From IMG/VR virus record IMGVR_UViG_3300045131_001403, positions 1 to 36,416 of that record: a stretch of DNA of 36,416 bases; one strand, given 5' to 3'. Below are positions 1-36,416 of this stretch, in pieces (positions within the stretch are counted from its first letter, which is position 1; every line of letters starts with the position of its first letter). The notes beneath the pieces are model-generated. The model made no database searches and was not told where the DNA came from. It was given only the letters and a program-made list of their open reading frames with translations. The translations under genes and the position numbers were made by a program. The DNA is from a virus.

Positions 1-144
1 ACATCTCCACAAAGGTTCGATTACTCGGACAGCGTGAAGAAAATGGAGGCGAAGCTCAAAGCGGCGAAAAAAGAAGAGGAGAGCAATGGCACGGCCACTC
101 CCATCATGAATGAAGACCCGACTGTGTTCACAGTCCTTATGTAA
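1..144 (+). CDS. 3' end of a phage protein of unknown function (partial)
   Basis: An open frame enters from the left edge and stops with TAA at 142-144, giving the last 47 residues of a protein. The visible part has a Lys/Glu-rich, probably helical stretch (KKMEAKLKAAKKEEE) followed by NGTAT and a short tail ending VFTVLM. The composition suggests a helical C-terminal arm. I do not recognise the family and the body of the protein lies outside the window. The next small gene follows after 11 bases in the same direction, so the two are probably co-transcribed. Confidence 0.7.
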   Translation, partial: TSPQRFDYSDSVKKMEAKLKAAKKEEESNGTATPIMNEDPTVFTVLM

Positions 145-155
145 GTAGGTGCCCT

Positions 156-305
156 ATGACGGAACGGGAAATGATTTCTTTGGCCGTGAATGAATTAGTG
201 GTGTTATGTGAGGATGAAGACATTGACTTTGACAAAATGAAGTGTAAATTGGTCAAGAAATGTCAATCCATAATTGAGTGCGTCTATGACATGAACTCCA
301 ACTAA
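156..305 (+). CDS. small acidic protein, unknown function
   Basis: A 49-residue open frame starting at ATG 156, 11 bases after the preceding stop. The protein (MTEREMISLAV...) has an acidic centre (CEDEDIDFD) and a Lys-rich second half with three cysteines. No strong Shine-Dalgarno is visible (AAGTAGG lies 5-6 bases upstream). It fits the pattern of tiny, tightly packed phage genes, but the call rests only on position and reading frame. Confidence 0.45.
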   Translation: MTEREMISLAVNELVVLCEDEDIDFDKMKCKLVKKCQSIIECVYDMNSN

Positions 306-337
306 CATTCGTCTTTCCGCAAGTTTTTCCCATCAAT

Positions 338-365
338 GGACTATAGGTGGAAAATCCTATAGTCC
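338..365. repeat. perfect 10-bp inverted repeat (hairpin)
   Basis: GGACTATAGG at 338-347 pairs perfectly with CCTATAGTCC at 356-365 around an 8-base loop. No T-run follows on either strand, so it is not a standard intrinsic terminator. It lies between two small genes and could be an RNA-processing or stability hairpin, or a protein-binding site. Confidence 0.6.
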
Positions 366-397
366 GCAAACAATTCCCATCATAAAGGATTTCACAC

Positions 398-493
398 ATG
401 GTTTCAGTGTGTCTTGTGTCATTTGGAATTCTAGCATTTCTATTCGCCCGCATTGAATACTTGCACAGCAAATTGGAGAATGACAATGAATAA
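398..493 (+). CDS. very small single-pass membrane protein
   Basis: A 31-residue frame with a well-placed ribosome site (AAAGGAT at 384-390, 7 bases before ATG 398). Residues 2-18 are hydrophobic (VSVCLVSFGILAFLFA), enough for one membrane span, followed by a polar tail ending NDNE. The stop overlaps the start of the next gene, which suggests translational coupling. It could be a small holin-like or inhibitory membrane peptide, but nothing specific supports a function. Confidence 0.5.
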   Translation: MVSVCLVSFGILAFLFARIEYLHSKLENDNE

Positions 494-722
494 GGAAGAA
501 GTGGAACAAATAGAGTCATTGGGAACGGAAGAACCACTTCCATATGTGTGTTTGAACTGTGAGAATGAGTATGAATGTCACAAGTGCTATGATGGCATTC
601 CTTCGGATATAGGTGCCATGAGAGATTCATTAAGAAATGCCTATGCTAAAATTTCCTGTTACAACCGTTTCATCAAGTTCGTACTAGAACTGTTGAGAAA
701 AAACAAGGAGAAAGCGAAATGA
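486..722 (+). CDS. small Cys-rich putative zinc-finger protein
   Basis: A 78-residue protein. I start it at ATG 486 (GGAG at 474-477) rather than the longer frame from 453, because 453 has no ribosome site and would overlap the preceding small gene much more. Residues about 22-34 hold CLNC...CHKC, a four-cysteine cluster typical of a small zinc-binding module, followed by YDGIP and a Lys-rich helical C-terminus. The same pattern (CxxCE, then CxKCxxGxP) recurs in the leftward gene ending at 10904, so the two may be distant paralogues. The role is unknown. Confidence 0.65.
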   Translation: MNKEEVEQIESLGTEEPLPYVCLNCENEYECHKCYDGIPSDIGAMRDSLRNAYAKISCYNRFIKFVLELLRKNKEKAK

Positions 723-940
723 AATCCTATGAATTTGAAGCGGCCATTTATGACAATGAGGTGTACTGCTGTAGATGTCTTCCTGTTGGAGTGGGCATCA
801 ATGATGATGGTGTCATGCACATCTTTGGGGATTCTGAATGGGTTTCCGCTCCTGTGTGCTGTAAATGCGGGAAGGAGCATCTCTATGTGAATCTACTGGA
901 TGAAGTTCAGAATGGGGGTTATGAAGATGAAGCAGAATGA
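719..940 (+). CDS. small Cys-rich protein, unknown function
   Basis: A 73-residue protein starting at ATG 719, overlapping the previous stop by four bases (ATGA), with AAGGAG just upstream. Two cysteine pairs are visible: YCCRC near residue 18 and CCKCGKEH near residue 48. Together they could bind one zinc ion. The C-terminus is acidic (GGYEDEAE). It belongs to the same run of overlapping small genes and is probably part of one operon. Family not recognised. Confidence 0.65.
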   Translation: MKSYEFEAAIYDNEVYCCRCLPVGVGINDDGVMHIFGDSEWVSAPVCCKCGKEHLYVNLLDEVQNGGYEDEAE

Positions 941-1145
941 GAAACATAAATTTTGGTGTTTAGTAGCAGTCTATGCCTTCAATGACATTCCGCAGGGAAC
1001 TGTCCTATCCTACCATTATTCCCATCCATTGGCAACTAAGGCTTTGAGGAAATATCCTACGGGATTCGTAGGTATAAAGGAGAACCCTCATTACGAGAAG
1101 TTCTTTTATGAAAGTAAAAATTGCACAGTTGAATTCATTGACTAA
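927..1145 (+). CDS. small protein, unknown function
   Basis: A 72-residue protein. The frame is open from 900, but the best start is ATG 927 (MKQNEKHKF), about 8 bases after a GGGGG ribosome site; ATG 921 is also possible. It contains FNDIPQGTVLSYHY and no recognisable motif. It overlaps the end of the preceding gene and faces the 3' end of the terminase gene, only 9 bases away, with no terminator visible between them. Confidence 0.55.
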   Translation: MKQNEKHKFWCLVAVYAFNDIPQGTVLSYHYSHPLATKALRKYPTGFVGIKENPHYEKFFYESKNCTVEFID

Positions 1146-1154
1146 GGAACCTTC

Positions 1155-3647
1155 TTAAATAGAGCCTTTTCCCCATACCCCGGCGCGTTTTCTAAATGAA
1201 AGTTTATTAAATGCGCCGGAAGAGGCATCTATCTGATCTAAGTAACGACCATTTGGATATGAACTCAATTCCTGCACATAGTCGAAATTCCATGGAGCTT
1301 TCAACAACATGACATTTCCAGCACCCATCTGCGAGGCGAATGGATCGGCCCTCAATGCCTTATTCCCCTTTGGCAAATCCGCCTCGACAGTGAATCCCGC
1401 TAGATTCCTAATGGAATACATGGCGGATTCCTTTCCTCCGCTGCCACCCTCCTGCTCCATAAAGATTTTAACATCCACTCCATCGGCCAAAGCGGTGTTC
1501 CGCATGATCTTCTCTCTCTCATCCGCTCCCCAACGACCTCGAACGATATCCAAAACAATCACTCTACCATCAACTAGAACCCCCATTTTGAGTCCAACCG
1601 TATAACATCCCGCATTGACTGTTCCAGCTTTGTCCCAATAACGGATGACGCTTCTTAGCTGTGCTGGAACTGCTATGACTGTAGTCAACTTCTCCGTTTG
1701 AAACATACCTCCGCCCAATGGAGATGGGGATTGGAGGAACTGTCCCGCATAACCATACTCTCCGAGGTCTTTTCTTATCATCTCCAATACGTTTTTAGGC
1801 ATACGGAGTTCGTCAAGCAGACCATTAGTATACTTTTCCTTCAACTCGAAAGGACGGACTAGATCATTCTCCTCCGCCGGAAGACAAATATGCCTGCAAC
1901 TACCCTTCTCAAGGAAATGGGCGGAAGGGTCTGTCTCGGACAGTCTTTGTTGAATTAGAATGAATGGTGTTACCGCTTTATCCACTTTACGAGTGAGAAA
2001 TGTCTGATCAAGCCAATTGTTGGCTTGGTTCATCATAGTGGGACTTAGTACTTCCTGCATGTTAATAGGATCGTCACAGATAAGAAAATGACCATGCATA
2101 CCAACAACGGAACCGCCAGTAGATGTGGCAAAGCGCTCACCTCCTCCATTTATTTTGAAGAACCCCTTTTGATCTTGATCCTCCCGTATGGAAACTCCAA
2201 ACATGCGTTTATACTTCTCCGATTTAACAATATCCCTGCAACGCATGGACAAAGCCAGTGAAAGGGCATATGAGTAGGAGGAGCAGATGATGCGGGCGGA
2301 TGGCATTCTAGTCCATATCCAAGCGGGGAACATGATAGAGCAAACGGTGGAATTATGAACTGCAATGTCATTGACCGTAAAAGAGGAATCCTCCTCCACC
2401 GTGAGACATCTACAAGGTAGCATTCCAGCAGGCTCTATAGATACTATAGGATCGGATTGTAATTGATTATGGAACCTAGAACGCAGGAAACAGTGGGACT
2501 CCAATGTCCTTTTTTTCCTCCCAAGCACAGGGATGCGCTCAAAGAACTTCGAGGCGTTGTCCGTGTCGGATATATCCAAAACATAGTGTGTGTAGCCTGC
2601 TTTCGTTATTTTATCATCTTTTTTCTTGACACGTTTGCGTACACGCGCATTTATTCCAAAGCGGTAAAGTAAATGCTGGACTCCATCTAAAAGCTCTTTG
2701 CTCACGCTTGAGAACGAAATGGTGAATGTGTTCCTGTCGGGATGATGTTTGCTTATACAGCCGTCACAATGGAAATAAGCCGCTATGAATTTGGCTACTT
2801 GCTCATTTGATCCGTTGAAAATAAAGTCTGGTACTACTTTAGTGTAGGAATTCTTTCCGGCTATACCAGTTTCTCTTAACCAATTCTGTGCGTGAGCTGT
2901 GTTTACACGCACAACCTTCAAGTCTACATTCGATGCTTTGTAATTTGAAACAGTAGTGGAAAATCCTAGACTTCCAGCAGCAGCCACCAAATGTTCGACA
3001 TATTCCCCATCGGCAGATGTCACTGAGCAATTGCAACGTGTCTTTTCCTTATTAGCCCAAGTGCAAGATCCATCTCCAATGAAATAGCCAGCTAATGAAA
3101 AAGAATCATCGACATAATCCGATTTGCTTTGCTTAGGTTGTGGAAAAGGTAAAGCCAAACATTGTTTGACTACTAAGTCTTTGGATTGCACCCATCCTTC
3201 CGGAGTCAAAAATGGATGAGACAGCTCCGCATGGACAGCCCTTCCACAAAAAGACTCTATGCGAAGGCACTCCATCAAACCCTGCTCATGCACGGCTAAG
3301 ACTGGACGGAACCTACCCTTGTGGGTTAGAACCCTGTCACCAACCACAATGTCCTTCAGCTTCTTACGCTTCCCTGTGGAACAAAGGATCAGCTCCTCCT
3401 CCCATACTGGCTTGCTTGAACCGGGAGGAACATTACATACTAGATCATATTCTTTTGGAGTTCCATTGAAAACTCTTTCGGCCATTTTCTGCATCTCGGA
3501 GCATATGACTGTCATATGCCAGTTCCATTGGAGCTGTTCCGGAATGATCTCGTGCCAAAATTCTTTTAGGAAATCCTCGAATGATGCTTTGCAGACATCA
3601 ATTGAGGCCGCTTCCAGCACCTGTTTCCAATTCATTGAATGGGACAT
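1155..3647 (-). CDS. terL: terminase large subunit (TerL) with in-frame intein
   Basis: The packaging motor ATPase and headful nuclease, 830 residues before splicing and about 477 after. The N-terminal ATPase region ends in a P-loop (PPGSSK then S after splicing) that is interrupted by an intein at residues 80-432. Walker B is FLICDDP. The C-terminal half has the RNase H-like nuclease, with RYWDKAG and a late acidic motif (DQIDASSGAF). It would act with TerS and the portal to cut and pump phage DNA into the prohead. The start at ATG 3647 has AAGGTGG 9 bases upstream and overlaps TerS by 50 bp. The reading frame is continuous through the insert, so a group I intron is excluded. Motif identification is by eye. 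Confidence 0.93.
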   Translation of the reverse strand: MSHSMNWKQVLEAASIDVCKASFEDFLKEFWHEIIPEQLQWNWHMTVICSEMQKMAERVFNGTPKEYDLVCNVPPGSSKPVWEEELILCSTGKRKKLKDIVVGDRVLTHKGRFRPVLAVHEQGLMECLRIESFCGRAVHAELSHPFLTPEGWVQSKDLVVKQCLALPFPQPKQSKSDYVDDSFSLAGYFIGDGSCTWANKEKTRCNCSVTSADGEYVEHLVAAAGSLGFSTTVSNYKASNVDLKVVRVNTAHAQNWLRETGIAGKNSYTKVVPDFIFNGSNEQVAKFIAAYFHCDGCISKHHPDRNTFTISFSSVSKELLDGVQHLLYRFGINARVRKRVKKKDDKITKAGYTHYVLDISDTDNASKFFERIPVLGRKKRTLESHCFLRSRFHNQLQSDPIVSIEPAGMLPCRCLTVEEDSSFTVNDIAVHNSTVCSIMFPAWIWTRMPSARIICSSYSYALSLALSMRCRDIVKSEKYKRMFGVSIREDQDQKGFFKINGGGERFATSTGGSVVGMHGHFLICDDPINMQEVLSPTMMNQANNWLDQTFLTRKVDKAVTPFILIQQRLSETDPSAHFLEKGSCRHICLPAEENDLVRPFELKEKYTNGLLDELRMPKNVLEMIRKDLGEYGYAGQFLQSPSPLGGGMFQTEKLTTVIAVPAQLRSVIRYWDKAGTVNAGCYTVGLKMGVLVDGRVIVLDIVRGRWGADEREKIMRNTALADGVDVKIFMEQEGGSGGKESAMYSIRNLAGFTVEADLPKGNKALRADPFASQMGAGNVMLLKAPWNFDYVQELSSYPNGRYLDQIDASSGAFNKLSFRKRAGVWGKGSI
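2352..3410 (-). other. TerL intein with LAGLIDADG endonuclease, non-canonical Pro1
   Basis: A 353-residue intein inserted between K and S of the TerL P-loop (GSSK|S). Its C-terminal end is a normal block G (IAVHN|S). The residue aligned with the usual Cys1 is proline (PVWEEELI aligned with CLxxDTxI). Block F has Cys (CRCLTV) where most class 1 inteins have Asp, as in class 3 inteins, but block B has HPF rather than HxW and block G has Val rather than Thr at position 5. Two LAGLIDADG-like motifs (LAGYFIGDG near 186 and FIAAYFHCDG near 287) mark a homing endonuclease. Splicing is inferred from the intact P-loop that would result. This looks like a divergent class 3-type intein. Confidence 0.88.
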
Positions 3648-4056
3648 CGAGTAAATCCACCTTGTCTTTAGCTAGTTTCATAAGTAAACGCTTCTCATCT
3701 ATGGACAAACCCTCCATAGAGATGTTGTTCTCGATTTGAATGGGATTGAAAGGATCACCACCATGAATGATAGTCTTCTGATTGACGAATCCACGGGAAT
3801 GTCCAAGCCTATCCAAAGCATATGTGATGGCTTTGATGTTTCCGTTGAGAATTTCCATCTTGAGCTGCGATATGGCTAGATCACAAATCTCATCTAGGGA
3901 TTCGGAGTATGCCTCAAGAATAGGTTTTTTGGAGAAGATAAGTTTTCTTAGCTGCGGAGTCCGCATACCAAGCTGCCTTGCGGCTTCAGTAAGATTTCCA
4001 TTAGTAGCCCTAATGGCTGTGATGACCTCATCATCCGTGGCTAATAGAAATGGCAT
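3598..4056 (-). CDS. terS: terminase small subunit (TerS)
   Basis: A 152-residue DNA-recognition subunit of the packaging terminase. Residues 18-40 (GNLTEAARQLGMRTPQLRKLI) form a helix-turn-helix, expected to bind the packaging site. The middle segment AITYALDRLGHSRGF resembles the oligomerisation region of many small terminases. It lies between portal and TerL on the same strand and overlaps TerL by 50 bp, which fits translational coupling. The assignment is by HTH, size and position. Confidence 0.82.
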   Translation of the reverse strand: MPFLLATDDEVITAIRATNGNLTEAARQLGMRTPQLRKLIFSKKPILEAYSESLDEICDLAISQLKMEILNGNIKAITYALDRLGHSRGFVNQKTIIHGGDPFNPIQIENNISMEGLSIDEKRLLMKLAKDKVDLLDVPFNELETGAGSGLN

Positions 4057-4063
4057 TGTGAAC

Positions 4064-5527
4064 CTAAGTTTTTAGTGGAGGCTTCTCATTACTTTTAGGA
4101 GCTACTTTAGCGGAAGGCTCCTTAATGCCTATGGCGTTTTTGCCTGATGGCAGTTTGCCTATGGGAGTAGGTGTGGATTTCGCTTTCAATTCAGCATCCA
4201 ACCGCATGGAATCCTCAAAGGAATATGACTTGAAATTCTCAAATTTAGCGATGACCTCGGGATTGAAATGAAGAATCTTCTCAAAGTACTGCTCGGGAGA
4301 CATCAATCTTTCAATACCAGCTTCGAGATACATACGGAGAGCATCGGTGATGAGCCTAGCAGTCTCCATTTGTGTCTTCTGAGTCGTAAGGGAAACATCA
4401 TTCCACTCAATCCTATAACTATTGAACTCCGTAGGAGGAGCCAATGTGCCATACTCCACAAGACGATTGATGAAAGGACGGAGGATTTCATCTTGGGCGA
4501 ATCTGTTTCTCCGCTCCTCTACTCTATCCTTCCATGATGCGTCATCTTGATTAGAGGACAACTCGCCACGTTCACTTCCAGTTAGGATGCGAAGAGGAAT
4601 GCGAGTCGCAGCCGATATGAAACTCATTTGGACATCAATGTGCGATTGAGGAGATGCCACTTGACTTTGAAGCACCTTCGCTTGTATACCCTGCAACTGC
4701 ATATAGCGTTGAAGTCCGTGAACATATTTTTGAATTTCAGCTTCAAGGACATCCTTGTCAACGACATCAGCTTCTGAATCAGCCTCGAATGAGAGTCCTT
4801 GGAATGCTCCCGACCAAAACATTTCAGCAGAACATCCTAACACCTTCTGACAATCCAAAAGACGATTATACAGTGGAGTCAAACGAGGAACACCATAAAC
4901 TTCCGACTCATCCTTATTGTCGGCGATGTGAATGATGCGACTCCAATGGATATTAACCATTTTCCCCACACTCCCATTTGGAGGAGGAGTGGAACCATAC
5001 ATATTGGAGGAGAAAGTCACAGTGTACTGCTCGGGAAGCCCATACCGCAGAGAATTCGCATTATTGTCATACATGGCGATATTGGATGAACCTTCCGCAA
5101 AGGTGCGGAGATACATTAGTTTCGCTGGCTTTTTGACTGGCTGATCCAATGGAAGTCCATCGTCGAAACCTAAAAACAAACAACCATAGGAACCTATGCC
5201 GCAAAGCACATCCACCCGATTCAAGTAGGAAAAGATAGGTAGTTGTTTAATCAGTTTCTGCCAAGATTTTTCAAATGGAGTGTTATATTCCACGTCTTCA
5301 GTCTCTCGAATGATCGGAGGACGCACCCATGTGGCGTTTGGATATGCGGAGATAATGGTCTTAGCAATGTCTCCCCTATCGAACATGTCCCTGTAGTCTT
5401 GGAACACGATATCCTGCGGATAGCCACATGATTGATACATATTCCTAGCACCACTATGTGAATATCCTCTCGCCTCGCGATAGCGATTGAAGTACTCGGA
5501 AAGGACGTTCAAAGTTCTAGGATTCAA
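4064..5527 (-). CDS. portal protein (DUF1073-type)
   Basis: A 488-residue dodecameric head-vertex protein through which DNA passes; it docks TerL. The block TGSERGELSSNQDD...DRVEERR is characteristic of the DUF1073 portal family. I choose the TTG at 5527-5525 (NPRTLNV follows) because TAAGGAG lies 6 bases upstream. The longer ATG frame from 5611 would run into the divergent helicase gene and has a Cys/Tyr-rich N-terminus unlike a portal. The C-terminus is Pro/Lys-rich and probably disordered. It is transcribed first in the block, before TerS and TerL, which is the reverse of the common TerS-TerL-portal order. Confidence 0.85.
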   Translation of the reverse strand: MNPRTLNVLSEYFNRYREARGYSHSGARNMYQSCGYPQDIVFQDYRDMFDRGDIAKTIISAYPNATWVRPPIIRETEDVEYNTPFEKSWQKLIKQLPIFSYLNRVDVLCGIGSYGCLFLGFDDGLPLDQPVKKPAKLMYLRTFAEGSSNIAMYDNNANSLRYGLPEQYTVTFSSNMYGSTPPPNGSVGKMVNIHWSRIIHIADNKDESEVYGVPRLTPLYNRLLDCQKVLGCSAEMFWSGAFQGLSFEADSEADVVDKDVLEAEIQKYVHGLQRYMQLQGIQAKVLQSQVASPQSHIDVQMSFISAATRIPLRILTGSERGELSSNQDDASWKDRVEERRNRFAQDEILRPFINRLVEYGTLAPPTEFNSYRIEWNDVSLTTQKTQMETARLITDALRMYLEAGIERLMSPEQYFEKILHFNPEVIAKFENFKSYSFEDSMRLDAELKAKSTPTPIGKLPSGKNAIGIKEPSAKVAPKSNEKPPLKT

Positions 5528-5540
5528 AGCAAACTCCTTA
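5525..5540 (-). promoter_or_regulatory. ribosome site setting a TTG start for portal
   Basis: Read on the minus strand, TAAGGAG is followed by TTTGCT and then TTG. The spacing of 6 bases is good, and no ATG lies nearby in frame, so the TTG is very likely the true start of the portal gene. Confidence 0.75.
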
Positions 5541-5556
5541 CTTTTTTGCCAAATTG

Positions 5557-5565
5557 TGCTATAAT
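5557..5565 (+). promoter_or_regulatory. extended -10 promoter for the helicase gene
   Basis: TGCTATAAT is a perfect extended -10 element (TGnTATAAT). The -35 region (about 5537-5542, CTTACT) is poor, as is usual for extended -10 promoters. Transcription would begin near 5572, giving a leader of about 27 bases with AGGAT before ATG 5599. It lies in the short divergent gap between portal and helicase. Confidence 0.7.
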
Positions 5566-5598
5566 ATAGAGAATATAAAATAGAACAGGATAAAAAAC

Positions 5599-7956
5599 AT
5601 GACAAAAACACTTTTCGACTTTCAGAAAAAAGGCATACAGCATATAGATGCTCTTAACGGAAGATGTCTTTTAGCCGACGAGCCAGGACTTGGCAAAGAA
5701 CTTTTCATAGACACCAAAGTTCTGACAAGAGATGGTTGGGAAAGGATAGGCACTATCAAGACAGGGGATGTCATCTATGGAAAAGATGGTCGTCTGCACT
5801 CCGTGATGGGAGTGTATCCTCAAGGGGTGAAACCTCTATACAATGTAGTATTTAGCGATGGAGTAAAAATATTAGCTGGATTGGAACATCAATGGTGTGT
5901 TAGAACTGAAGCGGACAAATATAGAAATCGTCCTTGGAGAGTGAAAACCACAGATGAACTTTTGAATGATATTCGATTTCCCAATGGAAATGTGAAGTGG
6001 GAAATTCCACTTGTGGAGCCGATACAGCATTTAGAGAAAGAATTTATTATCGATCCATATATTCTCGGCGTGCTTATTGGAGATGGTTCATTACAAAACA
6101 GTGTTAAATATGTTCCGGGGGATGATGAGACACCTTCCTTGGTGGCTAGTAGACTTCCAAATGAAGTAACACAGAACAAAGGAGCGGACTATGGAACATC
6201 AACAGCATATTACATTTCAAGAAAAGAAAAGTTTCCACGCAGAAATCCTTTCCTTGATGAAATTCGCAGTATGGGATTGAATATACATGGGGACAACAAA
6301 TTTATACCGAAAGAGTATATGTGTGGTTCCATCGATCAAAGAAAAGATTTACTGGCCGGACTGCTTGACACGGATGGTTGTGCTGGAAAAGGAGGAAGGA
6401 CACGCTTCTTTACCGTCTCAAAACAACTAGCTGATGATGTTGTGGAGTTAATTCAGTCACTTGGAGGAATGTCGAGATACAGCGTGGTGAAAGGCAAAGA
6501 ACGCAATAGGAATGGAAAAATATGTCTTGAAAAGGATGTCTATCACATAACGGTTAGAACCACATTCAATCCTTTTAAAAGAGAATTCAACAAAGTTCGC
6601 TGGACACAAAGCCAAAAGATGAGAAGAGCAATCACATCCATAACTTATTCCCATGATGCGGAGGCTGTTTGCATCTCCGTAGATGCGAAAGACAGTCTTT
6701 ATGTGATAGAAGGACATGTCATCACACACAACACATCACAATCTATATACTGGGTTGGATGGAGGCAGAAGTTTCCTTGCCTCATAGTATGCCCATCCAG
6801 TTTGAAAATCAATTGGCATAGGGAAATTGATATGTGGCTTCCGGGATGCACAGTGCAAATCCTAAACGGAAGGACACCCACTAAAATAAATCCCAAAGCT
6901 CATTTCGTCATAGCGAACTATGATATCATTGGAGGGTGGGAAAAAACTTTATTGGAAGTAGGTTTCGCCTCCATGCTGGTGGATGAGCATCACATGATAA
7001 AGACACCGACATCAAAAAGAACAACTTCCGTTATGATGATTGGAAAGACTATTCCGCATTATATCGCCATCACAGGCACTCCCATTCTATCTCGACCATC
7101 GGAGATTTGGACGGCACTGAACATTTTGAATGAAAAAGAATGGCCTAATTGGTATTCATTCGCATTTAGATACTGTAAAGCGCACAAGACGACCTATGGT
7201 TTGGACGTGAGAGGACATTCCAACATAACTGAATTAAGCGGAAAACTCTCAAAAGTGATGATCAGAAGATTGAAGAAGGATGTTCTTCCCGATCTTCCAA
7301 AGAAAATCAGGGGAATGCTCACTTTGGACATAGACAATCAAAGCGAGTATGATGTGGCCATGCTTGGATTCAGCGATTGGCTGAAAGGAGGAAAAGCCAA
7401 GAACAGAATGGAGGGCATAGCCAAATTGGAGTATGCTAGACAGGCGGCGGTAAAAGGGAAGATGAAACAGATAACGGAATGGATCGAAAACTTTCTTGAA
7501 AGCGGACAGAAATTGGTTTTGTTTGGAGTGCATAGGGAGCCGCTGATAAATCTACATAAGAAATTTCATAATTCAGTGTTGATAAATGGAGACACTTCCG
7601 CAGTGGAGAAGCAAAGGGCCGTAGACCGCTTGCAGAACGACAGCAAGACGAATCTGCTTCTAGGCAATATCCAAGCCGCAGGAGTGGGTTTAACGCTCAC
7701 AGCGGCCTCCAATGTGGCTTTTATAGAGCTTCCATGGGTTCCCGCTTTGGTGATTCAAGCGGAGGACAGATGCAACAGAATCGGAAGTGTCTACTGCACG
7801 AACATCTATTATCTACTAGCTAAAAACACAATAGAGGAGCAGTTGTTCGACATTATAAATATGAAGCAGAAATTGGTGGACAGGATAATCGATGGAGTGG
7901 ACACCATGGAGGAGACAAGCGTGTTCGATGAGATGGTGTCTTTATACTCTAAATAA
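5599..7956 (+). CDS. SNF2-family helicase/ATPase with in-frame intein
   Basis: A superfamily 2 translocase of 785 residues, 440 after splicing. The motif I P-loop (DEPGLGK|T) is split by an intein (residues 34-378). Downstream come motif Ia (CLIVCPSSL), a DEHH Walker B, TGTP (motif III), AAGVGLTL (motif V) and QAEDRCNRIG (motif VI), in the order expected of SNF2/SMARCAL1-like enzymes. Phage members are thought to remodel forks or branched DNA, comparable in role to T4 UvsW. No extra DNA-binding domain is visible. Start ATG 5599 has AGGAT 7 bases upstream. It is the first gene of the 5599-9337 operon with primase. Confidence 0.92.
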   Translation: MTKTLFDFQKKGIQHIDALNGRCLLADEPGLGKELFIDTKVLTRDGWERIGTIKTGDVIYGKDGRLHSVMGVYPQGVKPLYNVVFSDGVKILAGLEHQWCVRTEADKYRNRPWRVKTTDELLNDIRFPNGNVKWEIPLVEPIQHLEKEFIIDPYILGVLIGDGSLQNSVKYVPGDDETPSLVASRLPNEVTQNKGADYGTSTAYYISRKEKFPRRNPFLDEIRSMGLNIHGDNKFIPKEYMCGSIDQRKDLLAGLLDTDGCAGKGGRTRFFTVSKQLADDVVELIQSLGGMSRYSVVKGKERNRNGKICLEKDVYHITVRTTFNPFKREFNKVRWTQSQKMRRAITSITYSHDAEAVCISVDAKDSLYVIEGHVITHNTSQSIYWVGWRQKFPCLIVCPSSLKINWHREIDMWLPGCTVQILNGRTPTKINPKAHFVIANYDIIGGWEKTLLEVGFASMLVDEHHMIKTPTSKRTTSVMMIGKTIPHYIAITGTPILSRPSEIWTALNILNEKEWPNWYSFAFRYCKAHKTTYGLDVRGHSNITELSGKLSKVMIRRLKKDVLPDLPKKIRGMLTLDIDNQSEYDVAMLGFSDWLKGGKAKNRMEGIAKLEYARQAAVKGKMKQITEWIENFLESGQKLVLFGVHREPLINLHKKFHNSVLINGDTSAVEKQRAVDRLQNDSKTNLLLGNIQAAGVGLTLTAASNVAFIELPWVPALVIQAEDRCNRIGSVYCTNIYYLLAKNTIEEQLFDIINMKQKLVDRIIDGVDTMEETSVFDEMVSLYSK
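5698..6732 (+). other. class 3 intein with LAGLIDADG endonuclease in the helicase P-loop
   Basis: A 345-residue intein between K and T of the P-loop (GLGK|T). It starts ELFIDTKV, so Glu replaces the N-terminal nucleophile. All three residues that define class 3 inteins are present: Trp in block B (GLEHQW, residue 99), Cys in block F (AVCISVD, residue 358) and Thr in block G (VITHN|T, residue 376). In this class the block F Cys attacks first. The endonuclease carries ILGVLIGDG (near 155) and LLAGLLDTDG (near 251). Splicing would restore an intact P-loop. Confidence 0.93.
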
Positions 7957-7975
7957 TGCTTGGGGGGGGTTTATT

Positions 7976-8266
7976 ATGAGTGGCGGGGCATTCGACTATA
8001 TGAATCTTCGTTTGAGGGACATCGTGCTGACCATAGATGACGTGGTGGAGAAAAGCAAATCCGGCGTGAAGGATGAATATGGCTTCTGTCCTAGATACAG
8101 CAAAGAAACCTTGAAGGAGCTTTCAAGGATTTCCCAAGAGTGCAAACTGCTGTACCACACCCTGCACATAGCCGACTATCTATTGTCGGATGACACAAGC
8201 GAGGACACATTCATAGACGAGATTAAAAAACACAGAAAAAACAAAAAGGTGCTGAGTGTCATCTAA
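7976..8266 (+). CDS. conserved small phage protein (MSGGAFDY type)
   Basis: A 96-residue protein starting MSGGAFDYMNLRL, an N-terminus I recognise from many small phage proteins of unknown function. The start at ATG 7976 follows a G-rich ribosome site (GGGGGGG, about 7 bases upstream); the frame is open further upstream but overlaps the helicase there. The rest is mostly charged helix with a Lys-rich end. It lies between helicase and primase and overlaps the primase start, so it is probably co-translated with them. Confidence 0.72.
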   Translation: MSGGAFDYMNLRLRDIVLTIDDVVEKSKSGVKDEYGFCPRYSKETLKELSRISQECKLLYHTLHIADYLLSDDTSEDTFIDEIKKHRKNKKVLSVI

Positions 8267-9089
8267 ATTAGAATCTTTCCTATTTAGGAACAATGTCGAT
8301 CATAAGATCAACCACGGATGGATACAGTTCCCATGTCCATTCTGCGATGACACACATCGACACGCCGCATTCTCGCCTACTGGGGCATGCACATGTTTCA
8401 AATGCGGGAAACTGAAACCAGTGAAAACATTAATGGCTTTAGCCAAGTGCTCCTTTGAAGATGCTGTTTCCGCATTGAATCTTCATCATAAGGATTTCGA
8501 TTCGGAAGTGGAGAGAAAAGCCGTGGAGTTCACATGGCCATCTAGGACTATCGATATAGAGGAGTCCCACTATGAATATCTAAAAGGACGGAGAATAAAG
8601 AATTCCGTGATAAAGGAATTCGGTCTAAGGGCGACGAACCACCTATCGCTTATTCCGCACTCGATTGTCATACCTGTTAGAAAAGACGGAAGGAATGTCT
8701 CTTGGACTACACGCTCCATACTACCTTCCGCTGAAATACGCTATCTCACGTGTCCGAAGGAAAAGGAGGTGGAATCGATTAAAGACTGTCTTCTAGGGTG
8801 GGAATTCACTGGAAGCAAGGTAATACTGGTGGAAGGGCCTTTCGACGCTCTACGTATCGGGAAAGGGGCTGTGGCGGCATTTGGCAAGGTGTTGAGCAAA
8901 GAGCAGATCAAAATGCTGCAAACGAAATCCATGGTGTTCGTCTGCATGGACAAAGGGGAACACACAACAATGTCGAAAATGTCTATGCAACTGTATCCTT
9001 GCAGGGTGAACAACATATATTTAGATGCGAAGGATGCTGGGGAAGCGGATGAGGAGGAGATTCAGGAACTAAGAAATCTAATCAAATAG
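8256..9089 (+). CDS. DNA primase (CHC2 zinc finger plus Toprim)
   Basis: A 277-residue primase that would make RNA primers at the fork for the DnaB-like helicase encoded further right. The N-terminal zinc-binding region has CPFC near residue 27 and CTCFKC near 45. The Toprim core has VILVEGPFDAL with the catalytic Glu, then FVCMDKGE, where the usual DxD is reduced to a single Asp, so the metal site is degenerate or I have misaligned it. It is shorter than bacterial DnaG and lacks a helicase-binding C-terminal domain. The GTG start at 8256 has AAGGTG close upstream and overlaps the preceding gene. Confidence 0.85.
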   Translation: MSSKLESFLFRNNVDHKINHGWIQFPCPFCDDTHRHAAFSPTGACTCFKCGKLKPVKTLMALAKCSFEDAVSALNLHHKDFDSEVERKAVEFTWPSRTIDIEESHYEYLKGRRIKNSVIKEFGLRATNHLSLIPHSIVIPVRKDGRNVSWTTRSILPSAEIRYLTCPKEKEVESIKDCLLGWEFTGSKVILVEGPFDALRIGKGAVAAFGKVLSKEQIKMLQTKSMVFVCMDKGEHTTMSKMSMQLYPCRVNNIYLDAKDAGEADEEEIQELRNLIK

Positions 9090-9097
9090 GAATGAAA

Positions 9098-9337
9098 ATG
9101 GAACCTAAAACAACAAAAATTGTTGTAAAGAGAAAGAATAAAGACGGGATTGATATAAAGTATGAGTATGAATATATGTATTCCTTTGTAAAAGGAGTTG
9201 ATGGAAGAACAAAAGTGCATGAATCAGACCTACCAGCACGACCATACAATAGCAGACGGAGCATGAAATATATAAAAAGCAAAGGAAAAAGAAGACTCCG
9301 ATATCCTATCAATGATGTGCCTTTGAAGGATGAATGA
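9098..9337 (+). CDS. small basic protein, unknown function
   Basis: A 79-residue, strongly basic protein. I prefer ATG 9098 because AGGA directly abuts the other candidate ATG at 9092. It contains many Lys/Arg (KIVVKRKNKDG, KSKGKRRLRYP) and a Tyr-rich stretch, suggesting nucleic-acid contact, but no known domain. It is the last gene of the rightward helicase-primase unit; the terminator starts one base after its stop. Confidence 0.62.
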   Translation: MEPKTTKIVVKRKNKDGIDIKYEYEYMYSFVKGVDGRTKVHESDLPARPYNSRRSMKYIKSKGKRRLRYPINDVPLKDE

Positions 9338-9338
9338 A

Positions 9339-9376
9339 AAAAAGCCTGATAGACTGTGACATCTATCAGGCTTTTT
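9339..9376. terminator. bidirectional intrinsic terminator
   Basis: A perfect 15-bp stem, AAAAAGCCTGATAGA (9339-9353) with TCTATCAGGCTTTTT (9362-9376), around an 8-base loop. The stem carries an A-run on one side and a T-run on the other, so it can stop transcription from both directions. It sits between the convergent operons ending at 9337 (+) and 9396 (-). Confidence 0.93.
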
Positions 9377-9395
9377 ATTTGTCTTTGTGGGAATC

Positions 9396-9620
9396 CTACT
9401 CCATAGCGTCATACACTTCGTAAAGCACTTCAAGCGCATGTTCCTCCGCTACCGAAGGAACATATTCGACCTGATTCTCCTCGCAAATCTCTTTGGAAAT
9501 TTCAACGGACTCCAAATAGAGTAGTTCCAGCGCGCAGGTCAACTTATCCACTATGGACATGTGATGCCCACTTAGTTTTGCAACTACATCCTCTTTATTG
9601 ATATGTCTATGTTTTATCAT
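9396..9620 (-). CDS. small acidic helical protein, unknown function
   Basis: A 74-residue protein, last gene of the leftward early operon. The frame is open from 9689, but that start overlaps the upstream gene by 47 bp with no ribosome site. ATG 9620 (MIKHRHINKED) has AAAGGG about 10 bases upstream. The C-terminal half is Glu-rich and helical (ELLYLESVEISKEICEENQ). No recognisable domain. Its stop lies 20 bases from the shared terminator. Confidence 0.6.
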   Translation of the reverse strand: MIKHRHINKEDVVAKLSGHHMSIVDKLTCALELLYLESVEISKEICEENQVEYVPSVAEEHALEVLYEVYDAME

Positions 9621-9642
9621 ATTCAAAGACCCTTTTTCAACA

Positions 9643-9939
9643 TCACTTAAAAGATTTTTTGCATGTTTTAATGATGTTTGGAAGATCATTTAAGAACAGT
9701 GCGAACGCCTCTAACTGATCATATGTCACCACCATATCATACACAGCATCATCGACGCTCCACTCTGGAATCCTTCGTAGCTGCATAAAACACTTATAAT
9801 GCGCCTTCATATCCTTTTTCAATGTGAAATCGAACATTCGAAAATACTTCTGTCTTTTTGTAATGGTTTTTCCACAGATGTCGCATTTGTGTGTCTTCTT
9901 TTTGGCGCAGTACATGTTCAAACGTGTTTTGTTGCTCAT
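9643..9939 (-). CDS. small zinc-finger-like protein, unknown function
   Basis: A 98-residue protein. Residues 12-50 hold CDICGK and, about 25 residues later, HYKCF, which could form a treble-clef-like zinc site. The C-terminal part is hydrophobic-helical (YDQLEAFALFLNDLPNII) with a basic tail. The start at ATG 9939 has AAGGAATCC just upstream. It is part of the leftward operon read from the promoter at 12111-12139. Confidence 0.65.
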   Translation of the reverse strand: MSNKTRLNMYCAKKKTHKCDICGKTITKRQKYFRMFDFTLKKDMKAHYKCFMQLRRIPEWSVDDAVYDMVVTYDQLEAFALFLNDLPNIIKTCKKSFK

Positions 9940-9965
9940 GAGGATTCCTTCTATTGTGTTTTGAC

Positions 9966-10349
9966 TTACTTACCCTTGTGCTCAAACTGTCTTTTCCGTT
10001 CCCTGTATTGATTTTTTGGTGTTTCTAAATTCTGATTCCGTTCGAAAATATGTTGTAGACGTTTGCAGGTCTCCGTTCTAGGATTGTCAACACCCAACTC
10101 AGTCACGGAGATGACTTGAACATCTATTGTGGGGCCATAGGACATCTCTTTGCAGTCCAATCTGTATGTCACACTCAGTCTCATTCCTTTTTGAATGAAC
10201 ATGAACTCATTGCAGCGGTAGAATGGTACCCGCGTTATGGATTCTCTGTCATTGTCGTCCTCCACAATGAAAAGACTATATGGACGGCCCTTTGAAGTCT
10301 TCTTCTCCAAAATATCCACGACCACGCCTTCGAAAGTGTAATAATTCAT
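9966..10349 (-). CDS. probable OB-fold protein, unknown function
   Basis: A 127-residue protein. The N-terminal pattern (FEGVVVDILEKKTSKGRPYSL, then FIVEDD) is a run of alternating strands like the start of an OB fold, the domain of many ssDNA-binding proteins. It resembles the N-terminus of the operon's first gene (CEGVILDCFPVKSKAGKTYHH), so the two may be paralogues. The C-terminus is basic (QYRERKRQFEHKGK). The start at 10349 has GAGGAC upstream. A nucleic-acid role is inference only. Confidence 0.6.
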   Translation of the reverse strand: MNYYTFEGVVVDILEKKTSKGRPYSLFIVEDDNDRESITRVPFYRCNEFMFIQKGMRLSVTYRLDCKEMSYGPTIDVQVISVTELGVDNPRTETCKRLQHIFERNQNLETPKNQYRERKRQFEHKGK

Positions 10350-10621
10350 TTGTCCTCGATTTTTTTGATGAGGGAAACCATGGAATTGGAAGCATTACGA
10401 AACTCTTTGGAGGCATGTTCCACATTTCGTCGTAAAAGACAGGAGACCTTCTTCAAGACTTTCAACATTGATGGAGCATGCGCTATCAGACGGGCATTGG
10501 CTCTCGTCTCCTCGGGATTCTCCTGAGAGCAATACACCTCGCATATTTCAGAATTTTTAGTAAGGACGGAAGTCATACTAGGACAGACATGCACCATCCA
10601 TTTTCCTTTTGTGTGTCTCAT
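10346..10621 (-). CDS. conserved phage protein (HTxGxW ... ANARLIAxAP family)
   Basis: A 91-residue member of a very widespread family of small phage proteins. The signatures are an N-terminal HTKGKW and a central ANARLIAHAPSMLKVLK. Function is unknown. I start it at ATG 10621 (GGAG upstream) so that HTKGKW follows the initiator, as in other members; the open frame extends to 10663. A second member lies on the opposite strand at 14964-15239 (HTPGSW, ANAKLIAAAPEML). Carrying two divergent copies suggests paralogues acquired separately. Confidence 0.75.
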   Translation of the reverse strand: MRHTKGKWMVHVCPSMTSVLTKNSEICEVYCSQENPEETRANARLIAHAPSMLKVLKKVSCLLRRNVEHASKEFRNASNSMVSLIKKIEDK

Positions 10622-10914
10622 TGTTCGCTCTCCGTTGATTTCTCCGAGATGAATTCCGGACATGGGAAACGATGCCCATTGGGAATCACAGTATTGAAAT
10701 AATACACATATGTGACAGCTCTGACGATAATTTTAGTGACCTCATCGACTGCCTTAGGAGAAGGTTTCCTCGCACCCTCCCATGTGAACATCGTGAATGA
10801 TTCGTCTGTGCCCTCCTTAATAAATTCCAACGCCCATTCAGTCTCCTGCTTACAAAATGTGTTTCTTCTCTTGTGTAGATGACTGGTGTATCTAACGGAG
10901 TTTTTACTGGACAT
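10618..10914 (-). CDS. small protein, unknown function
   Basis: A 98-residue protein with AAGGAAG before ATG 10914. Its stop overlaps the next start by four bases. It has a basic N-terminus (SHLHKRRNTFCK), an aromatic centre (FTMFTWEGARKPSP) and FNTVIPNGHRFPCPEF near the end. I recognise no family. Confidence 0.62.
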   Translation of the reverse strand: MSSKNSVRYTSHLHKRRNTFCKQETEWALEFIKEGTDESFTMFTWEGARKPSPKAVDEVTKIIVRAVTYVYYFNTVIPNGHRFPCPEFISEKSTESEQ

Positions 10915-11257
10915 GTGATTTTCTTCCTTTTTTATGTAGTCTCATAAGAGAAATGATCTCCATTCGAGACCAATTAAGCAGTTTTATTGTTTTTCTTGTG
11001 TGAAGCAGCATCTCCTCTCTAGCGATTCGTGTGGCTATGTCATAAGCATATAAAAGCTCCTCCTTGGAAGCTGGCTCATCGCACAGCAATCTGACTATGA
11101 CATTTTTGGCCTCTCGAAAAAGAATATGAAGACGTACCGTATGCAGTTCCAAACTTTCATCACGGAGCATATTGGCTAGATGATAACCATTGGGAACTCC
11201 TTTCCGACACTTGTAGCAATCAATTTCCTCGCATACGCAGCAACTCTTCTTTTTCAT
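10904..11257 (-). CDS. small Cys-cluster protein, putative zinc binding
   Basis: A 117-residue protein. The N-terminus carries CCVCEEIDCYKCRKGVPNGY, a four-cysteine cluster matching the one in the protein at 486-722 (CLNCE...CHKCYDGIP). I choose ATG 11257 because it places the cluster at the N-terminus as in that paralogue, although the ribosome site (AAAGG) is about 12 bases away. A longer start at 11326, with GGAGG only 3 bases upstream, cannot be excluded. The rest is helical and Leu/Arg-rich. Confidence 0.58.
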   Translation of the reverse strand: MKKKSCCVCEEIDCYKCRKGVPNGYHLANMLRDESLELHTVRLHILFREAKNVIVRLLCDEPASKEELLYAYDIATRIAREEMLLHTRKTIKLLNWSRMEIISLMRLHKKGRKSHVQ

Positions 11258-11495
11258 GGAGGGAATTAACCTTTCTAGCTTGACGGAGAATGTTGATGGT
11301 ATGCTCCTCTTGATAGAGGAAATCATAATCCTCCAATTCTAAAATCATATCCACAAGTTTCGTCGTATGATATTTAATGAGTTTCTTAATGTTCTTCTTG
11401 CTCAATCTATCATTCATGACGGAGATTTGGTATCCATTGGAGATGACTTCCAATGACACCACGGTGGAACCATTCTCTACGGTGAAGTAATCCAT
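11220..11495 (-). CDS. small protein, unknown function
   Basis: A 91-residue protein. ATG 11495 shares bases with the stop of the upstream gene (TGATG), and AGGAG lies 9 bases upstream; an in-frame TTG one codon earlier is also possible. The N-terminal half looks beta-rich (FTVENGSTVVSLEVISNGY), the C-terminal half helical and charged. No domain recognised. It overlaps the following gene by about 38 bp. Confidence 0.6.
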   Translation of the reverse strand: MDYFTVENGSTVVSLEVISNGYQISVMNDRLSKKNIKKLIKYHTTKLVDMILELEDYDFLYQEEHTINILRQARKVNSLHEKEELLRMRGN

Positions 11496-12067
11496 CAAAG
11501 AACACTCCTATTGACTGTGTATGGATAAACGCCGATGTTCGGTGTTGGGTAGTTGTCATTCCAACAGGATTTAACTACACCCTCCACCTCTAAAATCATC
11601 CACTTTTTTATCCAATCATATTGAGGGCTCTTATAAATGGATACTGATGGTAGTCGGGAGTCATTCAAATCTCCTATGGTAAAAAATTCCATATGCACTG
11701 AATGAGAATTTCTTACTGTATGTTGTTTTCTTATTTCATAAACTGTGTCTTTCAATCTAACAACGTTTGATGCTTTATTTTGGATTCTATTCTCCAAAGG
11801 AATGCTTATTAGAGGATTTATATCCAACACGGGAAGAAATGTGTATGAGCTTGTATTACATCTTGTGAATAATGTTCTGACTTCAAATGTGATTTGAACT
11901 GGAGTTGGAGTATTGGAAACGGAAATTTTATCCTCCACTTGAAAACATAGATCCTCCTCTCCATCCTCAATAAGACTTTTGACTCGAATGTGGTGATATG
12001 TCTTCCCAGCTTTGGATTTTACAGGGAAGCAATCCAGTATCACACCCTCACAAACACAGTTCTGCAT
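11495..12067 (-). CDS. probable OB-fold protein, first gene of the leftward operon
   Basis: A 190-residue protein with AAAGGAG ahead of ATG 12067, the strongest ribosome site of this operon. Residues 5-25 (CVCEGVILDCFPVKSKAGK) resemble those of the protein at 9966-10349, and the alternating hydrophobic pattern fits an OB-like barrel. The rest is beta-rich with no catalytic motif. As the promoter-proximal gene it should be strongly expressed early. A ssDNA-binding or nuclease-inhibitor role is possible but unproven. Confidence 0.65.
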   Translation of the reverse strand: MQNCVCEGVILDCFPVKSKAGKTYHHIRVKSLIEDGEEDLCFQVEDKISVSNTPTPVQITFEVRTLFTRCNTSSYTFLPVLDINPLISIPLENRIQNKASNVVRLKDTVYEIRKQHTVRNSHSVHMEFFTIGDLNDSRLPSVSIYKSPQYDWIKKWMILEVEGVVKSCWNDNYPTPNIGVYPYTVNRSVL

Positions 12068-12110
12068 GTCTCGCTCCTTTAGTTTTTCTTATTTGTCCTC
12101 TTTGACTTGA

Positions 12111-12139
12111 TTATAGTATAAAACACACTCCTTGTCAAT
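12111..12139 (-). promoter_or_regulatory. consensus sigma-70/sigma-A promoter, leftward operon
   Basis: On the minus strand, TTGACA (12139-12134), a 17-base spacer and TATAAT (12116-12111): a perfect consensus. Transcription would start near 12104, about 37 bases before ATG 12067. The -35 is preceded by CTA, giving CTATTGACA, a context shared with three other promoters in this window. Confidence 0.92.
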
Positions 12140-12207
12140 AGCGGAAGAGTACTTTTATTCAATATTTTTAATTAGAGAAAATATAAGAAAGAAAAGAAAG
12201 AATAAAA

Positions 12208-12588
12208 AACGGCCCATAGTAAAAATATTTTTCTTAAACGGCACAATGAAAAATGAATTTTGAAACGGAAAATATTTCTTCTTAATGATTTTTTCTTTTA
12301 AATGAAAAATGAATTTTGAAACGGAAAGTATTTCTTCTTAATGATTTTTTCTTTTAAATGAAAAATGAATTTTGAAACGGAAAGTATTTCTTCTTAATGA
12401 TTTTTTCTTTTAAATGAAAAATGAATTTTGAAACGGAAAATATTTCTTCTTCTATAAATAAAACTTTATTTATAACGGAAAAGTGTTTATTTATTTTTCT
12501 ACAAATGTAATTTTATTTCTTGAAACGGGAATTATATTTGATGTGAATTGTCTTTTTTTCCTATCCGGAGAAATATATTTTCTAACGG
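12208..12588 (+). repeat. nine same-strand AACGG motifs (iteron-like)
   Basis: AACGG starts at 12208, 12237, 12264, 12320, 12376, 12432, 12474, 12524 and 12584, always on the plus strand and often followed by AAAA/GTATTT. The surrounding DNA is very AT-rich, so this many GC-containing pentamers in one orientation is notable. Spacings are 29, 27, 56, 56, 56, 42, 50 and 60 bases. The motif continues outside the exact tandem repeat, so it may be the protein-binding core. Confidence 0.75.
12246..12451 (+). repeat. tandem 56-bp direct repeats (three full plus 38 bp)
   Basis: Units start at 12246, 12302 and 12358, with a partial unit at 12414-12451. Each begins ATGAAAAATGAATTTTGAAA and contains AACGG. 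Units 2 and 3 differ from units 1 and 4 by one base (GTATTT versus ATATTT). There are no variable spacers, so this is not a CRISPR array. Confidence 0.95.
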
Positions 12589-12620
12589 AATTATAGGTAC
12601 TTTGAAAATCGATGACAGTG

Positions 12621-12640
12621 TGATATACGTTAGTATATCA
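12621..12640. repeat. perfect 8-bp inverted repeat, loop GTTA
   Basis: TGATATAC (12621-12628) pairs with GTATATCA (12633-12640) around GTTA. It lies just beyond the AACGG array and has the same geometry as the hairpin at 12657-12676. Confidence 0.8.
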
Positions 12641-12656
12641 TAACGTGGAAGGGAAT

Positions 12657-12676
12657 AATGACTCGTAAGAGTCATT
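12657..12676. repeat. perfect 8-bp inverted repeat, loop GTAA
   Basis: AATGACTC (12657-12664) pairs with GAGTCATT (12669-12676) around GTAA. Arm length and loop length match the element 36 bases upstream, but the arm sequence is different. No T-run follows, so it is not an obvious terminator. Confidence 0.8.
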
Positions 12677-12876
12677 GTGACATTTCTCTCTCTTTTATTT
12701 AGTATAATAGTTCTCTGTTTGGCTATTGGTAGGTAGTAATTCTTAATTCTTAATACAATACGCAAGTATCATGCCAAAACACAGGTTTTAGAAAAAAATA
12801 TCAAAAATAATTTACAGCCTTTTCCACACCTTCTTTCCTCCATGATATCCAACACCTATTCCAACTCAATATTCCC

Positions 12877-12890
12877 CCTTATATATAAGG
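12877..12890. repeat. 14-bp perfect palindrome
   Basis: CCTTATATATAAGG is fully self-complementary and could bind a symmetric dimer or melt easily because of its TATATATA core. Confidence 0.65.
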
Positions 12891-13097
12891 TATAGGAAAA
12901 GCACACGCCCCGACGATATCGACAAACTCTCCACAGTACCAAAAACAATCGATTTAAGGTATCTCCCGCTTCAAAACATGGTGTCACCCGTATCTGTAGT
13001 AGGTTTAGCTTCTTTAAGCCTGTAAAGCCCTTCAAAACACCCTTAAAAAGGAACAGCCTCAAAAACAACTATTTTAGATAATTTTCCCGTTCCTCTA

Positions 13098-13126
13098 TTG
13101 ACAGCTTAAGGTTCCTGTGATATAAT
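13098..13126 (+). promoter_or_regulatory. consensus sigma-70/sigma-A promoter, rightward operon
   Basis: TTGACA (13098-13103), 17 bases, TATAAT (13121-13126): perfect consensus. Transcription would start near 13133, leaving a leader of about 120 bases before ATG 13253. The leader carries a strong AAAGGAGG (13161-13168) with no good start codon at the right distance. The -35 context is again CTATTGACAG. Confidence 0.92.
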
Positions 13127-13252
13127 AACGACGTAAAGAAAAAACGAGTAAAACAAAAAGAAAGGAGGTTCTGAAAAAGAAGAGTTGTTTTTGTTAATGA
13201 GTCATCATTAAAAGTTATTAAATCCCGAAATCCGATATGAGGTGATGCTGTT

Positions 13253-13474
13253 ATGGATAGTTCATTAAGCGTAGAGAGTATTATGGAGATCATCAAATCC
13301 CGCAATTTCATTTCCACTGGAATGGCGGCGAAAGCATTGGGATGCACCACTCCGACGGTGAGACATTTAGTTGATGCAGGAAAGATCATCGCGACTAGAT
13401 CATCCCGCTCCATAAAGATTCATTCACGATCATTGGTCAACTACATAAACAAAAACACCAACAAAGAGGTATGA
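13253..13474 (+). CDS. small helix-turn-helix DNA-binding protein
   Basis: A 73-residue protein with an excisionase/MerR-like helix-turn-helix: residues 22-47 (STGMAAKALGCTTPTVRHLVDAGKI) match the pattern 'AAKxLGxxxxTVRxLxxxGKI', followed by a wing-like RSSRSIKIHSRSLVNYI. It is the first gene after the 13098 promoter and the AT-rich repeat region, so it may bind there as a regulator or replication-initiation factor; that is inference. The start at ATG 13253 has GAGGTGAT upstream. Confidence 0.75.
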   Translation: MDSSLSVESIMEIIKSRNFISTGMAAKALGCTTPTVRHLVDAGKIIATRSSRSIKIHSRSLVNYINKNTNKEV

Positions 13475-13475
13475 A

Positions 13476-13871
13476 ATGCCCCGTTCCGCAGTTTCATATT
13501 TAGAATGGCTGCATCTCGATCCCGCCACGAAGGAATGCCAATCCGCCAAATTGACGAAGAAGTTGAAAGAGATCAATGAGGCGATGACTATGAGAAGGAG
13601 GACGGACAAGGAGCTTACGAAGTGGATGCGGGACATTAGATGTCTTTTAGACAGCGTGGAGTATGATTCCGCATCCAAAGTTCTTGATTGGTACTCCACG
13701 GTTGTCGGAGGAAAGTTCATTCCCGTCATTCTTTGCGGAAAGAGTTTCTTGGACAAGTATGACAAGCTCGTAGCTTCCATGGATAGGCGTTCCGTATGTG
13801 GATTCGTGGAGTCCGACACAATTGATTTCGACTCTATGCAGGAGGTCATGGCGGTAAGCAGAAGGGGATGA
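13476..13871 (+). CDS. conserved phage early protein, unknown function
   Basis: A 131-residue protein with AGAGG before ATG 13476, one base after the HTH gene. The motif WYSTVVGGKFIPVILCGKSFLDKYDKL resembles a segment (W-Y...FIP...SGKSFREKF) I associate with phage proteins next to replication genes in Gram-positive hosts. The N-terminal half is charged and helical. Adjacency to the HTH gene suggests they work together, possibly in replication initiation. No catalytic motif. Confidence 0.6.
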   Translation: MPRSAVSYLEWLHLDPATKECQSAKLTKKLKEINEAMTMRRRTDKELTKWMRDIRCLLDSVEYDSASKVLDWYSTVVGGKFIPVILCGKSFLDKYDKLVASMDRRSVCGFVESDTIDFDSMQEVMAVSRRG

Positions 13872-13872
13872 C

Positions 13873-14127
13873 ATGGATTCGATAATAGAAAGCCTTTGCG
13901 AGTCTTGTGATAAGTTGGATAGGAAAGTACAAAAATATGAACAGTTGTATCATTCCGCCATAAATGAGTTGAACGACCTCCAAGGACAATTTAATTCCGT
14001 TTTTGTAGAAAAAACAGCTCTTTTAGAAGAAAAAGAAAAATTACTGATAGAGCTGCATAATTACAAATGCGAACTGGATTATTTTAGATGGTCTCTAATC
14101 AGGAAAAAACCTAAAAGAAAGGTGTGA
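13873..14127 (+). CDS. small coiled-coil protein
   Basis: An 84-residue protein, one base after the previous gene, with GGGGATG before ATG 13873. Residues 10-75 form a long heptad-rich helix (LDRKVQKYEQLYHSAINEL, EEKEKLLIELHNYKCEL), ending in a very basic tail (RKKPKRKV). Probably an oligomeric scaffold or DNA-contacting protein; function unknown. Confidence 0.65.
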   Translation: MDSIIESLCESCDKLDRKVQKYEQLYHSAINELNDLQGQFNSVFVEKTALLEEKEKLLIELHNYKCELDYFRWSLIRKKPKRKV

Positions 14128-14129
14128 GT

Positions 14130-14513
14130 ATGGACACCACATTAGACGTGAAATTTACGAGTGTTTTTATTCTTGGCGAGGGTTGTGACAACTTAAACTT
14201 GCTACAGGAATTAAATGAGACCAAGGAGAAACTATTCCGTGCGAAAGCGGACTTGAAGCAGGAGCAAAGCAACTACAACAGCATAAAATCCCGCTTGGCG
14301 GCCAAATATGATGAGTTGGAGACTATTAAAATTGAGCTGGCGGATGCAAATGCACTGATAGCTGAGTTGTCCAAACAAATGAAACAATACAAAAAATCGA
14401 AAGTGTTTGATGAGACTGTGTGTAGAGGGTGTGGCGGAAAAAAGCTCCTTGATCAATTTTTGTGCATGCCTTGTTGGATAAAGTGGAATCAAAATAAATA
14501 TGGTGAGTATTGA
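14130..14513 (+). CDS. coiled-coil protein with C-terminal zinc finger
   Basis: A 127-residue protein. ATG 14130 is preferred over GTG 14124 because AAAGG lies about 7 bases upstream of the ATG but almost touches the GTG. Residues about 25-90 are a coiled coil (LNETKEKLFRAKADLKQEQ); the C-terminus has CRGCGGKKLLDQFLCMPCW, a four-cysteine zinc site. Together with the preceding coiled-coil gene it may form a hetero-oligomer. Unknown function. Confidence 0.65.
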   Translation: MDTTLDVKFTSVFILGEGCDNLNLLQELNETKEKLFRAKADLKQEQSNYNSIKSRLAAKYDELETIKIELADANALIAELSKQMKQYKKSKVFDETVCRGCGGKKLLDQFLCMPCWIKWNQNKYGEY

Positions 14514-14566
14514 TAGCCATGATGTTGATACGTGCATTGAGCAACATGCGGAAATAGGGGTGATAA

Positions 14567-14794
14567 ATGAATGTAAGACAAATGTGTGTGTGGCTGTCAA
14601 AGTTTGAAGATCAAGACGCGACAGTGTTGGTAGTCGAGCACAGCTGGGGCTATTATGATCAAGGAGGAACTGCCACAATCGTTACGTTTGACCCTGAAAA
14701 ACATGCAGACTATACCGATTTTCGGGAAAACCAATTTGTATCTAACGAACACAAAAACGGGAGAACTCTATTGCTGGGGGCGATTGACAAATGA
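14567..14794 (+). CDS. conserved small phage protein, unknown function
   Basis: A 75-residue protein with AGGGGTGAT before ATG 14567. The layout (N-terminal VRQMCVWLSKFEDQDATVLV, a glycine-rich middle and a C-terminal RTLLLG) matches a common group of small phage proteins of unknown function. From here to 17279 nearly every gene overlaps the next through ATGA, and codon choice looks different from the flanks (more CGC/CGA/CGG arginine codons). Confidence 0.62.
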   Translation: MNVRQMCVWLSKFEDQDATVLVVEHSWGYYDQGGTATIVTFDPEKHADYTDFRENQFVSNEHKNGRTLLLGAIDK

Positions 14795-14967
14795 TCACTG
14801 AAATCCGTGGCAGATTTGAGTCAACGGGCGGGAATTGGATGGTTCAATTTGATGATTGCAAAATTGCAATCCAAACATCGTCAAAGCCAATTGACATTGC
14901 AGATGCCGAAGAGCTTGCAAACGTCATAATTTCAATCGCAAAACAACAGAAGGAAGCAACGAAATGA
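14791..14967 (+). CDS. small protein, unknown function
   Basis: A 58-residue protein whose ATG overlaps the previous stop (ATGA) and whose own TGA overlaps the next ATG. It has a short strand region (WMVQFDDCKIAIQTS) then a helix (DAEELANVIISIAKQQ), a layout common among tiny phage proteins. Confidence 0.58.
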   Translation: MITEIRGRFESTGGNWMVQFDDCKIAIQTSSKPIDIADAEELANVIISIAKQQKEATK

Positions 14968-15239
14968 GCCACCATACACCGGGTTCATGGAAAATATCGC
15001 CACTTTTCTATGGATATCTAATATGTAACAATAATCTAGGTCGAATCATAGCGGAGCTACAGCCGGACAGTGTTTCAAAAATTGAATGCGAAGCAAATGC
15101 AAAACTTATAGCAGCGGCTCCGGAAATGCTTGAACTCTTGCAAGAGCTGCTCGAATGGTGGGATTACGACCAGTCTTGGAGGCCGGCGGATGAGATGAAC
15201 TCAGTAAGGGAAATCCTCAAAAAAGTGAGTGAAGAATGA
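14964..15239 (+). CDS. conserved phage protein (HTPGxW ... ANAKLIAAAP family)
   Basis: A 91-residue protein with the family signature: HTPGSWK at the N-terminus and ANAKLIAAAPEMLELLQELLE in the middle. These proteins occur in phages of many hosts; their function is unknown. The second copy in this window (10346-10621, minus strand) is clearly divergent, so this is not a recent duplication. Overlaps both neighbours by four bases. Confidence 0.8.
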   Translation: MSHHTPGSWKISPLFYGYLICNNNLGRIIAELQPDSVSKIECEANAKLIAAAPEMLELLQELLEWWDYDQSWRPADEMNSVREILKKVSEE

Positions 15240-15427
15240 TCACCGAAAACATCAAAATCGTGCAAGAGTATGAAATAGAATATTCCAACGATGAAGGGCG
15301 TAAATCTGCTATTGATAAGGCAAAAAAAGGAGCTATCGACAGCACCGTTTGCCTTACAAGCGGATCAATAGCGAGGATTAGAAAAATTGGCGGACCAATG
15401 GAGATGAAGAATGAAAGCGTTAATTGA
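15236..15427 (+). CDS. small protein, unknown function
   Basis: A 63-residue protein overlapping its upstream neighbour by ATGA and its downstream neighbour by 17 bp. It is charged, with a short strand (IKIVQEYEIEYSN) and a Lys-rich helix. No motif recognised and only a weak ribosome site, so translation may depend on coupling. Confidence 0.5.
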   Translation: MITENIKIVQEYEIEYSNDEGRKSAIDKAKKGAIDSTVCLTSGSIARIRKIGGPMEMKNESVN

Positions 15428-15617
15428 AGTGACGAAAGTAATTGTTAACGAATCAACAATGTATCCTATTTGCCCTCAATGTGGACATCAAATAGAGCCG
15501 TGCGACATCCCAGACGATGACGAGTGGGTTGTCGAATGCGGCAACTGCGACTCAAGATACATAGCTAAAAAAGACACATCATACTCCACCGAACTGATTG
15601 AGGAGGTTCCGCAATGA
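15411..15617 (+). CDS. small zinc-ribbon protein
   Basis: A 68-residue protein with two cysteine pairs, CPQCGH near residue 21 and CGNCDSRY near residue 43, the classic zinc ribbon. Proteins of this kind often bind nucleic acid or polymerase. The GAGATGAAG upstream serves as ribosome site. Co-transcribed with the dUTPase, which overlaps by four bases. Confidence 0.65.
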   Translation: MKALIEVTKVIVNESTMYPICPQCGHQIEPCDIPDDDEWVVECGNCDSRYIAKKDTSYSTELIEEVPQ

Positions 15618-16036
15618 CTGAAGGAATTGATTTCAAGTTTTTGATGGAAAAAGGTTATGACGACCTAAAACCAACAAAAAAACATCGCTCCGATACAGGT
15701 TGGGACATCCGGGCAAAAACGGATGGATTTATCCACGGCGGATCGTTTGCAACAATAAAAACAGGTGTTTCCGTTGATTTGCCCAGTGGCTATGGAATGC
15801 AAGTCCGTGGGCGTAGCGGACTAGCTGCGAAAGGCGTATATGTTGCCATGGGCACGATTGACAATGGATACAAAGGAGAAATTGGTGTGAATGTTTTCAC
15901 GCTTAATCCACGGGGGTTTTCTTGGGATCGAGGAGATCGCATAGCGCAGCTCGTCCTCGAAAAAGTGCTTGATTATGAGGATGACGATGAATCAGAACGT
16001 GGTGAAAACGGATTCGGAAGCTCGGGAATCAAATAG
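15614..16036 (+). CDS. dut: dUTPase (trimeric family)
   Basis: A 140-residue deoxyuridine triphosphatase: dUTP to dUMP and pyrophosphate, keeping uracil out of DNA and supplying dUMP for thymidylate synthesis. All five family motifs are visible: DTGWDI (27-32), GRSGLA (66-71), GTIDNGYKGE (80-89), GDRIAQLV (107-114) and the C-terminal RGENGFGSSG (129-138) that closes over the active site. Length is normal for a complete trimer subunit. The start at ATG 15614 has GAGGAGG upstream. A ThyX-like gene follows in the same operon. Confidence 0.96.
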   Translation: MTEGIDFKFLMEKGYDDLKPTKKHRSDTGWDIRAKTDGFIHGGSFATIKTGVSVDLPSGYGMQVRGRSGLAAKGVYVAMGTIDNGYKGEIGVNVFTLNPRGFSWDRGDRIAQLVLEKVLDYEDDDESERGENGFGSSGIK

Positions 16037-16044
16037 GTGTGGAT

Positions 16045-16191
16045 ATGAATTGTTGCCTGTGCGGAAAATGTGATTGCGATGATGATTGTATTCCGGAATT
16101 GATGGAAGAGGATGAAAACAAAGTGCTCGACAAGATCGACGAAGAGCAAGACGCTGTCGAATTTGAACTCAAACAAGTGTGGGGAATATGA
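16045..16191 (+). CDS. very small Cys- and acid-rich protein
   Basis: A 48-residue protein too short for standard gene finders, with AGGTG before ATG 16045. The N-terminus is a dense cysteine cluster (CCLCGKCDCDDDC), probably metal-binding; the rest is acidic and helical. Its TGA overlaps the next ATG. Six cysteines in 13 residues is striking, but I know no family. Confidence 0.55.
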   Translation: MNCCLCGKCDCDDDCIPELMEEDENKVLDKIDEEQDAVEFELKQVWGI

Positions 16192-16346
16192 GCTACATCG
16201 AAAACCTTTCAACGGAACAACTAGCGGCCTATCTGCATTCATTGGCCGACCTTGAAAACAGCCTTCCGATTGGAGCCAATCAGATGATCAAAGAAGCCGC
16301 TAAACGACTCGAAAAACAAGCACAAATGGAGGACGACGGGAAATGA
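16188..16346 (+). CDS. very small helical protein
   Basis: A 52-residue protein between ATGA overlaps at both ends. Residues 5-48 look like two amphipathic helices (TEQLAAYLHSLADLEN, MIKEAAKRLEKQAQ). The arrangement resembles the products at 16343 and 16492, and the three may descend from one duplicated helical-hairpin gene. Confidence 0.55.
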   Translation: MSYIENLSTEQLAAYLHSLADLENSLPIGANQMIKEAAKRLEKQAQMEDDGK

Positions 16347-16495
16347 TTATTACGCCGATGCGTGAGATAACAAACGAGGAGCTGATAAAAAAACTGTGGA
16401 CGCTGTCACACGAGGTTATGTATCCGAGCCAAGCACAGCTAGTACTTGAGGCAATTAGACGTCTTGACAACAAACAGAAGGACGATGAAAAATGA
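16343..16495 (+). CDS. very small helical protein
   Basis: A 50-residue protein with GAGGACGACGG before ATG 16343, overlapping neighbours by four bases on both sides. It has two helices (NEELIKKLWTLSHEV, AQLVLEAIRRLDNKQ) with the same plan as its upstream neighbour. Unknown function. Confidence 0.55.
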   Translation: MIITPMREITNEELIKKLWTLSHEVMYPSQAQLVLEAIRRLDNKQKDDEK

Positions 16496-16683
16496 AAAAC
16501 AATTACATGGCATTTGCTGAAAGCCTCAGAAAAGAAGCAGAGGGAATTACAAATAATGCGTTGTCGGAACTGCTTGATATTGCAGCAAATAAAATCGAGG
16601 CGTTGGCTGAAAACAATCGAGAGCTTAGGCACCTAATCGACGAACAAAACTTGAAAAAACATTATGAGGTGAAACATACATGA
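16492..16683 (+). CDS. small helical protein
   Basis: A 63-residue protein with AAGGACGATG upstream of ATG 16492. It is almost entirely helical, with a C-terminal heptad-like stretch (IAANKIEALAENNRELRHL) suggesting a coiled coil. It completes the run of three small helical proteins and overlaps the ThyX-like gene by four bases. Confidence 0.58.
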   Translation: MKNNYMAFAESLRKEAEGITNNALSELLDIAANKIEALAENNRELRHLIDEQNLKKHYEVKHT

Positions 16684-17279
16684 GCGACAAAATGTGGATG
16701 ACAGTTCAAAAGATGGAAGAAGCGTTTTCAAGGTCTGCTTTTTATGGCCTTGGGTTGCCATACGGGAAGACATCAGAAACATCGTTCGATGAGTTTGATG
16801 CTAAAACAATGGAGAATGCAGCATCGATCTGCGCGCACAAAGGCAATGGTCATGAGTCTTTTACTGAAATTATGGGCATTACGTGGAACATCAACGCGCC
16901 ACGGTATTTCTGGCAAGAGTTCGACCGCTACAGAGTAGGAGTATCCAAAATTTCGGAATCTACGATGCACACTATCATGCGCAGGCCATTAACGCAGGAT
17001 AATTTTAACCGCAATATTCCGGATTCAATGTTGATAATTTTGAACGGCGAAATTCAATCAGGATGCGACATCGTCCAAGTAAAAAACATGCTTCCAGAAG
17101 GGTTTCTACAGCGTAGAGTTGTTTTTATGAACTATAGGGCAATGGCGCACATAATGCGCCAGCGAATGGATCACAGGCTTGATGAGTGGAAACTATTCAT
17201 CGCCTCGATATTGACACATTCGAACCATCGGAATCTGTTAATGCTAATGGTAAACCAGAAAGAGGCTAGCAATGATTGA
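16680..17279 (+). CDS. ThyX-like phage protein (divergent)
   Basis: A 199-residue protein with GAGGTG before ATG 16680. The segment APRYFWQEFDRYRVGVSKISESTMHT matches the layout of flavin-dependent thymidylate synthase ThyX around its RHR...S signature, but with RYR instead of RHR and shifted serines. ThyX makes dTMP from dUMP using FAD and methylene-THF. The dUTPase in the same operon would supply dUMP, which fits. Because the signature is changed, the enzyme could be a related non-ThyX enzyme or have lost activity. Confidence 0.5.
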   Translation: MSDKMWMTVQKMEEAFSRSAFYGLGLPYGKTSETSFDEFDAKTMENAASICAHKGNGHESFTEIMGITWNINAPRYFWQEFDRYRVGVSKISESTMHTIMRRPLTQDNFNRNIPDSMLIILNGEIQSGCDIVQVKNMLPEGFLQRRVVFMNYRAMAHIMRQRMDHRLDEWKLFIASILTHSNHRNLLMLMVNQKEASND

Positions 17280-17354
17280 TTAGGTTGTTCAGTTATTTAG
17301 TTGTATCTAAGATATGTGACTAACCCACCCCACCCCAATAGAGGATTTGTTCTA

Positions 17355-17576
17355 ATGAACACCAAAAAAGCGTTGAATAAGTTGTATAATAATGTTTGTA
17401 TGAAATGCATCCATGAGAGTGTGGACACTCCGTGTCCTCTCTATACATTGGTTTTTGAGAATGATAATGCCGGAATTTCTTCCACAGGACTGGATGATTT
17501 GTTCGCAATTTCGGATTGTTGGTGTGAAAGTACAGAAATTTGTGATATGTTCATTAAAAAGGATATTGACTTATGA
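17355..17576 (+). CDS. small Cys-rich protein, unknown function
   Basis: A 73-residue protein. ATG 17355 has GAGGA 9 bases upstream; an upstream ATG at 17301 lacks a ribosome site and lies in a low-complexity stretch. It contains CMKC near residue 15, a CP and a C-terminal CWC...C, enough cysteines for a metal site. It follows a 75-base gap after the ThyX-like gene, where the ATGA-coupled block ends. Confidence 0.58.
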   Translation: MNTKKALNKLYNNVCMKCIHESVDTPCPLYTLVFENDNAGISSTGLDDLFAISDCWCESTEICDMFIKKDIDL

Positions 17577-17854
17577 TAAACATCGAATACAAAGAAGATG
17601 GACACAGTGAAAACTATGAGACAAAAAAAACAGGGATATATAAAACCGTCCTTATATGTGATTGTTGCAAACACTCCCAAGAAGGGAGACAGAATATGTG
17701 GTGGCATTTAGATCGATATTTTGGTATAACAGGGCTTTTTTGTAGCATATGCTATGCTAAAGTATCCCATAATAGCTTTGGAGAACCTAAACACCCAAAA
17801 ATATATGAAGACATACTTCAAAGATTCGAATATGATGATGACACTTCGAAATAA
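17573..17854 (+). CDS. small zinc-finger-like protein
   Basis: A 93-residue protein overlapping the upstream gene by ATGA. It has CDCCKH near residue 29 and CSICYAK near residue 57, separated by an aromatic stretch (WWHLDRYFGITGLF). The spacing fits a treble-clef or zinc-ribbon fold. Acidic C-terminus. Family not recognised. Confidence 0.62.
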   Translation: MINIEYKEDGHSENYETKKTGIYKTVLICDCCKHSQEGRQNMWWHLDRYFGITGLFCSICYAKVSHNSFGEPKHPKIYEDILQRFEYDDDTSK

Positions 17855-17862
17855 GGGTTTCT

Positions 17863-18600
17863 ATGAAAAAACATGTTAAATGGGTTTCTGAAGATGGTCG
17901 TGTGGAACTTTATTGTGGGGACGCATTCGATATTCTACATGGAATGCGATCAAATTGCATTGATGCCATTGTCACTGATCCTCCATATATGCTGGAAGGA
18001 CATATGCTACGACCAAAGGATAAGCAGCTTGCCTGCGACAGTCTAAAAGGAGCTTGGAATGAGAATGATCCTAGGGACACATATATTCACTTCAAGAGAA
18101 TCTGCAAGGAATCATGCAATCTAGCGGTGTTCCATGACAGGAAATCGGAACCTCCCATTCCTCATTTTGAGGGATGGAACAATCACTATCTAGTGAAAAG
18201 TCAATTCTCTCCAAGATTCCGTGCTGGATTCTGTTCCGCAGTGGAAGTTTGCACAATCTATAAAAGGCCTAAGGTGAAATTGAAATGGTATGGAGCATCC
18301 AATGTTAAAATTCCAAACTATACTGTCTGCGGCGTGGACAAAGCCACTAAGCATCCAGCGGAGAAGCCCATTACCCTCATCAACAAACTAATCACATGTC
18401 TGACTGCCAAGGATGATGTGGTGCTAGACCCATTTATGGGGAGTGGAACCACAGGGGTCTCATGCGTGAGTCATGGAAGGAAGTTCATAGGAGTGGAGCT
18501 TGATCCAAAGTTTTTCGAGATGGCGAAGGAGAGGATCATCAGTTCAGGAGCCATAGGGGAGGGCAATTCTTGTGGACAACCCATTATCTTCGGAGTGTGA
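17863..18600 (+). CDS. DNA methyltransferase, beta class (adenine-N6 or cytosine-N4)
   Basis: A 245-residue SAM-dependent methyltransferase. The catalytic TDPPY motif is at residues 38-42 and the SAM-binding DPFMGSGTTG at 189-198; this order, catalytic motif first, defines the beta class. DPPY indicates amino-group methylation (N6-adenine or N4-cytosine). No restriction partner is nearby, so it probably protects phage DNA from host restriction or marks DNA for control. The target-recognition region between the motifs is short. AAGGG precedes ATG 17863; the gene overlaps the helicase loader by 29 bp. Confidence 0.92.
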   Translation: MKKHVKWVSEDGRVELYCGDAFDILHGMRSNCIDAIVTDPPYMLEGHMLRPKDKQLACDSLKGAWNENDPRDTYIHFKRICKESCNLAVFHDRKSEPPIPHFEGWNNHYLVKSQFSPRFRAGFCSAVEVCTIYKRPKVKLKWYGASNVKIPNYTVCGVDKATKHPAEKPITLINKLITCLTAKDDVVLDPFMGSGTTGVSCVSHGRKFIGVELDPKFFEMAKERIISSGAIGEGNSCGQPIIFGV

Positions 18601-19198
18601 AGAGATTCCCACATGTCCAATATGCGGAGTGAATCCCTGCATCTGGGACAAAATTTTGGATGATTGGGCTTATTGTCTGAAATGTCAAACATCCGTCACC
18701 GCCAATAGACATGGTTTGATAGATGATAGTGTGCTTTCATCCGTAGGAATTCCAAGCAGATATTTCTCCGCCGATCTATCCGATTTCAGTTTGGAGGATA
18801 TGGGAGGAATAAAAATAGACAAGGGCGTTTTAGTGACCGGGAAAGTGGGTGCTGGGAAGACTCATCTGCTATGTGCCCTGTGCAAGCATATGCTATCGAT
18901 AGGAAAAGGGGTTCTTTTCATCCCCTGCACAGCTTTGATGTCCACTTTGAAGGAAAGTGGATTCAAAGGAGGAGAGGAGTATGTGGACAGGATAATCAAA
19001 GTGGAGTGTCTTTTCCTTGATGACTTCGGAACACAGGGTAATTCAGAGTGGGTGTATGGAATCTTCTATAGGATCATAAATGAGAGATATAATAGAAATT
19101 CATACACAGGATTCTCAATCAACGGCAATTTGAAGGATGTGTGCGATGACAGGATACGTAGACGCATAACAGAGATGACAAGGAGATTCACTCTATGA
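18572..19198 (+). CDS. DnaC-like helicase loader (AAA+ ATPase)
   Basis: A 208-residue loader expected to place the DnaB-like helicase (gene at 19392) onto DNA. The N-terminus has CPICGVNPC and CLKC, a small zinc-binding domain. The AAA+ part has Walker A GKVGAGKTH (about residues 90-98), Walker B CLFLDDFG and a C-terminal RIRRRITEM arginine-finger region as in DnaC/DnaI. The GTG start at 18572 has AGGGGAGGG 8 bases upstream. Confidence 0.88.
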   Translation: MDNPLSSECEEIPTCPICGVNPCIWDKILDDWAYCLKCQTSVTANRHGLIDDSVLSSVGIPSRYFSADLSDFSLEDMGGIKIDKGVLVTGKVGAGKTHLLCALCKHMLSIGKGVLFIPCTALMSTLKESGFKGGEEYVDRIIKVECLFLDDFGTQGNSEWVYGIFYRIINERYNRNSYTGFSINGNLKDVCDDRIRRRITEMTRRFTL

Positions 19199-19395
19199 GT
19201 AGAAAGAAGAAGTGCCTATATTCCGTTTCAGTTATTTATCTTTTGGCTGAACACAGTTACATGAGATATCACTATATAGGATATTTTCAGTGTTCCAATG
19301 TGGATGAATTATTGAAGTTGACGGAAGCTGATATCTCACGCAGCCACGGAAAGCATATTGTGGAAAGCGCATTAACACTAAAGGTTGATATATGA
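19195..19395 (+). CDS. small protein, unknown function
   Basis: A 66-residue protein overlapping both the loader and the helicase genes by four bases (ATGA). It has a basic N-terminus (MSRKKK) then alternating hydrophobic/aromatic residues (SVSVIYLLAEHSYMRYHYI). Its position between loader and helicase suggests a role in their interaction, but nothing else supports this. Confidence 0.58.
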   Translation: MSRKKKCLYSVSVIYLLAEHSYMRYHYIGYFQCSNVDELLKLTEADISRSHGKHIVESALTLKVDI

Positions 19396-20975
19396 AAGTT
19401 AGTTCCGACAAGGATCAGGTGCTGACTGGAATTCTATCCGCCTGCGTATGGTCGAAGGAATTCCTAGCTAAATTCACACGAGCGCATAAGAAATCGGAGT
19501 ACTTCACCATAGGAGCCACTGGCACAGTCATTCAATGGTGCCTCGCATACTACAAGGATTATAAAGAAGCTCCAAAATATCATTTGCAGGATATCTATGA
19601 GAAGGAACTTCGAAAAGGCGCTATAGACAAGGGTGAGATGGAGATGGTGGAGACTGTCATAGCGGTGGCTATGATAGATCAAGAGGACAGGAACACCAAA
19701 TTCCTTTTGGATGAAGTTTCCAAGTTGACTTCCATCTATGATATGAACGCGTTGAAGGACGAGTTGGAATATGCCATAGAGCGGGAGGATTTCAAGAAGG
19801 TGGAGGCTCTATTAGAGCAGAAGCGCAAAATAAACGAAGTGCAGACCTCTAAGAGCGTTGATCCGTTCAAGGACGACTACGCTATAGAGTGCGTCTTCTC
19901 GCAGTCCCAAGAGCCTCTATTCCACGTTAAAGGGGCTTTGGGAAATCTAATCAACAATCACTTGAAACGGGATTCCCTTATAGCTATTCTCGCCCCTGAA
20001 AAGAGGGGTAAAAGCCAATTGATGATGGAATTGGCTATGAGAGCCACAATGTCCCGCTGCAATGTCGCCATGTTTCAGGTGGGTGATTTGTCCGACTATC
20101 AATTCTTCCGTAGGATGTGGAGTTGGATGATAGGCAAGACGGCGGATGAGTGGAGGGTGGGAAAAGAAATTCAAATTCCTGAAATGGACTGTCTCCTCAA
20201 TCAGAACAATACCTGCATACGTGCTGGAAGAGTCTCATGCGGACAATCTATTTTAGATGCCACAGGAAAACAAATTTCGGAACTTCCGGAAGGTTATGTC
20301 GCGTGCAAACGTTGCCACATGCGTGATTTGAGTTTCAAAGGAGCCGTCACCATGATTCCATCTGTTTTGGACAGTATGATCACGGAGGAGGACTGCATCC
20401 GATGGAGGAAAGTATTTCAATATAGAACGAAAGGCAGACGTTTCAAGGTGTCCACTCATTCAAACTCCACTGTGAATGTGGCTGATTTGAATAACATACT
20501 TCTCAAATGGAAGTATGAGGAGCAGTATGAACCGGATGTGATCGTCATTGATTATGCGGATATTTTAGCTCCTGAGGATTCCAAGAAGGATCAAAGAACC
20601 ATACAAGATGAACGATGGAGGGCACTGAGAAGACTTTCACAGGATTTCAATTGTCTTGTGATTACCGCCACTCAAGCGGGTAGAAGCACATACACTTCAG
20701 ATGTCGTGTCGGCATCTGATGTGAGTGAGGATAAAAGAAAGAATGCCCACTTGACTGGAATGCTAGGACTACATCAAGTCCCAGAGGAGAAATCCCATGG
20801 GGTGATCAGAGTTGGGTGGCTTATGCTCCGTGAAGGAGACTTTAACGAAAGCGAGCAAGCTGTGGTGTTACAGGATTTATCAAGAGGACAGGTGCATTTG
20901 GACTCATATCTAATTAACTACGAGGGAAAACCTCTATTTCGTTACTCTAAGACTATAACGGAGGATTCAGAGTGA
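19392..20975 (+). CDS. DnaB-like replicative helicase
   Basis: A 527-residue hexameric fork helicase. The N-terminal domain (1-150) is helical. The RecA-fold core has Walker A APEKRGKSQ (201-209, with Ala at the usual first Gly), Walker B VIVIDYAD (383-390) and TATQAGR as motif H3. A Cys-rich insertion between them (Cys 267, 275, 283, 305, 308) looks like an added zinc-binding module that standard DnaB lacks. It is larger than most DnaB proteins (about 450-470) because of this insert. Start by ATGA coupling. Partners: loader just upstream, primase at 8256. Confidence 0.87.
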   Translation: MKVSSDKDQVLTGILSACVWSKEFLAKFTRAHKKSEYFTIGATGTVIQWCLAYYKDYKEAPKYHLQDIYEKELRKGAIDKGEMEMVETVIAVAMIDQEDRNTKFLLDEVSKLTSIYDMNALKDELEYAIEREDFKKVEALLEQKRKINEVQTSKSVDPFKDDYAIECVFSQSQEPLFHVKGALGNLINNHLKRDSLIAILAPEKRGKSQLMMELAMRATMSRCNVAMFQVGDLSDYQFFRRMWSWMIGKTADEWRVGKEIQIPEMDCLLNQNNTCIRAGRVSCGQSILDATGKQISELPEGYVACKRCHMRDLSFKGAVTMIPSVLDSMITEEDCIRWRKVFQYRTKGRRFKVSTHSNSTVNVADLNNILLKWKYEEQYEPDVIVIDYADILAPEDSKKDQRTIQDERWRALRRLSQDFNCLVITATQAGRSTYTSDVVSASDVSEDKRKNAHLTGMLGLHQVPEEKSHGVIRVGWLMLREGDFNESEQAVVLQDLSRGQVHLDSYLINYEGKPLFRYSKTITEDSE

Positions 20976-20999
20976 TTTTTGTCTATTTATTCCTGTTTT

Positions 21000-21017
21000 A
21001 GCTATTGACAGATAGCT
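21000..21017. repeat. 6-bp inverted repeat spanning the -35 of the clamp promoter
   Basis: AGCTAT, TGACAG, ATAGCT: the -35 hexamer TTGACA (21005-21010) lies inside the repeat. The promoter at 26083 has the same spacer TGACAG with different but again complementary arms (CCCTAT/ATAGGG). Confidence 0.75.
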
Positions 21018-21033
21018 GTTTCAGTGTTATAAT
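21005..21033 (+). promoter_or_regulatory. consensus sigma-70/sigma-A promoter for the sliding clamp
   Basis: TTGACA (21005-21010), 17 bases, TATAAT (21028-21033). Transcription would start near 21040, leaving a leader of about 105 bases before ATG 21145. The leader holds a small in-frame GTG open frame (21078-21140, 20 codons) ending 4 bases before the clamp start. Confidence 0.93.
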
Positions 21034-21144
21034 TGTGTAGTTGAGAATAAAAAGGTTATTTAAGAAAGAAAAAACATGTGAAAGGAGTTAAGGTTTTTTC
21101 TTCCACGGTAGGAACAAACAATAAAATCATTGGGGTATGATCGT

Positions 21145-22290
21145 ATGCAAATCGAAAAGAAGACACTACTAGACAATCTCACTAAAATCACCTCAGCTAT
21201 CAAGGGGGCTCTGCTTTTGAGTCCCACCCATATTTATTCCGTGAATGGAGTGGAGGGCGTCGCATCCTTTCGGTTGGATATCGGTGTCGAAGGTGTAATC
21301 AAAATCGATGGTTCGAAACTTCTTTCCATCCTAAAGAAAATGCCGGATGACACTATTGATGTCTCCTACAATAAAGAAAAAGGAGAGGTTCTTGTCAAGA
21401 AAGGGAAATCCCGTTATGGATTTAAGATCATTGAAGGCACATACACCATTCCAAATAGTGAAAACAACACCAAACTGAAGGAATTCGACAAGGACTCCTT
21501 CGCTTTGGCAGTTGGAATGACTTCTTCAATCATGGTGAAGAAATTCACTTCGGCATTCACACCATTCGTTCACTACAATGGTAAATGCAAACGTCTTGAA
21601 GCTACTGATAGGCGGAAACTGCTTCTGTACAATGTGGATTTAGGAGATGAGAACTTTCTTGTTTCCGATGTGGTGTTCAATTCTTCATTGAAGACCAAGC
21701 CCGACACCATTGGCGTAAGTTCCAAATGGGTCACTTTATCCGATGGAGTAGTGACCACCATGATTATGAACTGCGCCTCTTCGAACACATATCCGGACTT
21801 CACTCCATTCATTGAGAAAATGGAACTTGAAAGCAAGTCCAAAGTGGTGTTTCCTCCCAACTTGGAGGAGATGCTTTCACGAGTCGGCGCATTTGGTTTG
21901 GATTTGAATTCCTACTTCGAATTCAAAATTGAAGATGGAGTGATGTCCTTGTCCGGAAACAGTGAATCAGCTTGGTTCGAGGATAAGGAGGATGTCGGAA
22001 ACAGTGAGGATGTATGCTTCAAGGTGAATAGCGTCATTCTATCCAATGCTCTTTATCTTGGTGGTACAGCCGAGAAGTTCGAGAATAAAATCACGATCAA
22101 GGGCACTGATTGGATTTACATGACATCGCTTGCTGAAACTGAAACAAAGAATGAGAGGACGGAGATTAAAGTTCCTCCTCCGGATGTGGAAACTCCAGTG
22201 ATAGAGGTGGTGGATGAGACAACGGATGTTCCGTTTGATGCGGATGAGACAAGTGTTCCAGAGGTGGAAGAGTCAGATGAGTGGAATTGA
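21145..22290 (+). CDS. DNA polymerase sliding clamp (beta-like)
   Basis: A 381-residue ring-forming processivity factor with DnaN-type features: MQIEKKTLLDNLTKI at the N-terminus, ATDRRKLLLYNVDL in the middle and several DGVMSLSG-type strands. It would tether the family A polymerase. ATG 21145 has GGGGT 8 bases upstream; a TTG at 21130 is also open. The last 40 residues are an acidic Pro/Val-rich tail ending EESDEWN, unlike cellular clamps; a similar tip (TDEEWND) ends the SSB at 27858. It has its own promoter and its own terminator, so it can be made at a separate, high level. Confidence 0.88.
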   Translation: MQIEKKTLLDNLTKITSAIKGALLLSPTHIYSVNGVEGVASFRLDIGVEGVIKIDGSKLLSILKKMPDDTIDVSYNKEKGEVLVKKGKSRYGFKIIEGTYTIPNSENNTKLKEFDKDSFALAVGMTSSIMVKKFTSAFTPFVHYNGKCKRLEATDRRKLLLYNVDLGDENFLVSDVVFNSSLKTKPDTIGVSSKWVTLSDGVVTTMIMNCASSNTYPDFTPFIEKMELESKSKVVFPPNLEEMLSRVGAFGLDLNSYFEFKIEDGVMSLSGNSESAWFEDKEDVGNSEDVCFKVNSVILSNALYLGGTAEKFENKITIKGTDWIYMTSLAETETKNERTEIKVPPPDVETPVIEVVDETTDVPFDADETSVPEVEESDEWN

Positions 22291-22309
22291 AAAGTAAAAT
22301 TTAATGACA

Positions 22310-22333
22310 GGCTCCTTCGGGAGCCTTCCTTTT
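22310..22333 (+). terminator. intrinsic terminator with UUCG tetraloop
   Basis: GGCTCC (22310-22315), TTCG, GGAGCC (22320-22325), then TTCCTTTT. A strong short terminator 19 bases after the clamp stop. It ends the clamp transcript; the exonuclease and polymerase genes just downstream have no visible promoter, so they must rely on readthrough or an unrecognised start. Confidence 0.9.
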
Positions 22334-22348
22334 ATAAAAGGTGGAGCA

Positions 22349-23509
22349 ATGCTTTTCGAAGAAGCTGATGGAAATGTGAACACTCCTATGTGCTCTAAGT
22401 GCAAAGGATATTCGAATTCCAATTATTCTTATATGGAAATGATAGGAAGGGGAGACAAGATTCTTTTTGTCACGGATGATTTCAATAAGAATCCTAAAGA
22501 GTCGTGGCTGGCTCCTAGAATGGAAAGGTTCATTAAAGACATCTGCGAGGATTTGAAACTTAACTACAACACTGACTGCGGAGTGGTTCCAGCCTATAAA
22601 TGCGACGGAAACGACAAAGGAGCCTCGTTTTGCCACTTTCCCGTGTGTAATATCATCCAATCCGCAAATGCCCGTAGCGTCGTTCTATTAGGCAAAAACG
22701 CCCTAGTCTCCGTTGTTGGAAGCAAGTGGAAACGGGACATAGGGGAACTTGACAAGTGGATTGGTTTCACAATACCTATTTATGATCGATGGATCATTCC
22801 GACATATAATCCATTTCAAGAGTATGGCAATGAATTTGTAATAGACAATCATGTTCCCACTAAAATTCTATTTGAGAACATCACTAAAGCGAATGATTAT
22901 AGAAACCACCCCATAACAAGTGTGCAAAAAACTGCCAAAATCAAAATCTTGTCGGAAAATGAATCCGTCATTCTTTTGGAGTCCATGAAGGAGGATTGTC
23001 CCCTTTCAGCTTTCGACTATGAGACTACTGGGCTACGTCCATATAATAAAGGACACTCCATAGAGACTGTCAGCGTGGCATTCAAAAGAAAAGATGTTCT
23101 AACATCATATGCGTTCACTGTGTCCGATAAGAATTCCCAAGCAATTAAAGATTACTTGCAGAATGGAAATCTCAAGAAGATAGCCTCCAATATGAAGTTT
23201 GAGGACACATGGAGCAAAGTCATCTTCGGAGTAGGTGTGAAAGGGTGGGTTTTCGACACCATGCTCGCCCAACACATCATTGATTGCAGAGAGGGGATAT
23301 GCTCTTTGAAGTTTCAAGCGTTCGTGAGATATGGTTTTGAGGACTATGAGGCGAAAGTGAAGCCTTTTCTCATAGCGAAAGATGCTTCCTCGTTAAACAA
23401 TATCAAAAACTGTTCTTATCCGCTGCTGTTGAAATATAATGCCATTGACTCATACTTGGAATATGTGTTGGCGGAGGATATGATGAATGAACTGGGGGTG
23501 GTCATATGA
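22349..23509 (+). CDS. UDG-like domain fused to 3'-5' proofreading exonuclease
   Basis: A 386-residue protein. ATG 22349 has GGTGGAG upstream; the open frame from 22304 would run through the terminator. Residues 1-170 resemble the family 4 uracil-DNA-glycosylase-like domain found at the N-terminus of SPO1-type phage polymerases, with cysteines at 15, 18, 95 and 100 that could hold an iron-sulfur cluster. Residues 200-386 are a DEDDy exonuclease: FDYETTGL (223-225), N281/D286, D303 and Y363/D367. It would proofread for the polymerase encoded next (ATGA overlap). In SPO1 these domains share one chain; here they are separate. Confidence 0.8.
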   Translation: MLFEEADGNVNTPMCSKCKGYSNSNYSYMEMIGRGDKILFVTDDFNKNPKESWLAPRMERFIKDICEDLKLNYNTDCGVVPAYKCDGNDKGASFCHFPVCNIIQSANARSVVLLGKNALVSVVGSKWKRDIGELDKWIGFTIPIYDRWIIPTYNPFQEYGNEFVIDNHVPTKILFENITKANDYRNHPITSVQKTAKIKILSENESVILLESMKEDCPLSAFDYETTGLRPYNKGHSIETVSVAFKRKDVLTSYAFTVSDKNSQAIKDYLQNGNLKKIASNMKFEDTWSKVIFGVGVKGWVFDTMLAQHIIDCREGICSLKFQAFVRYGFEDYEAKVKPFLIAKDASSLNNIKNCSYPLLLKYNAIDSYLEYVLAEDMMNELGVVI

Positions 23510-26043
23510 ATCAGTTGGATGCCTATAATCTATTTCATGAGGGGACTAAGGCTCTAGGAATAGCGGAGCGCAATGGCATGAGGGTCGATGTGAGGCTTCT
23601 TGATGCCACGATAGACAAGGAGGGAGGACGATGTTCCGTTATATCAAGTGAGTTGGATGCCATGGTGGAGGGTAGACAATGGAAGGAGAAGTATGGTTCA
23701 AATTCCTCCTATCTATCTCCGCAGCAGCTCACAGTCATATTGAAAAATTATGGTTTGACCATTGAAAAAGCGGATAAAGCTGTTTTATCTAAAATAGAAT
23801 CTCCATTTGTAAGGAAGATTCTCGAACTCCGTAAAATATCCAAGATGATAGCCAGTCTGACAGGATTCAAGCGGGAAGTCACCAATGATGAAAGGATACA
23901 CCCATCATTTCACCTTCATGGAGTGTCCTCATACCGTTCCAGCAGTTCCAATCCAAACTTTCAAAACATAGCTATTCGTGATCCCGAGACTGCGGAACGC
24001 ATTCGAAGTTTGTTCATTCCCACAAGTGGATATAGGTTACTTGAGGTCGATTATTGTTTCACAGGAGACACACAAATTGAAACAACTGGTGGAAGGAAGA
24101 CCCTCAAAGAAATAGTGGAAAAGCAAGATTTGTGTCATGTGTATGGATATGACAAGGATAAAGGAAGGGTGTGTGTATCTCGTATCATAAGAGCAGCTAA
24201 GACACAAACAAGCCAGCCTGTGTTTACTGTTACCTTAGACAATGGGGAAACTGCTAAAGCCACGGCTAACCATAGGTTCATGTTGAGAGATGGTTCTTAT
24301 CGGGAGTTGCGGTCCCTTCGTCCTGGCGATTCCCTCATGCCATTTTATACCACCACACTGTCACAAACCAATATAAAAACTAAGTACAGATGGGTGTATT
24401 TGAATAATGGTGAAAAGATGAAAGCCCATAATCTTGTGGCTTTGGATGTTCTTGGATACACTATCAAAGGTTCTTATAAAATTGTGCATCACAGGAATGG
24501 GAATGGGTGGGATAATGATCCATCTAACTTAGTGGTGATGGACAGAAAAGAACACATGTCTATACATTCAAAACAAGGTTGGGAAAACACTAAAAATGGA
24601 GCAGAACACAAAAGACAGACTTATCAACGTTCGGCAGAGGGCAGAGCTGAACAAAGCATAAGAAGTAAAAGGATACATGATGAAACACCTGAGTGCATTA
24701 AAAGGGAGTGGTATAAACACATCTCAGAAAGCCATAAGGGTCTTTATGAAGGTTCTAAAAACCCCATGTATGGAAAAAAACACAAAATTGAGACAGTGGA
24801 GAAGATAAGAGCTACTAAAAAAAGACAGAACATAAAGTCTTTTTTAGGAAGAACCCATTCTATGGAGACACGTTTACTTTTAAGTGCAAAAAACAAAGGG
24901 AAAAAACTAACGGAGGTAATCAAACGCAAAATATCTGCTTCTGGAAAGGGTAGAATATGCAAGGAGGAGACAAGGAAACTACTACGAGAGAGGGTGTTCA
25001 CTGAGAGTACAAGGATGAAAATGGGGAAGGGCATTAAAGAAAGGTGGAAAAAAGCCAAGACACACTCATGCCCTATCTGTAAAAAGGAATATAGGTCGCT
25101 AAGTGGAATTCCCTCTACCACACATTTACGTCATAAGCATGGTTTGACAACGGAAGAGTTCAAGGACACCTACAACCACAAGGTTGTTTCCGTTGATTTC
25201 TATGGTTATGAGGATGTTTACAATATCACAGTGGATAGGATTCATAATTATGCTTTGAAGGCAGGTGTCATTGTTGCTAATTGTGGAATCGAAGTCCGTG
25301 CGTCAACATTCTACAATAAAGACCCTGTGCTTATAAATTACATTTTGGACAAGACTACTGATATGCACAAGGATATGGCTTCCGAGTGCTATATGCTGCC
25401 AAAGGATAAAGTGACGAAGGAGATTCGTTACTGCGCGAAGAACATGTTCGTGTTTCCGGCTTTCTATGGATCATACTACAAGCAGATCGCCCCTCATTTG
25501 TGGAATGCCATTGGAGATATGAAACTAAAACTGTCCGATGGAACTGATTTGGCTTCCCATGTTGCGGCTAGAATAGGTGATCGAAATGATTTCATGGCCC
25601 ACATACAAAAAGTGGAGAACGCTTTTTGGAATGATAGATTCAAAGTCTACACACAATGGAAAAAGGATTTCTACAGCAAATATTTGGAGAGGGGTTACTT
25701 CGACTCATTGACAGGATTCCGCTACAAAGGAGAGTTCAAACGGAATCAAGTGCTGAATTATGCGATTCAAGGAACGGCATTCCACTGTCTTCTATGGAGT
25801 TTCATCGAACTCACGAAGGAATTCATCAAGAATAAGTGGAAATCAAAAGTGATAGGACAGATTCACGATAGTATCATAACTGAAATCCATGATAGCGAAT
25901 TCGAGGCTTATAAGGTGTTGATCAAAGACATCATGACTAGACGTGTGGTTCAGGCGTTTCCATTCATCAATGTTCCATTGGAAGTGGAGATAGAAGCCGC
26001 AGGGGTGGACGAATCTTGGCACAAAAAGAAAGCTGTCAAGTGA
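23506..26043 (+). CDS. family A DNA polymerase with in-frame intein
   Basis: The replicative polymerase, 845 residues before splicing and 436 after. It starts directly with the thumb region (GIAERNGMRVDVRLL) and lacks both exonuclease domains; proofreading comes from the upstream gene. Motif A is LLEVDY|CGIEVRA, split by an intein at residues 184-592. Motif B (RYCAKNMFVFPAFYG) and motif C (GQIHDSI) are intact. The YSSSSNPNFQNI segment is typical of Pol I enzymes. It overlaps the exonuclease gene by ATGA, which suggests equal synthesis. A promoter lies just after it for the clamp loader. Confidence 0.93.
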   Translation: MNQLDAYNLFHEGTKALGIAERNGMRVDVRLLDATIDKEGGRCSVISSELDAMVEGRQWKEKYGSNSSYLSPQQLTVILKNYGLTIEKADKAVLSKIESPFVRKILELRKISKMIASLTGFKREVTNDERIHPSFHLHGVSSYRSSSSNPNFQNIAIRDPETAERIRSLFIPTSGYRLLEVDYCFTGDTQIETTGGRKTLKEIVEKQDLCHVYGYDKDKGRVCVSRIIRAAKTQTSQPVFTVTLDNGETAKATANHRFMLRDGSYRELRSLRPGDSLMPFYTTTLSQTNIKTKYRWVYLNNGEKMKAHNLVALDVLGYTIKGSYKIVHHRNGNGWDNDPSNLVVMDRKEHMSIHSKQGWENTKNGAEHKRQTYQRSAEGRAEQSIRSKRIHDETPECIKREWYKHISESHKGLYEGSKNPMYGKKHKIETVEKIRATKKRQNIKSFLGRTHSMETRLLLSAKNKGKKLTEVIKRKISASGKGRICKEETRKLLRERVFTESTRMKMGKGIKERWKKAKTHSCPICKKEYRSLSGIPSTTHLRHKHGLTTEEFKDTYNHKVVSVDFYGYEDVYNITVDRIHNYALKAGVIVANCGIEVRASTFYNKDPVLINYILDKTTDMHKDMASECYMLPKDKVTKEIRYCAKNMFVFPAFYGSYYKQIAPHLWNAIGDMKLKLSDGTDLASHVAARIGDRNDFMAHIQKVENAFWNDRFKVYTQWKKDFYSKYLERGYFDSLTGFRYKGEFKRNQVLNYAIQGTAFHCLLWSFIELTKEFIKNKWKSKVIGQIHDSIITEIHDSEFEAYKVLIKDIMTRRVVQAFPFINVPLEVEIEAAGVDESWHKKKAVK
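24055..25281 (+). other. polymerase intein with HNH endonuclease and NUMOD3-like repeats
   Basis: A 409-residue intein at motif A (VDY|C1 ... VAN|C). Block A CFTGDTQIETTGG and block B TANH are class 1. The penultimate residue is Ala (IVAN|C) instead of His, a known functional variant. The endonuclease is HNH type (VHHRNGNGWDNDPSNL near 327-342), followed by NUMOD3-like DNA-binding repeats (NPMYGKKHKIETVEKI, FLGRTHSMETRLLLS) and a CPIC...H...H zinc finger. This differs from the LAGLIDADG endonucleases of the other two inteins. Confidence 0.93.
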
Positions 26044-26077
26044 TATTGTCTAAAAAATATCGAAAATAAGCGGTTTG

Positions 26078-26095
26078 CCCTATTGACAGATAGGG
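26078..26095. repeat. 6-bp inverted repeat spanning the -35 of the clamp-loader promoter
   Basis: CCCTAT, TGACAG, ATAGGG, with the -35 hexamer inside. Same geometry and spacer as the element at 21000-21017, with different arms. Confidence 0.75.
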
Positions 26096-26110
26096 AAAAG
26101 TGACTATAAT
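26083..26110 (+). promoter_or_regulatory. consensus promoter for clamp loader and recombination operon
   Basis: TTGACA (26083-26088), 16 bases, TATAAT (26105-26110). The start would be near 26117, about 75 bases before GTG 26191. It probably drives the whole rightward run to 36120, since no other clear promoter or terminator follows. Confidence 0.88.
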
Positions 26111-26190
26111 TAGTATACAGCAAGAAAAAAGGAGCTTGACAGGTTCGGTTTCGTGTTCAAAAGCTGTAAAATAAAATCGGAGAAATTATT

Positions 26191-27111
26191 GTGGAACTCT
26201 ACAGGTTGTACCGTCCAAACACACTGGACGAAGTAGTCGGAAATGACAATGTTAAAAATCAACTCAAAGGCATGCTTAAAAAAGATTTCGTGCATGCTCT
26301 TCTTCTCACCGGGCCTAGTGGATGTGGAAAAACCTCTCTAGCCCGCATTCTCCGCAATGAATTGAAATGCCATGACAGCGAGTTCATGGAGATCGATGCG
26401 GTGGACGCTAGCGGAGTGGACAGCATTCGTGAACTTCGTGACGGACTACAATATCCTCCTATGTTCGGCAGCGTGAAGGTTTACCTGCTGGATGAATGTC
26501 ACAGAATGTCCACCACAGCTCAAGATTGTCTTTTGAAGTGTCTTGAGAATGCTCCCTCATATGCCTATTTCATCCTTGCCACAACCGAAAAGAACAAACT
26601 CATTCCTACTTTAAGGAATCGATGCGTGGCCCTTGAGGTGTCTTTGCTCGATAATGATTTGATTGCGAAGAAGATTCTATGGCCCATCGCTAGAAAGGCT
26701 GGATTGAATGTCGAGAAGGAAGTACTCTTGGCAATTGGTGGCAACTCCGGGGGGAGTCCTCGCAAAGCTATCTCCGTCCTTGAACGAATCGCAGCATTGC
26801 CAAAAGAGCAGCAATTGTCAGAAGCCAATAAAGGAAATGACGATGAGACCCCTCAAGATATCCGAGAGCTTTGTCAGACGTTGCTCAAAGGCGGTTCTTG
26901 GGGTGCTGTGTCTAAAATGGTTAAAAATATAAAAGAGGAGCCGGAAGCCGTACGGAGAATGATTCTAGGATATATGTCCGCCGTTCTTTTGAATGGAGTC
27001 AATCCAAGAGCGCATCAAATTATGCTCTGTTTCGAAAAGAACTACTATGACACTGGTAAGGCAGGTATGACAATCAGTTTCTATGAGGCTGTCGGGAGTT
27101 CCAATGAGTAA
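26191..27111 (+). CDS. clamp loader ATPase (DnaX/HolB-like)
   Basis: A 306-residue AAA+ protein that would open and load the sliding clamp. It starts ELYRLYRPNTLDEVVGN as DnaX proteins do; Walker A is GPSGCGKTS (41-49), Walker B VYLLDECH (97-104), sensor 1 ILATTEKNKL (128-137) and the arginine-finger SRC motif appears as RNRC (142-145, Ser replaced by Asn). Only one such gene is visible, so the loader is probably a homo-oligomer or uses the small product encoded next. The GTG start has CGGAG 8 bases upstream. Confidence 0.9.
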   Translation: MELYRLYRPNTLDEVVGNDNVKNQLKGMLKKDFVHALLLTGPSGCGKTSLARILRNELKCHDSEFMEIDAVDASGVDSIRELRDGLQYPPMFGSVKVYLLDECHRMSTTAQDCLLKCLENAPSYAYFILATTEKNKLIPTLRNRCVALEVSLLDNDLIAKKILWPIARKAGLNVEKEVLLAIGGNSGGSPRKAISVLERIAALPKEQQLSEANKGNDDETPQDIRELCQTLLKGGSWGAVSKMVKNIKEEPEAVRRMILGYMSAVLLNGVNPRAHQIMLCFEKNYYDTGKAGMTISFYEAVGSSNE

Positions 27112-27307
27112 TGAGAAGACAAGGTTCGTCAGATTCAACACACAGTTCGACACGACGATTAAATTGTGGGGTAATAAGGAAAACATCTTGAAGACTCTAA
27201 GAGAAGTTTTTCTTTTCGACAAAGTTTCGGTGGAGACAATCAGTAAAAAGTTTGATGATTATGATGCTGAATTGGAAATTAACATCAAAACAGAGGACGA
27301 TTTATGA
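27104..27307 (+). CDS. small protein, possible clamp-loader partner
   Basis: A 67-residue protein overlapping the clamp-loader gene by 8 bp; ATG 27104 has GGGAG upstream. It is charged and ends acidic (DYDAELEINIKTEDDL). In T4 the loader needs a second, smaller subunit, so this neighbour could serve that role, but it is much shorter than T4 gp62 and I see no similarity. Confidence 0.55.
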   Translation: MSNEKTRFVRFNTQFDTTIKLWGNKENILKTLREVFLFDKVSVETISKKFDDYDAELEINIKTEDDL

Positions 27308-27858
27308 ATTCCAGTATAATCTCCTCCACAGGGGAGGAAGAAGATGTCAAAAAGTATTTGGAGATCGATGAGTTCAACTTGGATCGTGAGTGGCAGACAT
27401 ATCCCGCTAAATTCATGGAGGTTTGTCAAAAATCATTGGACTCCCAGCAGGCTTTCAATGATGCCAAGGCTCTTTTGGAGCGGGACACGGCGAAGTATCA
27501 GATGGATATCCGTGAGAACACTAAATGCTATACTGCGAATCCTAAGTTGACTGAGACGCTGATCGAGGCTATCATAGCTTTGCAGTCTAGGATTCAAAAC
27601 TTGAAAAAAGATTTGTTGGAAAAACAGTACATTAAAGATCGTTATGGTTTTCTAGTAAAAGCTATGGAATGCAAAAGGAAGTCCTTAGAGAATATGGTTC
27701 ACTTGATGGGACTGCAATATTATTCAGAACCAAAACAAAAAGGGAGTGATGTGAAATCTGTTGCTGTGAATCAAGAAATGAGGAAGAGTTTCAAGAGAAG
27801 TGTGGAAGAAAGTGTTTTTGTCACAGAAGAAGCCAATCAAAATGAAAGAGGTGAATAA
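27304..27858 (+). CDS. conserved coiled-coil phage protein beside the SSB
   Basis: A 184-residue protein. The pattern (LDREWQTYPAKFMEVCQKSLDSQQAFNDAKALLE, then a C-terminal ENMVHLMGLQYYSEP) matches a group of phage helical proteins that often precede ssDNA-binding protein genes. The middle is coiled coil. A recombination-mediator role like T4 UvsY is possible because a UvsX-like gene follows, but this is inference. Overlaps the SSB start by one base (TAATG). Confidence 0.65.
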   Translation: MNSSIISSTGEEEDVKKYLEIDEFNLDREWQTYPAKFMEVCQKSLDSQQAFNDAKALLERDTAKYQMDIRENTKCYTANPKLTETLIEAIIALQSRIQNLKKDLLEKQYIKDRYGFLVKAMECKRKSLENMVHLMGLQYYSEPKQKGSDVKSVAVNQEMRKSFKRSVEESVFVTEEANQNERGE

Positions 27859-28841
27859 TGGGTTCCGACATGATTATCAGCCGTTCACGCATTGCGGATC
27901 GTATGGGTCGCTGCGCAAAAGCCAATAAAAGCGGCAATCTGCACTTTTGCCCTCCATCCGGAGTTGAGGTTTGGTGTCCAACAGAGGAGAAGGACTATCG
28001 CATTAACATTATTCCATATCTGATCACTAAGAAAAACCATCCGGATGGCATTCTTTCCGGCGAGGAGTTTCAGATCGGTGAGGATTGGTATCGCCGTCCG
28101 TATGGAATCCACTCCAAAGTCGGAGGAATCCGTGATGTGATCTGTCCTTTGGTCACGTTCAAAAAGCCGTGTCCTATCTGTGAGGAGGTGTTGAAACTAA
28201 GTTGGAATGACGATGCGGAATTGATTCGCACTCTGCGTCCAAAACGTATGATGCTTTACAATCTGTATCATCCAAAGCAAAACACATATTCCATCTTCGA
28301 TTGGAGCAAGACAAAATTTTCAGATGTGTTGGAAGGGGAGCTTCTGCGCAATAGTGACAAAAGTCTTTCCAATTTCGTTCAATTGGAAGGTGGGATGACA
28401 CTCACCATTCGCTCAATTCAAAAAGTGTTCGCCGGACAGAAGTTCTTCACTATCGACCGCATTGATTTCTCACCTTCCCCTAGGGACACATATCCGAAAT
28501 CAGTGCTGGAGAATGCTCCAAAGCTGGATGATGTATTTACGGAGATGCCATATGAGGATATCAAGGAACTGTTCATGACCGGGAAAAAGCAGTTGAAGGA
28601 CAGAATCGAGGAGACGGAGGAGACACACACACCAGTGCAGACAAGAATCAAGCAAGCCTCCGTTAAGAGTGTTCAAGATGATGATGCTCCACCCGTCCGT
28701 CCTACACGTCCTATTAAGAGCGTGCAAGAGGATGACGACGATGATGTTCCGGTAGTGAAGGCCAAGCCCACTGTCAAAAAGCCACAGTTTGAAGACTCCC
28801 CTTCTCTTCCGGCTCCTACAGATGAAGAATGGAATGATTGA
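27858..28841 (+). CDS. single-stranded DNA-binding protein (gp32-like)
   Basis: A 327-residue protein that would coat ssDNA at the fork. The core (VEVWCPTEEKDYRINIIPYL, DWYRRPYGIHSKVG) resembles T4 gp32-type and other phage SSBs, with a CPLVTFKKPCPIC zinc-like site. The last about 70 residues are an acidic Pro-rich linker with two copies of a KSVQ(D/E)DD motif, ending TDEEWND. That tip resembles the clamp's end (ESDEWN) and may dock common partners. AGAGGTG precedes ATG 27858. Confidence 0.82.
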   Translation: MGSDMIISRSRIADRMGRCAKANKSGNLHFCPPSGVEVWCPTEEKDYRINIIPYLITKKNHPDGILSGEEFQIGEDWYRRPYGIHSKVGGIRDVICPLVTFKKPCPICEEVLKLSWNDDAELIRTLRPKRMMLYNLYHPKQNTYSIFDWSKTKFSDVLEGELLRNSDKSLSNFVQLEGGMTLTIRSIQKVFAGQKFFTIDRIDFSPSPRDTYPKSVLENAPKLDDVFTEMPYEDIKELFMTGKKQLKDRIEETEETHTPVQTRIKQASVKSVQDDDAPPVRPTRPIKSVQEDDDDDVPVVKAKPTVKKPQFEDSPSLPAPTDEEWND

Positions 28842-28853
28842 GAATTGATAAAA

Positions 28854-28886
28854 AGCGTGAAAGGATAGTCACATACCTTTCACGCT
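28854..28886. repeat. perfect 11-bp hairpin after the SSB gene
   Basis: AGCGTGAAAGG (28854-28864) pairs with CCTTTCACGCT (28876-28886) around an 11-base loop, 12 bases after the SSB stop. No T-run follows on the plus strand, so it is a poor rightward terminator; it may stabilise the SSB mRNA 3' end or mark an RNA-processing site. Confidence 0.7.
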
Positions 28887-28912
28887 CATTCAACTTAAAA
28901 AGGATATTTTCA

Positions 28913-29206
28913 ATGTCTCTTAAAGTATTTCAAGTTCATGTTCACTACCACTACATTTGTCTAGCAGAGGACACTGAACAGGCTAAGGAGTTCTATAAAG
29001 AGGCTTCCCGTGATCTAGGAACATCTAATAAGGATTTTATCTTTTCCCCTGTGGAAAGCATTGAAGATGTTTCTAAGACATATTTAATGTCTGGATACAT
29101 GCCTGAAGACTATATCTATCACAGATTCCGTTCAGAGAATGTCAAACTAAAAGATTCCTTCTCATTTATCGAGAAGAAGAACAAAGAAGGAGATGTCAAA
29201 TGTTAA
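28913..29206 (+). CDS. small protein, unknown function
   Basis: A 97-residue protein. The frame is open from 28838, but that part covers the hairpin; ATG 28913 has AAAGGAT 8 bases upstream. It starts MSLKVFQVHVHYHYICL, beta-like and rich in His/Tyr, then AEDTEQAKEFYKEASRDLG. The C-terminus is Lys-rich. No family recognised. Confidence 0.62.
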   Translation: MSLKVFQVHVHYHYICLAEDTEQAKEFYKEASRDLGTSNKDFIFSPVESIEDVSKTYLMSGYMPEDYIYHRFRSENVKLKDSFSFIEKKNKEGDVKC

Positions 29207-29439
29207 TTCCCTTTGAGCTTTTTGATGGGTCGATTGTTTGGTTGAAACCCACTAAGAAGACTATGGTGATCATGGTGTGCCTGTGTGATGGTTTATGGGA
29301 AACCCATTTGGATAATCAAGGAGATAGTATATATACTCTTTGCAAAGGAGAAAAGAAAACAAATGCTTTCAGAATGGCCCTAAGCGCAGTGGAAAAAATC
29401 AATATGTGCTTAGAATGCAAAGGAAATAAAAATGCTTGA
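29200..29439 (+). CDS. small Cys-containing protein, unknown function
   Basis: A 79-residue protein with AAGGAGATG before ATG 29200. The C-terminus carries MCLECKGNK, half of a zinc-like site, with an earlier VCLCDG; together four cysteines could bind metal. Overlaps the recombinase by 8 bp. Confidence 0.6.
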   Translation: MLIPFELFDGSIVWLKPTKKTMVIMVCLCDGLWETHLDNQGDSIYTLCKGEKKTNAFRMALSAVEKINMCLECKGNKNA

Positions 29440-30439
29440 ACTATCCACTGGATCGACACTATTCAATTTGGCATTGTCCGACAATGCTTTGACAGGACTC
29501 AAAACGGGAAAGATGATGAATCTTATCGGGGACTCATGCGCTGGAAAATCTTTTCTGGCTTTGACAATTCTCGCCAAGGCGTGTTACTCTAAGAAGTTTG
29601 ACAAATACAAAAAATACTATGATGATGTGGAGTCCGCATGTGAGTTCAACATGTTGGATTTGTTCGGTGAGAAAGCTGAAAAGGAAATAATCTCTCCTTA
29701 TGAGGATTCCCCTTCCAGCGAAACTATTGAGCAGTTCTACTATAATATTGACACTTTGCTGGACAAAGGAGAGCCATTCATCTATGTCCTCGACTCTATG
29801 GATGCTCTTACCACCAATAGTGAATCTGAATTGTTTGATGATAATAAAAAGGCTTTTGAGAAGGGAACACAAACGAAAGCCACTTATGGAGATGGCAAAG
29901 CGAAGCAGAATTCAGCAAATCTACGAAAGATCGTGGGACGTTTGAAGGAGACGGAATCAATACTGATTATCATTAGTCAGACAAGGGATAATATTGGTAA
30001 TGCATATGTTCCCAAGACAAGGGCGGGAGGAAAAGCCCTTAAATTCTATGCTAGCTGGGAAGTGTGGGTGTCCGTAGCGGAAAAACTTAAAATGAAAGTC
30101 AACGGCAAGGATAGAATCATTGGTATCAATGCTCTATTGAAAGTGGCTAAGAACAAGGTTACTGGAAAGTATGTGGATGTTCAAGTTCCCATTTACTATT
30201 CCTGCGGGGTGGATGATGTGGGTTCCATGATCGATTGGATGGTGGCGGAGGGTGGTTGGTCTAGTAAGACTGGTTGGATTGAATCGCCATTTGGAAAACA
30301 TCGAATGGACGCTCTTGTCGAACACATCATAGAGACTAAAAAGGTGAAGGAATTGAAACTTTTAGTGCAGGAGGCTTGGACGGCCATTTGGGAAAAATGT
30401 CGTGTGAATAGGAAAAGTTCTTTGGAAGAGATCGAATAA
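29432..30439 (+). CDS. RecA/UvsX-like recombinase
   Basis: A 335-residue strand-exchange ATPase. Walker A is GDSCAGKSF (33-41), Walker B FIYVLDSMDAL (near residues 115-125), followed by a putative L2-like ssDNA-binding stretch and the ISQTRDNIG segment seen in phage UvsX/RecA proteins. It would form filaments on SSB-covered DNA for recombination-dependent replication and repair, working with the nucleases further right. Length fits a phage recombinase core. AAGGAA precedes ATG 29432. Confidence 0.88.
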   Translation: MLELSTGSTLFNLALSDNALTGLKTGKMMNLIGDSCAGKSFLALTILAKACYSKKFDKYKKYYDDVESACEFNMLDLFGEKAEKEIISPYEDSPSSETIEQFYYNIDTLLDKGEPFIYVLDSMDALTTNSESELFDDNKKAFEKGTQTKATYGDGKAKQNSANLRKIVGRLKETESILIIISQTRDNIGNAYVPKTRAGGKALKFYASWEVWVSVAEKLKMKVNGKDRIIGINALLKVAKNKVTGKYVDVQVPIYYSCGVDDVGSMIDWMVAEGGWSSKTGWIESPFGKHRMDALVEHIIETKKVKELKLLVQEAWTAIWEKCRVNRKSSLEEIE

Positions 30440-30458
30440 AAACTAAAAAGGTGAATCC

Positions 30459-30698
30459 ATGCAGACGCTTGTAAGGAACAATCTACTTGAAATTTCAGTT
30501 ACGAAGACAGTTCAGGACAATCAATTCGAACCATTCTCTTTTTCCTTTAAGCAGACGTTGAACATTGAGGGTTTGACAGATCAGGAGACAGTAATCGGAA
30601 TGGCTTCCGTAATTGAGGATTCCTTAGAGAGTCTGTCGGACAAAGTATTCCGTCAGAGATTGGAAAAGTCCGATAAATGGTATGGAAGAACAGAATAA
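30459..30698 (+). CDS. small protein, unknown function
   Basis: A 79-residue protein with AAAGGTG before ATG 30459. It looks beta-rich at first (LLEISVTKTVQDNQFEPFSFSF) and helical at the end. It lies between the recombinase and a nuclease gene. No family recognised. Confidence 0.6.
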   Translation: MQTLVRNNLLEISVTKTVQDNQFEPFSFSFKQTLNIEGLTDQETVIGMASVIEDSLESLSDKVFRQRLEKSDKWYGRTE

Positions 30699-30710
30699 TA
30701 GGATACTACA

Positions 30711-30935
30711 ATGAACAATTCCATCTATATTAAATACTGTGACAGAGGGGTGTGGATCAATAGAAGATTGACTTTCATCTCTCTCGCCGTCAAAGCCTCA
30801 TTTGAGAAATTCCTTCGAGAGTGTGAAGTCATCGAACTTAAAAACGGAGGAAGGGGAATGCCTGATTCCGGAGTATTCAACACAATGGTTGTTTGTGACA
30901 CCTATGATATCCCAAAGGAGGATTCCAATGGCTAA
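30711..30935 (+). CDS. small protein, unknown function
   Basis: A 74-residue protein with AGGAT before ATG 30711. It starts MNNSIYIKYCDRGVWINRR and has a GGRGMPDSG loop. Overlaps the nuclease gene by 8 bp. No family recognised. Confidence 0.55.
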   Translation: MNNSIYIKYCDRGVWINRRLTFISLAVKASFEKFLRECEVIELKNGGRGMPDSGVFNTMVVCDTYDIPKEDSNG

Positions 30936-31491
30936 GGGAGCTTCATTCGAAAGGGATTTCTCCAAGAAGCTCTCTCTTTGGTGGACGCATGATGAAAGAG
31001 ATGATGTGTTTTGGCGCAGTCAGGCTAGCGGAGGAAGAGCCACCATAAGGAAACGTTCCAATAAGACGTTGGATGGACAGGAAGGAGATATCTGCGCCAC
31101 TGATCCTATTGGAAAGCCTCTTTTAGATAGGTACACCATAGAATTGAAGTGTGGATATGGCCCTTGGTCTTGTTTGGATTACATGGAGACAACACAAAAA
31201 GATTCCGTGTTTATGCGATTTGTCAAACAAGCCAAGGAACAAGCCAAGCGGGATTGGATGCTTGTTTACAAAAAGGATAGACATACACCAATGATCTGTG
31301 TGGATAGGATGACATATATCTCTTGGTTGTCCTATTTCTTTGAGGTGGAGATTCCACACGCATCGCTTTACCACATGTCTATTGGCAATGTCACTGTTTT
31401 TCCTCTTTGGTATCTGTTCAACACAGATTCGGAAGCATTCCGTCACTTTCTTAAAATGGATGAAAGGTTTTTGAAATGTCAACATCACTAG
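30928..31491 (+). CDS. PD-(D/E)XK nuclease, Holliday-junction resolvase-like
   Basis: A 187-residue nuclease. ATG 30928 has AAAGGAGG upstream, the strongest ribosome site here, and starts MAKGASFERDFSKKLSLWW as Hjc-like phage enzymes do. The active site is visible as WRSQASGGRAT, GDICATD and IELKCGY (the D...ExK core). It would cut branched recombination intermediates made by the UvsX-like protein so that TerL can package linear DNA. The exact substrate is not proven. Confidence 0.8.
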   Translation: MAKGASFERDFSKKLSLWWTHDERDDVFWRSQASGGRATIRKRSNKTLDGQEGDICATDPIGKPLLDRYTIELKCGYGPWSCLDYMETTQKDSVFMRFVKQAKEQAKRDWMLVYKKDRHTPMICVDRMTYISWLSYFFEVEIPHASLYHMSIGNVTVFPLWYLFNTDSEAFRHFLKMDERFLKCQHH

Positions 31492-31832
31492 AGCAGACCA
31501 TTGAATATTCAAAGAAGCTACATTCCGATGCCATGTATAATAGAAAGGTTTTTGAGGAAAGGGTGGTTCTCATTCTTAATTCCATTGAAACCATGTTGTT
31601 TGAAAAGAATAGACTATATGGCAATTCCGCTTTGGAGCCACTACGAATTTTTTCCAAAGCGGATGCCAAAGAGCAGATAAAGGTACGAATAGATGATAAA
31701 TTATCCCGTATAGCGAAGGGAACTAATGACAATGAGGATGCTGTGATGGATTTGATTGGTTATCTAATTCTTCTTAAATTGTCTGATTACTATCAGAATA
31801 ATAATGTGAAAACACTAACACAAGATGCTTAG
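31476..31832 (+). CDS. Nmad1/DUF1599-like protein
   Basis: A 118-residue protein with the family pattern KNRLYGNSALEPLRIFSKAD...IKVRIDDKLSRIAKG...DEDAVMDLIGYLILL. This family (DUF1599, also named nucleotide modification associated domain 1) occurs in phages and is often linked with base-modification genes, but its biochemistry is not settled. AAAGG precedes ATG 31476, overlapping the nuclease gene by 16 bp. Confidence 0.82.
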   Translation: MSTSLEQTIEYSKKLHSDAMYNRKVFEERVVLILNSIETMLFEKNRLYGNSALEPLRIFSKADAKEQIKVRIDDKLSRIAKGTNDNEDAVMDLIGYLILLKLSDYYQNNNVKTLTQDA

Positions 31833-31840
31833 AGATATTT

Positions 31841-31990
31841 ATGGGCTGTAGTGTTATTTTTAGTGGGTGCTCCGTCAAACAAAGCGATGGAGTTATTATT
31901 CCAGTTAATCCAAATACATACAATTTCACTATTAAATGGATGGGAGTCAATGTTGATTTCCGGGAACCAATGAAACAAAGTTTTTGTTAA
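31841..31990 (+). CDS. very small protein, unknown function
   Basis: A 49-residue frame starting at ATG 31841, 8 bases after the previous stop, with only a weak AGAGA ribosome site. It is mildly hydrophobic at the start (MGCSVIFSGCSV) with three cysteines. It fills the gap before the Rad50-like gene, so it is probably real, but evidence is only positional. Confidence 0.42.
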   Translation: MGCSVIFSGCSVKQSDGVIIPVNPNTYNFTIKWMGVNVDFREPMKQSFC

Positions 31991-32018
31991 AATTACAAAG
32001 TATATAAAAGGGTTGGTT

Positions 32019-33041
32019 ATGTTAAAAACCATACGACTAAAAAACTTTCAATGTCATAAAAATCTGTGTCTTGAATTAGATAGAGGGGTCAATACGATCA
32101 TAGGCTCCTCCGATTCAGGGAAATCCGCCGTCATTAGAGCATTGAACTGGGTGGTGTTCAATCGTCCCGGCGGGGATGCTATGATCAAGCACAATACGGA
32201 TGAATGCAAAGTAGGGCTTTTCTTCGATGAGGGAAAGGTAGTCAAGACCAAAGGAACGAAAACCAACAAGTACACAGTCAATGATGTTGAACTTTCCGCA
32301 GTAGGGAGAAATGTTCCTGATGAGGTCTCCCTAATTTGTAATTTGGATGAGGGAAATTTTCAAGGACAGTTCGATGCTCCTTTCCTTTTGAATGAGTCTC
32401 CCGGGGCTGTGGCCAAACGAATCAACAAAATAGCTAACATCGATCTGATAGATACTATGATCTCCTCTATCAGTTCGGAAAGGAGGGTAATCAATGATAG
32501 ACTACAATCTAATACCGATGGACAACGAGACATTTCCCGAATACTACAGGCGCATGAAGGCGTGGAGAAGTTTGACGAGGAGGTTGGAACTCTTAATGTT
32601 CTTTCTAATACCCTATCTGAAAATGAGAAGACGTATAAGGAGCTTCTCAACATACATAGGAAAAGCTCTTCAAAGAAGATAGTGGATAGTGTCCGTTCCA
32701 TGTTGACTAAAACAACTGGAATGAGGGCCTCTACGGACGATTTGATCAAAGAGCTAGACGAGACACGGGAATTGATTTCCTCCGTCTCCACGGCGATTAA
32801 AACGGCTTGGAAAGTCAAGCAGTACTTTCCACTGAAAACCGTAAAGGAATCCTATGGTGAAATGAAGGATTTAATAAGTCAACACACATTGAAAAAGGAT
32901 TTCATTGATTTTTTGCGAACATCTATTGAAAAGAAAGGTGCTTGTGCTAAGTTATTGTTAAATATTAAAAATGAAATTGAAACGCTTAGGAGTGAAACTT
33001 CTTTTGAAGTGTGTCCTTTGTGTGGAAAAGAGGTTCAATGA
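32019..33041 (+). CDS. Rad50/SbcC-like ATPase, N-terminal half ending at the zinc hook
   Basis: A 340-residue protein with the N-terminal part of an SMC/Rad50 ATPase: RLKNFQCHKNLCLEL, Walker A GSSDSGKSA and a Q-loop region (FQGQFDAPFLL), followed by about 180 residues of coiled coil and a final CPLCGKEVQ. CPxC is the zinc hook found at the tip of Rad50 coiled coils, and the chain stops right after it. The matching C-terminal half is a separate gene at 34066. AAAGGG precedes ATG 32019. It would power the Mre11-like nuclease encoded next (ATGA overlap). Confidence 0.87.
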   Translation: MLKTIRLKNFQCHKNLCLELDRGVNTIIGSSDSGKSAVIRALNWVVFNRPGGDAMIKHNTDECKVGLFFDEGKVVKTKGTKTNKYTVNDVELSAVGRNVPDEVSLICNLDEGNFQGQFDAPFLLNESPGAVAKRINKIANIDLIDTMISSISSERRVINDRLQSNTDGQRDISRILQAHEGVEKFDEEVGTLNVLSNTLSENEKTYKELLNIHRKSSSKKIVDSVRSMLTKTTGMRASTDDLIKELDETRELISSVSTAIKTAWKVKQYFPLKTVKESYGEMKDLISQHTLKKDFIDFLRTSIEKKGACAKLLLNIKNEIETLRSETSFEVCPLCGKEVQ

Positions 33042-33862
33042 AATTACTGCTTTGCGCCGATCTTCATTTAAGGGACACTACTCCCGCTTGTAGAAAAGAC
33101 AATTACATCAAAACGATGGAAAACAAGTTGGATCAGATGGTCAACATCCCACATGATCATATAATCTGTGCTGGGGATGTTTTTCACAAGTGGAACACCT
33201 CCGTATCCACTATTCAACGATTCCTTCGCATTCCCCACATAATTTCCATCTTTGGGAATCACGATCTACGATTCGATGATATGATGTCCAGTTCCGATAC
33301 TGGTCTTGGTTTGATCATGGAAATGAACACTAAGTTGAAGGAATATACGATCTTTCCAAACAGGAAGGCGTCTATAATCTTAGATGAAGTAAAAATACAC
33401 ATAGAACATGTAATGATATGGCATAAAGAACCTCCATATCCAGGATGCACAGCCTCCAATGCGGAAGATTATATGGACAAGATAGATGCTGATATCATTG
33501 TCACTGGGGATAATCATAAGACATTTGTAGTGGAAAGAAATGGTAAGATTCTTTTTAATCCCGGCTCCCTATTAAGAAGCACAAGCATTCAAAAGGAGCA
33601 CAAACCCTGTGTGTTCGTCTATGACACTAAAAGGAAGAGTTACGAAGTTCACTATCTTAAAATCGAGGAGGATGTATTTTTAGAGGACAAGACATATGAA
33701 TTTCTTTTCTCCTCCTTCGTCAATAGCATCAATTCCGTAGAGTGGGATGTGGAGATAGATTTCGAAAACAATCTATTGATGCTCATTGGAATGGACAATG
33801 TGAAAAAGAGTGTGGCGGATAAGATTCGTAGTATGCTTAAACAGGCGAAAGAGGGGAAGTGA
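33038..33862 (+). CDS. Mre11/SbcD-like nuclease
   Basis: A 274-residue calcineurin-type metallophosphoesterase. Motifs in order: ADLH (7-10), GDVFH (46-50), GNHD (73-76), an HV...H near 124-129 and GDNHK (157-161, where GHxH is usual). In phages the Mre11-Rad50 complex (T4 gp47-gp46) resects ends and supports recombination and host DNA breakdown. It lies between the two halves of the Rad50-like ATPase and overlaps the first by ATGA. The AGAGG ribosome site is close. Confidence 0.88.
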   Translation: MKLLLCADLHLRDTTPACRKDNYIKTMENKLDQMVNIPHDHIICAGDVFHKWNTSVSTIQRFLRIPHIISIFGNHDLRFDDMMSSSDTGLGLIMEMNTKLKEYTIFPNRKASIILDEVKIHIEHVMIWHKEPPYPGCTASNAEDYMDKIDADIIVTGDNHKTFVVERNGKILFNPGSLLRSTSIQKEHKPCVFVYDTKRKSYEVHYLKIEEDVFLEDKTYEFLFSSFVNSINSVEWDVEIDFENNLLMLIGMDNVKKSVADKIRSMLKQAKEGK

Positions 33863-33863
33863 G

Positions 33864-34136
33864 ATGGAACAGAAACTTGTTGAAAAGTATATGAAGATGA
33901 AGAATAGATTGGATGTCTTGGAACGGGAGCAGTCCAAGAAGGAAATTGAAATGGAGATGCTCAAGGATATGTTATTGAAGCAGTATGATATTAGAATAAA
34001 TGAATTGGAGACTGTGCTTTTCGAAAAAGAAAAAGAGTTGAAAGAATTAGAGGAGCGGATTGAAAATGGAATCAACAGCATTGAAAAGCAGGTCGGAAGC
34101 ATTGAGGAAGAGGTGCGGAAGATTGGTGTCCAATAA
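33864..34136 (+). CDS. small coiled-coil protein within the Rad50/Mre11 cluster
   Basis: A 90-residue protein, almost wholly coiled coil (KEIEMEMLKDMLLKQYD, EKEKELKELEERIENG). ATG 33864 has GAGGGGAAG upstream; the longer frame from 33810 overlaps the nuclease gene without a ribosome site. Its position, just before the C-terminal ATPase half and overlapping it by 71 bp, suggests it supplies or extends the returning arm of the Rad50-like coiled coil. No CxxC hook. Confidence 0.7.
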   Translation: MEQKLVEKYMKMKNRLDVLEREQSKKEIEMEMLKDMLLKQYDIRINELETVLFEKEKELKELEERIENGINSIEKQVGSIEEEVRKIGVQ

Positions 34137-34698
34137 GGAACACTATGAGACGGAGCTTGATAGACTGATTCAGTATGGAATCAAATTGAATCAGGAAAAA
34201 GAGGATAACATAAATTCATTGGATTTGGTGAGGCTCACAGCGCAGAAGACACAGTTTGTTTTAGAGAACAGCATCAAAGCGGTGTCCAATTCCGCATTGA
34301 AATGCGTTTTTGGCGATAAGTACGAATTAGGAATGGATTTCAACCTCAAAAGGAATTCCAATGAGATTGATATCTATCTTTTGGAGAAGGGAACTAATAA
34401 CAGAGTCAAACCTACGGATGCTTGCGGAGGGGGTGTAATCGATCTATTGTCCATGTCTCTTAGAATCACTATGTGGACGCTAAAACGACCAAGGACGCGT
34501 CCGCTGCTGATTCTTGATGAGCCTTTCAAATTTCTTTCTAGGGATTTGAAGCCTTTAGCCGCTGAAATGATTAAAAATCTATCGGAGTCCCTTAAAATAC
34601 AAATGTTGATCGTCTCCCATGAGAAGGATATCATCGAGTGTTCCGATAAAGTGTTCGACTTAACTCAAAATAAAAAAGGTGCTCCAAATGATAATTGA
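34066..34698 (+). CDS. Rad50/SbcC-like ATPase, C-terminal half
   Basis: A 210-residue protein carrying the second half of an ABC/SMC ATPase: a coiled-coil start (EALRKRCGRLVSNKEHYETEL), the signature-like CGGGVIDLLSMSLR, Walker B PLLILDEPFKFLS and switch His in IVSHEKD. It has no Walker A, so it must pair with the protein from 32019 to make an ATP site. ATG 34066 is assumed; a TTG at 34060 is nearer to GAGGAG. The overlap with the small coiled-coil gene implies coupled translation. Confidence 0.85.
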   Translation: MESTALKSRSEALRKRCGRLVSNKEHYETELDRLIQYGIKLNQEKEDNINSLDLVRLTAQKTQFVLENSIKAVSNSALKCVFGDKYELGMDFNLKRNSNEIDIYLLEKGTNNRVKPTDACGGGVIDLLSMSLRITMWTLKRPRTRPLLILDEPFKFLSRDLKPLAAEMIKNLSESLKIQMLIVSHEKDIIECSDKVFDLTQNKKGAPNDN

Positions 34699-35236
34699 AC
34701 AACCACGAATCACTGTTCTCGCTAGGGGAGTGTATCCGGATTTGATCAAGGAATATGGGGAGAATAAGTTTTCCCGTATTGTTAAAAATAAAACTATCTT
34801 GGACGTGTGTGATGTCAGCGTCGATTTATTAGGTCTTCCAAAGATTGTCAATGTGGAGCTTCTAGCGTTCGAATGCGGAGGTAGGGAGACTAGGGATGGA
34901 AGGGCTTGCTGCGTGTCCGACACAGCCGGAAACAAGGCATTTCCATTTAAGATAGCTAGGGATATCAACGGGATTCAAGGATACTTTTGTTTCTATGATT
35001 CCTGTCTATATGCGACTTGCGATCTAGCCCTTCGTAGGACGGACATTAAAATGTACAGGATTTCGTTGTATGGATGCACAGCGGAATTGGAAAGTCATAC
35101 CGTTTGGGAGGGTAATCTGCGAGAGAGGTGTCTTGAGGACAATTATGTTCCTTTGGTCAATGCCGTAAGGCAAAAAGCACAGACTCTGTACTGCACGAAA
35201 CTGCACTACAGTCTCAATAAAGGAATCAAAAAATGA
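34688..35236 (+). CDS. protein of unknown function after the Rad50/Mre11 cluster
   Basis: A 182-residue protein. ATG 34688 has AAAGGTG 6 bases upstream and overlaps the ATPase half by 11 bp. It is a mixed alpha/beta, Cys-rich protein (FECGGRETRDGRACC, YFCFYDSCLYATCDL) without a recognised motif. It could be another DNA-metabolism factor given its coupling to the recombination cluster. No firm assignment. Confidence 0.62.
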   Translation: MIIEQPRITVLARGVYPDLIKEYGENKFSRIVKNKTILDVCDVSVDLLGLPKIVNVELLAFECGGRETRDGRACCVSDTAGNKAFPFKIARDINGIQGYFCFYDSCLYATCDLALRRTDIKMYRISLYGCTAELESHTVWEGNLRERCLEDNYVPLVNAVRQKAQTLYCTKLHYSLNKGIKK

Positions 35237-35628
35237 AGGATGAATTGGAAAGGGCATTGATTGACAACATAACATATTGGAATGAGGAGATGGGTTATAG
35301 GGCTTTGTGGAAAGCTATGGAGTTTCTTCAATCTCCTCGTTCCAAGGATTCCTTCAAAGGAAAATATGAATCATTCAATATTCGAGACGATAGAAAGAAA
35401 AAAACCAAAGGCATGCTCTCATGTGCTGAACTGTGTGAGAAGTATAACACTCCTCCACATCGTTTGTCCTTCATTCTAAGAAAAAATAATTTGAAAGGAC
35501 ACATTCAAGGCAAGTATCGGATGTTCGATAAAGAGACAGAGATGGAGATAGCTAAAATAATTCACACTATGGCGGAAAAGAAGAAGAACGTAAAGAGAAG
35601 AGCAATCAATACAAACCCAAAGTATTAA
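35233..35628 (+). CDS. small protein with helix-turn-helix-like segment
   Basis: A 131-residue basic protein overlapping the previous gene by ATGA. Residues 62-95 (SCAELCEKYNTPPHRLSFILRKNNLKGH) resemble a helix-turn-helix; the C-terminus is Lys/Arg-rich (KKKNVKRRAINTNPKY). It ends in TAA, and the Hint-domain gene continues in the same frame one codon later, so the two might once have been one protein. Confidence 0.6.
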   Translation: MKDELERALIDNITYWNEEMGYRALWKAMEFLQSPRSKDSFKGKYESFNIRDDRKKKTKGMLSCAELCEKYNTPPHRLSFILRKNNLKGHIQGKYRMFDKETEMEIAKIIHTMAEKKKNVKRRAINTNPKY

Positions 35629-35631
35629 GCC

Positions 35632-36120
35632 ATGTTTACCCTCGACTCTACTATAATGACTTCCAAAGGAGGTATTCCAGCGAGTGATATCTCTTTGGAC
35701 ACGAGAATATATCTGGGAAGAGGGGATTTCCACAAACCAATCAAAATAAATAAAATAGATTTAACCACCTTTTTCATCGTGAGGTGTCATGGAGGCTATG
35801 AGATAAAAGTTTCGGAGGACACCCACTTTAAAAAAGAAAGACATTATAGACCACTAGTGTGGCTGCATCATGATGCTAGACTAGGAGTTTACGATGGTGT
35901 TCACAGCAGTCTCTATAGAAAACTATTGAATATAGAAGTCGTAGACACGAAAACCACATTCATCCAGTTGAAATTCAATTTCACGAGAGGAATAAATGTG
36001 ATCGTAAACAATTTCTATATTCAATTAAGTCCTCATCCGATTTACACGAAAGAGAAAAGTCTTGTTAGAAAATACACGACTAAAGACTTGAAAAAAATAT
36101 TGAAAGAAACAGCTAGTTAG
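35632..36120 (+). CDS. stand-alone Hint (intein-like) domain protein
   Basis: A 162-residue protein. The start MFTLDSTIMTSKGGIPASD matches intein block A (CFTGDTQI in the polymerase intein) with Met at the Cys1 position. A block-B-like GGYEIKVSEDTH follows near 54-65, and the end has FNFTRGINVIVNNFYIQL, like block F running into the end of a Hint fold, but no HN or C-terminal nucleophile. Probably a degenerate or repurposed Hint domain. There is no clear ribosome site, so it may be coupled to the upstream gene, whose stop is 3 bases away in the same frame. Confidence 0.62.
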   Translation: MFTLDSTIMTSKGGIPASDISLDTRIYLGRGDFHKPIKINKIDLTTFFIVRCHGGYEIKVSEDTHFKKERHYRPLVWLHHDARLGVYDGVHSSLYRKLLNIEVVDTKTTFIQLKFNFTRGINVIVNNFYIQLSPHPIYTKEKSLVRKYTTKDLKKILKETAS

Positions 36121-36416
36121 ACATTTGTCTTCCTATTCTTCGTCGTAGGAGTTTCATTATAAGCATCCCTTCTCCTTAGTCTCGCCGTCTCCGTTGCGAT
36201 GTAATCTTGTGTGCCTTTGATTGCTGCCATATCAATTTTCATCTGTGAAATGGTGCCGCTCAAAGTTTTTATTGAATCGCTGGAAAGCGTTTGCTCTATC
36301 TTACAAATCCTTTGTTCACAGTTAATTCGATGGTCTGCAAATTTTGTTTGCATGTCATCGAAACGCTTCATTATTCCGTCATACCAACGCTTCCCAAGAT
36401 AACCAAGTGCAAAGAC
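36117..36416 (-). CDS. C-terminal part of a coiled-coil, probably membrane-anchored protein (partial)
   Basis: A minus-strand frame that runs off the right edge without a start; 99 residues are visible. The first visible residues (FALGYLGKRWYDGIMKRF) are partly hydrophobic, perhaps the end of a membrane span, and the rest is helical with heptads (QMKIDMAAIKGTQDYIATETARL) and a basic tail. Such layouts occur in small phage membrane proteins of the lysis or superinfection region. It converges on the Hint gene, overlapping it by four bases, with no terminator visible. Confidence 0.6.
   Translation of the reverse strand, partial: VFALGYLGKRWYDGIMKRFDDMQTKFADHRINCEQRICKIEQTLSSDSIKTLSGTISQMKIDMAAIKGTQDYIATETARLRRRDAYNETPTTKNRKTNV

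Follow-up and report, generated by a model that had tools for sequence, protein, structure and literature searches.

The window, as we call the whole stretch of DNA analysed here (36,416 nucleotides, viral record IMGVR_UViG_3300045131_001403), carries on its plus strand a gene of 785 codons (positions 5599-7956), in which both domains of an SNF2 helicase are recognized by Pfam (SNF2-rel_dom, E 7.9e-29; Helicase_C, E 1.3e-10). The gene is interrupted by an intein of 345 amino acids, extending from Glu1 to Asn345 (5698-6732, plus strand). The N-extein (5599-5697) ends in LADEPGLGK, the first half of the helicase P-loop, and the C-extein (6733-7953) starts with TSQSIYWVGW and retains the helicase motifs DEHH and QAEDRCNRIG. 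The insert thus lies between the Lys and the Thr of the P-loop (GK/T, the slash marking a junction), and the frame is open across extein, intein and extein. For positions 1-24000 of the window, no nucleotide relative was found among public phages.

The insertion site was examined by excising the intein on paper, which yields ...LLADEPGLGKTSQSIYW... across the helicase junction. The resulting protein aligns with the intein-free SNF2 helicase of Bacteroides phage BKO1-TP3 (...IIGDEPGLGKTLQSIG...), as well as with SNF2 helicases that carry no intein in phages of Thermus, Cellulophaga and Arthrobacter and in IMG/VR contigs. Empty sites are likewise evident in SNF2 homologues of other phages, which run gaplessly through ...GDEPGLGKTLQS.... 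The codon positions and extein junctions agree exactly with the intein boundaries (5698-6732) proposed in an earlier, sequence-only reading, and the Pfam matches and intein-free homologues bear out its SNF2 host and its GK/T insertion point. Because the insert parts the P-loop Lys from the Thr, and because a P-loop intein in the RadA protein of P. horikoshii has been reported to disrupt the ATPase (PMC6195587), it is reasonable to infer that the unspliced SNF2 helicase would be inactive.

Class 3 inteins are defined by Trp in position B:12, Cys in F:4 and Thr in G:5 (PMC5222942). As judged from the sequence, the first residue of the helicase intein is Glu (5698-5700) rather than a Cys, Ser or Thr nucleophile, and the three defining positions are occupied by Trp66 (5893-5895), Cys325 (6670-6672), the predicted first nucleophile, and Thr343 (6724-6726), all on the plus strand. 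The accompanying residues are also present: His64 in position B:10 (5887-5889; the His64-Gln-Trp66 segment of block B spans 5887-5895), His344 in G:6 (6727-6729) and Asn345 in G:7 (6730-6732), which complete the Thr-His-Asn of block G (6724-6732), followed by Thr in position +1 (6733-6735). A phmmer search of the PDB ranks first the DnaB-1 intein of Mycobacterium smegmatis (Msm; 6bs8), which belongs to class 3 and in which HQW is paired with HQW, Cys with Cys and THN with THN, the C-terminal segment being weak by itself.

The same residues were then enumerated in an alignment of 172 rows, composed of the window intein and its relatives from phages, viral contigs and bacterial genomes. His B:10, the block F Cys, the block G Thr, His G:6 and Asn are found in all 172 rows and Trp in 170, such that the complete Trp/Cys/Thr triplet occurs in 170 of the 172, the two exceptions lacking only the Trp. 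In these two (L016 and L062), Cys F:4 and Thr G:5 are kept and Ile or His replaces Trp in B:12; L016 additionally has a Cys in position 1. Glu is the third most frequent first residue (10/172 rows), behind Ala and Ser. In position B:7 the helicase intein has Gly, found in 23 of the 172 rows, where Cys or Asp is commoner. Since its relatives match it along the full length, with E values as low as about 1e-57, and none of 200,000 shuffled sequences matched even a loose version of the signature, chance is excluded as its source. The alignments to 6bs8 and to the 172 rows therefore confirm that the Trp, Cys and Thr lie within the defined block positions, together with a Glu start, as the sequence-only reading had described. 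Pfam Intein_splicing does not match the SNF2 intein (in the whole record only the DNA polymerase A intein scores), which says nothing about its class 3 status.

In an unrooted tree of the splicing domains (145 columns), the helicase intein falls inside the group bearing the Trp/Cys/Thr signature (WCT, class 3), whose 24 rows form one side of a branch with support of 100/100. A confident AlphaFold2 model of the intein (pLDDT 92.4, pTM 0.91) matches PI-SceI over its full length (Z 28), as is expected for an intein that bears a LAGLIDADG endonuclease. When the splicing domain is considered separately, the top solved match is again the class 3 6bs8 (Z 19.2, 1.5 Å, 123 residues), followed by the class 3 structures 6riy (Z 18.9) and 6rix (Z 18.6), with a range of 1.5-2.1 Å for the class 3 DnaB inteins; the target-normalised TM-score of 6bs8, 0.84, is the highest among the listed mini-inteins. 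The class 1 inteins gp41-1 (Z 18.0) and Ssp DnaB (Z 17.9) score just below; taken by itself, the fold is a weak discriminator between the two classes. Alignment, tree and fold all uphold the class 3 assignment, which itself rests on the residues and not on the fold.

The homing endonuclease domain occupies approximately positions 6049-6600 on the plus strand (Pfam LAGLIDADG_3, E 1.7e-6, protein residues 249-304). Its acidic residues, Asp129 (6082-6084) and Asp224 (6367-6369), are kept, and Asp occupies the corresponding columns in 165 and 172 of the 172 rows, respectively. The endonuclease is therefore intact-looking in sequence and, by comparison with studied relatives, it probably cleaves intein-free helicase genes and thereby spreads the element. 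LAGLIDADG endonucleases were found in 82.5% of the class 3 inteins in a published survey (PMC7891396).

Relatives of the helicase intein are numerous. Matches were found in 873 of 50,697 phage records, and in 713 of these the match spans 80% or more of the query, always with identity below 60%; the search was seeded with the window intein, and these counts do not represent a census. In 28 of the loci examined, an identical copy of the window intein in a second contig being excluded from the count, a WCT intein immediately precedes sequence resembling an SNF2 helicase, and the junction is mostly GLGK/T. Glu1 is shared by two of the 28, L113 (a Chthoniobacterales MAG) and L041 (an IMG/VR contig), both of which show PGLGK/...THN/T as in the window; their inteins are about 34-37% identical to that of the window and are grouped apart from it in the tree. 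In an uncultured phage of 484 kb (LR756508.1, a record without annotation), the homologous helicase is interrupted at the common insertion point (GVGK/...THN/T) by an intein which is 37% identical but starts with Ala1 instead of Glu1. The nearest solved relatives are class 3 DnaB inteins of mycobacteria, the Msm DnaB-1 intein being the closest in sequence. Like the window intein it resides in a helicase P-loop after Gly-Lys, and the W, C and T, both His residues and the Asn align; unlike the latter, it is a mini-intein of 139 amino acids that lacks an endonuclease, starts with Ala1, is followed by Ser in position +1 and has DnaB as its host (PMC5222942, PMC6195587). The Snf2 intein of Deinococcus radiodurans (Brace et al. 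2010), as described in PMC4031507 and PMC11219805, likewise combines an SNF2 host with class 3, but it sits in a bacterial chromosome rather than a phage. The earlier characterization of class 3 inteins as rare is out of date, since by 2020 a published survey of nr had reached a total of 1701 (PMC7891396), and the helicase intein is a genuine but ordinary further example of a well-known type.

Very probably, then, the element is a canonical class 3 intein that bears a LAGLIDADG endonuclease and interrupts the P-loop of an SNF2 helicase encoded by a phage; its splicing is best read as following the class 3 route. The chemistry is drawn by analogy from tested class 3 inteins (PMC5222942, PMC7891396, PMC6195587), in three of which, all mini-inteins, replacement of Cys F:4 by Ala abolished splicing (PMC5222942). 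Cys325, assisted by His64 and Thr343, would attack the peptide bond between Lys and Glu1 to form a thioester branched at block F, with Trp66 in a structural role. The N-extein would then be passed to Thr+1 (the block G branch), cyclisation of Asn345 would release the intein, and an acyl shift would form the Lys-Thr peptide bond and restore GLGKT. Because this shift seals Lys to Thr, the same Thr would serve both as splicing nucleophile and as part of the P-loop once the helicase is mature, a dual role similar to that reported for the Ser in the DnaB P-loop (PMC6195587).

The lack of a nucleophile in position 1 is shared with class 2 inteins, such that Thr+1 might attack the N-terminal bond directly, with Cys325 merely assisting. 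Class 2, however, comprises the orthologues of Mja KlbA, which have Ser in G:6, Asp in F:4 and Cys in +1 (PMC4031507), whereas the helicase intein has His, Cys and Thr in these positions and is placed in the WCT group of the tree; a class 2-like route is thus extremely improbable. The element could instead have decayed to a non-splicing form and left the helicase dead, and one intein of class 3 type (Arsp-FB24 Arth_1007) has been described as a pseudogene (PMC3196547). Such decay is very unlikely here, as the frame is open throughout, the catalytic residues, the acidic residues of the endonuclease and the helicase motifs are all kept, and the identical copy exists in a second contig.

Other intein-like elements were observed in the window. 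The DNA polymerase A ORF (23506-26043, plus strand) contains a class 1 intein of 409 amino acids (24055-25281, plus strand), which starts with Cys1, ends in VAN/C, carries an HNH/NUMOD3 endonuclease and lacks the penultimate His. A stand-alone ORF of 162 amino acids (35632-36120, plus strand) begins with a segment resembling an intein N-terminus (TLDSTIMTSKGGIPASDISLDTRIYLGRGD...EDTHF) and has no extein; no Pfam, NCBIfam or phage match was found for it, and an identical copy is present in IMGVR_UViG_3300046005_001432. Outside the window, a class 3 (VTHN/T) and a class 1 (YAHN/S) intein (L205 and L222) appear to lie in tandem in one open frame of a bacterial genome.

The terminase gene (1155-3647, minus strand) harbors an intein of 353 amino acids (2352-3410, minus strand) that starts with Pro1. 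It keeps the block F Cys (Cys335, F:4) without the class 3 Trp and Thr, which are replaced by Phe in B:12 and Val in G:5. About sixteen homologues with this pattern, with Pro (or Asp) as first residue, occur in other phages and contigs (L183-L204), namely in Caulobacter, Brevundimonas and Mesorhizobium phages and in IMG/VR contigs. Throughout this lineage the block F Cys is invariant, Phe, Ile or Tyr stands in for Trp in B:12 and Val for Thr; block F (near 'CRCLTVEEDHSF') and block G (near 'VVHN/S') are class 1-like. The Pro1 junction looks secure, since splicing one of the homologues (L190) on paper produces MPPRHGKSE, a usual terminase P-loop.

Under a definition of class 3 by the absence of a starting Cys and the presence of Cys in F:4 (PMC7891396), these sequences would belong to class 3 but depart from its pattern at two positions; among surveyed class 3 inteins, 4.6% deviate from the Thr and 6.1% from the Trp (PMC7891396). 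In the tree the terminase inteins lie between the WCT (100/100) and class 1 (100/97) groups, and a topology that unites them in a single clade is not rejected (p-AU 0.305); being unrooted and based on 145 columns, the tree is silent on whether they descend from the WCT or the class 1 side.

The helicase intein adds one class 3 sequence and a further instance of the P-loop preference of such elements, and little else. The terminase intein is the more curious of the two, as it bears on the origin of class 3, for which one published view denies a direct descent from class 1 (PMC7664689). If its block F Cys starts splicing, the terminase intein may, as a tentative suggestion, be a relic of the passage from class 1 to class 3, or else show that initiation from block F evolved a second time, independently. 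An intein of class 1-like build that has this Cys but neither the Trp nor the Thr would make the derivation of class 3 from class 1 a testable question.
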